DNA of 64,000 nucleotides from Rhizobium lusitanum (GTDB lineage: Bacteria > Pseudomonadota > Alphaproteobacteria > Rhizobiales > Rhizobiaceae): NCBI RefSeq assembly GCF_014189535.1, contig NZ_CP050308.1, positions 1,116,001 through 1,180,000 of the forward strand, written 5' to 3'. A program made the translations under genes and the position numbers. A model generated the notes under the pieces. That model saw only the letters and a list, made by a program, of their open reading frames with translations. It had not been told where the DNA came from and did not search any database. The number at the start of each line of letters is the position of its first letter. The stretch's first letter is position 1. Below, piece after piece: positions 1-64,000 of the stretch.

Positions 1-217
1 AGCACGGGATGAGAGCACCCGCGCCGATGGCACGAGCCAGAAAACCCTACTGACATCGCCGCCGTCATGCGCTATACAACCACCAAGCGACTTTCAGAGG
101 AGAGTACTTTGATGAGAACCCACGGCACAGGAAACCACCGCTGAAAAGCAGTGCCGTGAAAGGCTACTTCTTCAGCCCATCCATCAAATTGCCATCTCTC
201 GCCCCTGGAGGGCACTC
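1..217. other. Upstream region of the ABC exporter; no confident gene
   Basis: No recognisable protein is encoded here. A Shine-Dalgarno-like AGAGGAG at 96-102 precedes a ten-codon ORF (112-144, peptide MRTHGTGNHR). An inverted repeat, CACGGCAC at 121-128 and GTGCCGTG at 151-158, overlaps the end of that ORF. The arrangement resembles a short leader before the exporter, but nothing identifies an inducer. It could equally be the tail of an upstream unit cut by the window edge. Confidence 0.3.
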
Positions 218-1933
218 ATGTTTCGTCGCTTCGAAAAGCTCGTCGATCCATTCCAGCACTATGACGACCTGACCCCGCCGCCGGATGCCTGGCGGTATCT
301 CAAAAGCAATCTGCGTCCCTTCCGCTTCGTCATGGCCATGAGCCTTGCGCTCACCGTCATCGGGCGGCCGATTGCCGGCTATCTCCGGGAAAGCCTCGAC
401 GACATCGCATTCCGGCCGAATGCCGAAACACTGGTCCGCTGGCGGGCGCATCGCCATGTGCTCAGGCAATCCGTCGGCTGGTTCCGCCAGGATTTTTCCG
501 GACGTATCGCCGCCCAGGTGCGCGATATCGGCAACTCCGCCACCGGAGCGGCCTATGCCGTGCTGCATACCCTATCCTTCGTCATCATCTATGTCGCCGG
601 CTCGCTTTGGCTGATGGCCTCGATCGATCTGCGTCTCGTCTGGCCACTGCTCATCTGGGTCGGCTGCTATCTCGGCCTGATGGCCGTCGTTATCCCCAAG
701 CTGCGCGAGGCATCCGAAGAGTTTCAAGGCGCCTATGCATCCCTGACCGGCATGCTGGTCGATACCTATGCCAATATCGACATCATCAAGCTCTTCGCCA
801 ATGCGGCCAAGGAGGACCGTGAAGGACGGGAGCGTTTCGCGGCAACCCGCGAGACGTTCGTGCGGGTCCAGAAGCTCGAGGTCCTGGTCAATTCCAGCAT
901 GCTGTTCCTCGGCAGCTTTCTGATCGTCGGGCTGGTCGGCTATGCCGTCATCCTGTGGCAGGGCGGCAGCGCGCCGCTTGGCCTGATCGCCGCCTCGCTC
1001 GCCTTGAGCTTCCGAATCACCGGCATGGCAGAATGGATGCTCGACGCCGTATCGTCGCTATTCGGCCATCTCGGCGCGATGCGGCAATCGCTGCTGACCG
1101 TGGCGCAACCGCTCGCCATTGCGGATGAGCCCGGCGCGAGCGAGCTTGTGGTCAACAGCGGCACGATCGCCTTCCGCGACGTGACGCACCACTACGGCAA
1201 GAGCAATGGCGGCCTGAACGGTGTCTCGCTGCTTATAGCACCGGGCGAAAAAATCGGCCTTGTCGGTCGCTCCGGCACGGGCAAGTCGACGCTCGTCAAT
1301 CTGCTTCTGCGGTTCTTTGATCCCGAAGCTGGCTCCATCGAGATCGACGGGCAGGATATCCAACGCGTCACCCAGGAAAGCCTGCGCCGGCAGATCGCCA
1401 TGGTGAGCCAGGATGCCGCCCTGCTCCATCGCTCCGTTCGTGACAATATCGCTCATGGAGATCCGCGCTTTTCCGAGAGCGCGATTGCAGTGGCGCTGGA
1501 TAAAGCTGCGGCTAGTGAATTCGTCGCCACCCTGCGAGACCACGAGGGTCGCACCGGTTACGATGCTCATGTCGGCGAACGCGGCGTCCAGCTTTCGGGC
1601 GGCCAAAGGCAGCGTATCGCGCTTGCCCGCGCCATCCTGAAGGACGCGCCGATCCTCGTGCTCGACGAGGCCACCTCTGCCCTGGATTCGGAGGTGGAAG
1701 CCGTGATCCAGGACACGCTCTATCGCGTCATGGAAGGTAAAACGGTGATCGCCATTGCTCACCGCCTCTCGACCATCGCCCGCATGGACCGCATCGTCGT
1801 CCTCGACGAAGGGCGGATCGTCGAGAATGGCACACATGGCGAACTGCTCAGCCGAAACGGCATTTACGCCGCTCTCTGGGCACGCCAATCCGGCGGCTTC
1901 ATCGGTGACGACGATCCCGCCGTGCCTGAATAG
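218..1933 (+). CDS. ABC exporter, fused permease and ATPase, probable internal deletion
   Basis: A half-transporter of the multidrug/lipid exporter type: an N-terminal membrane domain followed by a C-terminal ATPase, probably working as a homodimer in the inner membrane. Walker A GRSGTGKST lies near residue 350, the LSGGQ signature near 458, Walker B with ILVLDEATSALDS near 480 and the H-loop AIAHRLS near 512. CTGGAGGG sits 5 bases before the ATG. The membrane domain is short: after SLALTVIG (about residue 47) the sequence jumps to RPIAGYLRESLDDI. In relatives as I recall them, about 45 residues covering the end of TM1, the external loop and the start of TM2 lie between these. The reading frame is kept. 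Substrate is unknown. The ATPase looks intact, but the deletion may abolish transport. Confidence 0.85.
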   Translation: MFRRFEKLVDPFQHYDDLTPPPDAWRYLKSNLRPFRFVMAMSLALTVIGRPIAGYLRESLDDIAFRPNAETLVRWRAHRHVLRQSVGWFRQDFSGRIAAQVRDIGNSATGAAYAVLHTLSFVIIYVAGSLWLMASIDLRLVWPLLIWVGCYLGLMAVVIPKLREASEEFQGAYASLTGMLVDTYANIDIIKLFANAAKEDREGRERFAATRETFVRVQKLEVLVNSSMLFLGSFLIVGLVGYAVILWQGGSAPLGLIAASLALSFRITGMAEWMLDAVSSLFGHLGAMRQSLLTVAQPLAIADEPGASELVVNSGTIAFRDVTHHYGKSNGGLNGVSLLIAPGEKIGLVGRSGTGKSTLVNLLLRFFDPEAGSIEIDGQDIQRVTQESLRRQIAMVSQDAALLHRSVRDNIAHGDPRFSESAIAVALDKAAASEFVATLRDHEGRTGYDAHVGERGVQLSGGQRQRIALARAILKDAPILVLDEATSALDSEVEAVIQDTLYRVMEGKTVIAIAHRLSTIARMDRIVVLDEGRIVENGTHGELLSRNGIYAALWARQSGGFIGDDDPAVPE

Positions 1934-1943
1934 GCAGAAACGA

Positions 1944-1974
1944 AAAATCCCCTCGATCACATCAAGGGGATTTT
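1944..1974. terminator. Bidirectional terminator between the ABC exporter and leuA
   Basis: The arms AAAATCCCCT (1944-1953) and AGGGGATTTT (1965-1974) form a perfect stem with A/T runs on both sides. It sits between the two convergent stop codons, so it can serve both genes. Confidence 0.8.
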
Positions 1975-2002
1975 GTCTTCACTGGACTTTAGCGGCTGAA
2001 TT

Positions 2003-3715
2003 TCAGCCCTTCTTCGCCTTGATATCGAGCACCCGATTCGCCGCCGAAACGATCGCCTCGAGGGAAGCCGCGACGATATTGGTGTTGATGCCAGCACCGA
2101 AGAGCTTGCCGCCGGGATAGGAGGTCTCGACATAGGAGATCGCCGCAGCGTTCGAGCCATGTTGCAGCGAATGCTCGGAATAGTCCTCGACTGTCATCTG
2201 AATGCCGAGATAGATCGAGAGAGCGTTGATGAAGCCATCGATCGGGCCGTTGCCACGGCCTTCAATGCGCTTCATCTCGCCGTTGTCGGTAATCTCGGCG
2301 GCGACAATGCGCTGCCCCTTGTGCTCGGGATCGGCGAAGGTGTGGTGATCGACAAAGCGGATACGGCCGTCAGGCTGCGTCACGTAGCGCTCGATGAAGT
2401 GCTCATAGATCCGCTTGGCCGGCAGTTCCTTGCCTTCTTCATCGGTGATCCGCTGGATCTCCTCGCGATATTCCACCTGCAGATTGCGTGGCAGATTGAG
2501 GCCGTAATCCTGCTGCATGATGTAGGCGATGCCGCCCTTGCCCGACTGCGAGTTGATGCGGATGATCGCCTCGTAGGAGCGGCCGACGTCCTGCGGATCG
2601 ATCGGCAAATACGGCACTTCCCAGACGGGATGGTTGGCGACCTTCGACGCCTTCATGCCCTTGTTGATCGCATCCTGATGCGAGCCGGAAAAGGCGGTGT
2701 AGACCAGTTCGCCGACGTAAGGATGACGCTCGCCGATTGCCATCTGGTTGGAATATTCAAAGACGTCCTTCATGCGCTCGATATTGGAGCAGTCGAGCTC
2801 CGGATCGACGCCTTGCGTGAACATGTTCAGCGCCATGGTGACGACATCGACATTGCCGGTGCGCTCGCCATTGCCAAACAAGGTGCCTTCGACGCGATCG
2901 GCGCCGGCCAGGAGCGCCAGCTCGGCGGCAGCGATGCCGGTGCCGCGGTCATTATGCGGATGCAGGGAAATCAACAGGTTTTCGCGATTGTCGAGATTGC
3001 GGCACATCCATTCGATCTGGTCGGCATAGATGTTCGGCGTTGCCATTTCGACGGTCGACGGCAGATTGATGATCAGCTTGTTGTCCGGCGTCGGCTTCAC
3101 CACCTCGATGACAGCATTGCAGATTTCCAGCGCCACATCCAGCTCGGTGCCGGTAAAGCTTTCCGGCGAATATTCGAAACGGTAGCCGCCGCCGGCCTTG
3201 GCCGCCATGTCGGTGATCATCTTGGCCGCATCGACGGCGATCTGCTTGATGCCCTGCACATCCTTCGCGAACACCACGCGGCGCTGCAATTCGCTGGTGG
3301 AATTGTAGAAATGCACGATCGGCTTGTTAGCGCCTTCCAGGGATTCGAAAGTGCGGGTGATCAACTCCGGCCGGCATTGCACCAGAACCTGCAGCGACAC
3401 ATCGTCCGGCACATTGCCCTGCTCGATGCACCAGCGGGCAAAATCGAAATCGGTCTGCGAGGCCGAGGGAAAACCGATCTCGATTTCCTTGAAACCCATG
3501 TCCAGCAACAGCTGGAACATGCGGGCCTTGCGGTCGTGGCCCATCGGGTCGACCAGCGCCTGATTGCCGTCACGCAGATCCACGGAACACCAGATCGGCG
3601 CCTTGGTGATGACCTTTGACGGCCAGGTTCGGTCGGGAATGTTGATCTGCGGATAAGAGCGGTACTTCACCGCTGCTTCGGGCATGCCTTTGGGGGAATG
3701 GCTGTTCGCGTCCAT
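2003..3715 (-). CDS. leuA: 2-isopropylmalate synthase
   Basis: Condenses acetyl-CoA with 2-oxoisovalerate in the first committed step of leucine synthesis (cytosol). The 570-residue length fits the longer LeuA type. The HMGL-like barrel starts with SVDLRDGNQ (metal-binding Asp about residue 46), and the metal motif SLHPHNDRG lies near residue 250. The C-terminal third is the leucine-binding regulatory domain, ending with AISYVETSYPGGK and the invariant Gly-rich stretch. AAAGGAAGAG precedes the ATG. Upstream on the same strand is a leader ORF with a run of four Leu codons (3875-4000), so leuA is probably controlled by leucine supply at the RNA level as well as by allosteric feedback. I chose the MDANSH start because of the ribosome-binding site. 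Confidence 0.96.
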   Translation of the reverse strand: MDANSHSPKGMPEAAVKYRSYPQINIPDRTWPSKVITKAPIWCSVDLRDGNQALVDPMGHDRKARMFQLLLDMGFKEIEIGFPSASQTDFDFARWCIEQGNVPDDVSLQVLVQCRPELITRTFESLEGANKPIVHFYNSTSELQRRVVFAKDVQGIKQIAVDAAKMITDMAAKAGGGYRFEYSPESFTGTELDVALEICNAVIEVVKPTPDNKLIINLPSTVEMATPNIYADQIEWMCRNLDNRENLLISLHPHNDRGTGIAAAELALLAGADRVEGTLFGNGERTGNVDVVTMALNMFTQGVDPELDCSNIERMKDVFEYSNQMAIGERHPYVGELVYTAFSGSHQDAINKGMKASKVANHPVWEVPYLPIDPQDVGRSYEAIIRINSQSGKGGIAYIMQQDYGLNLPRNLQVEYREEIQRITDEEGKELPAKRIYEHFIERYVTQPDGRIRFVDHHTFADPEHKGQRIVAAEITDNGEMKRIEGRGNGPIDGFINALSIYLGIQMTVEDYSEHSLQHGSNAAAISYVETSYPGGKLFGAGINTNIVAASLEAIVSAANRVLDIKAKKG

Positions 3716-3874
3716 GGTTTCGTCTCTTCCTTTCCCGTCATTTGCCCCGCGTATTAACCGATCACAGGCGGCTTGGCGATGACAAATGCGGACCCGCTAG
3801 GGGTATGCTGTCGATTTTGGGGATATGTCTCGAGGAGCGATGGCCTGGCGGGCTTTACGGCCGCCGAGCGCCCC

Positions 3875-4000
3875 TCAAAGGACCCGGCAACCGCGCGTAA
3901 GGCCGAGAAGAAGAAGCGAAGTGAGGGCGCGCGTATTGTCACGCAGGGCAATGCGCCCACGTACAATCTGCTCAGAAATCTTTGCGCCAGTCGTCTTCAT
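3875..4000 (-). CDS. Predicted leuA leader peptide with Leu-codon run
   Basis: A 41-codon ORF 159 bases upstream of leuA on the same strand. It begins MKTTGAKISEQIV and contains ALTSLLLLGLTR, with the Leu codons CTC, CTT, CTT, CTT, CTC and CTT close together (residues 26-34). Such a cluster is the hallmark of a leader peptide that senses charged tRNA-Leu. No Shine-Dalgarno precedes its ATG. Instead a promoter-like TTGCTT-N17-TATAAG ends seven bases before the A of ATG, which suggests a leaderless mRNA like trpL later in this window. I see no U-tract terminator between it and leuA. The pyrimidine-rich Leu codons can pair with the leuA ribosome-binding site instead. The ORF and Leu run are directly seen; the mechanism is inferred. 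No gene symbol is established. Confidence 0.65.
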   Translation of the reverse strand: MKTTGAKISEQIVRGRIALRDNTRALTSLLLLGLTRGCRVL

Positions 4001-4007
4001 GACCGCG

Positions 4008-4036
4008 CTTATAGCCGCGCGGCGGAAAGGAAGCAA
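4008..4036 (-). promoter_or_regulatory. Predicted promoter of the leuA leader transcript
   Basis: On the minus strand, TTGCTT (4031-4036) and TATAAG (4008-4013) are separated by exactly 17 bases. The leader ATG begins seven bases after the -10 box, so the A of ATG would be at or near +1. The -35 box lies just past the stop codon of the upstream permease gene, which is on the same strand. Confidence 0.6.
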
Positions 4037-4044
4037 CCCCCTGC

Positions 4045-5229
4045 TTATCTTTTCAGCATCTGCACCAAATGCGAGAGCGCCATCATCAACAAGCCGGCAA
4101 TCAGGCCCCAGAAGGCGCCGGAAATCCCGGCAAAGGAAACGCCGGATGCCGTAACGAGAAACGTGACCGCCGCCGCCTCACGCGATTCTACTCTCTGAAA
4201 AGCGTTCATAGCCGAGTTGGACAGAGCGCCGACCAGCGCCAGCCCCGCGACCGCCTCGATCAGGACCGGCGGCGCCAAGGTCACGAAGGCGATGACGGCG
4301 CTCGCGAGCAATCCGAGAATGATATAGACGACGCCTGCAATAATCGCCGCCCAATAACGCCGCTTGGGATCGGCATGCGCGTCCTGCCCAGCGCACATCG
4401 CGGCCGTGACGGCGGCGAGATTGACGGCATTGCCGCCGAAGGGCGCGCTGAACAGCGAGAACAGGCCGGTGACGGCAAAGAGCGGGCCGGGCTTCGGATC
4501 ATAATGATGCACCTTCAGCACCGCGATCCCCGGAATATTCTGCGACGCCATGGTGACGATAAACAGCGGCAGCGCGATGGAGATAAGCCCGGCGACGGTG
4601 AAGACCGGCCTGACCAGTTCGACGCTCGGCAGCAACGAATGCTCCAGCGACATCAGCGCTCCATCCGGTATATTCACGCCGAAGGCTAGCACCAGCGCAA
4701 AGGCGACCACCGCCGCCGGCACCGCCCAGAGCCGCTTGACCGCGCCGACCACGATCCAGGCAAGGACGATGGGCAGGCCAAGCATTGGATTGAAGGCGAT
4801 CGCGTTGACCGGCGCAAAGCAGAGCCCGATCAGCACACCGGCCAGCATCGCATTCGCCAGCGGCGCCGGAATAGCCGCCACAGCGCGCCCAAGCGGCCGG
4901 AACAGTCCGGCAATCACGATCAGCACCGCGCAGACCAAAAACGCGCCAACTGCCGCCGGAAAACCGCCCTCGATCGGGCCAGTACTGGCAAGCAACGCAG
5001 CCCCTGGCGTTGACCAGGCGATGCTGATCGGCATTTTCGTCACCGCACTGACCACAATGGCGCAAATACCCATGGAAACCGACAGGGCCATCAGCCCGGA
5101 CGCCGCCTGCACATCCGTCGCCCCAACTGACTGCAACCCGTGCACGATGACAGCAAAGGAACTGGCAAAGCCGACAAAAGCGATGAGGCAGCCCATGAAC
5201 AGGCTTTGAAGGGAGAAATCTTTGAGCAT
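4045..5229 (-). CDS. BenE-family benzoate/H+ symporter-like permease
   Basis: A 394-residue polytopic inner-membrane protein of the BenE family, which imports benzoate or related aromatic acids with protons. Seen: near-continuous hydrophobic segments (11-12 predicted helices), family-like stretches such as SIAWSTPGAALL near residue 75 and FSAPFGGNAVNLAAVTAAMC in the second half. I chose MLKDFSLQSLF because the family usually begins just before the first helix. An ATG 13 codons upstream (5268) is possible, and neither has a strong ribosome-binding site. No aromatic-degradation genes are nearby, so the substrate is unproven. The leuA leader promoter lies immediately downstream. Confidence 0.85.
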   Translation of the reverse strand: MLKDFSLQSLFMGCLIAFVGFASSFAVIVHGLQSVGATDVQAASGLMALSVSMGICAIVVSAVTKMPISIAWSTPGAALLASTGPIEGGFPAAVGAFLVCAVLIVIAGLFRPLGRAVAAIPAPLANAMLAGVLIGLCFAPVNAIAFNPMLGLPIVLAWIVVGAVKRLWAVPAAVVAFALVLAFGVNIPDGALMSLEHSLLPSVELVRPVFTVAGLISIALPLFIVTMASQNIPGIAVLKVHHYDPKPGPLFAVTGLFSLFSAPFGGNAVNLAAVTAAMCAGQDAHADPKRRYWAAIIAGVVYIILGLLASAVIAFVTLAPPVLIEAVAGLALVGALSNSAMNAFQRVESREAAAVTFLVTASGVSFAGISGAFWGLIAGLLMMALSHLVQMLKR

Positions 5230-5460
5230 GGCAGTGACGGGAGACTCGTGGATACGGCGGAAGCGCATGGAGCATCTTAGACGGTGGTCATGCAAGTGCT
5301 GTTTTGGGGAAAGAGAATGGCGCGGCGCTGAACCAGGCAACAGCTTCGCCTCGATGCTGCTGATAAGGCGGATGATTAAAAATCTATAGACCGCATTTAT
5401 TCGCCTCTAGCTTATGGCGAGTTAAGCTCCGCAACACAACTAATTTGAGCGAGACAAATA

Positions 5461-5964
5461 ATGGGCAATGTTGCAGCACCAGTAACCTCCCAAATAAAAC
5501 TTCTACAAAGACGACTGCGCGGTTTTGTAACCCTCATTCTATGCGCTGTTGGATTCAGCTCGTGCTCCGATGGAAATCAAAGCGCAGACGTGCAGAAGTT
5601 TGAAAGCAGTGAACTGCATGCCATAGGCAACTCTTGCAAGGGTGATTTCCTTGTCGTGCGCGGAGGCAATTTTGTCTACGTTAATGGACCCAAAACAATG
5701 ATTGCTCAGAAGAATATCAAGATAACCGATCTTGGATCGCATCGACTGGTAATGACAGCAAACTATGGGAGGTTCAACATGGTTACGACATTCGCACTTA
5801 AACACAACGAGACTGTCGCAACCATTGAGGCAGTTGCAATAGATCCCGAGCTCACCCCCGAGCAATGGGTCGCATCCGGCATTCCCGAAGCTCGAATAAG
5901 GGATATGTTCAAAGAAATGAAGGCGACTGCCGCAATGGTTCTTTGTCCAGCATCGGCCGCTTAG
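5461..5964 (+). CDS. Hypothetical protein, possibly exported
   Basis: I do not recognise this 167-residue protein. A basic start (RRLRG) is followed by a hydrophobic stretch VTLILCAVGFSSC and a polar mature part. This could be a signal peptide or a weak lipoprotein signal with Cys near residue 38, but the -3 position is Phe rather than Leu. The rest is likely a small beta-rich domain (GDFLVVRGGNFVYVNGPKTM) with a C-terminal helix. Two more Cys (CKGDF and LCPAS) could form a disulfide. Its codon usage is less GC-rich than that of its neighbours, which suggests acquisition or a narrow lineage. It stands alone between two minus-strand genes. Confidence 0.6.
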   Translation: MGNVAAPVTSQIKLLQRRLRGFVTLILCAVGFSSCSDGNQSADVQKFESSELHAIGNSCKGDFLVVRGGNFVYVNGPKTMIAQKNIKITDLGSHRLVMTANYGRFNMVTTFALKHNETVATIEAVAIDPELTPEQWVASGIPEARIRDMFKEMKATAAMVLCPASAA

Positions 5965-6115
5965 CACAGTACCTTGGAAAAGTCGCTACGGCGCCGAAAG
6001 TCACCTTTGAGACAAGACTATTCGGATGTAACCGGTCAAACCTCTCACGATAGGGGAACGATGGCGCTCATCATCAGGGTAACCTTCTCGGCCCATGCAT
6101 GACCAAATGAGCGCT

Positions 6116-6598
6116 CTAAGAGATGGCAACGATCTCGAGTTCTTGATCGCCGACGCTCGCGACATCTCCAACCGCCTTGCCCATCAGCAGCTTTGCGACC
6201 GGGGACACGAAGGAAATAGATCCGGCCTTGGGGTCAGCTTCGTCCTCTCCGACGATACGATAGGTCTGCACGCGCCCGTCGTCACGGCTGAAGGTCACCG
6301 TGCTCCCAAAGGCAACCGTATCGATCGAAGCAGGTGCGGGAACAGGCTGAGCCGTGCGAACCCTTTCCGCCAGGTAGCGCAAATCGCGCAAGGGGCCGGC
6401 TGCCTGCCGCCGACGCTCGTTCACGTCTTCGATCGTACGTGCAGCATCGTAGGCCGCGCGCGCCTGTTGCAGCTGCAGCTCAAGGGCTTTCAATCCCGCT
6501 TCCGTCACAAGGTTCGGGTGTGGTGAGATCGGACGGTCCGGCAGCAGGGTTTCCGAAGCGGTTTCGAAACTCTCTTCCTTGGTGAAGGCAACGGCCAA
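6116..6598 (-). CDS. GreA/GreB-family transcription elongation factor
   Basis: A GreA/GreB relative of 160 residues. The N-terminal coiled-coil part (LVTEAGLKALELQLQQARAAYD) would insert into the RNA polymerase secondary channel. The C-terminal FKBP-like domain carries VAFGSTVTFSRDDGR and PVAKLLMGKAVGDVASV, typical of the family. The likely start is the TTG at 6596-6598 (MAVAFTKEES), because GGGAG lies 7 bases before it. An ORF runs further upstream without a ribosome-binding site. A canonical greA is probably elsewhere in the genome and this is a paralogue. Rnk-like regulators share the fold, but the long coiled coil favours Gre. Confidence 0.85.
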   Translation of the reverse strand: MAVAFTKEESFETASETLLPDRPISPHPNLVTEAGLKALELQLQQARAAYDAARTIEDVNERRRQAAGPLRDLRYLAERVRTAQPVPAPASIDTVAFGSTVTFSRDDGRVQTYRIVGEDEADPKAGSISFVSPVAKLLMGKAVGDVASVGDQELEIVAIS

Positions 6599-6730
6599 TC
6601 TCGAACTCCCTTTGGCACGGCTGGTGCCAGCCGCGCGGGGCGACTGCCCCATGCGCTTGTCAGAACCATGTATACGACGAGAACAGACGAACCGCCAATC
6701 CTCGCTGTCAGGTGACGAGAATAGCCGGCT

Positions 6731-7687
6731 TTACACGAGGCCCGCGTCGACTGCGGGCTTCTGCGCGATGGAGACAGCTTCCGTTACAGCCAACTCAGCC
6801 ATGGCGAGAGCGGCTTCGCGGGTCTTGGCGGCCGCAATGAAGCGGCCATTATGGCAAAAACTCGCCCCCTCCACGCCGCTAGCCGCCTCCAGATCACCAT
6901 TGGTCAGGCCAGCCCAGGCCGCAGGCAGATCGGCCCGCAATTCAAATCCCTGGTCAGCGCGGCGGATGCCGGTCAGGCACCAATCCTTGTCGCGCGGGTG
7001 AACGACAAACAGCAGGTGATCGGCACCCGCCTTCACGATGGCGGGACGGAAAGGCATTCCCATCGGAAGCTCCAGAATACGACCCTCGCCTGTGTCCACG
7101 ATTGCCTGATGCACAAGCGCCTCAGCTCGCAATTTTGCCGCGCTTTGAGCTAGCCTTGCCTCGACGAAACTGCGGGCAATGCCAAGCGCGTTTTGGAATC
7201 CGCGATCTTCAGCCTCGGGGTCGGTCTCATCGAAGACGGGCTTCAGTGTTTCGAGCAGAGCTGGCAGCGTCAGTCCAGCCAGCTGCCCGGCAACGGAGGG
7301 GCTGAGAGCGCCATTGTCCACCAGATCGACCGGCAAAACGAAGCTGTTATCGAAAGAGGTGTGTAGCGCCTCGATATGCGCTTCCGGCAGGCCAAAGGCG
7401 GCAAGATAGTCGCGGCCATAATGCTTCCAGATCAATCCGAACGAACTGTAGGGCTGACCATCGTCGCGCAGCGGTGCGCCGCGCTGATGGTGATCGAAGA
7501 TCCGCTCTACGGCGTCATATTTTCCGCCCACATCGTAGATGATGCGGTCCGCGCCGGGCGTGATCCATTCCGGCGCCCTGCTGCGGATGATACGCGCCTG
7601 CGGGAAAAGCCGGGTCAAGATGACGCTGGACAGCAGTTCATCGGCATGAAAGCCACCGGAATGGGTGACGAGGAAATCTGGGGTCAT
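6731..7687 (-). CDS. MYG1-family (UPF0160) metal-dependent hydrolase
   Basis: A 318-residue member of the MYG1/UPF0160 family, a DHH-phosphoesterase relative. The eukaryotic member MYG1 is reported as a 3'-5' RNA exonuclease; the bacterial role is unclear. Signature motifs are THSGGFHADE at residues 8-17, IIYDVGGKYD near 47 and the metal-binding FDHHQRG near 62. The second half has PVDLVDNG and VHPRDKDW, also typical. I preferred the ATG at 7685-7687 (MTPDFLV) because family members start just before the HSGG motif; an ATG 16 codons upstream is possible. It is followed at a distance by the GreA-like gene on the same strand. Confidence 0.88.
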   Translation of the reverse strand: MTPDFLVTHSGGFHADELLSSVILTRLFPQARIIRSRAPEWITPGADRIIYDVGGKYDAVERIFDHHQRGAPLRDDGQPYSSFGLIWKHYGRDYLAAFGLPEAHIEALHTSFDNSFVLPVDLVDNGALSPSVAGQLAGLTLPALLETLKPVFDETDPEAEDRGFQNALGIARSFVEARLAQSAAKLRAEALVHQAIVDTGEGRILELPMGMPFRPAIVKAGADHLLFVVHPRDKDWCLTGIRRADQGFELRADLPAAWAGLTNGDLEAASGVEGASFCHNGRFIAAAKTREAALAMAELAVTEAVSIAQKPAVDAGLV

Positions 7688-7800
7688 GCCGATATGCGCC
7701 TTGTTGTTCGCGGAAGGTCCGCTTGGGGTTGGCACCAGATAGCCGTTGCTGGGTGCCAGCTCAACCCGTCATTCGCTCTTAAGGTCGCTGTAACCGTACG

Positions 7801-7838
7801 AAAAACGCCCTCGTCTGCCTTCCGGCAAGCGAGGGCGT
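7801..7838 (-). terminator. Rho-independent terminator of clpP
   Basis: Read on the minus strand, CGCCCTCG...CGAGGGCG forms a strong stem with a loop of about 14 bases, followed by TTTTT. It begins about 20 bases after the clpP stop codon. Confidence 0.85.
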
Positions 7839-7858
7839 CGATAATCGATATCGCTAGA

Positions 7859-8446
7859 TCAAATCTCGGCCTGAGACGTGACGATCCGCGAAACCAGACC
7901 ATAGGCCTTGGCTTCTTCAGCGGACAGCCAGTAATCGCGATCCGTGTCCTTGGCGATCTTTTCGATCGGCTGGCCGGTGGCTTCCGAGAAGATCCGGTTC
8001 AGGCGCTCGTTCATCTTGATGATTTCGCGAGCCTGGATCTCGATGTCGGAGGCCATGCCGCGCGTGCCGCCGGACGGTTGGTGCAGCAGGAAGCGCGTGT
8101 TCGGCAGGCAAATACGACGCTCCTTGGGAACCGAAACGTAGATCAGCGCACCAGCGGAGGCGACCCAGCCTGTGCCGATGATCCAGACCTTCGGCTTGAT
8201 GAATTTGATCATGTCGTGAATGGAGTCGCCGGATTCGACGTGGCCGCCGGGCGAATTCACGTAGATGCGTATATCCTCATCGCTGGCGGAGGAAAGTGCC
8301 ACGAGCTGCGAGCAAACCTTTTGAGCCAGTTCCTGCGTGATGCCGCCGTAAATGAAGATCGAGCGCGACTTGAAAAGATTCGCCTCCGCGTCCTTGCCCA
8401 ACGGCGCTTCGTTCTTCTTGTCTTCCTGTTCGTCTTCGTCGTTCAT
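7859..8446 (-). CDS. clpP: ClpP-type ATP-dependent protease proteolytic subunit
   Basis: Proteolytic subunit of a Clp protease (195 residues), a serine peptidase that forms a barrel and works with a Clp ATPase in the cytosol. The catalytic triad can be placed: Ser97 in GTGWVASAG, His122 in LLHQPSGG and Asp171 in [11 protein letters not shown]. The ClpP motif VNSPGGHV is at about 63-70. The N-terminus is unusual: an acidic/basic tail ([12 protein letters not shown]) replaces a normal propeptide, and ASAG replaces the usual AASMG around the serine. This suggests a divergent ClpP paralogue, as rhizobia often carry several. GGAG precedes the ATG by 8 bases. No clpX is adjacent. Confidence 0.9.
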
Positions 8447-8680
8447 TCGCAAGTCTCCAGCATGATGCGTCGTTCACCGCACATAGTGCGACTCAATCCG
8501 TAAAACAATGCAGGAAAAAGACAAGGCGCGAATAGTCGGTGAAAGCATGGCGTTATGGTTGCGGGTTACCGAAATGTAACTTGCAGCGGCTTTGAAAAAC
8601 CGAAATTGCATCTTACGTCAGGTCAGCGCGAGATAAATCGCGCCCCGAATTTGCAGCAGCAGATCGCCAAGGAGGCCATC

Positions 8681-9484
8681 ATGTCGCCTGAAGAACGTCA
8701 ATTGCTCGCGTCTCTCTTCGATCGCGTGCGTTCCGCCGCCAGCACCCAACGCGATGCCGACGCGGAGAGTTTCATCAATCAGTCGGTTCACGACCAGCCC
8801 TATGCCCCCTATTTTCTGGCGCAGGCCGTCATCATGCAGGAACAGGGCATGAAGGCTGCGGCCGATCGCATCCAGCAGCTCGAAGCCCGCGTGCACGAGT
8901 TGGAGCAGCAGGGCAGCGACAACCATCAGCAGGGGCAGAGCGGCGGCTTCCTCGGCGGCCTCGGCTCGCTCTTCGGCGGCGGCCAGCAGCAGCACAACCC
9001 TGCACCCCAAGCCGGCTACCCGCAGCAGCAGGGCCGCCTCTATGACGACTACGCCCGCAATGCCCAGCCACAACCGGGTCCATGGGGCGGCCAACAACAG
9101 CCGAGCGGTCCCTGGAGCCAGCAGGCAGCACCAGCCTCGGCCGGTGGCGGCTTCCTGCGCGGCGCGCTCGGTACGGCAGCCGGCGTCGCCGGCGGCGTGA
9201 TGCTGGCAGAATCGCTCTCCAGCCTCTTCAGCCCCCATCTCGGTGGTTCCGCCGCAGGCGGTCTCGGCGGCCTCTTCGGCGGCACGGGCACTGGCGCTGC
9301 TGCCGGCATTACCGGACAGCCGGCCCAGGAGACAGTCATCAACAACTATTACGGCAACGACGACAACAACAATCAGAATGATCAGAGCGCGGCCGATTAC
9401 GCCCAAGATGCTGCCCAGGACGCTCAGGACGACGCCAATGACGATTCGTTCGACAATAGCGGCGACGACAGCTCATTTGCCTGA
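8681..9484 (+). CDS. DUF2076 family protein
   Basis: A 267-residue member of DUF2076. The conserved N-terminal region (MSPEERQLLASLF to about residue 80) is predicted helical and ends with a coiled coil (DRIQQLEARVHELEQQ). The remainder is low complexity: Gly/Gln-rich linkers, a Gly/Ala-rich hydrophobic stretch around 160-205 (GALGTAAGVAGGVMLAESL), then Asn-rich and Asp-rich tails. A textbook AAGGAGG ends five bases before the ATG and fixes the start; an apparent upstream extension is not used. Function is unknown; family members are often called periplasmic ligand-binding sensor proteins, but no signal peptide is visible here. The gene is divergent from clpP and has its own terminator. Confidence 0.85.
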   Translation: MSPEERQLLASLFDRVRSAASTQRDADAESFINQSVHDQPYAPYFLAQAVIMQEQGMKAAADRIQQLEARVHELEQQGSDNHQQGQSGGFLGGLGSLFGGGQQQHNPAPQAGYPQQQGRLYDDYARNAQPQPGPWGGQQQPSGPWSQQAAPASAGGGFLRGALGTAAGVAGGVMLAESLSSLFSPHLGGSAAGGLGGLFGGTGTGAAAGITGQPAQETVINNYYGNDDNNNQNDQSAADYAQDAAQDAQDDANDDSFDNSGDDSSFA

Positions 9485-9509
9485 GGCCAATCGTCTTTGA
9501 CCCATAAGA

Positions 9510-9542
9510 AAAGGCCGCCTCCCTCGGGATAGCGGCCTTTTT
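9510..9542. terminator. Bidirectional terminator after the DUF2076 gene
   Basis: AAAGGCCGC (9510-9518) pairs with GCGGCCTTT (9532-9540), followed by T residues on the plus strand and preceded by A residues. It lies between the convergent DUF2076 and queF genes. Confidence 0.85.
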
Positions 9543-9546
9543 CAAT

Positions 9547-10011
9547 TCAACCGCGCCCGCGATAGGGCTGCACGCCCTGATCCGGCAACCACACGCCTTC
9601 CGGCGGCTTGCCCGTCTGCCAGAAGACGTCGATCGGGATGCCGCCACGCGGATACCAATAGGCGCCGATGCGCAGCCACTTAGGCTCCAGCAACTCCACC
9701 AGACGCTTGGCGATATAGATCGAGCAATCCTCGTGGAACGCGCCATGGTTGCGGAAGGAATGCAGGAAGAGCTTCAGCGACTTCGATTCCACCAGCCACT
9801 CGTTCGGCACGTAGTCGAGGACGATATGGGCGAAATCCGGCTGGCCCGTCATCGGGCAGAGCGAGGTGAATTCCGGTGCGGTGAAGCGCACGACATAATC
9901 CGTGCCGGCATGGCCAGCGGGCACCTTCTCGAGAACGGCCACCTCGGGGTTCGCGGCCGTCTCCGTCTGGTTGCCGAGCATCGACAGGCCGGAAACATCG
10001 GTCTTGGGCAT
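9547..10011 (-). CDS. queF: NADPH-dependent 7-cyano-7-deazaguanine reductase QueF
   Basis: Reduces preQ0 to preQ1 in queuosine biosynthesis. The 154-residue length matches the short (unimodular) QueF type. The nucleophile Cys52 lies in [13 protein letters not shown] with the partner Asp59. The NADPH/substrate motif [19 protein letters not shown] follows at 72-90, and FHED is further on. It follows a cation-efflux gene so closely that its AAGGAG lies inside the end of that gene, and the upstream stop TGA is one base before the ATG. The two are almost certainly co-transcribed and perhaps translationally coupled. No other que genes are in the window. Confidence 0.96.
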
Positions 10012-10012
10012 A

Positions 10013-10927
10013 TCAGGTCTCCTTGATCACTTTGACGCGGATGCCGTGGGCCTTTTCGCCCTCCGGTTCCACATGAATGGTTATTTCCGCGCCCGCATGG
10101 ATCGCCCGTATGGCGTCTTCAAGGCGGTCGCAGATACGATGCGCCTCCCGTACAGGCATGGCGGCGGGTACGACAAGGTGGAAATCGACGAAAGTCACGG
10201 CCCCTGCCCGGCGCGTCTTCAGATCGTGCACGCCGAGCGACCCATCCGCATGCGTCGCAATCGCCTGCTTGATCACCTCTTCCTCCTCAGGCAGCACGGC
10301 CTTGTCCATCAACCCGTCGATGGACGTGGAGATGACCTTCCAGCCCTGATAGAGAATGTTGATCGCCACGAGAATGGCAAGCACCGGGTCGAAGATCGGA
10401 TAGCCGGTGCCGAGCGCCAGGAGCAGGCCGATGAGCACGCCGACCGAGGTATAGACATCCGACATGATGTGCTGCCCGTCCGCCGTCAGCGCCGGAGAAC
10501 GATGCTCGCGCCCGGCGCGGATCAAGATCACCGCCCACACGGCATTGATGACGCCGGCGACGAGGTTGATGGCAAGGCCGAGGACGGGCGCCTGCATCGG
10601 CTGCGGATTGCCGAGGTGCCCCACCGCCTCCTGCACGATCATCAGCGCCGCAACGACGATCATCACGCCCTCGGTGACGGCGGAGAGATATTCCGCCTTG
10701 TGATGACCGAAGGGATGGTCGTGGTCGGCCGGCTTTTGCGCATAGCGGATGACGAAGAAGGCGATGAAGGCGGCGACGACGTTGACGGCGGATTCGAGAC
10801 CGTCCGATAGCAGCGCGACGGAGCCCGTTACCCACCAGGCGGCCATCTTCAACCCCATGACGCCTAGAGATAGCGGCATGCCCCAGAAGGCCAGCTGCCG
10901 TATTGTCTGGTTGCCCTGTTCGTTCAC
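10013..10927 (-). CDS. Cation diffusion facilitator family transporter
   Basis: A 304-residue CDF-family efflux protein, a proton antiporter for Zn2+, Fe2+, Mn2+ or similar metals in the inner membrane. TM2 carries LLSDGLES and TM5 carries HIMSDVYTS, the two halves of the metal site. A His-rich cytoplasmic stretch (HDHPFGHH) lies between TM2 and TM3. The C-terminal cytoplasmic domain (about 205-304) ends with a typical His/Glu-containing strand ([11 protein letters not shown]). The GTG at 10925-10927 is the likely start, with GGAG six bases upstream; the ORF continues further up with no ribosome-binding site. Metal specificity cannot be read from sequence. It overlaps functionally with queF downstream, which shares its transcript. 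Confidence 0.9.
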
Positions 10928-11211
10928 GCGTTTCTCCAATGCGGATGCGGCCCATGCATATGCGAATGAATTGCAAAAACAGCGCCGTTGAAATGCAAAA
11001 CCGCCCACGCGAAAATCGCGCAGGCGGCTCATTGGGGGCTCATATGGTGCAGAACGTACCATTTGTCAAAGGATGACCTGCACCTCGCACACCACAATTT
11101 ATCCCAAATACACCGATTAAACGAAGCCGAGCCGCCAAGCTGGTCACGCGCACGCCAGTGAAAATCATACTGGTAGTTTCCCGCGCGATCGCGCACTAAG
11201 CTATATCCTAG

Positions 11212-11997
<786 letters not shown>

Positions 11998-12037
11998 GGG
12001 GTCGCCGCTCTCCGGCAGCCCCCGACGGATTCAAGCG

Positions 12038-12673
12038 TCACGATCTGAACGCGACAAACGAGATCACGTTACCATCCGGATCGCGCACATGAAAATCGGT
12101 GCCACCCCATGCCTGCTTGGTAAGCGGCTGCGCGAACTCCACGCCCCTGGCCTTGAACTCTTCGAACAGTCCCTGGACATTCGAAACCTCGATCGAAGCC
12201 AGAATGAGCGACCCTTCCTTTGCCGCTGCCGCTGCAAAGTAGGGCTCGTAGACGAGCCGCAAGTGAATCCAGATGCCGTCACGCGAGACCGCTCCATAGA
12301 ACGGCGGTGCGCCATGCAGGAAATCTGTCACGAAGCCCAGCCTGTCCCTGAAGAAGGCCGCGCTGGCCGTCACATCCCGCACGAAAAGGATCGGTATGAC
12401 GCTCTTGAAAACCGGCGGCTCGGGCGATATGGCCGGCGTCTTCGGCGCATTCACTGCCACGGCCTTCAACTCGGCCCAACTTTTGTGGCCCGCTTCAACC
12501 GCAACAATCTCCTGCGCCAGCGTCAGAGGGAATTTCATCGCCAGGATCTCGCGATCCGTCAACTCGCTGAAACGGTCGAGCGTTCGAACTCTTCCACCAA
12601 TGGAATAGTCGCGATCACGGTGCCAGCGCATCAGCAGCTTGGCTTGTTTGCGATAGGTATCGAGGGTTGGCAT
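12038..12673 (-). CDS. Glyoxalase/bleomycin-resistance (VOC) protein with N-terminal helical domain
   Basis: Two parts are visible. Residues 1-80 form a helical region starting LDTYRKQAKLLMRWHRDRDYS, a module that often precedes ankyrin or VOC domains. Residues 88-211 are a VOC domain: PILFVRDVTASAAFFRDRLGF begins it and WGGTDFHVRDPDGNVISF ends it. VOC proteins may be dioxygenases, epimerases, glyoxalases or antibiotic-binding proteins. The His/Glu metal ligands are only partly evident, so a binding role is as likely as catalysis. It stands alone, convergent with bluB. Length is 211 residues. Confidence 0.8.
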   Translation of the reverse strand: MPTLDTYRKQAKLLMRWHRDRDYSIGGRVRTLDRFSELTDREILAMKFPLTLAQEIVAVEAGHKSWAELKAVAVNAPKTPAISPEPPVFKSVIPILFVRDVTASAAFFRDRLGFVTDFLHGAPPFYGAVSRDGIWIHLRLVYEPYFAAAAAKEGSLILASIEVSNVQGLFEEFKARGVEFAQPLTKQAWGGTDFHVRDPDGNVISFVAFRS

Positions 12674-12823
12674 GGGCGGACTCCTGCTGAGGATTATCAG
12701 CGGGCAGGCCTAGCCCTTTCGGCCCCAATGCCGATGTGCCCCACAGGAACGCTGGAAGATTAATTTACAGCCCACGGCAAGTCAAACCACCTATAACGTA
12801 CCTGTGCGAGCAAGACTTGCAGC

Positions 12824-12862
12824 AAAACACCCCCATGCATTTTTCAGAGTGCATGGGGGTGT
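12824..12862 (-). terminator. Rho-independent terminator of trpE(G)
   Basis: A perfect 13-base-pair stem, ACACCCCCATGCA (12827-12839) with TGCATGGGGGTGT (12850-12862). On the minus strand it is followed by TTTT. It lies about 30 bases after the trpE(G) stop codon. Confidence 0.88.
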
Positions 12863-12890
12863 CCAAATTTCGCGGCTAATGGCTCTCGCG

Positions 12891-15080
12891 TCAGGCCGCC
12901 TTGGTTTTCGCCCGGCGCGCCAGATGCGCCACCACATTCTCGATCATCCGCATGCCGGCGTCGCCGCCGAGCGTCATGATCGATTCCGGATGGAACTGCA
13001 CCGCCGCGATCGGCTCCTTGACGTGCTCGATGCCCATGATCGTACCGTCCTCGCTTTCCGCCGTGATCATGAAATCACGCGGCAGGGTCGAGGGATCGGC
13101 GAAGATCGAGTGATAGCGGCCGACGGTGACTTCACGGCCGAGGCCGGAGAAGACCAGGCCCGGCTCCAGCACGCGGATGCGCGACGGTTTGCCGTGCATC
13201 GGCACTGCCAGATGGCGAAGCTCGCCGCCATAGGCTTCGGCCAGCGCTTGCAAGCCTAGGCAGACGCCGAAGATCGGCAGGTTGCGCGCCCTCGCCTTCT
13301 TGATGGTCGCCTTGCAGTCGAAATCCTTCGGATTGCCCGGTCCCGGCGACAACACCACCAGATCCGGATCCAGCCGGTCGAAGACCTCTTCCGGCACCGG
13401 CGTACGCACGGTCGAAACCGTAGCCCCCGTCTGGCGGAAATAATTCGCCAGCGTGTGCACGAAGCTGTCTTCATGGTCGATCAGCAGGATCTTCACGCCC
13501 TTGCCGACGGAAGCAACATCGCGCTGCTGCTTGCCGGAATTCGCAGCCTTGGCATCACGGATGGCAGACAGCATGGCGGAGGCCTTCAGTTCGGTTTCGG
13601 CTTCTTCTTCCTCGGGATTCGAGTCGTTCAGCAGCGTGGCACCGGCCCGCACCTCGGCAATGCCGTCCTTGATGCGCACGGTGCGCAGCGTCAGGCCAGT
13701 GTTCATGTCGCCGTTGAAGCCGACCATGCCGATAGCACCACCATACCACGCGCGCGGGCTCTTCTCATGGCTCTCGATGAAGCGCATGGCCCAGAGCTTC
13801 GGCGCGCCGGTGACGGTGACGGCCCATGCATGGCTGAGGAAACCGTCGAAGGCGTCCATGTCGTCGCGCAGACGACCTTCGATATGGTCGACCGTGTGGA
13901 TAAGGCGCGAATACATCTCGATCTGCCGACGACCGATGACCTTGACCGAGCCCGGTTCACAGACGCGGCTCTTGTCGTTGCGGTCGACATCCGAGCACAT
14001 GGTCAACTCGGACTCATCTTTCTTGGAGTTCAAGAGCTTCAGGATCTGCTCGCTATCGGCGATCGGGTCGTCACCACGCTTGATCGTGCCCGAGATCGGG
14101 CAAGTCTCGATACGGCGACCGGAGACGCGCACGAACATTTCCGGCGAAGCGCCGACCAGATATTCCTGATTGCCGAGATTGATGAAGAAGGAATAGGGCG
14201 ACGGATTGATCGCCTTCAGCCGCTTGGAAATATCCGACGGCTTGCTGTCGCAGCGCTCCATGAACTTCTGGCCGGGCACCACTTCGAAGAGATCACCCTT
14301 GCGGAAGCTCTCCTTGGCCTTGGTCACAAGTTCCGCATATTCGCCGGGGCGATGATCGCTCTTCGGCGGAATGGCGTCGGTGTGGCGGAAAGCCTCGGTG
14401 ACGATATCACCGGCCTTGCCCTCGGTCGAAATGCCGCCCTTGGCGAAATCATAACGATCGATCCACGCCTTGGCGGAGTAATTGTCGACCACCAGGATTT
14501 CGTCCGGCAGGTACAGCACCATGTCGCGCTGGTCGTCGGGACGCTTGAGCTTCAGATTGATGGCATCAAACTGAAAAGCGAGATCGTAGCCGAAGGCGCC
14601 GTAGAAACCGATGCTGGCATCGGCTTGCGAATAGAAGAGATCGGTCACGGCGCGCAGCACGGTGAACACCGTCGGCATCTTCGAGCGCTCTTCCTCGGTA
14701 AAGACACGATCCGGCGTCTTCACCGTCAGGTCGAGCCTACGCGCGGTCGAGGCACCCAACGTCAATTCGGAAACCGTCTTCAGCTTTTCGGTGATGAAAG
14801 CGAGAATGACCTCGCCACGCTCGTTATAGGCTTCGATCCAGACGTCGCGCCCATTGCAGGACAGGCCGAGCGGCGGATCGACGACGGCGGTGTCCCAACG
14901 GGTATAACGGCCAGGATATTCATAGTTCGAAGAAAACACCGCGCCGCGGCGCTCGTCGAGCTTGTCAATATAGGATGAAACCGCATCCGCATAAGGCGTC
15001 GGCCGGCGCTGGCGGGTGACGGTGATCCCGCCCTTGGTCTCGTAGATTTCAGCACCGTCATCCCGCAGGATCGTTACCAT
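12891..15080 (-). CDS. trpE: Anthranilate synthase, fused TrpE and TrpG
   Basis: Converts chorismate and glutamine to anthranilate, the first step of tryptophan synthesis. The two subunits are fused in one chain of 729 residues, the known arrangement in rhizobia, often written trpE(G). The N-terminal chorismate-binding part includes [12 protein letters not shown] and [16 protein letters not shown]. From about residue 530 the glutamine amidotransferase domain begins ([19 protein letters not shown]), with the catalytic Cys in [10 protein letters not shown] near 608 and the His-Glu pair in QFHPESIMT near 697. The trpL leader and attenuator lie directly upstream, so the gene responds to charged tRNA-Trp. 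A strong terminator follows it. Confidence 0.97.
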
Positions 15081-15128
15081 TGTTCCTCACTCCGTTATCA
15101 GGCCCGGATGACAGGCGGCCATTATAAC

Positions 15129-15158
15129 AAAAAAGCCGCCTCGAAATCTCGGGCGGCT
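15129..15158 (-). terminator. trp attenuator terminator hairpin
   Basis: On the minus strand AGCCGCC and GGCGGCT form the stem around a short loop, followed by six T. It lies between trpL and trpE(G), so it works as the conditional terminator of the attenuator. Confidence 0.85.
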
Positions 15159-15195
15159 CACTCGTCGTCTTTGAACACGATTGGTCGAGGCCGCT

Positions 15196-15243
15196 TTAGC
15201 GAGCCCACCACCACGATACGTTGTTGTTCAAAGACATGTTCAT
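15196..15243 (-). CDS. trpL: trp leader peptide TrpL
   Basis: A 15-residue leader peptide, MNMSLNNNVSWWWAR, with three consecutive Trp codons followed by Ala-Arg-stop. It closely resembles the leader peptide known from Sinorhizobium (ending in WWWAR). Ribosome stalling on the Trp codons when charged tRNA-Trp is scarce would favour the antiterminator. A promoter TTGCGC-N17-TAACAA ends eight bases before the A of the ATG, so the mRNA probably begins at the start codon, with no Shine-Dalgarno. An internal ATG (third codon) is an alternative start. Confidence 0.88.
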   Translation of the reverse strand: MNMSLNNNVSWWWAR

Positions 15244-15251
15244 GGTGCGAA

Positions 15252-15280
15252 TTGTTAGCGTGAGATGAGATGATGCGCAA
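15252..15280 (-). promoter_or_regulatory. Predicted trpLE(G) promoter
   Basis: The -35 box TTGCGC (15275-15280) and the -10 box TAACAA (15252-15257) are separated by 17 bases on the minus strand. Transcription would start at or next to the trpL start codon. Confidence 0.65.
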
Positions 15281-15338
15281 GCGGGGGATGGGAGGAAAGT
15301 TCTAGGCGGACGGCAAGCACGGCAAGACGCGGGGCCGA

Positions 15339-15591
15339 TCTCGCCCCTGGCGGGCGAGAAAGCAATTTCATTGGCTTAGGAATTGCGGCGCCGGAGATTC
15401 AGCATATTCAAAAGCTTAGCGCAATTTCTAAGCCATTGAAATTGCAAGAGCGGGGTCTGCTTCCTGCGTTAACGCACCGGCAATGCATCGCACCCCTACC
15501 TACCCCCTCTCTTGCAAAAACTAAGACTTAGACGAGGGACGAGCCCTCATCTAAGCCAAAGTTTTTGCTTTCTCGCCCGCCAGGGGCGAGA
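15339..15591. repeat. Composite palindromic element with 26-bp perfect terminal inverted repeats
   Basis: The outer arms, 15339-15364 and 15566-15591, are perfect reverse complements over 26 bases. Each arm can also fold on itself (TCTCGCCC with GGGCGAGA). Two further palindromes lie inside: 15362-15387 with 15420-15445 (24 of 26 matching), and 15514-15538 with 15544-15568 (21 of 25). Weaker complementarity extends outward to about 15329 and 15602. No protein is encoded and no obvious target-site duplication is seen. The structure fits a MITE or a mosaic intergenic repeat of the rhizobial type. It lies between the trp promoter and the 3' end of the ABC-F gene. Confidence 0.75.
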
Positions 15592-15609
15592 CAAGGCTCC
15601 GCACCCTTT

Positions 15610-17132
15610 TTACTCCCGCCGTCCCGCCTCCGCGAAAAACACTTCCGGCCCTTCCACCTCGACCAGCCGCTTCCGGTCGATCAGCCAGAAACGGTTGCCG
15701 ATGTTGCGGACGAAGCTGCGATCGTGGGAGACGAGCAGGCAGCTTGCCTCCTGTGCCATCAGCTCACCCTCCAGCGCCTCCTGCCCGTCGATGTCGAGAT
15801 GGTTGGTCGACTCGTCGAGCAGGTAGAAGTTGGGATTGGTGAGTCTGAGCACCAGCATCGCCAGTCTGGCCTTCTGCCCGCCCGACAGCCTGCCGATGGC
15901 GCGACCCTGCATGTCGATGCCCATGCCAGCACCTGCCAGCAGTGTGCGTGCCCGTTGCTCACCAAGCTCGAACAGCCGCGTGATGACGCCAAGCGGTGTG
16001 TCGTCCTGACCGAGATTGGACAAGGCCTGGTCGCTATAGCCGAGCACCAATGATGGCGTCGCCTTGAGCCCCCCAAGGCGTCCTGACCGACAATGGCCTT
16101 GCGGATCATCTCGACAAGCCGGGTCTTACCGGCACCGTTAGGCCCAAGCAGGACGATGCGGTCGCCCTGGCAGATCCAGTGCTTGCCGGTCTTGAACAGC
16201 AGGGTCCCGTCCGGCGTCTCGACGGAGGCGTCATCTAGCGTCACCAGTATTTTCGCCTGAGTGCCGCGATTGGTAAGCTTGATCGCGCCCGCCGAACGCT
16301 CCAGATAGCCCGGCCGGGCCGCGTCTTCCAATCGTTCGGCCCGCGCCTTCAGCTGCTTCGTCTTCACCGTCAGCAGGTCGCTGCCGGAGTTGATACCGAG
16401 ATTGTTGAGCTTGGCCGCCTGCTTGCGTAGTTGCTGCGCCACCTTCATGTCCTTCTGGAAACGCCGCTCGTCCGAGGCGTCGGCCTCATCCAGCGCGGCC
16501 CTAGCCCGGCCATAGGGCAAGGCATAGGTCTGCGATTGCTCCTGGCGCAGGAACAGCGTGCGGTTGGTAACGGCGTCGAGAAAGGCGCGGTCGTGGCTTG
16601 CAATCAGCACCGGCACATCGCGGGGCAAAGCGTTCAGCCACTCTTCCAGCAGGGCAATCTTGGCGAGATCGAGATGGTTGGTCGGCTCGTCCAAGAGCAG
16701 AACATCGGGCTCCGTCACCCAGACGCGAGCAAGCATGGCCAGCCGCTGCCAGCCACCGCTGAGTTCGCTAAGCGCCCTCTCCCGCAGCACCTCCGGCACG
16801 TCGAGGGAATCGAGCGTGACATCGACGCGCCAACCCTCACTCTCGGCCTGCTCCGCCGGCAGAGCACGAAGAACCGCATCGTAAAAGGGCACATTCGCGA
16901 GATCGGCGGGCACATTCTGCTCGACATAGCCGACCGTGAGGCCGCGCGAGCGGGTGATATCCCCCACCGTCGGCTCCAGCCTGCCGGCGACGCAATTGAG
17001 CAGCGTCGACTTGCCCCGCCCGTTGGCCGCAACGATGCCGATGCGATCGCCGGCCGTGACGGTGAAATTGAGATTGGACATCAGCGGCACACCGAGGGTG
17101 ACGCCGAAATTGCGGAGATTGATCAGAGTCAT
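15610..17132 (-). pseudogene. ABC-F family ATPase, frameshifted
   Basis: A soluble protein with two ABC ATPase domains and no membrane part, as in the ABC-F family (EttA, Uup and antibiotic-resistance factors), which act on the ribosome. The first domain has ANGRGKSTLLN near residue 40, LSELSGGWQRLAML and LLLDEPTNHLD. The linker is basic (VKTKQLKARAERLE), then a second Walker A, GPNGAGKTR. The frame breaks at a run of six G (16068-16073): IVGQDALGG runs out of frame, and the rest (LGYSDQALSN, RLSGGQKARL, LLDESTNHLDID) continues in another frame to 15610. One added base, such as a seventh G, restores 507 residues. The start at 17132 has GGAAGA upstream. It may be a true pseudogene, slippage or a sequencing error. 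Confidence 0.85.
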
Positions 17133-17309
17133 GGTCTTCTTCCGGTCTGACCCAAACACCTCGCTGCATCGATCGAAGACGTCCTATCGCCTCATGATGC
17201 CGGAGTTGCTCGGTCAATTATCATGACACAGCCGCGCGAACATAAAAGTTCGGCGCTGCATTACCCATAGGGGCAGACCAGAAGGAAATGATTGAGTGAC
17301 AGCCTCTGA

Positions 17310-17381
17310 TCAGCCCTGCAAACGCATTTGCAGGGCGGGAGTCGGACCGAACTGGCGAATATGCCAGACTATCTTAGTCAT
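17310..17381 (-). CDS. Candidate small ORF (23 residues) with strong ribosome-binding site
   Basis: A short ORF encoding MTKIVWHIRQFG followed by PTPALQMRLQG. GAGAGGAGG ends five bases before its ATG, one of the best Shine-Dalgarno sites in the window. A promoter-like TTGTAA-N17-TATTCA lies about 40 bases upstream. A perfect 10-bp stem with four-base loop (GCCCTGCAAA at 17313-17322 with TTTGCAGGGC at 17327-17336) covers the last codons. It sits 177 bases before the ABC-F gene on the same strand, behind the terminator of the TonB receptor. It may be a leader peptide for the ABC-F gene or an independent small protein. I do not recognise the sequence. Confidence 0.4.
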   Translation of the reverse strand: MTKIVWHIRQFGPTPALQMRLQG

Positions 17382-17422
17382 ACGGTCCTCCTCTCTCAAA
17401 ACAGGGAATAGGTTGCGCAGTC

Positions 17423-17451
17423 TGAATAGCATCGAAGGCTGCGATTTACAA
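17423..17451 (-). promoter_or_regulatory. Predicted promoter of the small ORF and ABC-F gene
   Basis: On the minus strand TTGTAA (17446-17451) and TATTCA (17423-17428) are spaced by 17 bases, between the receptor terminator and the small ORF. Confidence 0.45.
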
Positions 17452-17484
17452 TTGCATGCACCCGACGACACCAGGCCAAAGCGC

Positions 17485-17510
17485 AAAAAAGGCGATGCCG
17501 AAGCACCGCC
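17485..17510 (-). terminator. Terminator of the TonB receptor gene
   Basis: On the minus strand GGCGGTGC and GCATCGCC pair (one G-U) around a TTCG tetraloop, followed by TTTTTT. It lies 27 bases after the receptor stop codon. Confidence 0.88.
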
Positions 17511-17536
17511 CAAGTTTGCTGCATCGAAAAGACGAC

Positions 17537-19758
17537 TTAGAACTTCTGCGTCAGCGTCAGCTTGAAGACCCGGCCGGGCTCGGAATAGTAGGCCGAAGGC
17601 TGCGTGAGGCCCGTGGAAGCGACGTTGATCGCGTCGTAGTAGGTCTTGTTGAAGATGTTGTAGACACCGGCACGCAGCGACAGCCCCTTCACCTGCTCCG
17701 GCTCCCACCAGCCTGTGAGATCGAAGATGCCATAACCCGGCGCGCGGAAATTATCGCTCGTTTTCTTCGGCTCGCTGGTCGCAGTGATGAAGGTCAGGTC
17801 CGTTCCCCAGACATCGGCTGCATATCCCACGGTGAAGGCCGCCTTGGCCGGAGCTACGGAATTGATCCATTCGCCGCTATCAGAGTCCTTGCCGTTGACA
17901 TAGGCGAGCGAGCCCTTGACGTGGATGCCGTTGTCGAACTTCTTGTGCGCGTTGACCTCGACGCCGAACATGCGAACGTCGGCGCGGTTGAAGTATTCCG
18001 TAATGCCGAGCGGGTAAGTGCGCGTTGGATCGGCTGACAATGACGAGTCGATGAAGTTCTTGTACTTGTTGTAGAAGCCGCCGATATGGCCGCCGAAATC
18101 GTCATCACCGAGGTTGGTGCCGATTTCGATGCCGTTGCTGGTTTCCGGCTTCAGGTCGGGATTGCCGTAGCTGACATAGCCGCCGGGCACGCCGTAGTTC
18201 ACGTAAAGCTCGCTGACATTCGGAGCACGGAAGGCCATGGCCCACTGTGCATAAAACTCGACATTGTCCTGCGGCTGGTAGGCCGCGCGCAGCTTCGGCG
18301 AGAAACGGCTGTCCGATTGGCCGGATGGCAGGCCGCTATAATTGGCGCTGTCACGATAGGCATCCGTGTTCTTCGGCGCGTAATCATACCAGTCGAAGCG
18401 CAAGCCGGGTGTCAGCGAGAAGCCACTGGAACCGATCTCGATCTTGTCGTCGATAAAAGCACCGACGCGCTTGCTGTCGACATTGGGCATATCAGACTGA
18501 TTGGTGTGCAGGAACGAGCAAGAGAAAGCCCAGCGGGCGGGACCGCAAGCGTCCTTGCCTGCAGAGTACTGATGCACCTTGCCGAAAGCGGTGTCGAGGC
18601 CGAAGGTGACCTTGTGATGCAGGCTGCCGGTATCGAAGGACTTCGAGGCGTTGCCGTTGAAGCCGATGCTCCGGTCTTCCATTTCGTTGCGGCGCGAGTA
18701 GTCGCCAATGACGGAGGTGTAGCGATAGCCGTTGAGGCCTTCTTCACGCAGCACATTTTGCCAATAGAAGACTGCATTGGCCGTATCGAGGAGGGAATCG
18801 GCGCTCTCAGCCTCATACTTGTAGTCGAGCGAAACGCGGTTACGTTCGGTATTGTCGCTCGTATCGTAATTACCAGGCCGAAGGTTTCCGGTCAGGCTCT
18901 GAAGGTGCATCGCATCGATGTCTTTATCTTTGTTGTAGTGCTCCGCAGTGATGCCGAAGGTGCCGATATCCGTATACTGGCGGATCTTGAAGAGGCCACT
19001 TTTCTGATTGTAGTCGGCCGGATCCGCCTTGGTACGCTTGGTCGAATAACCGCCGACGTCGCCATTGTTTTCAAGCTCATGACCATGGGTGTACCCGCCC
19101 TCAAAAAGAACGGCGGTGTTGTCGACGCGCTTGGCAACCGCTGCCGACCCGCCGACGCTCCGGTCGTCACCGTTATAGCCGAACTTGAAGATACCCCCCA
19201 GTTGGAACCGGGGGTTATCAAGTCTTCCGGCTCCAGCGTGCGCAGCACGAAGGCGCCGCCGAGAGCGCCCGAACCGGCGCGGCTGGAGTCTGCGCCGCGC
19301 ACGACATCGACGCTCGAAAGCGAGTTGAAATCGAAGCTGTTGACGCCCCCGTCAGCTCCGCGGGCGACATCGAGCATATAGGGAATTTCAATGCCATCGA
19401 CCGTGGTCAATACGCGGCCGTCGCTGAGGCCGCGAATATTGATGCCGCCGGTGGTGCGATTGTAGCCGACGCCGACCTCGGTGCTGCGCCCGAGATCCTC
19501 GATCCGCGTAATCTGCTTGTCGTCGATCTGCTGCGCCGTCGTTTCGGTGGTCGTCGGCGAGTCGGCGAGCACGTCTTTCGTCGCCTTGCCCTTGACGACG
19601 ATCGGCTTCAGGTTCGTGACGCGATCGCCCTTCGGCGCCGCATCGTCTGTGGCCACATCATTTTGAGCTGCAGTCTGCGCATAGGACACCGTGCTGAACC
19701 CAAGGGCCAGAAACGCAGTGCATGCCAAGAGAACCGAGCGGGAGCGCCGGACAACCAT
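17537..19758 (-). pseudogene. TonB-dependent heme/hemoglobin receptor, frameshifted
   Basis: An outer-membrane receptor of the hemoglobin/transferrin/lactoferrin family, about 740 residues if repaired. It has a signal peptide (SVLLACTAFLALGFSTVSYAQ), a plug domain (LGRSTEVGVGYNRTTGGINIRG, VVRGADSSRAGSGALGG) and a barrel ending in Phe (LTLTQKF). The FRAP and NPDL motifs of heme receptors are present in AFRAPNVSELY and YGNPDLKPE. The frame breaks after LITPGSNWG at a run of six G (19193-19198); one more G would give NWGGIFKFGYNG and continuous homology. I chose the second ATG (19758), six bases after AAGGA. An iron-regulator box lies in its promoter. The frameshift is near residue 188, so without correction only the plug would be made. 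Confidence 0.88.
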
Positions 19759-19874
19759 AACCATTCCTTTCGAATTGCTTTTACCGGGCTGGCTGGTTGC
19801 TACTGTTAAGAGCGCAAGGGGCTGGCTGGGCTTACTTTGTCAACAAAGCGGAAAAGCTCCGCCTTCTTTCTGCC

Positions 19875-19903
19875 GCAATAAAAAACATGAGTATTATTGT
19901 CAA
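19875..19903 (-). promoter_or_regulatory. Receptor promoter with RirA-type iron-responsive box
   Basis: On the minus strand TTGACA (19898-19903) and TATTGC (19875-19880) are 17 bases apart. Within it lies TGA-N9-TCA (19888-19902), which matches the iron-responsive operator of RirA in rhizobia. Binding there would block the promoter when iron is sufficient, fitting a heme receptor. The extensin-family gene on the other side could share the control. Confidence 0.6.
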
Positions 19904-20035
19904 TATATCCGACCAAGATAATCATGAATAAAATTATCATGTTTAAAAGTGGATCGGAAAAGTTGCTGAATTGCAACGAAATCGCTGCGCCAAGCGTTCT
20001 CACCATGTCATCATTAGAAGTGGGTGAAATACTTG

Positions 20036-20815
20036 ATGCTATTTCGGATCATCTCCGCCACGACTGCCATCACCATGCTGACGGCAGCGGCCCTCCCCCA
20101 AACCGGCCCGACGCCACAGCAGAAACCCGATCGTGAGCAAACGCAGCCCGCCGCCGAGCTGCCCACGCCCATGGAGAAACCGGCTGCTCCGGAGACCCAG
20201 CCGTCCACCGGGGAAATGCAGGGACCGCCAAAGCCGCCGCTGACCATCGCGGCGGAACCTGATGAGGAGCATAAGGCTTGCCTCGCGCAATTGACCGCCA
20301 TCGGCGCCACCTTCAAGGATATCCCCCGAATCGATGACGGCAATGGCTGTGGCATCGACAAGCCGATCGCCCTTACCGAGCCCCTACCGGGCATCCAGAT
20401 GAAACCGCAAGGCACGATGCGCTGCGAGGCGGCCCTGGCACTCGCCCATTGGATAAAGGAAAGCGTGATACCGTCCGCCGCCGCGCTGAAGGACAATGGC
20501 AAGATCGTCACGATCAACCAGGCCTCGACCTATATCTGCCGCCTGCGCAACAACGCCACCACCGGCAAGATCTCGGAACATGCGCGCGGCAATGCCATCG
20601 ATATCGCCAGCTTCACCTTCGAGAACGGCAAGACCATCGGCATCGAACCCCGCCGCGAGGACCCGACGCTGACAGGCGCGTTCCAGCGCGCCGCCAGCGC
20701 CTCGGCCTGCCTCTATTTTATGACCGTCCTGGACCCGGAGAGCGATGCCGCCCATGAGACGCATTTCCATCTGGATGTACTGAAGAGGAAGGGCGAGTTC
20801 AGATACTGCCATTAA
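20036..20815 (+). CDS. Extensin-family protein (extensin-like C-terminal domain)
   Basis: A 259-residue exported protein. A signal sequence (ISATTAITMLTAAALPQ) is followed by a Pro-rich linker to about residue 85 and then an extensin-like C-terminal domain. That domain resembles D-Ala-D-Ala carboxypeptidases of the M15 type: SEHARGNAIDI carries His and Asp ligands and HETHFHLDV the second His. Paired Cys (CGIDKP, MRCEAAL, YICRL, ACLYF) are likely disulfides. A cell-wall or peptidoglycan role is plausible but unproven. A GTG four codons upstream is an alternative start. It is divergent from the TonB receptor. Confidence 0.82.
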   Translation: MLFRIISATTAITMLTAAALPQTGPTPQQKPDREQTQPAAELPTPMEKPAAPETQPSTGEMQGPPKPPLTIAAEPDEEHKACLAQLTAIGATFKDIPRIDDGNGCGIDKPIALTEPLPGIQMKPQGTMRCEAALALAHWIKESVIPSAAALKDNGKIVTINQASTYICRLRNNATTGKISEHARGNAIDIASFTFENGKTIGIEPRREDPTLTGAFQRAASASACLYFMTVLDPESDAAHETHFHLDVLKRKGEFRYCH

Positions 20816-20858
20816 GAGCAGCCACCTCGAAACAAGCCAGTTCCACCAGAATCAGAAC

Positions 20859-22538
20859 TTAAAACAATCCCTCGATATAGCCTTGATCATTGAGGAAAAT
20901 CCGTTCCGCCGCCGGGGATTTCGGCAGACCGGGCATGGTCATGATCTCGCCGGTGATGACGACAACGAAACCGGCTCCGGCCGAAAGACGCACCTCGCGC
21001 ACCTGTACGATATGCCCCTCCGGAGCGCCGCGCACGTTCGGATCTGTCGAGAAGGAATATTGCGTCTTCGCCATACAGACCGGCAGATGACCATAGCCTT
21101 GGTCCTCCCAGGAGCGCAGTTGGTCGCGCACGGCCTTGTCAGCGGTTACCTCGCCGGCATGGTAGATTTTCGACGCGACGATCTCGATTTTTTCGAGCAG
21201 CGGCAGATTATCGGGATAAAGCGGCTGGAATTTCGCCTGCCCGGATTCGGCAAGCTCCACCACCTTGTAGGCCAGCTCCTCGATCCCCGCCGAACCCTCG
21301 GCCCAATGGCGGCAGAGGATAGCCTCGGCGCCAAGCCGCGCGACATAATTCTTCACCGCCTCGATCTCGGCTTCGGTATCCGAGATGAAGTGATTGATGG
21401 CGACGACGACGGGCACACCGAATTTGCGGACATTGGCAAGGTGCCGGCCGAGATTGGCGCAGCCCTTCACGAGGGCCTCGACATTCTCCTGGCCGAGATC
21501 GTCCTTCTTGACGCCGCCATTCATCTTCAGCGCCCGCACGGTGGCGACGATGACCGCAGCATCCGGAGAAAGTCCGGCCTTGCGGCATTTGATGTCGAAG
21601 AACTTTTCCGCCCCGAGATCGGCACCGAACCCCGCTTCGGTGACGACATAATCGGCAAGCTTCAGCGCCGTGCGCGTGGCGATCACCGAATTGCAGCCAT
21701 GGGCGATGTTGGCGAAGGGGCCGCCATGCACCAGCGCCGGATTATTCTCCAGCGTCTGCACCAGGTTCGGCTGCATCGCATCCTTCAGCAGCACCGCCAT
21801 CGCCCCGTCAGCCTTGAGATCGCGAGCATAAACCGGCGTGCGATCGCGGCGATAGCCGATGATGATGTCGCCGAGCCGCTTTTCCAGATCCTTCAGGTCC
21901 GAAGCCAAACAAAGGATCGCCATGACCTCGGAGGCGACGGTGATATCGAAACCGCCCTCGCGCGGATAGCCGTTGGCAACGCCCCCGAGTGAGGCGACGA
22001 TGTCTCGCAGCGCCCGGTCGTTCATGTCCATGGCGCGCCGCCAGGTGATGCGGCGGACATCGATGTTTTCTTCGTTGCCCCAATAGATGTGGTTGTCGAT
22101 CAGCGCCGCCAGCAGATTATGGGCCGAGGTGACGGCATGGAAATCGCCGGTAAAGTGCAGGTTTATGTCTTCCATCGGGATGACCTGCGCATAGCCGCCG
22201 CCGGCAGCCCCGCCCTTGACACCGAAGCAGGGGCCGAGGGACGCCTCGCGCACGCAGACGATCGCCTTCTTGCCGATACGGTTCAGCCCGTCGCCAAGAC
22301 CGACGGTCGTCGTCGTCTTCCCCTCGCCCGCCGGCGTCGGATTGATCGCCGTGACGAGGATCAGCTTGCCGTCCGGCTTGTCCTTCAGCGCGCCAATGAA
22401 TTGCGCACCGATTTTCGCCTTGTCATGACCATAAGGCGCAAGATCCTCGGCCGGAATGCCGAGTTTCGCGCCGATCTCGATGATCGGCAGCTTCTTCGCG
22501 GCACGCGCGATTTCTATGTCGGATTTTACCGTCGCCAT
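20859..22538 (-). CDS. fhs: Formate--tetrahydrofolate ligase
   Basis: Activates formate to 10-formyl-tetrahydrofolate with ATP in one-carbon metabolism (cytosol). The 559-residue length fits the family. The P-loop is [11 protein letters not shown] at residues 68-77. Other family stretches are [15 protein letters not shown] (about 115) and [16 protein letters not shown]. The C-terminus has [13 protein letters not shown], as usual. I chose [11 protein letters not shown] because family members begin there; in-frame codons upstream lack support. It stands alone, convergent with the extensin-family gene. No folD or other folate gene is adjacent. Confidence 0.97.
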
Positions 22539-22706
22539 GATAACCGGTCCCACCCTGGACATGAGGTATTCACACAACCGGGATAACCCAATAAATATCC
22601 AGTGTGAATAGCCACGAATTGTCGTCCGTCGTGAAACTATCCCGCCTTGCCGCGAGGCGGCCGCCCACCTATTGTCCCACGCCGGACGAACGAAAAAGGA
22701 AAAGAC

Positions 22707-23219
22707 ATGAAGTCGCTGGAACTACTGATCGAACGCATCATTCTCTCCAGCCGATGGATTCTGGTCGTCTTCTATCTCGGCCTCGCAGCCTCGCTCGCGG
22801 TCTATGCCATCTCGTTCGGCTACAAATTCTACAAGGTCGCCATCAACGTCTTCCAATACGAAGAGTCCGACATGATTCTTGCGATCCTCGGGCTCATCGA
22901 CGCTGCCCTGGTGGCGAGCCTGATCGTCATGGTGATGATCTCCGGCTACGAGAATTTCGTCAGCCGCTTCGATGAAGGCGAGGATCAGGTTTCCTTTCTC
23001 GGCAAGCTCGATTCCGGCAGCCTGAAAATCAAGGTCGCCTCCTCCATCGTGGCGATTTCTTCGATCCACCTGCTGCAGATTTTCCTCAATGCCACCCAGT
23101 ACGACAATAGCAAGCTGATGTGGTTTACGATCATCCACCTTGCCTTCGTCGTCTCGGCCGTCCTGCTCGGCTACCTCGAAATGATCATGGCGAAAGCCAA
23201 GGGCAACAAGGACGCCTGA
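22707..23219 (+). CDS. UPF0114 family membrane protein
   Basis: A 170-residue inner-membrane protein of the UPF0114 family (TIGR00645), similar to YqhA. Four hydrophobic segments are visible: 14-37 ([20 protein letters not shown]), about 55-78, about 110-130 and 138-158. The family motif [13 protein letters not shown] lies between TM2 and TM3. AAAAGGAAAAG precedes the ATG. Function of the family is unknown. The gene is divergent from fhs and convergent with the next protein. Confidence 0.88.
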
Positions 23220-23234
23220 GATCGGAGCGCGGGA

Positions 23235-24182
23235 TTACTCGCCGACCGTCGCAGGTACTGCGGCGGCTGGCGGCGGCGTCGCACAGTCCGCAATCGACTG
23301 CCTGTCCTTGCAGTCCCTCGCAACGATGAGCTGATCGGCGGCGGCAAGCTCCGTCGTCAACCGCAGCTTCAGCGCATCCATCTGCGCAATGAGATGGATC
23401 GAAGCGGGTTGGGTGCCCAGCATCAGATCGAAAAGGGATTCATCGACACCCATTTTCTTCAGGAAACCGGTAAGCCTTCCCCTCTGCTGCCGACCGAGCT
23501 TGGTCGTGTCGTATTTCCCGACAAATTGACGTCCGATCTCCTGCTTGGAGAGAACCTTTCGCTTGCCGTTCACCGTTTCGTATTCGGTGCGGTATCGGAT
23601 ACGAACTTCGCTGTAGGTCGTGGTAATCTGATGCACTCCGAGGAGTGCGAAGGGGCTGGAAACGCGCTGGACGCCGCCGGCGAAAAACAGCGGGCAGGCC
23701 GAAAAGCAGATGGAGCCGACCGAAAATGTCTCGCCCTTGATGGACCCATCCTTTGATCGCGCCGCCGAACAGATCGGCTCGGCATAGGGGCAATCGCGCG
23801 AGCGCGTCCGGCCGACGGCAATCGCCAGCTTCTGTTTGCGGATCACATAGGCCATCTCCATAGCCGCCCGAACATCGCCACCAGGCGAGCTGACGATGAT
23901 TGGCAACCTTCTGCCACCGAGGCGCTTCAGCAGCTTTTGCAGCTTCCTCGGCGAATCCGCCATGATCTGCCCTTCGGCGGAAATCCAGTCCGGGCAACTA
24001 TTAGCCTCGCGACAGCTGGCCATGTCACCGTGAACCAGCAGGAATTCCATCGGCTGGCCAACGCCGGAGCCGGCGGCCTCGGCGGACATGCAGGAAAAGA
24101 CGAGAAGAAAAATACCCGCCAGAAACCATGAGGTCTGCCGGCAACAGCGTGCAACAAGCTGTTGGGAAATACGAAAGGGCAT
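23235..24182 (-). CDS. Periplasmic ClpP/crotonase-fold protein (COG3904-like)
   Basis: A 315-residue exported protein. The signal region is FLAGIFLLVFSCMSAEAAG. The mature part has the ClpP-like pattern: IIVSSPGGDVRAAMEMAYVIRK near residue 100, a serine in SICFSACPLFFAGG near 165 where the nucleophile would be, and a His in LLGVHQI near 188. That is the order seen in ClpP and SppA-like serine peptidases. A clear catalytic Asp is not obvious. Several Cys pairs suggest disulfides. I do not know the function. The start at 24182 puts the signal peptide close to the N-terminus; an upstream TTG is possible. Confidence 0.68.
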   Translation of the reverse strand: MPFRISQQLVARCCRQTSWFLAGIFLLVFSCMSAEAAGSGVGQPMEFLLVHGDMASCREANSCPDWISAEGQIMADSPRKLQKLLKRLGGRRLPIIVSSPGGDVRAAMEMAYVIRKQKLAIAVGRTRSRDCPYAEPICSAARSKDGSIKGETFSVGSICFSACPLFFAGGVQRVSSPFALLGVHQITTTYSEVRIRYRTEYETVNGKRKVLSKQEIGRQFVGKYDTTKLGRQQRGRLTGFLKKMGVDESLFDLMLGTQPASIHLIAQMDALKLRLTTELAAADQLIVARDCKDRQSIADCATPPPAAAVPATVGE

Positions 24183-24719
24183 GAAATAAACGCCTGGAAG
24201 CAATTGCTATTTGAAGACCGATAGCAAGCGCTTTGGGCCTTCGCAAGGCGCGCTGGCATCACGCCTATCCCTCTCGATGGGCTGGCATTGCCACCGACCG
24301 CTGCGGCTTTACCGGAAATCACTCGTTTGAGCACGAAGCGTTGCAGATGACCGGCCCTCCGGCTGCATGTCGATCATGCTACGGCTGATATGGTTGCTAC
24401 CGATATCAACAATGCCGAACCCTCCAAGCTCAACTCATGCATGTATTCATCATGCAGGTTTACCGCCAGTTTTGCCCGAAATCATTCCCCTTTCCGGACC
24501 TTCGGAAAGCACATCCCGTCACCATTCTGAAAAAATCAAGTGGACAGCCTTTTTACCCGCATCAGGTGATTTTAAAAAAGTATGATAAATCAGCAATTTA
24601 CAATATTAAGATATATGAAAATAAAATATTATCTGGATATGTGGTATTTTTGCGTCTAGCATTCGCCTGCAAATCCAGTATTTGATAGCGAGAACACGCT
24701 GTGGGCGCCAATAAGTCAC
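24183..24719. other. Intergenic region, partly AT-rich
   Basis: No gene is supported in these 537 bases. The first 330 have ordinary composition. From about 24520 to 24665 the DNA is very AT-rich, unlike the rest of the window, just before the LuxR gene. This probably holds the luxR promoter and perhaps binding sites for a nucleoid protein. I could not identify a lux box with confidence. Confidence 0.5.
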
Positions 24720-25451
24720 ATGTCCTATTTCATCACTGCTGAGAGACAACTATTGCTTTCTGCCGAGTTGGCCACAGCCCGGACGCAGACGGCTTTTGCT
24801 CAAGCTTTGGAACGGACGAGCTCTGCCTTTGGCTTCAGCCAGGTGGCCTTTCTCAACGCTCCGGTTTCCGAAGACTCCATGCTGACGCCGCTCGTCATCG
24901 AAGGCTCGATACAACCACAATTTCTGCGCGACTTCGATCGTCAGCAACTGCTCCGCCGCTGCCCGATGCTGCTGCGGGTGCGGGACTCCGTGATGCCGCG
25001 CGCCTGGCACCTCCTGGAAAAAAACATCTCGCAGGACATGGAGTTGCCGCGCGAACTGCATGCGCTCCTGCTCAGTCACAATTGCCCGATGGGCATTGTC
25101 ATCCCCATCAACGCCTTCGATGGGCAGCGCCTCGTCTTCTGGTTCATGGGCGATCGCAGCAGCCTCGGGCAAAGCGAGCTCAACGAGCTGAACATGCTCA
25201 TGTTGCAGGCGATCGACATCTATAACTGCCTCAAGCGCAATGAGGGCTCCTTGCTGAACATGCTTTCGGCCCGAGAGCTGGAAGTCGTCCGCTGGACCGC
25301 GCAGGGCAAGACCTCGGTCGAAATCGGCCAGATCCTTTCCCTCTCCGACCATACGGTCAACGCCTACATGATGAATGCCATCAAGAAGCTCGATTGCGTC
25401 AACCGCACGCAGCTCGTCGCAAAGGCTATCCGGCTGAAACTGATCAGCTAG
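24720..25451 (+). CDS. LuxR-family transcriptional regulator
   Basis: A 243-residue regulator. The N-terminal domain (1-165) resembles an autoinducer-binding domain in length and layout, but its usual Trp/Tyr/Asp pocket residues are only partly visible. The C-terminal LuxR helix-turn-helix is clear: LSARELEVVRWTAQGKTSVEIGQIL, then LSDHTVNAYMMNAIKKL (residues 180-225). No luxI-type synthase is nearby, so it may be a solo regulator or one that responds to other signals. The ATG at 24720 has no good ribosome-binding site. The upstream region is strongly AT-rich. Confidence 0.88.
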   Translation: MSYFITAERQLLLSAELATARTQTAFAQALERTSSAFGFSQVAFLNAPVSEDSMLTPLVIEGSIQPQFLRDFDRQQLLRRCPMLLRVRDSVMPRAWHLLEKNISQDMELPRELHALLLSHNCPMGIVIPINAFDGQRLVFWFMGDRSSLGQSELNELNMLMLQAIDIYNCLKRNEGSLLNMLSARELEVVRWTAQGKTSVEIGQILSLSDHTVNAYMMNAIKKLDCVNRTQLVAKAIRLKLIS

Positions 25452-25553
25452 CCTTATTGGTCACTCCCTAGAATTCCGAAATTTCTGGCCTGTCGATCCT
25501 GCAGGTCGCAATGGCGAATTGGCGATCGTTAGAGCAACGATCGCCCTGTCGTT

Positions 25554-26694
25554 TTAACGTCCGCCAAGAACAGAGCGCATTTCCACCAGATTCGAGCGAA
25601 CGCGCAGGATATAGAAGCCCATCGTCGCGAGATGGCTCGGCATGATCCAGCCGTCTTCGCGGCCATTCGAGATGATGGCGGGCTGGATGCGCAGAGCCGC
25701 CTCCAGCTGCTTCATGGTCCCGCCCCAGAGCGTGCCGAGATTGCGCTCGGCGATGACCTTTTGGAAGTCGGCCTCGACGGCGCTCAGAATACCGTAATAG
25801 CCATAGAGCTGGCCATAGGCGAACCAGAATCGGTCGTCGGCGCGCGTGTCAAACCAACCGTAATTGTGGTTCTCCGATCGCTCCGCAAGGATATCCGACG
25901 TGCTGCCGAGATCATTGGCGACACGATCGATGAATTGCAGGAGGTTGTCGGCGCGGCCATCGAAGACGGCGTTGCAGGTGCCAAGATCGGTGTTGAACTT
26001 GCGCAGGCTGGTGATGGCCGCGCGGTAGTAGCTCGGGGTCGGCGTCTTCGGACCGAAGGGGCGCATGCCGAAATACCAGCTTGCTTCGTCGAATTGCAGA
26101 TTACCGCGGGCACTTTGCAGGTCGCCGTTGATACCCGACGTACCGCGCACGCGGCCGAGCGTGTCGACCAGCTCCACCGCCGTACGCCGTACCGCCTGGT
26201 TCACGCCCCGCTGAAAGGCTGCCTTGTTGTCGAGAAACGGCGTGTCGTCCCAGGCGACGCCGAAGAACCCGAGCTTGAAAAGCAGCATCGAGGAGATCCA
26301 GGCGTTCTGGTTCACATTGAAATCGATAAGATCGGCGGTGACGTCGACGGTCCCCGAAGTCTGGCAGGCTTTCGGCGTGGTCGCTGCGACCTGCTGCCCG
26401 CTCGTAACCGGCAACTCCTGCCCTGCCCCGACCTTGCGGTCCTCGAACCTGTAGACGCTGGGATAGCTGGTGTCGAAGCCGCTCCAGACCTGCGTCTGCC
26501 AGACAAAATATATGTAGAGCACCGCCATCAGCGTCACGAAAGCGGCAACCGGCAGCTTGATCAGCCAATTGCGCCGCTGATACCAGCCGTGGGCGGCCAT
26601 GAAAGGCCAGAGTATCCCGACGACGAGAAGCCCAAGGCCGCGCGCGATGGCGGCGCCGATCCGCTTGAAGAACGCAGTAATCGAGATCGAGCAT
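25554..26694 (-). CDS. DUF2333 family membrane protein, probable frameshift near the start
   Basis: The bulk of the frame (from about 26680 down) encodes a DUF2333 protein: an N-terminal basic stretch FFKRIGAAIARG, a hydrophobic segment GLLVVGILWPFM, a second at LPVAAFVTLMAVLYIYFVW, then a large soluble domain (MRPFGPKTPTPSYYRAA, WGGTMKQLEAALRIQP). A very good site, GGGGAG 7 bases before the ATG at 26692-26694, opens a different frame (MLDLDYCV). Removing one base after the fourth codon would join it to ITAFFKRIG and give 379 residues. The only in-frame ATGs lie about 80 bases further upstream without a ribosome-binding site. So either a one-base insertion occurred or an unusual start is used. 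Function is unknown; see the coiled-coil partner upstream. Confidence 0.75.
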
Positions 26695-26820
26695 GGACGT
26701 CTCCCCTGAAGCGCCGCAGTCCTTCGGATACGCAAAGGACGCAAAGACACTTTGAAACCGCGCAACATATTCACGCCCATGCAGATATGTGTTTCCGAAG
26801 GAGACGGCAACCGGCTGATA

Positions 26821-27867
26821 TCATTTTTCAATCGCAGATGATGACGAGGTCTCAGGCTCAGGCTCGACCAGTTGCTCCCCTTCCATCACCGGCGTGGCCA
26901 ACAGCGGAGATTCCAGCCGTCGCATAAAGACCTTGTCGGCATGCTCCTTGCGTCTTGCAAGATCATGACCGGCGAGCACATTGGCCTCGAATGCACTCAT
27001 CAACGCGGCGACCGGGGCCGGTCTTTCAACGGCGGGCAAAGGCGGCACAACCTCCGACATCACTGCCTTCAGCAAGGCGATCCGCTGTTCGGTATCGACC
27101 ACAAGCTTGCCCGCCATCGCATTGACGGCGGCGACCTGCGCATTCAGAACTGTCGCCACCTCCTCGTAGATATCGATAAGCCGCTGCAGCGCCGTCCTCT
27201 CCGGCTGCAGAGCCTGCTCACGCGCTCGCAGATCGCTCTGCTCGGCAAGCAGCCGCTGATAGTCCGTTTCCAATTCGGATTGCGAAGCCGCATTGCGGAT
27301 AGACGAGGCGCCAGCGCGCCGGTCCAGAATTCTCGGCGCCAAATCATCCACCTGGCGCTGCACGTCTTCTATCTCGAAATCGGCGTGCTGCCGCCGCTCG
27401 ATGACCTGCGCCAGATGCGTCTCGCAATCATGAAAAGCCTGGATCAACAAGGGCCTGGCCGCCTTGAACAGGGCATCGAGCGAGGCTGATGCTCCCAGCG
27501 CCGCATCCAGTTCCGCCACGATTAACGCCGGTTTGACATGTCCTTGGCCGATCCTGCGCCCGAACCAACTTGACCTTTCGGGCCCGGCCTTTTCATCGAA
27601 CAATCGCCGATGTTGCAAATCGGCCGCCGCAGTGACCCTATCCAGTTCCTTGACCAACGACCGCCCGAGGAATTTCCAGCGCTCGAGCAACTCAAGCGTC
27701 TCGCGCACCTGCGTCTCCTCCACCGGGAAATTGATAGGGCCGAGACGTGCGCCTCCGCGGGCGTGACCGGCAAGCATGGTGTTTGCCGCACCCAAGCCCT
27801 TGATCGCATCGTCGAGCGTCGCGCGCGCCTTGTCGAGCTCGCCGTCGAAGGGATGAACCTTGACCAT
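26821..27867 (-). CDS. Hypothetical coiled-coil protein
   Basis: A 348-residue soluble protein without signal or membrane segments. It is rich in Ala, Leu, Arg and Glu with heptad-like stretches (LELLERWKFLGRSLVKELDRV near 60; SELETDYQRLLAEQSDLRAREQ near 205), so it should be mostly helical and oligomeric. The C-terminus is acidic and Ser-rich. It lies 126 bases upstream of the DUF2333 membrane gene on the same strand, suggesting a shared transcript and perhaps a membrane-linked complex. It is distantly like toxic-anion-resistance (TelA) proteins in style, but I could not see their conserved core, so I do not assign that. The MVKVHPF start has GAGAG upstream. Confidence 0.7.
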   Translation of the reverse strand: MVKVHPFDGELDKARATLDDAIKGLGAANTMLAGHARGGARLGPINFPVEETQVRETLELLERWKFLGRSLVKELDRVTAAADLQHRRLFDEKAGPERSSWFGRRIGQGHVKPALIVAELDAALGASASLDALFKAARPLLIQAFHDCETHLAQVIERRQHADFEIEDVQRQVDDLAPRILDRRAGASSIRNAASQSELETDYQRLLAEQSDLRAREQALQPERTALQRLIDIYEEVATVLNAQVAAVNAMAGKLVVDTEQRIALLKAVMSEVVPPLPAVERPAPVAALMSAFEANVLAGHDLARRKEHADKVFMRRLESPLLATPVMEGEQLVEPEPETSSSSAIEK

Positions 27868-27989
27868 GAAAGCGTCTCTCAATTGCCGTTACAGGCGAGA
27901 TTAACCGCTTATAGGTGCAAAGAAAATGGCGGAACGCGCGTATTGCCTGTCGGCTTCAGCCGTCGCCGAGCGACACATCTGCTCTTACG

Positions 27990-28379
27990 TCAATTACCCT
28001 TGGGTACTTTACTCAGCGGCTCGCCGATCTCGATAGCGTGCCCATCCGGATCATAAAAGCGGAAGACCCGCTGACCCCATTGCTGTTTTTCGACAGGATG
28101 AATCAATTCAACATGCGGCGCGATATTTGCGAAGGCCGCATCAACATCCTCATGTTCGAAATACAGAAGCAAGTTTCTTTGCCCATAAGACTTGGCGGGA
28201 TCGATATTTTGCCGCCAGACCGTCTTTTCAAGCGACCTGCCTTCATGGATCGCGAAGCCCGTCTCGAAGAGAACAAAATTTCCGAAGTCTTCCATGATCT
28301 TCAGACCGAGCCGCTTGTTGTAGAACTCCTTTGAGCAATTTATGTCGCGAACAAACGGAATGGGATTCACGAAACGCAT
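27990..28379 (-). CDS. Glyoxalase/bleomycin-resistance (VOC) family protein
   Basis: A single VOC domain of 129 residues: PIPFVRDINCSKEFYNKRLGLK at the start, GFAIHEGRSLE in the middle and FRFYDPDGHAIEIGEPL at the end. The paired beta-alpha-beta-beta-beta modules are complete. His and Glu of HAIEIGE are usual metal ligands, but the first-half ligand is uncertain. Likely a dimer in the cytosol, with metal-dependent lyase/isomerase activity or ligand binding. GGGAAAAAAG lies before the ATG. It is unrelated in sequence to the other VOC protein at 12.0-12.7 kb beyond the shared fold. Confidence 0.85.
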   Translation of the reverse strand: MRFVNPIPFVRDINCSKEFYNKRLGLKIMEDFGNFVLFETGFAIHEGRSLEKTVWRQNIDPAKSYGQRNLLLYFEHEDVDAAFANIAPHVELIHPVEKQQWGQRVFRFYDPDGHAIEIGEPLSKVPKGN

Positions 28380-28466
28380 TGCTTTTTTCCCAGTGGGTTG
28401 GAGAAACACGCCTGCAAGGGGTTCTGAAGCGGTTGCACGACTAGTGCGACAGCAGAGCTTGCCCTT

Positions 28467-28853
28467 TTACTGCGCGACAGCCGGGTTCTTCAGATAGGCG
28501 ATGAGATTGTCGAGATCCTTGTCGCTCTTCAAGCCCGGAAAGGTCATCTTTGTGCCCTTCACCAGGAATTGCGGGCTGGGCAGGTATTTTCTGAGCAATG
28601 CCTCGTCCCAGACCTTGCCGTCGGCGCCGAACGCCTTCATCGCCGAGGAGTAGTTGTAGTCCGGCACGGTGGCGACGGGACGGCCGACCACGCCCATCAG
28701 CGATGGCCCGACATGGTTTTCATGCGCGGTCGCTGTGTGGCAGACGGCGCATTTCTTGAAGACCGCCGCGCCGGCGATCGCATCGCCATCGGCAAAGGCG
28801 GACGAACTGGAGAAAAAAACAGTGGCCGCAGCCAGCAGACAGAGCGATTTCAT
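28467..28853 (-). CDS. Class I c-type cytochrome
   Basis: A periplasmic electron carrier of 128 residues. The signal peptide is LCLLAAATVFFSSSSAFA. The heme-binding motif CAVCH is at residues 35-39 and the axial Met is probably in GTKMTFPG near 102. Typical cytochrome c2/c-552 features follow (GPSLMGVVGRPVA, DLDNLIAYL). The donor and acceptor are unknown; it is not beside an oxidase. It follows tdk on the same strand by about 95 bases. Confidence 0.9.
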   Translation of the reverse strand: MKSLCLLAAATVFFSSSSAFADGDAIAGAAVFKKCAVCHTATAHENHVGPSLMGVVGRPVATVPDYNYSSAMKAFGADGKVWDEALLRKYLPSPQFLVKGTKMTFPGLKSDKDLDNLIAYLKNPAVAQ

Positions 28854-28947
28854 TATTCCTCCCTAATCGGGAAGCGATCCATCCCGTTGCCGCGACCATA
28901 GAGACATTTGCGGCCGCTTGCCGGATGACGCAATGACGCGGACGGTT

Positions 28948-29529
28948 CTACTCCTCCGCCATCGCCTCTTCCCAGTGACGGCGGCAGAGCGAAACATATT
29001 TGTCGCTGCCACCGATCTCGATCTGCGCACCGTCGCGCGCCGCCTTGCCGGCAGCATCCAGGCGCACGACCATCGTCGCCTTGCGCCCACAATGGCAGAT
29101 CGTTCTGACTTCCCGCAACTCGTCGGCGATGGTCAGCAGCTCCTGCGAACCCGGAAATAACTTCCCATGAAAATCCGTGCGCAGCCCGTAGGCCATGACA
29201 GGCAGGTCGAGGCGATCAACGACATGGGCAAGCTGCCACACTTGTTCATGCGACAGGAATTGCGCCTCATCGACGAAGACGCAAGCCAGAGGCTCTTCGG
29301 CATGCATTTGATCGACCAAGGCGTAGAGATCGTCGGCAGCGTCGAACGGAATGGCCTCCATCGTCAGACCAATACGCGACGCTATCTTCCCGCGACCAGC
29401 ACGATCGTCCAACGCCGCGATAAAGGCCGCAGTGCGCATACCGCGCTCCTGATAATTGTAGGCGGCCTGCAGCAGCATGGTCGACTTGCCGGCATTCATC
29501 GTCGAATAATGGAAGTAGAGCTTGGCCAT
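28948..29529 (-). CDS. tdk: Thymidine kinase
   Basis: Phosphorylates thymidine to dTMP in nucleoside salvage. The 193-residue length fits type II (tetrameric) kinases. The P-loop is STMNAGKST at residues 9-17, the Walker B-like CVFVDEAQFL is near 88, and the zinc Cys are in ICHCGRKA (near 147) and SLCRRHW near the C-terminus. AAGGAGAATGTT precedes the ATG. It is divergent from choX. Confidence 0.96.
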   Translation of the reverse strand: MAKLYFHYSTMNAGKSTMLLQAAYNYQERGMRTAAFIAALDDRAGRGKIASRIGLTMEAIPFDAADDLYALVDQMHAEEPLACVFVDEAQFLSHEQVWQLAHVVDRLDLPVMAYGLRTDFHGKLFPGSQELLTIADELREVRTICHCGRKATMVVRLDAAGKAARDGAQIEIGGSDKYVSLCRRHWEEAMAEE

Positions 29530-29763
29530 AACATTCTCCTTGACCGTTTCATGGGTGCTCCGCCGCGCGAAGAAAAGACGCCTTTGACGAAAACCACAGG
29601 AATTACGGTCAGCCGGGGCGAAATAGGACTGGTTTTGCAACAGCGGATCGGAAAAACACCGGAGTCGCAATCAGCCCCACCAAACCGGCGCAAATACGCG
29701 GAGGTCGCTTGTAAATGTCAGTTATTGGTGCTTGCTTGGGAACGTTAGACTGGGAGTCACGTA

Positions 29764-30720
29764 ATGATAAAAATGACATTTACCGCACTTGCCTTCGCTT
29801 CAACCCTTTCCGCGCTGACACTCGGCGCAACCGCAGCTTCCGCCGCCGAACCGGCAAGCTGTAGCACCGTGCATTTCGCCGATGTTGGCTGGACGGATAT
29901 CACCTCCACCACGGCGACTGCCTCCATCCTCCTGAAAGCTCTCGGCTACGACACCGACGTCAAGGTGCTTGCGGTGCCGGTGACCTATCAGTCGCTGAAA
30001 AACAAGGACATCGACGTCTTCCTCGGCAACTGGATGCCCTCCATGGCCGAGAACATCAAGCCGTTTGCCGAAGACAAGTCGGTCGAAACCGTCGGCGCCA
30101 ACCTGGAAGGCGCGAAATACACGCTCGCGACCAACGAAAAGGGCGCGGCGCTCGGCATCAAGGACTTCAAGGATATCGCCGCCCACAAGGACGATCTGGA
30201 CGGCAAGATCTATGGCATCGAACCGGGCAATGACGGCAATCGCCTGATCATCGACATGGTCGACAAGAACACTTTTGGCCTCAAGGGCTTCGAAGTGGTC
30301 GAATCTTCCGAACAGGGCATGCTTGCCCAGGTGTCTCGCGCCGACAAGGCAGGCAAGCCGATCATCTTCCTCGGCTGGGCCCCGCATCCGATGAACAGCA
30401 ATTACAAGATGACCTATCTCTCCGGCGGCGACGACGTCTTCGGAGCGAACTACGGCGGTGCGACGGTCTATACCAACGTCCGCGCGGGCTATCTTCAGGA
30501 ATGCACGAACGTCGGCACCTTCGTGAAGAACCTCGTCTTCTCTTTGCCGATGGAAAACGAGATCATGGGCAAGATCCTGACCGACGGCAAGGAACCGGAA
30601 GTGGCTGCAACGGAATGGCTGAAGGCCAATCCGACAGCAATCACCCCCTGGCTCGCCGGCGTTACCACCAAGGATGGCGGTGACGGGCTTGCGGCAGTCA
30701 AGGCCAAGCTTGGCCTGTAA
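29764..30720 (+). CDS. choX: Choline ABC transporter, periplasmic binding protein
   Basis: Binds choline (and weakly acetylcholine) in the periplasm for the ChoXWV importer. 318 residues with a signal peptide (TALAFASTLSALTLGATAASA). The OpuAC-type fold shows in VHFADVGWTDITSTTATAS, VFLGNWMPSM and KPIIFLGWAPHPMN, where the Trp and Tyr make the cation-pi box in known ChoX. GGGAG precedes the ATG. First gene of a choXWV operon. In Sinorhizobium this system is high-affinity and choline-induced. No bet genes are adjacent here. Confidence 0.94.
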   Translation: MIKMTFTALAFASTLSALTLGATAASAAEPASCSTVHFADVGWTDITSTTATASILLKALGYDTDVKVLAVPVTYQSLKNKDIDVFLGNWMPSMAENIKPFAEDKSVETVGANLEGAKYTLATNEKGAALGIKDFKDIAAHKDDLDGKIYGIEPGNDGNRLIIDMVDKNTFGLKGFEVVESSEQGMLAQVSRADKAGKPIIFLGWAPHPMNSNYKMTYLSGGDDVFGANYGGATVYTNVRAGYLQECTNVGTFVKNLVFSLPMENEIMGKILTDGKEPEVAATEWLKANPTAITPWLAGVTTKDGGDGLAAVKAKLGL

Positions 30721-30732
30721 CATCGAGGGGAC

Positions 30733-30758
30733 AAGGGGCGGCTTAACCGCCCCTTTCT
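30733..30758 (+). terminator. Hairpin between choX and choW
   Basis: AAGGGGCGG and CCGCCCCTT pair around CTTAA, followed by TCTCT. It is probably a partial terminator or mRNA stabiliser that leaves choX in excess over choW and choV. Confidence 0.7.
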
Positions 30759-30901
30759 CTTCCATGGAAGGACTGCTTCCCTCCTATCGCGCCGCACATC
30801 GGGCAACGTCCAATGTGGCGCCATAGGCTGTTATTCTCCGGCGGCCGCATCCGGAACGACCCAAGACGTCCGGGATCGCCGCCCAAAGAGTGGGCAAGAA
30901 C

Positions 30902-31747
30902 GTGAACTGGTTAACCGATTATCGCATCCCCATCGGCCCATGGGCCAAAGCCGTCGTCGACTGGCTGACGACCAATTTCATATGGTTCTTCGACGGCCTT
31001 TCCTTCGTCGCTTCGCATGGAATCAAAGCGCTGCTATTCCTCCTGCAAGCGCCACATCCGCTGATCGTCGTCGTCGTTATCGCGGCCATCGCCTATTGGA
31101 TGCGCCGGAGCGTTGCTGTCACCGCCCTCACCTTCATCGGCCTGCTCATCACCATCAACCAGGGTTATTGGAAGGAGACGACGGAGACGCTTGCGCTGGT
31201 CTTGGCCTCCACTTTCGTCTGCATGCTCGTCGGCGTCCCCCTCGGCATCGCCGCCGCGCGCCGCCCGTGGCTCTATGCCTTCATGCGGCCGATCCTCGAC
31301 CTGATGCAGACCATCCCGACCTTCGTCTATCTGGTGCCGGCGATGATCCTGCTCGGCCTCGGTATGGTGCCAGGCCTGATCGCCACGGTCGTCTTCGCCA
31401 TTCCCGCATCGATCCGCATGACCCGCCTCGGCATCATCTCGACGCCGCCCTCTCTCGTCGAGGCGGCCGAAGCCTTCGGAGCGACGCCGCAACAGGTGCT
31501 GCGCAAAGTCGAGGTGCCCTTCGCCATGCCGCAGATCATGGCCGGTTTGACCCAGACGATCATGCTGTCGCTCTCGATGGTGTCCATTGCCGCCCTCGTC
31601 GGCGCACCTGGCCTCGGCGTGCCGGTACTGCGTGCGCTGAACAGTGTCAATGTCGCCAAGAGCTTCGATTCCGGCTCCTGCATCGTCATTCTCGCAATCA
31701 TTCTCGACCGCATGTTCCGCGCCCCCGGCGAAGGAGACCGCTCATGA
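30902..31747 (+). CDS. choW: Choline ABC transporter permease
   Basis: Inner-membrane subunit of the choline importer, 281 residues, the length I recall for the Sinorhizobium protein. It has at least six helices and the permease loop EAAEAFGATPQQVLRKVEVPFAMP. The GTG at 30902 (MNWLTDY) is chosen because known ChoW proteins start at this motif; a GTG four codons earlier is also open. Its stop overlaps the choV start by four bases (ATGA), indicating translational coupling. Confidence 0.93.
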   Translation: MNWLTDYRIPIGPWAKAVVDWLTTNFIWFFDGLSFVASHGIKALLFLLQAPHPLIVVVVIAAIAYWMRRSVAVTALTFIGLLITINQGYWKETTETLALVLASTFVCMLVGVPLGIAAARRPWLYAFMRPILDLMQTIPTFVYLVPAMILLGLGMVPGLIATVVFAIPASIRMTRLGIISTPPSLVEAAEAFGATPQQVLRKVEVPFAMPQIMAGLTQTIMLSLSMVSIAALVGAPGLGVPVLRALNSVNVAKSFDSGSCIVILAIILDRMFRAPGEGDRS

Positions 31748-32793
31748 CCACCGCCGTCACCTTCAACAACGTCAGCATCATCTTCGGCGACCGTCCCGAG
31801 GCTGCCCTCAAGCTCGCGGACGAAGGAAAGACCCGCGACGAGATCGGCAAGTCGACCGGCATGGTGCTCGGCGTCGCCAATGCCTCGCTGGAGATCGAGG
31901 AAGGCGAAATCCTCGTGCTCATGGGCCTGTCCGGTTCCGGCAAATCGACGCTGCTGCGCGCCGTCAATGGCCTGGCCCCGGTCGTGCGCGGCGATGTCGT
32001 CGTCAACACCAAGACCGGGCCAGTCAACCCCTATGGCTGTAGTCCCAAGACGCTGCGTGACCTGCGCATGCACACGGTCTCCATGGTGTTCCAGCAGTTC
32101 GCATTGCTGCCCTGGCGCACCGTTGCCGACAATGTCGGCTTCGGCCTCGAGCTTGCCGGCGTTCCGGAGCCGGAGCGGAAGAAGCGCGTCGACGAACAGC
32201 TGGAACTCGTCAACCTGACGCAATGGGCAACCCGCCGGGTCAACGAACTCTCCGGCGGCATGCAGCAGCGTGTCGGCCTTGCGCGCGCCTTTGCCACCGG
32301 CGCGCCGATCCTGCTCATGGACGAGCCGTTTTCGGCGCTCGATCCGCTGATCCGCACCCGCCTGCAGGATGAGCTTCTGGAATTCCAGCGCCGCCTGAAG
32401 CGGACGATCCTCTTCGTCAGCCACGATCTCGACGAAGCCTTCCGCATCGGCAATCGCATCGCCATTATGGAGAGCGGGCACATCATCCAGTGTGGCACGC
32501 CGCAGGAAATCGTCAGGAACCCCGCCGATCAGTATGTCGCCGACTTCGTGCAGCACATGAACCCGATCAGCATGCTCACGGCGGGCGATGTCATGCAACG
32601 GGGCCTCGGCCACTCCGCCAACAGCGGTTCGGTCACGGCCACGACGACGGTCTCGACGCCGCTTGTCGACATCCTCGACGCACTGACGCGCCAACCGGGC
32701 AATATTGGCGTCGTTGACAATGGCGTGGTTATCGGGACGATTTCCGCCCAGGACGTCGTGGCTGGCCTCACCAGCCACCGACGGAGGGAGTAG
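31744..32793 (+). CDS. choV: Choline ABC transporter ATP-binding protein
   Basis: ATPase of the choline importer, 349 residues. Walker A GLSGSGKST is at 61-69, the Q-loop in MVFQQFALLPWR, the signature LSGGMQQR near 170, Walker B LLMDEPFSALD near 190 and the H-loop VSHDLDEA. The N-terminal extension and C-terminal part (about 270-349, VSTPLVDILDALT) resemble a CBS-like regulatory domain of glycine-betaine ATPases. It shares four bases with choW. Confidence 0.94.
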   Translation: MTTAVTFNNVSIIFGDRPEAALKLADEGKTRDEIGKSTGMVLGVANASLEIEEGEILVLMGLSGSGKSTLLRAVNGLAPVVRGDVVVNTKTGPVNPYGCSPKTLRDLRMHTVSMVFQQFALLPWRTVADNVGFGLELAGVPEPERKKRVDEQLELVNLTQWATRRVNELSGGMQQRVGLARAFATGAPILLMDEPFSALDPLIRTRLQDELLEFQRRLKRTILFVSHDLDEAFRIGNRIAIMESGHIIQCGTPQEIVRNPADQYVADFVQHMNPISMLTAGDVMQRGLGHSANSGSVTATTTVSTPLVDILDALTRQPGNIGVVDNGVVIGTISAQDVVAGLTSHRRRE

Positions 32794-32833
32794 TCCATCT
32801 GGACTGCTCTTTCTGTTCTGCGGGAGAGAGACG

Positions 32834-33334
32834 ATGAACGACAAGCCGTCCCTGTTACGGGAGACCGACGACGAAGCGCGTAAGCAGGCGCGTACCCTGT
32901 TGTGCTCGGCCCGCTTCGCGGCACTTGCCGTCTTCGACTCCGAGACCGGCTTTCCCTCCGTCAGCCGCGTGCTGACCGGCACCGATATCGATGACGTGCC
33001 GGTCATCCTCGTGTCCGGCCTTTCGGCCCATACCAAGGCGCTGTCGAAGGATCCGCGCGTCTCGGCCCTTTTCGGCGAGCCCGGCAAGGGCGATCCCCTC
33101 GCCCATCCACGCCTCAGCGTCCAATGCAACGCCGAGCGCGTCGATCGCGAAGATCCGCGGCATGAACGCATTCGTGCGCGTTTTCTCGCCCGCCATCCCA
33201 AGGCGAAGCTCTATGTCGATTTTCCGGATTTCTGTTTCTTCCGCCTGATCCCGCTTGCCGCCAGCCTGAATGGCGGCTTCGGTAAAGCCTTCGTTCTGCC
33301 AGGGTCCGATCTGATGATCTCTTTCGGCGGCTAA
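32834..33334 (+). CDS. HugZ-like FMN-binding split-barrel protein
   Basis: A 166-residue protein of the pyridoxamine-phosphate-oxidase/HugZ superfamily. Visible motifs: ARTLLCSARFAALAVFDSETGFP at the start, and LSAHTKALSKDPRVSALFGEPGKGDPLAHPRLSVQ in the middle, typical of HugZ-like proteins. FRLIPLAASLNGGFGKAF is the dimer-side end. Heme degradation is known for some members, but the C-terminal heme-binding His region of HugZ is missing, so I only claim the fold. It begins 40 bases after choV and may be the last gene of that operon. Confidence 0.82.
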   Translation: MNDKPSLLRETDDEARKQARTLLCSARFAALAVFDSETGFPSVSRVLTGTDIDDVPVILVSGLSAHTKALSKDPRVSALFGEPGKGDPLAHPRLSVQCNAERVDREDPRHERIRARFLARHPKAKLYVDFPDFCFFRLIPLAASLNGGFGKAFVLPGSDLMISFGG

Positions 33335-33698
33335 CGAAATGCTCGCGAAAGAGGCAGATGCCGTAGTGCGAGAATTAGTAGCTCGCGTCCCGATATAGTC
33401 TCGGTCATCAGGGGTGGGCCGGAGGGGAAAATGGGCGAGTGTTGACGGATTTACGGCCTGGATACGGCAGGAATCGACTTAATTTGGGAAAATGGGGCGT
33501 TCAGAGGGGAATTCGCCCTACCCATATGGGCGGGACACGACCTTACAACACGCATATCTAAAATAGCATACTCGATACCTTAAATTTAGGTATATACAAT
33601 CTTTCACCCCTCTTGGTATTGTTAGCTATCGGGTTAGCTCCCCGGTTTAGAAATTACGCAATTTCTGATGTACGCTCCGCATTAGGAAGATCAAAGAG
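33335..33698. other. Intergenic region upstream of the ArsR-type regulator
   Basis: No gene is supported. The first 200 bases hold GC-rich sequence with a possible -35 (TTGACG near 33440) but no clear partner. The last 150 bases are AT-rich and contain the palindrome at 33576-33592 described separately. The promoter of the regulator should be here. Confidence 0.5.
33576..33592. promoter_or_regulatory. Candidate operator palindrome
   Basis: TACCTTAAATTTAGGTA: the two halves match except for one pair. ArsR/NolR-type repressors bind AT-rich palindromes of about this size, and it lies about 105 bases before the regulator start, so autoregulation is plausible. Confidence 0.45.
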
Positions 33699-34016
33699 AT
33701 GAAAACAAGAAATTTGGCCGACCACTCCAACGTGGCGGCAGCACTATTATCTGCAATGGCGAACCCCAAGCGCCTGATGATTCTTTGCAGTTTGGTCAAG
33801 GGTGAAGTCCCGGTCGGCGTATTGGCCAACCAGGTGGGGCTCAGCCAATCTGCACTTTCCCAGCACCTTTCAAAGCTCCGTGCCCAGAAGCTGGTGAAGA
33901 CGCGCCGCGATGCTCAAACAATTTACTACTCCAGCACTTCAGAGTCGGTCATCCGGGTCCTGGAAACACTGGAAGACATTTATTGTGAACCGGAAAAAAG
34001 CAGAACGGCTGCTTAA
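33699..34016 (+). CDS. ArsR-family regulator, NolR-like
   Basis: A 105-residue winged-helix repressor. The stretch AMANPKRLMILCSLVKGEVPVG, then LANQVGLSQSALSQHLSKLRAQKLV, RRDAQTIYYSS is very close to what I recall of NolR of Sinorhizobium and Rhizobium, the repressor of nod and other genes. NolR usually has a longer N-terminus and C-terminus, so this could be a paralogue. No metal-binding Cys pair (CxC) is present, which argues against metal sensing. AGGAAGATCAAAGAG precedes the ATG. An AT-rich palindrome lies upstream. Confidence 0.85.
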   Translation: MKTRNLADHSNVAAALLSAMANPKRLMILCSLVKGEVPVGVLANQVGLSQSALSQHLSKLRAQKLVKTRRDAQTIYYSSTSESVIRVLETLEDIYCEPEKSRTAA

Positions 34017-34122
34017 GAGCCCAAACTGGCTCTAAGACTGCCGAAGCATGATCCTCAGGGGGACGATACGTTCCAACCCTTGAGATCAAGCTGCTTTCAT
34101 GACCACACATATATCTGATTTG

Positions 34123-34152
34123 GCTGGCAAATTTTCAATTTGCCAGCTTTTT
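34123..34152 (+). terminator. Terminator of the NolR-like gene
   Basis: GCTGGCAAAT and ATTTGCCAGC form a perfect stem around a five-base loop, followed by TTTTT. It lies about 105 bases after the stop codon. Confidence 0.85.
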
Positions 34153-34258
34153 CGCGTTGAGCCCCCATCTGCGTACAAGCGACACACGTCACGGCCCCAT
34201 CGCGTTCGCTAGTCGCTTCTCTCCATACTAGATGCGATCTGATCTGATTTGGCCCACG

Positions 34259-34342
34259 CGAACAAGACAAGACGAGACAGAACAGGACGAAAAACGAAAT
34301 CACCACATCCTGCCCTTACTCTGTCTCGTCTCGTCTTGTTCG
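34259..34342. repeat. Long inverted repeat
   Basis: A 23-base arm (34259-34281) and its reverse complement (34320-34342) match except for one base. The arms consist of repeated GACAA/GACGA units. The 38-base loop has no clear function. The 457 bases 34017-34473 hold no gene; this is the main structure upstream of the aminotransferase. Confidence 0.65.
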
Positions 34343-34473
34343 GCCCCTCCCCTGCCTCCCCTCAGCTTCATCTTGACGCCAAGGGGCCGACTGATAATTT
34401 GACCAGACAGTCAATAATCACGCGACCCGCGCCGCGATCGGGAAATGGCCCCCGAATAGCCATGGAGAACAGC

Positions 34474-35802
34474 ATGTCCACTCGTCTGAACGCCGCCCCC
34501 AATGATCTCAGCGCCTTTTGGATGCCGTTTACGGCCAATCGCCAGTTCAAGAAGGAACCGCGCCTCTTCGTCGGTGCCAAGGACATGTACTACACCACCC
34601 ATGACGGGCGGCAGGTGCTGGATGGAACGGCGGGTCTGTGGTGCGTGAACGCCGGGCATTGCCGCCCGAAGATCACCGAAGCCATCAGCCAGCAGGCAGG
34701 CGAACTCGATTATGCACCGGCCTTCCAGCTCGGCCATCCCAAGGCTTTCGAACTGGCCAACCGGCTGGTGGATATCGCGCCAGAAGGCATGAACCACGTT
34801 CTCTATACCAATTCCGGCTCTGAATCGGTCGAGACCGCGCTGAAGGTGGCGCTTGCCTATCATCGCGTGAAGGGCAACGGCTCCCGCTCCCGCCTGATCG
34901 GCCGCGAGCGCGGCTATCACGGCGTCAATTTCGGTGGTATCTCCGTCGGCGGCATCGTCACCAATCGCAAAATGTTCGGCACGCTACTCACCGGTGTCGA
35001 CCACATGCCACACACGCATGTTCCCGGCAAGAATACCTTCACCCGTGGTGAGCCCGAACATGGCGGCGACATCGCTTCAGAACTGGAGCGTATCGTCACG
35101 CTGCATGACGCCTCCACCATCGCCGCCGTCATCGTCGAGCCGGTCGCCGGCTCCACCGGCGTGCTGATTCCGCCGAAGGGCTATCTGCAGAAGCTGCGCG
35201 AAATCTGCACCAAGCACGGCATCCTGCTGATCTTCGATGAAGTCATCACCGGCTTCGGCCGCCTGGGCACGCCGTTCGCCGCCCAATATTATGGCGTCAC
35301 CCCCGACATCATCGTCACAGCCAAGGGCCTGACCAACGGCGTCATCCCAATGGGCGCGGTCTTCGTCACCTCGGAAATCCATGACGCTTTCATGCAGGGA
35401 CCCGAACACATGATCGAGTTCTTCCATGGCTACACCTATTCGGGCAACCCGATCGCCGCGGCCGCGGCTCTTGCCACGCTCGATACCTACAAGGAAGAAG
35501 GCCTGCTGACCCGCGCCGCCGAGCTTTCGGACTACTGGGCCGACGCACTGCACTCCCTGAAGGACTGCCCCAACGTCATCGACATCAGAAACACCGGCCT
35601 GATCGGCGCCATCGAACTCGCTCCGATCGCCGGCGAACCCACCAAGCGCGCCTTCACCGCCTTCCTCAAGGCCTACGAAAAAGGCCTGCTGATCCGCACC
35701 ACCGGCGACATCATCGCCCTCTCCCCGCCGCTGATCATCGAAAAACACCACATCGACGAACTCTTCGGCAAGCTCAGGGAGATCTTGCAGAATAATATCT
35801 GA
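34474..35802 (+). CDS. Class III omega-aminotransferase, beta-alanine/omega-amino acid type
   Basis: A PLP enzyme of 442 residues close to beta-alanine:pyruvate and omega-amino acid:pyruvate transaminases. The N-terminus has FWMPFTANRQFK, then YTNSGSESVETALK (phosphate binding) near 115, IFDEVITGFGRLG near 255 and the PLP Lys in TAKGLTNGVIPMG near 285. ATG at 34474 with GGAGA six bases upstream is preferred; an ATG four codons earlier overlaps that site. Substrate may be beta-alanine, taurine, GABA or an amine. Next is adenine deaminase on the same strand with a strong hairpin between them. Confidence 0.92.
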   Translation: MSTRLNAAPNDLSAFWMPFTANRQFKKEPRLFVGAKDMYYTTHDGRQVLDGTAGLWCVNAGHCRPKITEAISQQAGELDYAPAFQLGHPKAFELANRLVDIAPEGMNHVLYTNSGSESVETALKVALAYHRVKGNGSRSRLIGRERGYHGVNFGGISVGGIVTNRKMFGTLLTGVDHMPHTHVPGKNTFTRGEPEHGGDIASELERIVTLHDASTIAAVIVEPVAGSTGVLIPPKGYLQKLREICTKHGILLIFDEVITGFGRLGTPFAAQYYGVTPDIIVTAKGLTNGVIPMGAVFVTSEIHDAFMQGPEHMIEFFHGYTYSGNPIAAAAALATLDTYKEEGLLTRAAELSDYWADALHSLKDCPNVIDIRNTGLIGAIELAPIAGEPTKRAFTAFLKAYEKGLLIRTTGDIIALSPPLIIEKHHIDELFGKLREILQNNI

Positions 35803-35824
35803 GGCTTAGACTTCAAGAAATCCA

Positions 35825-35881
35825 CGCCCCTCATATTCCCATTGTTGCAAACGCAGAATGGTCGGATATGAGGGGCGAATT
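35825..35881 (+). promoter_or_regulatory. Strong hairpin between the aminotransferase and adenine deaminase
   Basis: A perfect 12-bp stem, CGCCCCTCATAT (35825-35836) with ATATGAGGGGCG (35866-35877), closes a loop containing an inner CCATT/AATGG pairing and is followed by AATTTT. It can end the upstream transcript, but it stands only about 20 bases before the ade start codon, so it may also control ade. Confidence 0.6.
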
Positions 35882-35898
35882 TTATGCGAGGAATGAAC

Positions 35899-37596
35899 AT
35901 GACCGCCAAACTTGAACGCTATATCGACCAGGGCGTCGGCCGGGAGCCGGCGGATATCGTGCTCAAGGGCGGGCGGTTCTTCGATCTGGTAACCGGCGAA
36001 CTCGTCGCTTCCGACATCGCCATCTGCGGCGACCGGATTGTCGGCACCTGTGGCGATTACCAGGGCCGTGAAGAGATAGATATTTCGGGCCGGATCGTCG
36101 TCCCCGGCTTCATCGACACGCATCTGCATATCGAATCCTCGCTGGTGACGCCGCATGAGTTCGACCGTTGCGTCCTGCCCTATGGCGTGACCACCGTCAT
36201 CTGCGACCCACATGAGATCGCCAATGTGCTCGGCACGGACGGCATCCAGTATTTCCTGGACAGCTCGCTCGAGACCATCATGGATATCCGCGTCCAGCTC
36301 TCCTCCTGCGTGCCGGCCACGCATCTGGAAACATCAGGCGCCGATCTGCCGATCGAGAAGCTGCTGCCCTTCCGCGACCATCCGAAAGTCATCGGCCTTG
36401 CCGAGTTCATGAATTTCCCGGGTGTCGTCTACAAGGACCCTATCTGCATGGCCAAGCTCGATGCCTTCCAGGGCGGCCATATTGACGGCCATGCGCCGCT
36501 GCTGCGCGGCTATGATCTCAACGGCTATCTCTCAGCCGGCATCCGCACCGAGCATGAATCGACCACCGCCGAAGAAGCCCTCGAAAAGATCCGCAAGGGC
36601 ATGCATATTCTCGTGCGCGAAGGTTCGGTCTCCAAGGACCTGCACGCCCTGATGCCGATCCTGACCGAGCGCCTGTCGCCCTATCTGGCCCTCTGCACCG
36701 ACGACCGCAATCCGCTCGACATCGCCGAACAGGGTCATCTCGATTATATGATCCGAACGGCCGTCGCTCATGGCGTCGAGCCGCTGGCGATCTACCGCGC
36801 CGCCTCGATCTCCGCTGCTCGCGCCTTCGGCCTGCGCGACCGCGGTCTGGTGGCGCCCGGCTGGCGTGCCGATCTGGTCATCATCGACAGCCTGGAGAAT
36901 TGCAAGGCGGAGACGGTGTTCTCGGCTGGCCGTCGTGTCACCACAGAGCTATTCGCCACCCGCAAGCCGGTCTCCCCCGTCGGCCTCGATAGCGTCAGGG
37001 CAAGCCCGATCAATGCCGCCGATTTCGGCGTACCGGCCACCGAGGGCGAAAGCTCGGTCATCGGCGTCATCCCCGGCAAGATCATCACCGAACACCGCCG
37101 CTACCGTCTGCCGCTCAAGGGCAACCAGACCGACCTCGACCTCGGCAACGACATCATCAAGGTCGCCGTCATCGAGCGCCACGGCAAGAACGGCAATCAC
37201 GCCAATGGTTTTGTGCAGGGGTTTGGCCTGAAGAAGGGCGCTATCGCCTCGACCGTCGGCCATGACAGCCACAATATCTGCGTCGTCGGCGTCAACGAGG
37301 ATGACATGGCCCGCGCCGCCAACCGTCTCAGCGAAATCAACGGCGGTTTCGTCGTCGTCGAAAGCGGCATCGTCACCGGCGAAATCGCCCTGCCCATCGC
37401 CGGCCTGATGAGTCTGGAGCCCTATGAAAGCGTGCGCGACACGCTGCATCACCTGCGCCAGGCGGCTTATGCCCTCGGCGCGACGCTGGAAGAACCCTTC
37501 CTGCAACTCGCCTTCCTGCCCCTGCCGGTCATCCCGCATCTGAAGATTTCGGACCGGGGCCTTGTGGATGTCGACAAGTTCATGCTGATCGGCTGA
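35899..37596 (+). CDS. ade: Adenine deaminase
   Basis: Deaminates adenine to hypoxanthine in purine salvage. 565 residues. The metal-binding DTHLHIESS is at 73-81, [10 protein letters not shown] near 108, the barrel His and Asp occur in HIDGHAPLL and [10 protein letters not shown], and the C-terminal small domain with [10 protein letters not shown] and GLMSLEP is typical of the AdeC type. The start ATG at 35899 has AGGA seven bases upstream; two earlier in-frame ATGs are less well placed. It ends base-to-base with the convergent alpha-glucosidase stop. Confidence 0.93.
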
Positions 37597-39243
37597 TCAC
37601 CCGACCTGTCCGCAGAACACATCCAGTGCTGCGAGCGTCACCAACTCGCCCACGTCCGAGCCCTCGAAGCCCGGCATAGGCACGACCTTGGCCACCTTTA
37701 CCCCCTCCGGCAGGGTGACCTTCACAGGCTCGCGGGAAAGATTGAAGACAAAGAACAGCGTCGCATCGCCCTTGCTGCGCGTAAAGGCGAGTACGTCTTC
37801 CTTCGTGTCGAGGAAGGTCATGTCGCCGTCGAGCAGTACCGGATGCTGCTTTCGGAAGGCCAGCGTCTGGCGATAATGGTGCAAGACGGATTGCGGATCC
37901 GCCTCCTGCTTGTCGACGGCAAGTGCTGCGTGCTGATAGGGCACCGGCAGCCATGATTTCTCCGCCGTGGTGAAGCCGGCATGCGCGCGGCTCCCCTCCC
38001 AGGGCATCGGTGTGCGGCATCCGTCGCGGCCCTTGAAGGCCGGCCAGAAGCGGATGCCGTAGGGATCGCGCAGGTCCTCGAAGGAAAGCTCCGCTTCGGG
38101 CAAACCCAGTTCCTCACCCTGATAGAGGCAGATCGAGCCGCGCAATGTCGACAGCAGCGAAATTGCCAGCTTGGCAACACGAGGCTGCTCGGCCTCCGTT
38201 TCGGCGAAGCGGCTGACATGGCGATTGACGTCATGGTTGGAGAAAGCCCAGCAAACCCAGCCATCAGCGACATTTTCCTGGAAATCCCCCACGCAGCGGC
38301 GGAAATGCGCCGGCGTGAAATCCGGCCCAAGCAGATCGAAGGTATAGCACATATGCAGCTTGTCGCCGCCGCTGGTATAGGCGGCCACGGTCTGGAGCGA
38401 GCGAGCGCCATCGCCCACTTCACCGACGGTCGCACGCCCCTCATACTGATCGAGCAGCGCGCGGAAACGCTTCAGGAAATCGATATTTTCCGGCTGCGTC
38501 TTGTCGTAGAGATGGTTCTGCATCCCATAGGGATTGCTCTCTGGTGCATCCAGCCCGCCGATGACAGTGGTCGCGGGCGGATTGTCCCTCAGCTGCTTGT
38601 CGCAGAAATAATAGTTGACCGTATCCAGCCGGAAGCCGTCGACACCGCGATCGAGCCAGAACTTGACCGTGGCAAGCAAGGCGTCCTGGACTTCGCTGTT
38701 GTGGAAATTCAGGTCCGGCTGCGAGGTCAGGAAATTGTGCTGGTAGTATTGCCGGCGCACACCGTCCCATTCCCAGCCCGGTCCGCCGAAGATCGACAGC
38801 CAGTTGTTCGGCGCCGTGCCGTCCGGCTTCGGATCGGCCCAGACATACCAATCCGCCTTGGGATTGTCGCGACTTGCCCGGCTCTCGACGAACCAGGGAT
38901 GGCGATCGGAGGTGTGCGAGATCACCTGATCGATGATGACCTTGATGCCGAGCGCATGCGCCGATGTCATCATCTCGTCAAAATCGGCGAGCGTCCCGAA
39001 GATCGGATCGACATCGCAATAATCGGCGACGTCATAGCCCATGTCCGCCATCGGCGAGGTGAAGAACGGCGCCAGCCAGATGGCATCCACACCGAGCGAT
39101 GCGATATGCGGCAGGCGGCGGGTGATGCCCTTGATATCGCCAAGCCCGTTGGCGTCTGTATCCTGAAACGATCGCGGATAGACCTGATAGATCACCGCGC
39201 CACGCCACCAATCAGCTTCCGCCACCTTGCTCGCTGAGCTCAT
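37597..39243 (-). CDS. GH13 alpha-glucosidase
   Basis: Hydrolyses alpha-1,4/1,1-type glucosides such as maltose, sucrose or trehalose in the cytosol. 548 residues. The four GH13 regions are visible: DQVISHTS near 105, GFRLDTVNYY with the nucleophile Asp near 204, VGEVGD with the acid Glu near 272, and FSNHDVNRH near 336. The C-terminal beta domain follows. It resembles AglA of rhizobia, but no aglEFGK transport genes are present, so I do not assign the name. The stop codon abuts the ade stop codon with no gap. Confidence 0.92.
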   Translation of the reverse strand: MSSASKVAEADWWRGAVIYQVYPRSFQDTDANGLGDIKGITRRLPHIASLGVDAIWLAPFFTSPMADMGYDVADYCDVDPIFGTLADFDEMMTSAHALGIKVIIDQVISHTSDRHPWFVESRASRDNPKADWYVWADPKPDGTAPNNWLSIFGGPGWEWDGVRRQYYQHNFLTSQPDLNFHNSEVQDALLATVKFWLDRGVDGFRLDTVNYYFCDKQLRDNPPATTVIGGLDAPESNPYGMQNHLYDKTQPENIDFLKRFRALLDQYEGRATVGEVGDGARSLQTVAAYTSGGDKLHMCYTFDLLGPDFTPAHFRRCVGDFQENVADGWVCWAFSNHDVNRHVSRFAETEAEQPRVAKLAISLLSTLRGSICLYQGEELGLPEAELSFEDLRDPYGIRFWPAFKGRDGCRTPMPWEGSRAHAGFTTAEKSWLPVPYQHAALAVDKQEADPQSVLHHYRQTLAFRKQHPVLLDGDMTFLDTKEDVLAFTRSKGDATLFFVFNLSREPVKVTLPEGVKVAKVVPMPGFEGSDVGELVTLAALDVFCGQVG

Positions 39244-39458
39244 CAACAATCCGCCTCGATTTCATAAGGGTTCTTTCAAGTCGCACACTAAGCCAGAGGC
39301 GGCAAGCCGCCAATCGGAGAAGCATGTCACCCGAATTAAACGCAGAGGTTTTATGAGGCTGATTTTGCAAAACTCCCATGGGTAGAAACGTCTTCGCCGC
39401 CAGTGACGATTTGTCAGGGGGGCTTGAAAGCGACGTCGCATCAGATAACTTGCGACAT

Positions 39459-39513
39459 TGACCTGCACGTCCAGGTCATCTGCGGAACTAAAATAACCTT
39501 GAAAAAACAAGGT
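39459..39513. promoter_or_regulatory. Two inverted repeats upstream of the opp operon
   Basis: TGACCTG-N6-CAGGTCA (39459-39478) and ACCTTG-AAAAAA-CAAGGT (39496-39513) lie within 85 bases of the oppA start. The first looks like an operator for a dimeric regulator. A TTGACC overlaps it and could be a -35 box. No regulator gene is adjacent. Confidence 0.5.
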
Positions 39514-39541
39514 CCGTAACTCCAGAAAGGTGGGGATATAT

Positions 39542-41122
39542 ATGGCTTATTTCACCCGGAAATTCATCGCGTCGGCGTTCGTCGGCACCTTATTGAGCGT
39601 TTCCGCACATGCGGCGACCCTCAATATCCACAATGGCGGCGACCCCACGTCGCTTGATCCCCAAAAGATTTCCGGCGACTGGGAAAACCGCATCGACGGC
39701 GATATTTTCGAAGGCCTGGTGACGGAAGATCCCAAGGACAACCCCATTCCTGGGCAGGCCGCAAGCTGGACCATCTCCCAGGACCAAAAGGTCTATACCT
39801 TCAAGCTGCGCGACGGCGTCAAGTGGTCCGACGGCACGCCGGTGACCGCCAGCGACTTCGTCTTCTCCTTCCAGCGCCTGATGGACCCCAAGACCGCCGC
39901 CCAATACGCCTATCTGCAATATACGATCCTGAACGCGGAAAAGATCAACAAGGGCGAGATCAAGGATCTCAGCCAGCTCGGCGTCAAGGCGATCGACGAC
40001 AAGACGCTGGAAATCACGCTCGAAAACCCCACCCCCTATTTCCTCAACGCGCTGATGCACTACACCGCCTATCCGGTGCCGAAGCACGTCGTGGAAGCCA
40101 AGGGCGACGAGTGGGTCAAGATCGGCAACATCGTTACCAACGGCCCCTACAAGCCCACCGAATGGGTGCCTGGTTCGCATGTCAGCATGGTCAAGAGCGA
40201 TCAGTATTACGACGCCAAGGACATCAAGATCGACAACGTCAACTACTATACGCTGGAAGATCAGGCGGCCGCACTGAAGCGCTATCGCGCCGGTGAGTTC
40301 GACATCCTGACCTCTTTCCCCGCCGACCAGTATGAGTGGATCCAGAAGAACCTTCCTGGTCAGGCGCATGTGGTACCGTTCCTCGGCACCTATTATTACG
40401 TCCTGAACTCCACCAAGCCGCCCTTCAACGACAAGCGCCTCCGCCAGGCCCTCTCCATGGCCGTCAACCGCGAAGTCATCGGCCCGAAGATCCTCGGCAC
40501 CGGCGAACTGCCATCCTATTCCTGGGTGCCGCCGGGCACCGCCAATTATGGCGAGCCAGCCTATGTAAGCTGGAAGGACGAGCCCTACGGCAAGAAGGTC
40601 GAAGAGGCCAAGAAGCTCCTCAAGGAAGCCGGCTTCGGTCCCGACCATCCGCTGAAGGCACAGCTTCGCTACAACACCAACGACAACCACAAGCGCATCG
40701 CCGTTGCGATCGCCGCCATGTGGAAGCCGCTTGGCGTCGAAATCGAGCTCTACAACACCGAAACCAAGGTGCATTACGACGAGATGCAGCGCGGCGAAGT
40801 GCAGATCGGCCGCGCCGGCTGGCTCGCCGACTACAACGATCCGATCAACTTCCTCAACCTGCTGTCGACCGGCGTCGAAATGAACTACGGCCGCTGGAGC
40901 AACCCGCAATATGACGCGCTGATCAAACAGGGCAATGCGGAAATCGACCTGAAGAAGCGCGCCGAGGTCTACAAGCAGGCCGAACAGCTTGCGCTCGACG
41001 ACAGCGCCGCGATCCCGATCTACTATTATGTTTCCCAGAATATCGTTGCTCCGAAGGTTGAAGGCTTCGTGGACAATATTCAGGACATTCACCGCACCCG
41101 TTGGCTGTCCATCAAACAATAA
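39542..41122 (+). CDS. oppA: Oligopeptide ABC transporter, periplasmic binding protein
   Basis: Binds peptides in the periplasm for the OppABCDF importer. 526 residues; signal peptide FIASAFVGTLLSVSAHA. Family pattern: NIHNGGDPTSLDPQKISG at the start, IFEGLVTEDPKDNPIPGQA, then FNDKRLRQALSMAVNREVI near 305 and the Trp/Asp-rich C-terminus (RAGWLADYNDPINFLNLL). First gene of oppABCDF. Very similar to OppA of enteric bacteria in layout; specificity cannot be read. Two inverted repeats upstream may be operators. Confidence 0.93.
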   Translation: MAYFTRKFIASAFVGTLLSVSAHAATLNIHNGGDPTSLDPQKISGDWENRIDGDIFEGLVTEDPKDNPIPGQAASWTISQDQKVYTFKLRDGVKWSDGTPVTASDFVFSFQRLMDPKTAAQYAYLQYTILNAEKINKGEIKDLSQLGVKAIDDKTLEITLENPTPYFLNALMHYTAYPVPKHVVEAKGDEWVKIGNIVTNGPYKPTEWVPGSHVSMVKSDQYYDAKDIKIDNVNYYTLEDQAAALKRYRAGEFDILTSFPADQYEWIQKNLPGQAHVVPFLGTYYYVLNSTKPPFNDKRLRQALSMAVNREVIGPKILGTGELPSYSWVPPGTANYGEPAYVSWKDEPYGKKVEEAKKLLKEAGFGPDHPLKAQLRYNTNDNHKRIAVAIAAMWKPLGVEIELYNTETKVHYDEMQRGEVQIGRAGWLADYNDPINFLNLLSTGVEMNYGRWSNPQYDALIKQGNAEIDLKKRAEVYKQAEQLALDDSAAIPIYYYVSQNIVAPKVEGFVDNIQDIHRTRWLSIKQ

Positions 41123-41129
41123 TAGGAAA

Positions 41130-41160
41130 AGGCCCTACCCGCTCTTGCCGGGTGGGGCCT
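41130..41160 (+). terminator. Intercistronic hairpin after oppA
   Basis: A 12-bp stem (41130-41141 with 41149-41160, one G-U pair) without a U-run, ten bases before oppB. Such hairpins often stabilise the binding-protein mRNA and lower expression of the downstream genes. Confidence 0.7.
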
Positions 41161-41170
41161 CAACGCACCC

Positions 41171-42094
41171 ATGTTTCGCTATGCTCTCCGTCGTCTGCTG
41201 TCGACAATCCCTGTCTTGTGGATTGCCGTAACAGTGTGTTTTTTCATTTTGCGTCTCGCTCCCGGCGGCCCTTTCGATGGCGAACGGCCATTGCCGCCGG
41301 AAGTCAAAGCCAACCTCGCGGCCCACTACAATCTCGATAAGCCGCTGGTCGAGCAATACCTGATCTATGTCGGTGACGTGATGAAGGGCGACCTTGGCCC
41401 CTCTTTCGCCAATCAGGACTTCACCGTCACCCAGCAAATCATGTCGGGCTTTCCCTACACGCTGACCATTGGCGGCGCCGCCTTCATCCTGTCGACCATC
41501 ATCGGCGTGTTCGTCGGCTGTCTTGGGGCGCTCTATCAGAACCGGAGCGCCGACTATTGGCTGGGCGGAGGCCTACTCCTCGGCCTCGTCATGCCGAGCT
41601 TCCTGATCGCCCCGATCCTGCAGCTTATCTTTGGCAACACGCTTGGCTGGCTGCCGGTCGGCGGCTGGGGCGACGGCTCGATCCGGTTCCTGGTCCTGCC
41701 CATCATCGTTCTGACCCTGCCGCACGCAGCCCGCATCTCACGCCTGATGCGCGGCTCGATGATCGAGGTAATGGGCCAGAACTTCATCCGCACCGCCAAG
41801 GCCAAGGGTATCGGGCCCAGGCTCACGGTGATGCGTCATGCATTGAAACCGGCGATGATGCCCGTTGTCTCCTATCTCGGACCGGCGGCAAGCTATCTGC
41901 TCACAGGTTCGCTGGTGGTGGAAAGCATCTTCGGCCTTCCCGGAATCGGTCGCTACTTCGTCGGCGCCGCGCTCAACCGCGACTACGGCATGGTCCTCGG
42001 CACGGTCATTTTCTACATGGTGCTGATCGTGATTCTGAACCTGATCGTCGACATCGCCTACGCCTGGCTCGATCCGAAAGTGAGAATGCGATGA
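41171..42094 (+). CDS. oppB: Oligopeptide ABC transporter permease OppB
   Basis: Inner-membrane permease, 307 residues, six helices. N-terminal TM in RRLLSTIPVLWIAVTVCFFILRLAPGGPFD is classical for OppB. The coupling loop ARISRLMRGSMIEVMGQNFIRTAKAKGIG lies near 200. The stop overlaps the oppC start by four bases (ATGA). Confidence 0.95.
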   Translation: MFRYALRRLLSTIPVLWIAVTVCFFILRLAPGGPFDGERPLPPEVKANLAAHYNLDKPLVEQYLIYVGDVMKGDLGPSFANQDFTVTQQIMSGFPYTLTIGGAAFILSTIIGVFVGCLGALYQNRSADYWLGGGLLLGLVMPSFLIAPILQLIFGNTLGWLPVGGWGDGSIRFLVLPIIVLTLPHAARISRLMRGSMIEVMGQNFIRTAKAKGIGPRLTVMRHALKPAMMPVVSYLGPAASYLLTGSLVVESIFGLPGIGRYFVGAALNRDYGMVLGTVIFYMVLIVILNLIVDIAYAWLDPKVRMR

Positions 42095-43008
42095 TCCTCA
42101 ATTCCGCAAAACGTGAATTGCTGGAAGCAGAGTTGCTTGCAGCCGAGGGGCTCGCACCGAAAGGCCGTTCCCTCACGGGCGACGCCATGCGCCGCCTCCT
42201 GCGCAACAAGGCAGCCGCCCTCTCCATCATTGTGCTGGCTCTGCTAGTGCTCGTCGCCATCGTTGGCCCGAGCTTGCTTCCCTTTAACTATGAGGACCCG
42301 GACTGGAACTCCTTCCGAGGCGCTCCGGACTTTGCCGTCGGCCACTATTTCGGCACTGATGGTAACGGCCGCGATCTACTGGCGCGCACGCTCTACGGCA
42401 CGCGCGTTTCACTGACCGTCGCGCTCGTCGCCACGCTCGTCTCGGTCGTCATCGGAGTGCTCTACGGCGCCGTCTCGGGCTATTTCGGCGGCCGCGTCGA
42501 TGCCGTCATGATGCGCTTCGTCGATATCATGTACGCGCTGCCCTACGTCCTCTTCGTCATCCTGCTGATGGTAATCTTCGGCCGCAACGTCTATCTGCTG
42601 TTCGCGGCAATCGGTGCGCTCGAATGGCTGACCATGGCGCGCATCGTGCGTGGCCAGACACTCTCCATCAAGCAGCGGGAATTCATCGAAGCGGCGCGGG
42701 CCTCCGGTCAGCGACCGTTCAAGATCATCCTCAAGCACATCGTTCCGAATCTCGTCGGGCCGGTCGTCATCTACGCAACGCTCACCATCCCCGAGATCAT
42801 CGCCACGGAAAGCTTCCTGTCCTATCTCGGCTTTGGCGTGCAGGAACCGTTGACCTCGCTCGGCACATTGATCGCTGAAGGGTCGGCCGGCATGGAGACC
42901 ACGCCCTGGATCCTGTTCTTCCCCGCCGGTTTCCTGGTCGCCCTGCTGATGAGCCTGCTCTTCATCGGCGACGGCCTGCGCGACGCTTTCGATCCGAAGG
43001 ATCGCTGA
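42091..43008 (+). CDS. oppC: Oligopeptide ABC transporter permease OppC
   Basis: Second permease, 305 residues. A cytoplasmic N-terminal tail precedes TM1 (AALSIIVLALLVLVAIVGPSLLP). The typical HYFGTDGNGRDLLART appears near 90 and the coupling loop REFIEAARASGQRPFKII near 195. It overlaps oppB by four bases and ends one base before oppD. Confidence 0.95.
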   Translation: MILNSAKRELLEAELLAAEGLAPKGRSLTGDAMRRLLRNKAAALSIIVLALLVLVAIVGPSLLPFNYEDPDWNSFRGAPDFAVGHYFGTDGNGRDLLARTLYGTRVSLTVALVATLVSVVIGVLYGAVSGYFGGRVDAVMMRFVDIMYALPYVLFVILLMVIFGRNVYLLFAAIGALEWLTMARIVRGQTLSIKQREFIEAARASGQRPFKIILKHIVPNLVGPVVIYATLTIPEIIATESFLSYLGFGVQEPLTSLGTLIAEGSAGMETTPWILFFPAGFLVALLMSLLFIGDGLRDAFDPKDR

Positions 43009-43009
43009 C

Positions 43010-43997
<988 letters not shown>

Positions 43998-44005
<8 letters not shown>

Positions 44006-44984
44006 GCAAACGCTTCTGAAGGTCGAGCACCTCACCACCGAATTCGAGCTGCCGTCGAAATCCTTCTTTAAACCGCCGCTGATCCTGACGGCGGTCAACG
44101 ATGTCAGCTTCGAGCTGAAGACCGGGCGCACGCTCGGCATCGTCGGAGAATCCGGCTGCGGCAAGTCCACGCTCGGTCGCTCCATCCTGCGGCTGATCAA
44201 GGCGCAGAAGGGCCGCATCATGTGGCAGGGCGGCAACCTCCTGGATCTGTCCGAAGAAGAAATGCGCGCCGCCCGCCGCGACATGCAGATCATCTTCCAG
44301 GATCCGATCGCCTCGCTCGATCCGCGCATGACCGTCGGCGACATCATTGCCGAACCACTGACCGTGTTCGAGCCGAAGCTGTCGAGAGCGCAGCGGCAGG
44401 ACCGCGTCCGTGAGATCATGGCGGCGGTCGGCCTGGTGCCGGAGATGATCAACCGCTATCCACATGAGTTCTCCGGCGGACAGGCACAGCGCATCGGCAT
44501 CGCCCGCGCCGTCATCACCCGGCCGAAGCTGATCATCTGCGACGAGCCGGTCTCCGCCCTCGACGTCTCGATCCAGGGCCAGGTGATCACGCTTCTGCGC
44601 AAGTTGCGCAAGGAGTTCGGCCTGACGCTGATCTTCATCAGCCACGACCTCTCCGTCGTGCGCCTGATCTCGGACGACGTGCTGGTGCTCTATCTCGGCA
44701 AGGTGGTAGAGGCCGGCTCTGCCGCCACCGTCTTCGACCATCCGGCACATCCCTATACGCAGGCGCTGTTCTCCGCTGCACCGATCCCGGATCCGAAACT
44801 GGCGCGCGGCCGCCAGCGCATCCGCCTGCAGGGTGACCCGCCCTCGCCGCTCAACCCACCGCCCGGCTGCGTTTTCTCGCCGCGTTGCTGGAAGGCGACG
44901 GATATCTGTCGGACGAAGGCGCCACCGACCGAGCAGGTGCGCCCGGGCCAGACCGCGGCGTGCTATCATATGGACTTGCCGTAA
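43998..44984 (+). CDS. oppF: Oligopeptide ABC transporter ATPase OppF
   Basis: Second ATPase, 328 residues. Walker A GESGCGKST near 55, signature FSGGQAQR near 160, Walker B LIICDEPVSALD near 180, and C-terminal GCVFSPRCWKATDIC and AACYHMD. Pairs with OppD as a heterodimer. A perfect stem follows the stop at 44995-45019. Confidence 0.95.
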
Positions 44985-44994
44985 GGCTGCAAAA

Positions 44995-45019
44995 GTGGAC
45001 GGCGGAGCCCGCCGTCCAC
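44995..45019 (+). terminator. Hairpin after oppF
   Basis: GTGGACGGCGG and CCGCCGTCCAC form a perfect 11-bp stem with a three-base loop. There is no U-run, so it is either a weak terminator or an RNA-stability element before the sugar kinase. Confidence 0.65.
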
Positions 45020-45078
45020 CTTGCCCAAGCGGCCCCATGCGGGTATGCAGCAAGCAGGTAAACTGCGGGAGGCAAGTC

Positions 45079-45996
45079 TTGGGCGGGCGTTTTCTATCGA
45101 TCGGCGAATGCATGGTGGAGCTGTCGCAGGCCAAGGACGGGCATCTGCGCAAGGGCTTTGCCGGTGATACGTTCAACACGGCCTGGTATGCTCGCGCCTG
45201 CATGCCGCAAGATTGGTCGGTCGATTATTTCACCGCGCTCGGCGATGACGCCATGTCCGACGAGATGCTGGATTTCATGGGCGCGCACGGCATCGGCACG
45301 GCAAATATCCGCCGCCTTCTCGGCAAGACGCCGGGTCTTTATATGATCAACCTCAAGGACGGCGAGCGCTCCTTCAGCTACTGGCGCGACAGTTCCGCCG
45401 CCCGCCAGCTCGCCGCCGACGGCGACCAGTTGCGCACCGCGATCGAAGCGTCCGACGTCCTCTATTTCTCAGGCATCACCCTAGCGATCCTGTCCCATGA
45501 GGATGCCGAGACGCTACTCGCCGAACTCCGCCGCGCCAAGGCCATCGGCAAGCTGGTGGCCTTCGACCCCAATATCCGTCCGCGCCTCTGGTCAAGCCTG
45601 GACGCCATGCACACACTGATCGGCGAAGGCGCCCGCGCCTCGACGCTGGTCATGCCGAGCTTCGACGACGAGGCGGCGCATTTCGGCGACGACTCGATTG
45701 CCGGCACCATCCGCCGCTATCGGCAGCACGGCGCCAATATGGTCGTCGTCAAGAATGGCCCCGAAGGTGCCACCATCGGCACAGACGCCGGTGAAACACT
45801 GGTTCCGGCGGTGAAAGTTGCCAAGGTCGTCGATACCACCAGCGCCGGCGACAGCTTCAACGGCGCGTTCCTCGCCGATTATCTCGAGCACGACGACCCG
45901 ATAGCTGCCGCCCATTTCGCCGCTGTGATCGCCGCCAAAGTCATCCAGGAACACGGCGCCCTGGTGCCCCCCGAGAAGCTCCAGACAGCCGACTAA
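45079..45996 (+). CDS. PfkB-family sugar kinase, 2-keto-3-deoxygluconate kinase-like
   Basis: A 305-residue ribokinase-family enzyme. The N-terminus FLSIGECMVEL, the substrate part GFAGDTFNTAWYA and the ATP-site motif DTTSAGDSFNGAF (catalytic Asp near 258) are visible; the pattern is close to 2-dehydro-3-deoxygluconokinase, which makes KDPG for the Entner-Doudoroff route. The likely start is TTG at 45079 with GGGAGG 6 bases upstream; a longer frame runs into oppF without a ribosome-binding site. It is 94 bases after oppF in the same direction and may be read through. Confidence 0.88.
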   Translation: MGGRFLSIGECMVELSQAKDGHLRKGFAGDTFNTAWYARACMPQDWSVDYFTALGDDAMSDEMLDFMGAHGIGTANIRRLLGKTPGLYMINLKDGERSFSYWRDSSAARQLAADGDQLRTAIEASDVLYFSGITLAILSHEDAETLLAELRRAKAIGKLVAFDPNIRPRLWSSLDAMHTLIGEGARASTLVMPSFDDEAAHFGDDSIAGTIRRYRQHGANMVVVKNGPEGATIGTDAGETLVPAVKVAKVVDTTSAGDSFNGAFLADYLEHDDPIAAAHFAAVIAAKVIQEHGALVPPEKLQTAD

Positions 45997-46119
45997 GCGC
46001 TGTAATATTTCCATCATGGACAACCCGCACAATAGAGCAAGCGCGGGAATCACCTTTGTTGCCCCGCATTTGGTTGTACCGGCATCATCAGGATGCGGTG
46101 CAGATGGAACGTTTTGGAC

Positions 46120-47226
46120 ATGTTGCAACGTTTGTCGGACATCGATCACAAGGCATGGGCTGAGGCGGCAACTCCGGTTTCAGTGCCCGAACGCCTGATC
46201 ATCGTCAGCGATGCCTGGCATCCGCAGGTGAACGGCGTTGTCCGATCGATCGAAAACACCAACCGCGAACTGGCGCGCATGGGCATTGAAGTGACCATGA
46301 TCACACCGGAAGGCTTCCGCAACATTCCCTGCCCGACATATCCAGAAATCCGCCTGTCGATCGCGAGCTACCGCAAGGTCGCCGCCCGGATCGAAGCAGC
46401 GCGACCGACCTATGTGCATATCGCCACGGAAGGCCCACTCGGGCTGACGGCCAGGCGGTGGTGCGTGAAGAACGGCATGCCGTTTTCGACCAGCTACCAC
46501 ACCCGCTTCCCCGAATATGTCGCCGCCCGGCTGCCGATCCCGCAAAGCTGGCTCTACGCCTTCGTCAAATGGTTCCACAATGCCGGCTTCGGCTGCATGG
46601 TCGCAACACCGAGCCTTGCCAACGAACTCAAGCAGAAGGGCATCTCCAACCTGCTGCCCTGGAGCCGCGGCATCGATTCCGCGCTGTTTCGTCCGCAGCC
46701 GCTGGAGGACGCCCCCTTCGGCCTGCCCCGCCCGATTTTCATGACCGTCGGTCGTGTCGCTCTCGAAAAGAACCTGCCGGCTTTCCTCGATCTCGACCTG
46801 CCGGGCTCGAAGGTCGTCGTTGGCGACGGGCCGGCACGCGCCGAGCTGCAGAAACTCTATCCGATGGTGCATTTCCTCGGTTCGAAGTTCGGCGAAGCCC
46901 TGGCGCACGCCTATTCCCAGGCCGATGTCTTCGTCTTCCCGTCAAAGACCGACACATTCGGCAATGCCATCCTCGAAGCGCTGGCAAGCGGTGTTCCCGT
47001 TGCCGCCTACCCCGTCACCGGCCCCGCCGACATTCTCGCCGGCGACGAAACGGCCGGCGTCGTCAATGATGACCTGGGGGAAGCCTGCCGCGCCGCACTC
47101 TCCTCTTCTCGCGAGGCAGCCCGAGCGCTGGCGCTCAACTATTCCTGGGAAGCCGCCACGACCCAATTCATCGGCAACGTCCGCGTCGCCAACCATCGCG
47201 GCCGGATGTTGGTTCGCAAACACTAG
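46120..47226 (+). CDS. Glycosyltransferase family 4 protein
   Basis: A GT-B glycosyltransferase of 368 residues, probably peripheral to the inner membrane. The acceptor domain starts IIVSDAWHPQVNGVVRSIENT and contains FSTSYHTRFPEYVAARLP. The nucleotide-sugar domain has GRVALEKNLPAFLDLDLPG, VVGDGPARAEL, FVFPSKTDTFGNAILEALASGVPV with the EX7E pattern. Similar to mannosyl/glucosyl-transferases that act on lipids. The donor and acceptor are unknown. Start ATG at 46120 fits the domain; no strong ribosome-binding site. Confidence 0.87.
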   Translation: MLQRLSDIDHKAWAEAATPVSVPERLIIVSDAWHPQVNGVVRSIENTNRELARMGIEVTMITPEGFRNIPCPTYPEIRLSIASYRKVAARIEAARPTYVHIATEGPLGLTARRWCVKNGMPFSTSYHTRFPEYVAARLPIPQSWLYAFVKWFHNAGFGCMVATPSLANELKQKGISNLLPWSRGIDSALFRPQPLEDAPFGLPRPIFMTVGRVALEKNLPAFLDLDLPGSKVVVGDGPARAELQKLYPMVHFLGSKFGEALAHAYSQADVFVFPSKTDTFGNAILEALASGVPVAAYPVTGPADILAGDETAGVVNDDLGEACRAALSSSREAARALALNYSWEAATTQFIGNVRVANHRGRMLVRKH

Positions 47227-47233
47227 GCTCTTG

Positions 47234-47521
47234 TTACTCGCTGTCGACAAGCGGCCATTGTTGCGCGCCGTGCAAGACACGTATCAGCTCGATACTGTCT
47301 TCGACCCTGTACACGACGAGAAACGAGGTTCGCGTCACGACCAGTTCGCGCGTGCCCGGTAATCGGCCAATGCGACCGGAATGAGGGAAATCTACAAGCC
47401 GTTGAATTTGCGCCTCGACCTCTCGAAGTTGGCTTCGAGCCGCAGCCGGATTGCGTTCGGCGATATAAAGCATGAATCGCTCGACATCGCTGATTGCTGT
47501 TTCATGCCAGACCAATCGCAC
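47234..47521 (-). CDS. ParE/RelE-family toxin
   Basis: A 95-residue toxin of the ParE/RelE superfamily: VWHETAISDVERFMLYIAERNP opens the typical helical hairpin, DFPHSGRIGRLPGTRELVV and FLVVYRVEDSIELIRVLHGAQQWP form the sheet and C-terminal helix region. ParE-like toxins usually block gyrase; RelE-like ones cut mRNA. I lean to ParE by the RVLHG pattern. It lies four bases after the presumed antitoxin gene, an antitoxin-first module. Confidence 0.9.
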   Translation of the reverse strand: MRLVWHETAISDVERFMLYIAERNPAAARSQLREVEAQIQRLVDFPHSGRIGRLPGTRELVVTRTSFLVVYRVEDSIELIRVLHGAQQWPLVDSE

Positions 47522-47525
47522 CGCT

Positions 47526-48002
47526 TTATCGCGCCCGACGCGTCAATTCAGCGCGCAGAGCGTCAAGTCGATCTTTGACTTCCTCATCCGGCACAACCCG
47601 GTTCGTCCCATCCTTGATCCCGTCAAGCGCCTCCTGCACTTGCGCGCGAAACCATGTGTCATACGCCGCCGCCTCCTGCTGTTGGCGGAGTCGCTCCGTC
47701 TGGTCGGGGCGCTTGCGCTCGATCGCTTCCGGATCGTAGTCGACAGTATCGATTTCGAAACGCGGCATTCCCAACTCCTCGCGCACAAAAGAAACCGCAG
47801 TGTTCAGATTCCGCCAGAGCCGCGGTTGATGTGACCGCTGCGCGGCGACGGCTCGCTCGGCTGTGCCATAGCGAACAAGAACGGCCCAGCCGCCAGGCTG
47901 ACCGACGACCACCGCACCCTGGATCGCATGCGCCTCGGCAAGGCTCTTGACGGTTTTGCCATCGATAATTTCTGTTGGCTTGCCTGCGCGGATCATTTTC
48001 AT
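47526..48002 (-). CDS. Presumed antitoxin with long N-terminal domain
   Basis: A 158-residue protein directly upstream of the ParE-type toxin. The C-terminal part (WFRAQVQEALDGIKDGTNRVVPDEEVKDRLDALRAEL) has the pattern of ParD/PaaA-like antitoxins that wrap the toxin. The N-terminal 110 residues are unusual for such a small antitoxin and include a fold around GAVVVGQPGGWAVLVRYG. Typical antitoxins are 70-100 residues. So this may be a DNA-binding or sensor extension or a different fold. The start at 48002 is chosen because the upstream frame lacks a good start. Confidence 0.7.
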   Translation of the reverse strand: MKMIRAGKPTEIIDGKTVKSLAEAHAIQGAVVVGQPGGWAVLVRYGTAERAVAAQRSHQPRLWRNLNTAVSFVREELGMPRFEIDTVDYDPEAIERKRPDQTERLRQQQEAAAYDTWFRAQVQEALDGIKDGTNRVVPDEEVKDRLDALRAELTRRAR

Positions 48003-48203
48003 CTCATGAATTTTGAGTGAGCATGGATGAATTATTGAGTAATTGCACACAGAAGTCGAGAGAGAATATAATGGCGGACGGCGTCCGGGGGTTCAAACGA
48101 TCATTTTTCGGGAAATCCGGAACTATGCATGGCAGTCATGCATTTTTATGATTACGATTGTTTATCGCACGACTTAAATAGACTCCCTTACGGAGTGTTA
48201 GAG

Positions 48204-48644
48204 ATGACCGACGACCTATTGAAATTAGACAACTTCATATGCTTCGCCCTCTATTCGGCGAACCATGCAATGAACCGACTGTATAAGCCGATGCTCGATG
48301 AATTGAACCTCACCTACCCGCAATATCTCGTCATGGTGACGTTGTGGGAGGAGGATGGTCAGACGGTTGGCGGTATCGGCGAGAAGCTATTTCTCGAATC
48401 AAGCACGCTGACGCCGCTGCTGAAACGTCTCGAAGTCGCGGGTTTCATCCAGCGTATCCGCAGCAAGGAAGACGAACGGCAGGTACTGATCCGCCTGACG
48501 AGTGAAGGGACGGCGCTGAAGACAAAAGCCGCCGCCATCCCCCCTTGCATCCTTGATGCGTCGAATACGACGGCAGCTGAGTTGACGCGATTGAAAGCGG
48601 AAATCGTCACCCTGCGCGAAGCGCTGAACAAGGGCGCGGCCTGA
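48204..48644 (+). CDS. OhrR-type MarR-family regulator
   Basis: A 146-residue organic-peroxide-sensing repressor. The reactive Cys13 lies in LDNFICFALYSANHAMNRLYKPML and the second Cys115 in AIPPCILDAS, the two-cysteine OhrR arrangement as in Xanthomonas. Helix-turn-helix and wing: VGGIGEKLFLESSTLTPLLKRLE, RSKEDERQVLIRLT. No ohr gene is adjacent. An ACTCC/GGAGT inverted repeat just before the start codon might be an operator. Confidence 0.9.
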   Translation: MTDDLLKLDNFICFALYSANHAMNRLYKPMLDELNLTYPQYLVMVTLWEEDGQTVGGIGEKLFLESSTLTPLLKRLEVAGFIQRIRSKEDERQVLIRLTSEGTALKTKAAAIPPCILDASNTTAAELTRLKAEIVTLREALNKGAA

Positions 48645-48656
48645 TCCCTCAGCCCG

Positions 48657-50087
48657 TCACCGCTTTTTCTTGGTCTCGTAGGGATTTTCCGATGTGCGGA
48701 AATGGATGCGGATCGGCACGCCCGGCATGGCGAAATCCGCACGCAGGCCGTTGATAAGATAGCGCACGTAGGATTCCGGCAGCGAGTCCGAGCGCGTGCA
48801 GGAAATCATGAAAGCAGGCGGACGTGCCTTTACCTGGGTCATGTATTTCAGCTTGATGCGCCGTCCGGAAACAGCGGGTGGCGGATGCTGAACCTGCTGC
48901 GTTTCCAGCCAGCGATTGAGCTTGGCGGTGGCGATCCGCTTGTTCCAGACCTTGTCGGTGTCAACAATCGCCTGCATCAGCCGGTCCAGGCCGTCACCCG
49001 TCTGGCCGGCAATCGGCACGGCGCGGATGCCGCGAGCCTGCGGCAGCAGCCTGTCGGTCTTTTCGCGAAGGTCCGCAAGCACGGCCTGGCGATCCTCGAT
49101 CATGTCCCACTTGTTAAAGGCGATGACGGCGGCGCGGCCTTCACGGATGACCAGATCGACGATCTGCAGATCCTGCTTCTCGAAGGGAATAGTGGCGTCG
49201 AAAATGATGACCACGGTCTCGGCGAAACGGATGGCGCGCAACGTGTCGGCGACGGAAAGCTTTTCCAGCTTCTCGGTCACCCTGGCCTTACGGCGCATAC
49301 CGGCGGTATCGAACATCTTCACGGTGCGGCCGCGCCAGGACCAGTCGACCGAGATGGAATCGCGCGTGATGCCGGCTTCCGGGCCGGTCAGCAGCCGATC
49401 CTCACCGAGAAAGCGATTGATCAGAGTCGATTTGCCGGCATTCGGGCGGCCGACGATGGCGACGCGCAGCGGCCGGGTCTCATCATAAACCGGCTCTTCT
49501 TCTTCGATCTCCTCGCCATCCTCGCCTGTGGGGGAGCGCGGAATTCTGACATTCGTCTCTGCTTCGTCATCTCTCGGCGGGAAAGCCTGGTCATGGCCGA
49601 TTGCTTCGACGATTGCGTCGCGCAGATCCATCATTCCCTGGCCATGTTCGGCCGAGATCGGGCAAGGCTCGCCGAGGCCCAGCGCATAGGCATCGTAGAA
49701 GCCGCTGTCGGAGCCGCGTGCTTCGGACTTGTTGGCGACCAGGACGACCGGACGGCCGCGCTTGCGCAGCATTTCCGCCAGCGTCTTGTCGACATGCGTC
49801 AAGCCCATCTTGGCATCGACGACGAACAACGTCAGGTCAGCCTCATCGATCGCCAGCTCGGTCTGGGCGCGCATGCGGCCTTCGAGCGTCTCTTCGTCCG
49901 CTTCTTCGAGACCGGCGGTATCGACGATGCGGAAACGCAGGTCGATCAGCTTGGCCTCACCGGGACGACGGTCCCGCGTGACACCCGGCGTATCATCGAC
50001 AAGCGCCAGCTTCTTGCCAACCAGACGGTTGAACAGCGTGGACTTGCCGACATTCGGGCGACCGACGATCGCAACCGTGAAACTCAT
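48657..50087 (-). CDS. der: Ribosome biogenesis GTPase Der (EngA)
   Basis: Double-GTPase for 50S subunit maturation. 476 residues. First G1 is GRPNVGKST at 9-17, DTAG and NKSE follow; the second G domain begins with GRPNAGKST near 215 with [11 protein letters not shown], and NKWD near 325. The C-terminal KH-like domain ends with basic KKR. Its upstream neighbour on the same strand is a YfgM-like TPR protein, as in many proteobacteria. Confidence 0.97.
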
Positions 50088-50102
50088 TTAATAATTTACC
50101 CT

Positions 50103-50786
50103 TCAGCCGTTCGCAGCCGGAGCTTTGCCGGATGCCGTAATGAGGTCAAGCAGCATTTGGGCGCGATTGCCGACATTGCGCGGGCTCTGGGGATCATCAA
50201 CGATCGCCTGGAACCATTGCCGTGCCTTGGCAAAATCGCCTGCCTTGTAGGCGGCAAGACCCAATACGTCACGCGCCGAATGCCGGAACGTATTGGCGGG
50301 CACCGCCAGTTCCTGGGCTTCGGCCGCGACCTGATCATAAGTGCCCGTATCGACCAGCAGATATGCCGCACGCAGGCGAGCCGCATCGCGGATAACCGTC
50401 GGAAGAGCTGTCTCCTTGCCGATTGCCGAGAAAGCGGCAACAGCACCGGCGGTATCGCCCTTCTGCGCCTGCAGCGTAGCGGCGCGCATACGCGCCAGCA
50501 GCGGATAGGAACCGCTACCATCTTTTTCGATGACGGCAAGTGCTGCCAGCGCATCGTCGGTCTTGTTCTGATCGGCCAGCGTCAGCGCGGAAATGAACTG
50601 ATCGCCGCTGTTGCCAGCCTGCTGACCGGACCAGTAGCGATAGCCGCTATAGGCGGCGGTGCCGACAACGACAAGCACGGCAGCGCCGATGATAAGCCGG
50701 CCAAAACGGCGCCATACGAACCGCAATTGGTCCGAACGCAGTTCCTCGTTCACCTCACGGATGAAGCTGTCGTCATTGAATGCCAT
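50103..50786 (-). CDS. YfgM-like tetratricopeptide protein
   Basis: A 227-residue protein with one N-terminal helix (LIIGAAVLVVVGTAAYSGYRYW at residues 31-52) and a C-terminal TPR-like region (QFISALTLADQNKTDDALAAL; AARLRAAYLLVDTGTYDQ). The inside-N, periplasm-C form is like YfgM, an ancillary subunit of the Sec translocon. It precedes der on the same strand with about 15 bases between, matching the conserved yfgM-der neighbourhood (bamB is not between them here). Confidence 0.85.
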   Translation of the reverse strand: MAFNDDSFIREVNEELRSDQLRFVWRRFGRLIIGAAVLVVVGTAAYSGYRYWSGQQAGNSGDQFISALTLADQNKTDDALAALAVIEKDGSGSYPLLARMRAATLQAQKGDTAGAVAAFSAIGKETALPTVIRDAARLRAAYLLVDTGTYDQVAAEAQELAVPANTFRHSARDVLGLAAYKAGDFAKARQWFQAIVDDPQSPRNVGNRAQMLLDLITASGKAPAANG

Positions 50787-50886
50787 TCTCGTCTCCGGCC
50801 CAGGCCAAATTATTCCAAAGAGCTTATGGGGTTGTGGGCCTTCTACCCCATTTTGCGTCCGTTGTAAGGGGGAATGGCAGAAATCG

Positions 50887-51468
50887 TCACATAACCAGCG
50901 GCGAAACCCCGATAATCCACGCATGCAGCTTCCAAATAATCAATCCCCAGGCGACGACGCCGATGACGATCGCATAGAGATCGTATTTCGCCGAAACGAA
51001 CGGGCGTAGCGAAATCTCACCGGCGCGCTCACGCTTCTTCAGCGAAATCCGGAGAATAACGCCCCAGGCGAGGAAAGCGGCAAACAGCAGCATGGCGGCG
51101 CCATCGCCATTGGAGAGCAGATGCGCCAAAGCCCAAATCTTCACCGACAGCACCATTGGATGCTTCGCCCTGACTGCGATATGCCCCGCTGGCAACAGCG
51201 AGGCGACAAGACAGATCATCGCGAACAGCATCAACAGGATCGTGATGTGGCTCATCCAGAACGGCGGCGACCAGATCGGGGTCATGTCGCGCGCCTGCCC
51301 GAACCCATAGATGAGAAGAATCAGCGTCAGGACGCTGGCAATGGAATAGCCGATCTTCCAGCCGGGCTCCCCTAGGCTCGAGATCAACGAGCTGCGTAAA
51401 CCCGGCGCGACGACGCGGATCAGGTGGAGACCGAGGAAAAGAACGATGCCGAGAATGAGCAATGACAT
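50887..51468 (-). CDS. NnrU family protein
   Basis: A 193-residue integral membrane protein of the NnrU type, six helices, with motifs ILGIVLFLGLHLIRVVAPGLR at the start and HPMVLSVKIWALAHLLSNGD in the middle. NnrU is linked to nitric-oxide reduction in denitrifiers, but family members are widespread and no nor genes are nearby. An AGGA sits before the ATG. Confidence 0.88.
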   Translation of the reverse strand: MSLLILGIVLFLGLHLIRVVAPGLRSSLISSLGEPGWKIGYSIASVLTLILLIYGFGQARDMTPIWSPPFWMSHITILLMLFAMICLVASLLPAGHIAVRAKHPMVLSVKIWALAHLLSNGDGAAMLLFAAFLAWGVILRISLKKRERAGEISLRPFVSAKYDLYAIVIGVVAWGLIIWKLHAWIIGVSPLVM

Positions 51469-51577
51469 GAGGAAATCCTGTTTCGCCGTTGTAATGACAT
51501 CAGTATCGATTATGGCGAAAATTACTAGCGTCACCGCAGCTTTGCCGCATTTAGGCGACAGGAAGCCACCAAGTTAG

Positions 51578-51623
51578 AGCGTGATCCCGAAACGTATGAA
51601 TCCGTTTTCGGATGAGAGCATGC
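51578..51623. repeat. Rhizobial intergenic palindromic repeat, degenerate copy
   Basis: The sequence contains GTGATCCCGAAACG and CCGTTTTCGGATGAGAGCATG around a short loop. From memory this is very like a short palindrome scattered through Rhizobiales genomes (GTGATCCCGAAAA...TTTTCGGATAAGATCATG). It reaches the upstream in-frame ATG of the next gene. Confidence 0.6.
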
Positions 51624-51646
51624 TCACTCAAACAATCGCGGTGCCC

Positions 51647-52639
51647 ATGTTTCGTTTTGTCTCCCTTGCGTCCCTCGCCCTTTCCGTTGCCCTCCCGGCA
51701 ATCGCACAGGCCGATGAACAGGCCGATGAAAAGCCGAAGCAATTGGTGATGATCTCCTTCGACGGCGCGCATGACACCGCACTGTGGACGAAGAGCCGCG
51801 AGATCGCTTCGCGCAACGGCGCGCATTTTACTTACTTTCTCTCCTGCACCTTCCTGATGAATCGCGCCCAGGCCAAGGCCTATCAGGCGCCGGGTCAGCG
51901 GGCCGGAAAATCCAATGTCGGCTTTGCCAAGAGCGAGGACGACGTGCGCACCCGCATCGCCAATATCTGGGGCGCGCATCTGGAAGGCCACGATATTTCC
52001 AGCCACGCCTGCGGTCATTTCGACGGCAAGACATGGAGCGCGGCCGACTGGAAGCAGGATTTCATGAGCGCCCGCGTGGCGCTGCGCGACGCCTGGAAGA
52101 ATGTCGGCCTGGCGGACAAGGAGCCGCAGGGCTGGGAAGATTTCGCCACCCACGACGTCAAGGGTTTTCGCGCGCCATATCTCTCCACCAGCGACGGGCT
52201 GGTGCCGGCGGAAAAGGCGATGGGCTTTCAATATGACGCAAGTCTCGTCACCAAGGGGCCCGCGCTGCCGCAGGTGGTCGACGGCCTCTATCGCTTCGGC
52301 CTGCCGCTGATCCCCGAAGGCCCAGACAACCGTCTGGTGATCGGCATGGACTACAACCTCTATGTCCGCCATTCCAAGGGCGTCGAGGACAAGGCCAATT
52401 CCAAGACCTATGAAGACCGCACCTTCGCGGCCTTCGAAGCCGCCTTCGACAAGCAGTACAACGGCGACCGCATTCCGCTGCAGCTCGGCTTTCACTTCGT
52501 CGAAATGAACGACGGGGCCTATTGGCGCGCCCTCGACCGCTTCGTCAGCGACGTCTGCCACAAGGACGGCGTCGCCTGCGTCAGCTATTCCGAGGCGATC
52601 CCGCTGATCGCGGCGCGGGGCAAGCCGCAGCAGGGGTGA
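51647..52639 (+). CDS. Polysaccharide deacetylase
   Basis: A secreted protein, 330 residues, with signal peptide FVSLASLALSVALPAIAQA. The NodB-type barrel shows QLVMISFDGAHDTALW (catalytic Asp) and HDISSHACGHFDGKTW (metal His pair); GFRAPYLSTSD and LQLGFHFVEMNDGAYWRA are the later motifs. Substrate may be a cell-wall or exopolysaccharide. An in-frame ATG at 51620 exists, but its apparent ribosome-binding site belongs to the palindromic repeat. Confidence 0.87.
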   Translation: MFRFVSLASLALSVALPAIAQADEQADEKPKQLVMISFDGAHDTALWTKSREIASRNGAHFTYFLSCTFLMNRAQAKAYQAPGQRAGKSNVGFAKSEDDVRTRIANIWGAHLEGHDISSHACGHFDGKTWSAADWKQDFMSARVALRDAWKNVGLADKEPQGWEDFATHDVKGFRAPYLSTSDGLVPAEKAMGFQYDASLVTKGPALPQVVDGLYRFGLPLIPEGPDNRLVIGMDYNLYVRHSKGVEDKANSKTYEDRTFAAFEAAFDKQYNGDRIPLQLGFHFVEMNDGAYWRALDRFVSDVCHKDGVACVSYSEAIPLIAARGKPQQG

Positions 52640-52661
52640 GGAGCGATCCAGCAAAGCTGGA

Positions 52662-52686
52662 GCAATCGACCCGGTGGGTCGATTGC
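52662..52686. repeat. Perfect hairpin downstream of the deacetylase
   Basis: GCAATCGACCC and GGGTCGATTGC form an 11-bp stem with a three-base loop. No T-run follows, so a terminator is not proven. It lies 23 bases after the deacetylase stop. Confidence 0.55.
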
Positions 52687-52811
52687 AGCGACGAACGCCC
52701 TGAGCCAAAGCGAAGGGCCGGCGGTGCGGCAAACGCAGATCTTCTCTCGCCAGTCCAACTGCGGGATGAGACCGTGACCGACATGACCTTACGCGCCATC
52801 ATCGAGACATG

Positions 52812-52835
52812 AAAAAGGCCCCGTTTCCGGAGCCT
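52812..52835 (-). terminator. Terminator of the BacA-like gene
   Basis: On the minus strand AGGCTCC and GGGGCCT pair (one G-U) around a six-base loop, followed by TTTT. It starts just after the stop codon. Confidence 0.75.
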
Positions 52836-52842
52836 CGTTTCG

Positions 52843-54108
52843 TCAGCCATCCGTGTGAATGACGCCTGCCTCACGCTCGAGATAATTCTGATCGATCTTC
52901 GGCAGCGGCGCGTCGTCGATCGCCGCCTCGAAGGCTTTGAGGCGCTTGTGGATCGAGAGGAGCTCGATGATCGTTGTCCATTGGGAAACGAGGTACTGGA
53001 ATGAATTGCTGACCTGGCTGAATGCCGTGGAAACCTGTTGCCAGATACCATATGTCAACGCGCCGGCAACGAGTGTTGGAGTTAGCATAATCAACAGAAA
53101 CATGTTGTCCGCTTGCGCATAGAAGCCGCGAGCGATGTTGAAATAGAGATAATGAAAATACATCCGAAAATAGTTTCGGCGCACGTTGGAGAAAAGCTCT
53201 TTAACGGTCACCGGCTCGGCTCTGTCGGCATGATCCTCGCCGTAAACCAATTCCTTGCGGTAGGCTGCTTCCACGCGTTGGTTTTTGAAATTGAGGCCCG
53301 GCAGCTTGATGCCGACAACGGCCAGCAATACCGTCCCGAAAATCGACCAGAAGATAGCAAGCCAGAACAACGCACGCGGGACGTGGCCCAAAATAGGCAA
53401 CTCCGTCACATAATTGGAAAGCGACAAGAGAATCGGCAAAAACACAATGAGCGTCATGACTGAATTGATCAGGCTGATACCCAATCCTTCCAGCGTACTC
53501 GAAAAGCGCATCGTATCTTCCTGAACTCGCTGAGACGCGCCCTCGATGTGGCGGAGTTTCTCCCATTTCGAGATGTAGAAGTCATTCATCGCCGTGCGCC
53601 AGCGGAAGATGTAGTGGCTCGTAAAGAAATCGGTAAGCACTGAAATGAACATGGCTACAAAAGCAACCTGTCCGAAAATAAGTATCAAATTAAAGAAGTC
53701 CGATTGCGTTAACGTTGGGTCCTTGTTGAAGGCTCGCTGCATCGTGTCGCCCATTGGGCGGCGGAAGTTGTTGATAACAACAGCGACCTGAACACTGTAG
53801 TAGGTAACGAAGATGACGAATGCCGATCCCCAAACGGACCAAATCTTCCACGGATGGTTTCTGGCAAGCAGATGCCACACGCCGCAGAATAGCAACATGC
53901 AGAGAATGAAGAAGCCGTAGAACCAGAGATTACCCGACAGGACAAAGTAGGTCAGGTCATAAGGTTCCTGTCCCTCCGGCGGCATGACAAAACCGAGATG
54001 CTGACCGAAACTGTCTGCGGCCCCATACCAGATTGCGATGCACAGGATCGTCCACAAGAGCATAGACGTGAAGAACAATTTCGGCTGAGGGAAAAAGGAA
54101 TGAAACAC
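52843..54108 (-). CDS. bacA: BacA/SbmA-family peptide transporter
   Basis: Inner-membrane proton-driven importer for peptides, lacking an ATPase domain (so BacA/SbmA, not BclA). About 421 residues from the GTG at 54106-54108, which gives MFHSFFPQPKLFF, the usual BacA-like start; a TTG further upstream is possible. Seven to eight helices, the pattern RRPMGDTMQRAFN, WRTAMNDFYISKWEKLRHIEGASQRVQEDT (cytoplasmic loop as in SbmA) and QWTTIIELLSIHKRLKAFE at the C-terminus. BacA lets rhizobia survive legume NCR peptides, and takes up bleomycin and similar drugs. Confidence 0.87.
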   Translation of the reverse strand: MFHSFFPQPKLFFTSMLLWTILCIAIWYGAADSFGQHLGFVMPPEGQEPYDLTYFVLSGNLWFYGFFILCMLLFCGVWHLLARNHPWKIWSVWGSAFVIFVTYYSVQVAVVINNFRRPMGDTMQRAFNKDPTLTQSDFFNLILIFGQVAFVAMFISVLTDFFTSHYIFRWRTAMNDFYISKWEKLRHIEGASQRVQEDTMRFSSTLEGLGISLINSVMTLIVFLPILLSLSNYVTELPILGHVPRALFWLAIFWSIFGTVLLAVVGIKLPGLNFKNQRVEAAYRKELVYGEDHADRAEPVTVKELFSNVRRNYFRMYFHYLYFNIARGFYAQADNMFLLIMLTPTLVAGALTYGIWQQVSTAFSQVSNSFQYLVSQWTTIIELLSIHKRLKAFEAAIDDAPLPKIDQNYLEREAGVIHTDG

Positions 54109-54343
54109 GAGAAGCGCAGCTTTCTTGATTGGGATTTCGAACCGCAATGACGTTTGTTAACGGCGAACCTAAGGCAGTTCGCAAGAGGCGGCAACCGGCC
54201 CAGCCTGTTTCTTACGTAGATGTAATCGCTTATCCCGTGATCGTGAGGCGATTGTTCAGCCGGCCATAGGCAGCTCTCCCGCTCCGCCGCACGCCCCACC
54301 CATCCCACTCAGCAAAAAATTCGACGTCCCCTTGCAAGATGTT

Positions 54344-54369
54344 ATCTTACGATATATATCTTACGACAT
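54344..54369. promoter_or_regulatory. Tandem operator-like motif upstream of padR-type gene
   Basis: ATCTTACGATAT (54344-54355) and ATCTTACGACAT (54358-54369) repeat with a 14-base period. A third similar copy, ATCCTACGACAT, lies inside the gene at 54470-54481. PadR-type repressors commonly autoregulate. Confidence 0.55.
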
Positions 54370-54412
54370 GGCTAACGATACAAAATCACACCACCTCAAC
54401 AGGAGATACACG

Positions 54413-55096
54413 ATGAAAGGCTTTAGAGATCACATGTTCGGCGATAGCTTTGACACCGTCGAGGCATATATCCTACGACATGGCGAACGCCGCGATTCCC
54501 GCGGCAGGCATGGGAGAGAGTTCATGAGAGGCTTCAAGGGCGGCATGTTCGGCGGCGGGTTTCGCACTGGCCGGAAATTTGACGCCGCCGATCTGCAGCT
54601 CATCATCCTCGCTTTGCTTTCCGAGCAGCAGCGGCATGGCTATGAACTGATCAAGACATTGGAAGAGCGCTCCGGCGGCTTCTATGTGCCGAGCCCGGGC
54701 GTCATCTACCCCGCCCTCACCTATCTCGAAGAAACCGGCCTGGCCGAAGTCGAGGCGAGCGGCACGAAGAAACTCTACCGCATCACCGAAAGCGGCCAGA
54801 AGCGGGTCGAAGAGAACCGCGAGCTGGTCGAGGCGACGCTCGCCAAGCTGGGTGCCATCGGTGAAAGAATGGCGCATGTCAAACGGGCTTTTGACGGCGA
54901 GAACAACGGCGACGATGAAGGCCGCGACGGCCCATTCGGCCGCGATGGCGGCGACGTCCACCGCGCTCGCCACCTTCTGCACGCAGCGATGCGCTCTAAA
55001 CACCCTTGGAGCAAGGCCGAGGGCACGCGTATCGCGGCGATCCTCGAGCGGGCAGCCGCCGACATCATTCGCGGCGAGACGAAGACGGAGGGCTGA
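54413..55096 (+). CDS. PadR-family transcriptional regulator
   Basis: A 227-residue regulator. The winged-helix PadR domain (about 58-140) is LQLIILALLSEQQRHGYELIKTLEE, then GVIYPALTYLEETGLAE, KKLYRITESGQKRV. The N-terminal 55 residues are glycine/arginine rich (MRGFKGGMFGGGFRTGR), seen in some PadR proteins, and the C-terminus has an Asp/Gly-rich linker then a helix. AGGAGATACACG precedes the ATG. No efflux or target gene is adjacent, so the effector is unknown. Confidence 0.88.
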   Translation: MKGFRDHMFGDSFDTVEAYILRHGERRDSRGRHGREFMRGFKGGMFGGGFRTGRKFDAADLQLIILALLSEQQRHGYELIKTLEERSGGFYVPSPGVIYPALTYLEETGLAEVEASGTKKLYRITESGQKRVEENRELVEATLAKLGAIGERMAHVKRAFDGENNGDDEGRDGPFGRDGGDVHRARHLLHAAMRSKHPWSKAEGTRIAAILERAAADIIRGETKTEG

Positions 55097-55159
55097 GCCG
55101 GAACAATTCCAAGAATAGCATCAGGACAACAGGCTGGCGCGCTGAACCGCCCCAGCCTA

Positions 55160-55912
55160 TCAGCTATCCGCCAGCGTCAGGATCATCGGCCCATTGCGGG
55201 TGGCAACGACGGTGTGTTCGAACTGGACCGTCGGCGCGCGCGGATCGCCATAAAGCGTCCATGCATCGTCGCCGCCTTCCGCCCAGGTGGCGCCAAGCGA
55301 CAGGAATGGCTCGACGGTGAAAACCAGACCGTCCTCCATGATCCGCGTCTCATCAGGGTCCGCCCAGGTGGAAACCTCGGCGGGCTCCTCATGCAGCGAA
55401 CGGCCGATGCCGTGGCTGGCGAGATTGGCGACCAGCGTATAGCGGTTCTTCTGCGCGAAAGCACCGACGGCGTGGCCGATCTTGGAGAAAGGCGCGCCGC
55501 TGCGCACCTGGTTCAGGCCGACCCAGAGCGCCCGCTTGCCATCGCGGCAAAGACGCTCGATCTTCGGCTTGACCGGCGGCACGGCGAAGGACGAACCGGT
55601 ATCGGAAAAGAACCCGTCCTTCTCGGCGGAAACGTCGAGATTGACGAGATCACCGGCCTGGATCACCCGCGGGCCGGGAATGCCGTGTGCCACTTCCTCG
55701 TTGACGCTGATGCAGGTGGCGCCCGGAAATCGATAGACCAGCTCCGGCGCGGAACGCGCGCCAGCGTCTTCCAGAACCTTGCGGCCGATGGCGTCCAGCT
55801 CCAGCGTGGTAATGCCCGGCTCCAGCGCCACCGCCATCGCCTGCAGCGCATTGGCGCAGATGCGACCGATCTCTTTCAGCTTGGTCAGTTCGTCGTCGTT
55901 CGAGATGATCAT
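55160..55912 (-). CDS. map: Type I methionine aminopeptidase
   Basis: Removes the initiator Met from nascent proteins. 250 residues. The metal ligands Asp (DVSAEKDGFFSD), His (LASHGIGRSLHEEP), Glu (FTVEPFLSLG) and Glu (QFEHTVVATRNG) are all seen. The substrate His is in EVAHGIPGPRV. Other map copies may exist. It is convergent with the padR-type gene and lies after the LLM gene on the same strand, about 50 bases apart. Confidence 0.94.
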   Translation of the reverse strand: MIISNDDELTKLKEIGRICANALQAMAVALEPGITTLELDAIGRKVLEDAGARSAPELVYRFPGATCISVNEEVAHGIPGPRVIQAGDLVNLDVSAEKDGFFSDTGSSFAVPPVKPKIERLCRDGKRALWVGLNQVRSGAPFSKIGHAVGAFAQKNRYTLVANLASHGIGRSLHEEPAEVSTWADPDETRIMEDGLVFTVEPFLSLGATWAEGGDDAWTLYGDPRAPTVQFEHTVVATRNGPMILTLADS

Positions 55913-55962
55913 TCACGGCTTCCGGCTCGTTCGCGTGCCCCGCACACTCCCGACGCGAAGGC

Positions 55963-57024
55963 TCAAGCAATCGCTTTCGCCTCTCCGCCCAATTCAGTCA
56001 ATGCCTTTCTGACGAGCGGCGCGACTTTCGTGCCGTAGAGCTCGATGCCGCGCATGATCTGATCATGCGGCATCGTGCCGATGGCCATTTGCAGCAGGAA
56101 ACGGTCATTCTTGAACAACTTGTGATGCGCGACAATCTTCTCGGCTACGGTTTCAGGATCGCCGACGAACAGCGCGCCGTTTGGTCCGCGCGACTGGTCG
56201 AATTGCGCCCGGCTCGTCGGCCCCCAGCCACGCTCGCGGCCGATACGGTTCATCACCTCGGCCTGCGGACCGTAGAATTGATCGGCGGCAGCCTCGGTCG
56301 TATCGGCAACGAAGCCGTGGACATTGATGCTGGTTTTCAGCTTAGCCTGATCCTGATCGGCGCCGCGGGCGGCCTCGCGATAGAGATCGACCAGCGGCGC
56401 AAACCGGCGCGGCTCGCCGCCGATGATGGCAATCGCCATCGGCAGGCCCAGCGCACCGGCACGCGCCACCGATTGCGGCGTGCCTCCGACCGCGATCCAG
56501 ATCGGCAACGGATCCTGCAGCGGCCGGGGATAGACCCCGCGCCCGTTGATCGGCGCGCGCATCTCGCCCGTCCAGTTTACCTGCTCGCCATCGCGGATCG
56601 CCAGCAGCAGATCGAGCTTTTCCTCAAAGAGCTGGTCGTAGTCCTCGAGATTGTAGCCGAACAGCGGGAAGGACTCGATGAACGAGCCCCGCCCCGCCAT
56701 GATCTCGGCGCGGCCATTGGAAATGAGATCGAGCGTCGAAAACTGCTGGAAAACGCGCACCGGATCGTCCGAGCTCAGCACCGTCACGGCGCTGGTCAGC
56801 CGAATGTTCTTCGTCTTCCCGGCAGCGGCGGCAAGCGCCACAGCCGGAGCCGACGCCGCATAGTCCGGGCGATGATGCTCGCCGAGCCCGAAGACATCGA
56901 GACCGACCTGATCAGCCAGCTCGATTTCCTCGATCAGATTATTCAGACGCCGCGCCGCTTCCACGCCCTTGTTGAGAGCGGGATCGGGACTGACGTCGGC
57001 GAAAGTGTAAAGGCCAAGTTCCAT
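55963..57024 (-). CDS. LLM-class flavin-dependent oxidoreductase
   Basis: A luciferase-like monooxygenase of 353 residues, probably FMN-dependent. The N-terminus [22 protein letters not shown], then [55 protein letters not shown] (split here in two stretches) and [18 protein letters not shown] are typical. The substrate is unknown. Two inverted repeats upstream (57038-57056 and 57089-57113) suggest specific repression. Confidence 0.9.
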
Positions 57025-57037
57025 GGTGAAACATCCA

Positions 57038-57113
57038 TTCGTTGTTGATGAACGAAATAGGAAGACAGGGCTGTAATCGCAAATGTGAATTATCGAACGG
57101 TTTGTTCGATAAT
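57038..57113. promoter_or_regulatory. Two inverted repeats upstream of the LLM oxidoreductase
   Basis: TTCGTT-N7-AACGAA (57038-57056) and ATTATCGAAC-N5-GTTCGATAAT (57089-57113), the latter with perfect 10-base arms. Both lie within 90 bases of the LLM start and share TTCG/CGAA half-sites, consistent with operators for a TetR- or MarR-type protein. Confidence 0.6.
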
Positions 57114-57199
57114 GTTGATAGCGACCCCTAATAGGAATCCAAAATCAGTATCTTCACCACCGCTTCGGAATCAGTCTCCGAACCACCTCATGTTGCAGA

Positions 57200-57712
57200 T
57201 CAGAGCCGCGGATCGTCCGCCAAAAGGGCCCAGCGCTCATGATCGCACCAGACGCCGCCGATCTTCAGATATTGCGGCGAAAATCCCTCCATGCGGAAAC
57301 CGAGCCTCTGCACGAGCGCGATGGAGGCCTGGTTCGCGGGCTGGATATTGGCTTCCAGCCGATGCAGGCCGACGGTATCGAATGCGTGGACAATGGCCAG
57401 GCGCAATGCCTCGGTCATGAAACCCCGGCCGGCAAAACCCACCATGCCGTGATAGCCGAGAAAGGCGCTGCGGAAACCGCCCCAAACCATCTGGCTGATA
57501 TTGACCACCCCGACGATACCACCCGAACTGGTGTCGCGCGCCACCAGGCCGATATTGGGTCCGGTCACGGTCTGGCCGAACCAGACATCGAAGCCATCGC
57601 GATCGACAAAGGGAAAGGCCCAGGGCGCGTGATAGGCGCGGCTCGCAATATTGGCCGCGATCAGGTCTTCGGCATCCGATTGCGCGATTGGCGCTATGGT
57701 GACGTGCAGCAT
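57200..57712 (-). CDS. GNAT-family N-acetyltransferase
   Basis: A 170-residue acetyltransferase of the RimJ/RimL type. The acetyl-CoA motif is MVGFAGRGFMTEALRLAIVHAF (about 90-112), followed by LHRLEANIQPANQASIALVQRLGFRMEG. The fold is complete. Possible substrates are ribosomal-protein N-termini or small amines; no clue from the context. Confidence 0.9.
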   Translation of the reverse strand: MLHVTIAPIAQSDAEDLIAANIASRAYHAPWAFPFVDRDGFDVWFGQTVTGPNIGLVARDTSSGGIVGVVNISQMVWGGFRSAFLGYHGMVGFAGRGFMTEALRLAIVHAFDTVGLHRLEANIQPANQASIALVQRLGFRMEGFSPQYLKIGGVWCDHERWALLADDPRL

Positions 57713-57774
57713 GGATCGCTCCTCTCGTTCATGCGGGAGCGAGCCTTAGCAAATCGAATCCGAAATCAACAGCT

Positions 57775-58188
57775 TCAGCGTCGGAACGGAATCATTTTCC
57801 GAACTGCTTCATAGCGAAGGTAAAGTCCGCCCCAGGCGATGATGCCGAGATAAAGGCCGAACAGCAGGTGCGAAAATACCGGGCTGCCGACCCTTAAATG
57901 TGTCGCCATCGCTCCGCCGAGCAGGCCGGTGAGGAGGATGGCCCCGAGGACAGACGTCGCCGGGATGGCATAGAGGACCGCGCAGACAAGCGTGATGACG
58001 CCCAGCAGCCGCGCGAGCGTCGGATCACCGGAATAGCCGAGCGCCGTCATCGTCTCGGTGACGACAGGCAGAGGCATGAGCTTGATCGCGCCGTCGAAAA
58101 CGAGAAACACAACGATCAAGCCGCTGAGGATCATGCCGGCCACGCGCTGCGCTCGCGAACCGGATGGTGAATCTGTTACATAGGACAT
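57775..58188 (-). CDS. DoxX-family membrane protein
   Basis: A 137-residue protein with four hydrophobic helices (MILSGLIVVFLVFDGAIKL, ARLLGVITLVCAVLYAIP, GAILLTGLLGGAMATHLR, HLLFGLYLGIIAWGGLYL). DoxX family; electron-transfer/detox role uncertain. It lies about 30 bases after the SRPBCC gene on the same strand, in a likely operon with the sigma factor and DGPF genes. Confidence 0.85.
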   Translation of the reverse strand: MSYVTDSPSGSRAQRVAGMILSGLIVVFLVFDGAIKLMPLPVVTETMTALGYSGDPTLARLLGVITLVCAVLYAIPATSVLGAILLTGLLGGAMATHLRVGSPVFSHLLFGLYLGIIAWGGLYLRYEAVRKMIPFRR

Positions 58189-58218
58189 GGATGTATCCCC
58201 CGGATTGGAATGAGCAAT

Positions 58219-58689
58219 TCAGATCTTGGCCGCCAGTACCGCGAGCTGATCGGCGCATTGACCCCAACCCTCATGAAAGCCCATTTTCTCATGCGCCTCG
58301 CGATCCTCCGCCGTCCAGTGCAGAACCGTCGCGGTGTAGCGCGTCTTGCCGCCGCCGAGATCGTCGAGCTGGATGGTCCCGACCATGAAGGGCTTGGCCG
58401 ATGGCACCCAGGCGCTGGTGAAGGCATCGGTGAAGACGATCCGCTCGTTCGGGACGACCTCGAGATAGACGCCGACATTCGGATAGTTTTCACCCTCCGG
58501 GCTGCACATGGTGACGGAGCTGGTGCCGCCGGCACGAACGTCGAGTTCGGCAGCCGATGTCGTCCAGGGCAGCGGCGCGAACCAATGTTTCAGCAGATTC
58601 GCCTCCGTCCAGCAGCGATAGAGTTTCTCGCGCGGCGCGTCGATGATGCGGGTCAGCGAAAGCTCGTGGCGTGCGGTCTGTTCGGTCAT
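58219..58689 (-). CDS. SRPBCC (AHSA1-like) domain protein
   Basis: A 156-residue START/Bet v1-like protein: LTRIIDAPREKLYRCWTEANLLKHWF opens the domain, DVRAGGTSSVTMCSPEG and EVVPNERIVFTDAF continue, and a C-terminal helix with GFHEGWGQCADQL closes it. Such proteins, often next to ECF sigma and DGPF genes, bind hydrophobic ligands; the function is not proven. Confidence 0.87.
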   Translation of the reverse strand: MTEQTARHELSLTRIIDAPREKLYRCWTEANLLKHWFAPLPWTTSAAELDVRAGGTSSVTMCSPEGENYPNVGVYLEVVPNERIVFTDAFTSAWVPSAKPFMVGTIQLDDLGGGKTRYTATVLHWTAEDREAHEKMGFHEGWGQCADQLAVLAAKI

Positions 58690-58785
58690 GATCCTATCTC
58701 TCCAGTGTGCATCGGCCCGATCGGCCTATGTTCCAAGGACGTTTGCGGCCAGTTCATCCCGACAGGGGATGAGAAAATCCGTCGA

Positions 58786-60042
58786 TTATTTTGCGATTGC
58801 GGGAGCCATCGTGCTCAAACGGTCGAGCTGATGGCGGATATGCTCGGCCTCCGCCGGCGAGCGGGCAAGTGCGATGGCACGGTCGAAGGCCGAACGCGCC
58901 TCCCGCGCCCGATGCAATTGCATGAGCAGGCCACCCCTCAGCCCATGAAAATAGAAATAGCTGTCGAGCTGCTCCGCCAAACTCTCCACCAGGGCCAATG
59001 CCACCTCCGGCCCCTCGAGCTTGGCAACGGCGACGGCACGGTTCAGCGTCACGACCGGCGACGGATGAAGTCGCTCCAGCGTTTGGTAGAGCAGATCGAT
59101 TTCCGCCCAGTCCGTATCCTCTGCCTGCTTGGCCCTGGAATGCAGCGCCGCGATTGCCGCCTGAAGCTGATAGGGGCCGGGAAGACGATGGCGGATCGCC
59201 TTGTCGAGTAGAGCCAGCGCCTCATCGATGAGCGTGTGGCTCCAGAGCGACCGGTCCTGATCTTCCAGCAGCACGATCTGGCCGCTCGCATCGAAGCGCG
59301 CCGCATTGCGCGATTGCTGCAGCATCATCAGCGCCAGCAACCCCATGATTTCGGGTTCGGTCGGAAAGATGCGCAAGAGCAGCCGGCCAAGCCGGATCGC
59401 TTCGTCAGCAAAGGCGGCGGCCTCGCGGCCCGGTCCGCCGGCAGAGTAGCCCTCGTTGAAGATGAGATAGATCATGGCGCTGACGAGCGCCACGCGCTCC
59501 GCCCGCTCGACAGCACCTGGCGTCTCGAAGGGCACGCCGGCCGCAGCCACGCGCGCTTTGGCGCGGGTAATGCGCTGCTCCATGGCGCTGTCGCTGACGA
59601 GAAAGGCGCGGGCGATCTGCGCCACCGAAAGGCCGGAAACGACGCGCAGCGCCAGGGCGATCTGCTGCGTCGCCGGCAGATCCGGATGGCAACAGATGAA
59701 CAGCAGCCGCAGGATATCATCGCGATAGTTGGAGCCGTCCAGCCGCTCGGCGAGATCGCTCTCGGCGTCGCCGGTGTCGGAGATCGCCTCCTCGTCCGGC
59801 AGCGCCTGCGTCTTCGCCTGTTTGCGCACGGCATCGATGGCGCTGTTGCGGCCGACGAAGATCAGCCAGGCGACGGGATCACGCGGCGGCCCTTTGTCCG
59901 GCCAGGTCTTCAAGGCCCGGAGACACGCCTCCTGAAACGCTTCCTCGGCGATATCGAGATTGCGGAAATAGCGCAGCAGCGCACCGACCACCTGAGGCCG
60001 GGCATTCGTAAGCGCGATATCGATCCAGGCTATGTCGGTCAT
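58786..60042 (-). CDS. ECF sigma factor with C-terminal TPR-like domain (ECF42-like)
   Basis: A 418-residue RNA polymerase sigma factor. Region sigma-2 is in VVGALLRYFRNLDIAEEAFQEACLRALKTWP and DPVAWLIFVGRNSAIDAVRKQ; sigma-4 in VVSGLSVAQIARAFLVSDSAMEQRITRAK. A long C-terminal part (about 190-418) with ALALLDKAIRH, HSRAKQAEDTDWAEID and RAREARSAFDRAIAL resembles TPR repeats, the hallmark of group ECF42. It overlaps the upstream DGPF gene by four bases (ATGA). No anti-sigma is present, as in ECF42. Confidence 0.93.
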   Translation of the reverse strand: MTDIAWIDIALTNARPQVVGALLRYFRNLDIAEEAFQEACLRALKTWPDKGPPRDPVAWLIFVGRNSAIDAVRKQAKTQALPDEEAISDTGDAESDLAERLDGSNYRDDILRLLFICCHPDLPATQQIALALRVVSGLSVAQIARAFLVSDSAMEQRITRAKARVAAAGVPFETPGAVERAERVALVSAMIYLIFNEGYSAGGPGREAAAFADEAIRLGRLLLRIFPTEPEIMGLLALMMLQQSRNAARFDASGQIVLLEDQDRSLWSHTLIDEALALLDKAIRHRLPGPYQLQAAIAALHSRAKQAEDTDWAEIDLLYQTLERLHPSPVVTLNRAVAVAKLEGPEVALALVESLAEQLDSYFYFHGLRGGLLMQLHRAREARSAFDRAIALARSPAEAEHIRHQLDRLSTMAPAIAK

Positions 60043-60413
60043 GTCGCGATCGTCCCGGGCCTGAAGACGTGGAGTGGTCGGATCTCATAGGAGCCGACAC
60101 CAGGATTGGCAACCGCCAGTTTCTTTGAAAATTCAATCGCTTCGTCGAGCGTCTCAAAGTCGATGACATAGAAGCCAAGCAATTGCTCCTTGGTCTCGGC
60201 GAAGGGGCCATCGATGACGAGCGGCTCGTTCTTGCCCTTGCGCAACGTCGTTGCCGCCGTCGTCGGCATCAGCCGCGCGACCGGGCCAAGCTTGCCGGCC
60301 TCTGCAAGCGGCGCCTGCACCGCCAGCAACCGCTCCATCGTCGCCTGCTCCTCCTCCGTGGACCAGGCAAACACGGTATCTTCGTCGTTGTAGCATAGGA
60401 TGGCATACAGCAT
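60039..60413 (-). CDS. YCII-related DGPF-domain protein
   Basis: A 124-residue protein of the YCII/DGPF family: LYAILCYNDEDTVF at the start and VIDGPFAETKEQLLGFYVI with the DGPF motif near 69. These ferredoxin-like dimers are the conserved partner of ECF42 sigma factors. The stop overlaps the sigma-factor start by four bases, so they are coupled. Confidence 0.92.
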   Translation of the reverse strand: MLYAILCYNDEDTVFAWSTEEEQATMERLLAVQAPLAEAGKLGPVARLMPTTAATTLRKGKNEPLVIDGPFAETKEQLLGFYVIDFETLDEAIEFSKKLAVANPGVGSYEIRPLHVFRPGTIAT

Positions 60414-60492
60414 GCGAGTCTCCTTCTCCCTAAAGACGAAGGAGTATCACCCGCACCGACAGGCCACGTCAAAAAATTATCGCTGGAAGACG

Positions 60493-61437
60493 CTACGCGT
60501 CACGCCGGATCGTCAATGTCCCTGACCCCCCATCAAGCTCCGCGACGGCCCCGATCAACGCGCTGACAGGGCTACGCCCATGCCCAAGCGGTAAGCCGCC
60601 AAGGACCGCCACGCCGAGCACGTCAAGATGCTCGCGCAGAATATCGATGACCGAGAAACGGAGATCGAATTCAAAATCCGTGAACTGGCCAATGGCAACA
60701 CCTGCCAAACCATCCAGATGCCCGGCCTTACGCAGCATCGTCATTTGCCGGTCGACCTGCCCGCGATACAGGCTGACCGCTTCCAGCAGCAGGATCGCCC
60801 CATGCATATCCGGCAACGCCCAACCGGCGGCTGTCGCAACCATGTCGAGGTTCCCACCGATCAGCTGGCCGGTGGTTATTCCGCTTGTCGTCAGCGCCGA
60901 CGTCGGTTCCTCCGGGCGGGATCGGATGACGATATCCTCCGTCGTCATCAGCGCCTGGTGAAGGGAGTTGCTGGTCTCCGAACTCACATCCTCTTCCCCG
61001 GGACCGACGAAAAACGCGCCGTGAATGCCGATCAAGCGGCCATGCTTCAGGAGGCTGAGATGCAAGGCAGTAATATCGCTGAAACCGATGAGAAACTTCG
61101 GATCGCGCCGGGCAGCCGCAAAATCCAGTCGGTCGGCAATCCGGTACGATCCCTTGCCGCCACGCGTGGTGAAGATAGCCCGAACCTCGGGATCGCGAAG
61201 CGCGGCATCGAGATCCGCCGATCGCTCCTCATCGGTCCCGGCAAGATAATCGTGCTTGCAAAAGGCATGCTCGCCGAAATCGACGTAGAGCCCCCAGCCT
61301 CTCAGTATTTCGGCATGCCGGAGAACCCTATCCCTGTCGGGCGGGCTAGCGGGAGAGACAAAACGGATCTTATCGCCCGGCCGCAATGGCGGCGGCGTCA
61401 GAACCCGGTCGGTCTTTACATGATCCAGTGATTCCAT
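60493..61437 (-). CDS. LD-carboxypeptidase, peptidase family S66 (MccF-like)
   Basis: A 314-residue serine peptidase. The start RPGDKIRFVSPASPP is typical; the nucleophile Ser lies in LIGFSDITALHLSLL near 118, Glu in LLLEAVSLYRGQ, His in LPLGHGRSPV near 283. Family members trim peptidoglycan tetrapeptides or cleave microcin C-type compounds. The start codon lies within a perfect 10-bp inverted repeat. Confidence 0.9.
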   Translation of the reverse strand: MESLDHVKTDRVLTPPPLRPGDKIRFVSPASPPDRDRVLRHAEILRGWGLYVDFGEHAFCKHDYLAGTDEERSADLDAALRDPEVRAIFTTRGGKGSYRIADRLDFAAARRDPKFLIGFSDITALHLSLLKHGRLIGIHGAFFVGPGEEDVSSETSNSLHQALMTTEDIVIRSRPEEPTSALTTSGITTGQLIGGNLDMVATAAGWALPDMHGAILLLEAVSLYRGQVDRQMTMLRKAGHLDGLAGVAIGQFTDFEFDLRFSVIDILREHLDVLGVAVLGGLPLGHGRSPVSALIGAVAELDGGSGTLTIRRDA

Positions 61438-61458
61438 GCCGCGATTTTGGCATGGAAT
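61431..61458. promoter_or_regulatory. Inverted repeat over the start codon of the S66 gene
   Basis: ATTCCATGCC (61431-61440) and GGCATGGAAT (61449-61458) are perfect reverse complements around eight bases. The gene starts at the CAT within the first arm. It could hide the start in mRNA or be an operator. Confidence 0.55.
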
Positions 61459-61725
61459 GACGACAGGCGTCAGCCTTTGATCGAAGAACTAGGGGTAGAT
61501 CGCGCCATGGTGCGCCAGATCGTAAAACTCAGAAGATGCCGCTCAAAATAACGTCGGTCGGGGGCGCCTCTCGCCTTATTGTGCTACAGCGGCTCGATAG
61601 TACGCCAGTCGAAGTCGGCAAGATCGCATCACCTCGTCCGATCATGGAGGCTCAGCCTCACGCTGTACCTGAACGCTAAGGAACCTATTGACCTGCGGCA
61701 GAGTTTTATTGTTTTACTTGACGAC

Positions 61726-62088
61726 ATGAACCGCGACACCAAATCTGAAAAAATCCTTGCGCGCTATGCGGCAGGGGAACGTGTATTTCGGGATCTGGAC
61801 CGCGACGACGGCATTTACGATTTTAGCCGTTGCGATCTTCGTGGTGCCGTTTTCGCCGGAAATTACATTTTTGCCAGCTTTACAGAAGCCAACCTCGAAG
61901 GGGCGGACTTTTCAGATTGCAATGTTAAAACGTCCGACTTTTCGAGAGCAAAGCTGGCAGCGGCAACATTCTCCGGATCGGCAATCGATGCTGCTGTCTT
62001 TGACGGCGCGGACTTAACAAGCACCAATTTCGAAAAAGCAAGCGCTTACGGGTATGTTTTCGGCAAGGGCGAATTGCCACGACATTAA
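61726..62088 (+). CDS. Pentapeptide-repeat protein
   Basis: A 120-residue protein whose core (about 33-105) is made of A(D/N)LXX-type repeats: CDLRGAVFAG, ANLEGADFSDC, AKLAAATFSGSA, ADLTSTNFEKA. These form a right-handed quadrilateral beta-helix. Some such proteins protect gyrase, most have unknown roles. The frame is open upstream, but this ATG directly precedes the domain. No ribosome-binding site is strong. Confidence 0.8.
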   Translation: MNRDTKSEKILARYAAGERVFRDLDRDDGIYDFSRCDLRGAVFAGNYIFASFTEANLEGADFSDCNVKTSDFSRAKLAAATFSGSAIDAAVFDGADLTSTNFEKASAYGYVFGKGELPRH

Positions 62089-62135
62089 TTGTGCGAACCC
62101 AATAGAGCGAATTTATGAGTCCGCTGCTTAGCTTA

Positions 62136-62945
62136 TCAACCGAGAGACGGGTTCAAGACGCCTGCCGCTTTTGAAACCGACCGCGCGGCCTTCGCCGAGC
62201 CTTCGGATATCTGCCGGGCGCGTGCCTTGCCTTCCCAGAGCGGCACGCCGAGGGACTGCGATACGGCCGGGTCGGCGGTGAAGATCGGATAGGCTCGCTC
62301 GATCAGCCGCAACAGGATCTCCCTGTCCTTGCCAATGTGCAAGCGGGTCAGATTTTCCTGATTGTAGACATGACCGCCGGAATCGGGGTTGATCCCGGTG
62401 ATGATGACGGCAGAGGCGCCGTTATGGAGCGCGAAAAGCACGGCGTTGATGCCATTCGAGCATTTGTCGTCGGCGCCCAGTTCGCTGCATTGCATGCCGC
62501 CGACCCAGTCGAGAAGCGCCATGCGCCGGTAGCGGTCGACGATTTCGAGATTGTCGTACCGATAGTTGAAGGCTTTCAGCCCATCCTCGAGTCGCTTGCG
62601 ACCGTCGCGCCAGAGCAGGATGTACAGCATCTTTGCCCGCTCGCCATTCAGCACGCGCCGGACTTCGACGGCATTGGTGTTCGTTCCCTCGATCTGGTTG
62701 AACTGCACCAGCGCGACATCTGGCGCCTCGACACCCCAGGCCTTGGTCACGACCTGGGAGCCATTGATGGTGATCACCCGGAAGGTCTCGTCGAAATCCG
62801 CAGGCTTGTGCGACACTGGCGCCGATCCGACCACGACAACGGGTCCGGAGAATGGTTCGCACAGCGCGGGAGGCTTCGGCCGGAGAAGCCGATATTTCAA
62901 GCGCCGATAAAAATGCTTCTTCAGTTCCGTAAATTTAGCAGTCAT
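62136..62945 (-). CDS. Hypothetical protein, possibly glycosyltransferase-like
   Basis: I do not recognise this 269-residue protein with certainty. The N-terminus is basic (LKKHFYRRLKYRLLRPKPP) without a signal. Then VVVVGSAPVSHKP and FRVITINGSQVVTKAWGV look like a nucleotide-sugar motif of sialyltransferase-type (GT29/GT42) proteins, and CSNGINAVLFALHNGASAVIITGINPDSGGHVYN is a second conserved-looking stretch. The C-terminus is Ala/Lys-rich. A surface-polysaccharide role is only a guess. Confidence 0.6.
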   Translation of the reverse strand: MTAKFTELKKHFYRRLKYRLLRPKPPALCEPFSGPVVVVGSAPVSHKPADFDETFRVITINGSQVVTKAWGVEAPDVALVQFNQIEGTNTNAVEVRRVLNGERAKMLYILLWRDGRKRLEDGLKAFNYRYDNLEIVDRYRRMALLDWVGGMQCSELGADDKCSNGINAVLFALHNGASAVIITGINPDSGGHVYNQENLTRLHIGKDREILLRLIERAYPIFTADPAVSQSLGVPLWEGKARARQISEGSAKAARSVSKAAGVLNPSLG

Positions 62946-63130
62946 GCCTCGCCCTAAGACCCCCGAAGGCGTTCACCGAAAGATAGTCGAACCCACCGAA
63001 AGCGAACCCCGCAACGAGATGTTGCCGGGTCGCTCGTAGGATCAACTATCGCTGCTTCGAGTTGCATTAGGAAAATAAAGAAATCTTACACGATCAAATC
63101 TTAGGTGAGCTGTGCACCGAATTTGTCCTG

Positions 63131-64000
63131 TTATCCCGCGCTCAAGGTCCGCCGCACCGCGTCTTTCCATCCCTTGAGCTTGCCGCTCCGCGTTTTCTCG
63201 TCCATCGCCGGCTCGAAACGTTGGTCGCGGGCCCAGGCCTTGGCAAAGCCCTCGCGGTCCGGCCAGACACCGGCGCGGCTGCCGGCAAGCCAGGCGGCGC
63301 CGAGTGCCGTGGTCTCGAGGATGGTGGGGCGATCGACGGGGGCGTCGAGCAGGTCGGCAAGCCGTTGCATCGTCCAGTCGGAGGCGACCATGCCGCCATC
63401 GACGCGCAGTACCGTCTCCTTGCCGCTGCCATTGCGCCAATCCTTGTGCATGGCATCCAGCAGGTCACGCGACTGGTAGCACACGGCTTCCAGCGCGGCG
63501 CGGACGATTTCCTCAGGGCCGGTATTGCGCGTCAGCCCGAAGATCGCACCACGCGCATCCGGATCCCAATGCGGAGCACCAAGGCCGGTGAAGGCCGGCA
63601 CGAGATAGACCTCCTGCAACGGATCGGCCTTTTCCGCCAGTGCGCCGGAATCGGCGGCGCTCTTGATCACCTTTAACCCATCGCGCAGCCATTGCACGGC
63701 CGCCCCTGCAATGAAGATCGACCCCTCCAGCGCATAGGTCGTCTCCCCGTTCAGCCGGTAGGCGATGGTGGTCAGCAGCCGGTTCTTCGAACGCACAATG
63801 TCCGTGCCGGTATTGAGCAGCGCGAAGCAGCCGGTGCCATAGGTGGACTTCATCATGCCGCGCTCGAAGCAGGCCTGGCCGATGGTGGCCGCCTGCTGAT
63901 CGCCGGCAACGCCGAGGATGGGAATGGCTGCACCGAAAAGCGATGCATCGGTGACGCCGAAATCGGCGGCGCAATCCTTCACCTCCGGCAGCATGGCGGC
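63131..64000 (-). CDS. glpK: Glycerol kinase, C-terminal part (continues beyond the window)
   Basis: The 3' 290 codons of glycerol kinase, FGGY family; the 5' part lies beyond 64000. Seen: [29 protein letters not shown] (two blocks of the conserved core), [30 protein letters not shown] and LGAAWLAG. It phosphorylates glycerol to sn-glycerol-3-phosphate. Regulation and neighbours upstream cannot be seen. Confidence 0.95.

Follow-up and report, generated by a model that had tools for sequence, protein, structure and literature searches.

The leader of leuA in the window, by which we mean the whole 64,000-nucleotide stretch of DNA analysed here, probably acts as a ribosome-dependent translational attenuator of leuA, and regulation by leucine is predicted. 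We give this reading a probability of roughly 0.63. The strongest conserved feature of the leader, which the first-pass annotation of this DNA did not notice, is a pseudoknot that spans the stop codon of the leader ORF.

The leuA leader and its predicted switch

The leader and leuA comprise the following features:
4008..4036, minus strand: promoter, with a −35 element TTGCTT at 4036-4031, a 17-nt spacer and a −10 element TATAAG at 4013-4008
3875..4000, minus strand: leader ORF of 41 codons plus TGA, encoding the peptide MKTTGAKISEQIVRGRIALRDNTRALTSLLLLGLTRGCRVL; the mRNA is probably leaderless
3899..3925, minus strand: leucine control codons, CTC at 3925-3923, CTT CTT CTT CTC at 3916-3905 and CTT at 3901-3899
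3735..3791, minus strand: predicted hairpin directly upstream of the leuA Shine-Dalgarno (SD) sequence, CCGCATTTG ... CAAATGACGG, present in minimum-energy folds only
3725..3734, minus strand: leuA ribosome-binding site GAAAGGAAGA, the predicted partner of the Leu codons
2003..3715, minus strand: leuA, encoding a 570-aa 2-isopropylmalate synthase of the TIGR00970 type (767.9 and 767.6 bits; cut-off 697.4)

The leader ATG at 4000 follows, 44 nt later, a benE-like transporter gene on the minus strand whose 3' end is at 4045, and the leader stop codon TGA (3877-3875, minus strand) lies 159 nt upstream of the leuA start. Six Leu residues fall within leader residues 26-34 (Leu26 CTC; Leu29-32 CTT CTT CTT CTC; Leu34 CTT), in agreement with the first-pass annotation, which had placed a 41-codon Leu-rich ORF with these codons ahead of leuA. 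Position 4036 is the first base of the −35 element, and a longer ORF, of 53 aa, has its TTG start there as well; the conserved start is the ATG at 4000. Within the genus, divergence over leader codons 1-25 is 0.125, 0.124 and 0.278 at the first, second and third codon positions, and judged by sequence this excess at the third position is a coding signature.

A 451-base query found matches in 36 other genomes, all of the same genus (first sample), and in 0 of 24 genomes from other families of the same order. With a 126-base query, 148 of 297 genomes of the GTDB family were matched, in 60 of 109 genera, a count of DNA matches and not of ORFs read in each genome. From 84 further loci that were read, leaders were extracted by script for 82, giving 119 with the genus set; of the other two loci, L077 has a leader by eye and L124 is without leuA. 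Rows removed before the counts were L038-L040 (the same genomes as others), L124, and L077 (missed by the peptide pattern). Conservation in relatives, which the first-pass annotation had proposed as a check, holds for the ORF and its Leu codons: the 41-codon ORF, ending SLLLLGLTRGCRV[L/R], is kept with its Leu run in 37/37 genus sequences, the window's own included, and an ORF with a Leu run occurs at 82/84 of the further loci, where the run is partly a product of selection, since the 82 leaders were chosen by a Leu-run pattern after the DNA match. Each of the 119 leaders has 4-7 Leu within its last 16 codons, again partly by selection. In their last 13 codons, Leu is encoded by CTT 427 times, CTC 180 times, CTG 21 times and CTA 3 times; in the 46 long ORFs of the window, Leu codon usage is CTG 41%, CTC 31% and CTT 15%. 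The peptides end mainly in one of two ways, LLLLGLTRGCRV or LLLLGLIGDRRAR. We consider that the leader is conserved beyond chance. Leader length ranges from 32 to 45 codons and is 41 codons in 78/119, a constancy that is flattered by the script, which chose the length nearest 40 codons in the 34/82 non-genus leaders where several in-frame ATGs were eligible. Codons 1-25 (3926-4000 in the window) vary in sequence and hardly in number, the latter partly through this choice of start.

The promoter described in the first-pass annotation, with 17-base spacing and seven bases from its end to the ATG, is found as stated (TTGCTT-17-TATAAG), and its geometry recurs in relatives, where the −35 TTG and the −10 TATAA stand at a constant distance from the ATG. 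Relative to the ATG, T, T and G occupy −36, −35 and −34 in 97, 106 and 90 of the 119 leaders, and T, A, T, A and A occupy −13 to −9 in 95, 91, 81, 75 and 69 of them, the 37 genus leaders among the 119 having been chosen by a pattern that requires TATA before the ATG. Because the promoter hexamers hold their position relative to the ATG, the A of the leader ATG is probably also the first transcribed base, and the mRNA would then be leaderless, promoter spacing being the evidence for this start.

Pairing of the Leu-codon run TCTTCTTCTC with GAAAGGAAGA (3734-3725), also claimed in the first-pass annotation, involves 9/10 positions, one of them G-U. The minimum-energy nested fold of the window leader contains stem 1 of the pseudoknot and a closing helix of the Leu codons with the leuA ribosome-binding site, and in the ribosome-free ensemble the Leu region is the partner of 0.83 of the site bases. 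Taken as a single sequence, the leader folds no more stably than shuffled sequences do (z −0.92; 37/200 shuffles as good), so the case rests on comparison among relatives.

We calculated the accessibility of the leuA SD with ribosomes placed at different positions on the leader. For the window leader, across two temperatures, two footprints and three RNA lengths, the probability that the SD is unpaired is 0.11-0.18 with no ribosome and 0.11-0.13 with a ribosome at the stop codon, rises to 0.54-0.87 with a ribosome on codons 29-34, and is 0.12-0.22 with one on codon 10. Over the 119 leaders the mean is 0.27 with no ribosome, 0.44 with a ribosome on the Leu run and 0.28 with one at the stop codon, the Leu-run value exceeding the stop value in 98/119; the corresponding means are 0.23, 0.46 and 0.22 for the 37 genus leaders, and 0.32, 0.38 and 0.33 for the 39 leaders of the second peptide type (clade 2). 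Shuffling the 22 nt before leuA lowered the mean opening effect from 0.22 to 0.085 in 12 representatives. The observed effect was reached by 0/15 SD shuffles in L001, L031 and L064 and by 1-5/15 in six other representatives; in L020, L055 and L058 it was not beyond the SD shuffles, of which 10, 15 and 14 of 15 reached it. Thus, the earlier proposal that a stalled ribosome frees the leuA site is favoured by calculation in the window leader and the genus, but the opening is small in the distant clade.

In relatives, the duplex of the Leu run with the SD has a mean energy of −15.9 kcal/mol, compared with −13.3 kcal/mol for shuffled SDs, but the advantage is only moderate: the duplex falls in the best 5% of shuffles for 22/117, with a median rank of 19 of 100. 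Among 43 other gene starts in the window, 3 pair with the Leu run as well as the leuA start does. On these models, the pairing of Leu codons with the SD appears well supported in the window and the genus and is uncertain in distant relatives.

A scan of 3300-4400 for intrinsic terminators gave 0 terminator-like sites, versus a mean of 1.2 in shuffles, and the claim that no terminator precedes leuA therefore holds. Because the terminator is absent, the leader does not appear to be a classical transcription attenuator. Termination by Rho is another matter. Release of the ribosome at the leader stop codon might expose the untranslated leader to Rho, whose action might be blocked by a ribosome held at the Leu codons or the pseudoknot. 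Such attenuation would suit both the absent intrinsic terminator and the long untranslated spacer, which measures 91-235 nt (median 158) from the first base of the leader stop to the scripted leuA start. It has no need, however, of the complementarity between Leu codons and SD that dominates the ensemble in the window leader, and within the genus the spacer is less conserved than the core. We regard Rho-dependent attenuation as unlikely.

The pseudoknot across the leader stop codon

The pseudoknot is made up of four strands:
3883..3893, minus strand: A5, the 5' arm of stem 1, in the last leader codons
3869..3876, minus strand: x, the loop strand of stem 2, which overlaps the TGA stop, GAGGGGCG
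3858..3868, minus strand: A3, the 3' arm of stem 1
3832..3839, minus strand: x', the downstream strand of stem 2, CGCTCCTC

Stem 1 lies directly after the Leu run, and its 11 pairs join the final leader codons to a strand just beyond the stop codon. We examined both stems in an alignment (A2) of the 94 distinct sequences among 117 core sequences, L074 and L085 being left out for want of CTCC. In stem 1, 99.7% of cells are paired and 8/11 pairs vary while remaining paired, one of them being G-C in 56 and A-U in 36 of the 94 sequences. Stem 2 joins the loop strand AGGAGCG to a downstream CGCTCCT, whose CTCC lies 34-53 nt, most often 39-41 nt, from the first base of the stop codon; over the 7 pairs counted, 95.3% of cells are paired, both sides have changed at 3 pairs, and the outermost pair is unpaired in 30/94 sequences. 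For both helices together, 98.0% of cells are paired, versus 34.6-55.5% when the partners are slid by 1-3 columns, and 43 cells have changed on both sides, versus 16.4 in shuffles. L074 and L085 pair by eye, and L074 adds a G-C to A-U double change at a pair that is invariant in A2. These comparisons indicate that the leader contains an H-type pseudoknot with compensatory changes.

Vienna folds are unable to represent the pseudoknot. RNAalifold found stem 1 unprompted in the 94 family sequences. From the 37 genus sequences, in which the pseudoknot region hardly varies, it returned instead of stem 1 a nested fold, with x:x' enclosing a helix of A3 with downstream sequence; this fold shows no double changes and may be a real second state. 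We also considered x' (CGCTCCTC) as a second anti-Shine-Dalgarno strand and rejected it, as its duplex with the SD (−9.3 kcal/mol) is no better than those with shuffled SDs (−9.9 kcal/mol). We likewise considered, by sequence, whether the Leu run upstream of the pseudoknot could be a site of programmed frameshifting, and recognised no slippery heptamer.

A search of 385 genomes of the class matched 4, a figure that does not imply absence elsewhere, because the filters lose weak matches when more than 40 genomes are searched. The four are the window's own genome, L246, L247 and L248. L246 and L247 belong to another family, and their matches are both upstream of leuA; stem 1 is kept, and by eye stem 2 consists of ACGGC with GCCGT. 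L248 (E 2.9e-4) is likely a false match, with no adjoining leuA by tblastn.

The degree of conservation raises the possibility that the pseudoknot itself binds a regulator protein or a ligand and that the Leu run is secondary, as proposed for Actinobacteria in part of the text of PMC1262725. The stem arms and CTTCTCGGCCTTA are indeed strongly conserved, wobble bases included. Between lineages, however, the stem arms and loop strand change by compensation, and the Leu run is kept throughout the 119 leaders, if partly by selection. A regulator site of this kind is thus, in our estimation, quite unlikely.

At 3899-3907, CTC GGC CTT, the wobble bases are kept in nearly all relatives, and this segment can pair with GGYCGA (3857-3862, the end of A3). 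The resulting helix has 96.0% of cells paired; it has no double changes, stays within its shuffles and is a possible competing helix. Helices that exclude one another, stem 1 versus either this one or x:x' with A3:downstream, together with a leader peptide carrying control codons, are what would be expected of classical transcription attenuation with an intrinsic terminator, as at trpL in the same window. That explanation is very unlikely, given that the window has no terminator-like site in the leuA leader, that by our own version of the terminator definition such sites occur in only 5/119 leaders and in inconsistent places, and that the pairing of the Leu codons with A3 is not beyond shuffles.

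Comparison with other leaders

The LEU element upstream of actinobacterial leuA is described in part of the text of Seliverstov et al. 2005 (PMC1262725) as having a uORF with a Leu run, a pseudoknot, a base stem in which the Leu codons pair with the SD, and an alternative hairpin. The same portion of that paper calls its mode of regulation unknown in 2005 and states that mutations in the S. coelicolor leuA leader are not consistent with classical attenuation. The rhizobial leader resembles this element in lying upstream of leuA and in its leader ORF with a Leu run. The pseudoknot topology is also the same, in that stem 1 starts within the final codons of the leader, its loop holds the stop codon, and stem 2 ties this loop to a downstream strand. 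As for the base stem between Leu codons and SD described in that portion of PMC1262725, the corresponding pairing calculated for the rhizobial leaders is strong in the window, moderate on average and weak in clade 2.

For a direct comparison we used the best 80 of at least 586 actinobacterial leuA loci. A pattern matched 64 of these 80, and 59 sequences were aligned, 57 of them distinct, with L162, L182, L193, L200 and L203 left out. Throughout this alignment, which is limited to the best 80 loci, two helices are seen: CCGCGACGGG at the leader end joins CCCGTCGCGG on the far side of the stop codon, and GACCGG in the loop binds a downstream CCGGTC; 99.6% and 90.7% of cells are paired, one mostly unpaired position included, and 96.0% together. 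No covariation beyond shuffles was observed in the 59 aligned sequences, because so little varies. The two types of leader differ in stem 2, which is GACCGG/CCGGTC in Actinobacteria and AGGAGCG/CGCTCCT in the window. They differ also in length, the actinobacterial leaders among the best 80 loci often having about 13 codons versus 41 in the window, and in the candidate leuA start, which is closer to the stop codon in most of 18 actinobacterial loci from that sample. Covariance model R1 reached a best E of 0.31 against the best 80 of at least 586 loci, and sequence homology was not detected; 16/21 of its matches up to E 5 in these loci sit at the element, on the plus strand. Calculated masking of the SD is slight in the same 80 loci, the unpaired probability being 0.429 with no ribosome, 0.455 with one on the Leu run and 0.416 with one at the stop codon, and the Leu-run value is above the stop value in 48/79 leaders. 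By analogy, the rhizobial leader would work like the LEU element without being a member of it by descent.

The enzymes downstream are also of one type. The window LeuA and 3/3 actinobacterial proteins tested score over the TIGR00970 cut-off, which is reached by only 1/14 control genomes. In 297 genomes of the order, R1 was found in 18 and a LeuA over the TIGR00970 cut-off in 39; since all 18 fall among the 39, the element and the enzyme type go together. We took upstream stretches for 20/21 of the TIGR00970-type leuA genes of this order sample that have no R1 match, and several of them have Leu-rich leaders of other designs. In eight loci from other families of the order (L231, L233-L235, L238-L241), a different Leu leader ends in LLLSRP* or LLLSCP*. 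In L234, L235 and L238-L240, CCCCTGAG, stop codon included, can pair with downstream CTCAGGGG, and by sequence these five leaders look like a second, nested design of leuA leader. No Leu-rich leader was found in L226, L232, L244 and L245 by pattern search of the upstream stretch. In a 19-kb search, weak R1 matches were obtained upstream of TIGR00970 leuA in L227, L229, L236, L232 and L226 (E 0.0028, 0.0002, 5e-5, 0.00035 and 0.0036, respectively), and these stretches are possible diverged forms; the leader of L227 and L229 ends in LLRLSGPTF*. In L246 the leader, at 1488-1542, has 18 codons, MFDLGGILLLGLTGARRA, and its ATG closely follows a TTGACA-TATAAG promoter; the length of this leader falls between those of the actinobacterial and rhizobial leaders.

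Attenuators of other biosynthetic genes offer further points of comparison. The enterobacterial leu attenuator (Rfam Leu_leader) acts through a transcription terminator. It shares with the window leader a Leu-codon leader peptide before leuA and differs in its terminator-based mechanism; no Rfam family matches the window leader region at E up to 1. The sole Rfam match in the window, RcsR1 (96.5 bits), lies elsewhere and overlaps a trpL-type leader recognised by eye on the minus strand at 15243-15129, MNMSLNNNVSWWWAR, which has three Trp codons and a hairpin with a T-run. Like the leuA leader, the rhizobial trpL attenuator places a uORF containing control codons upstream of a biosynthetic gene; it differs in its hairpin with a T-run, which the leuA leader is without. 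According to parts of PMC7298713 and PMC10117765, the trpL uORF is leaderless in S. meliloti. A passage of PMC1273637 mentions an ilvB leader peptide of alpha-proteobacteria (Vitreschak et al. 2004); it is a leader peptide for branched-chain amino acids from the bacterial class to which the window belongs, and it precedes another gene. It is very improbable that the leuA leader ORF encodes a small protein acting in trans, as part of PMC7298713 reports for S. meliloti peTrpL, for although the reading frame is kept in 119 leaders, the front part differs widely in sequence between genera and the 3' part is constrained as RNA. In the open-access literature searched, which excludes Vitreschak 2004 and Lopatovskaya 2010, we found no description of a rhizobial leuA leader, and the word leuA is absent from the main text, as far as available, of the S. 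meliloti Ribo-seq paper (PMC10117765).

Proposed mechanism and significance

We propose that the leaderless 41-codon uORF would be translated from a transcript starting at the leader ATG. By default, and likewise once a ribosome has reached the stop codon, the leuA site would be closed by long-range pairing: its purine-rich sequence would bind the pyrimidine-rich Leu codons about 170 nt away. When charged Leu-tRNA is scarce, a ribosome would be held on the Leu run and mask the Leu strand, leaving the leuA site open. Stem 1 begins at leader nt 108. Judged by the general size of a ribosome footprint, a ribosome decoding codons 29-32 in its A site should extend to about nt 98-107 and leave stem 1 free, and one at the stop codon should cover stem 1. 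The stalled ribosome would therefore stop just short of the pseudoknot, which begins a few codons on and could form alongside it, and the pseudoknot would be unfolded once the ribosome sits at the stop codon, with stem 1 and x beneath it. The pseudoknot may compact the leader, bring the Leu codons to the leuA site and slow the ribosome at the Leu run. In this proposal, the ORF, its codons, the promoter geometry, the pseudoknot pairings and the absence of a terminator are read from the sequence, and the opening of the site is calculated; we infer the leaderless start, the stalling and the role of the pseudoknot.

More tentatively, and at somewhat less than even odds, an attenuator of this design, with leaderless uORF, pseudoknot and leucine control, may be the standard control of actinobacterial-type (TIGR00970) leuA in Rhizobiaceae-like Alphaproteobacteria. 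Its occurrence in both Actinobacteria and Rhizobiales would then reflect either two origins or joint movement with the gene; the stalled ribosome would be the switch and the stop-codon pseudoknot the brake.

The anatomy of the LEU element is thus met in genetically tractable rhizobia, where natural compensatory variants and a calculable switch make the question of its mode of regulation directly testable. If the proposed mechanism is correct, a stop-codon pseudoknot would be added to the known attenuator designs, and a large group of plant symbionts, together with related bacteria, would control leucine synthesis by translation attenuation from a leaderless uORF and not by a terminator.
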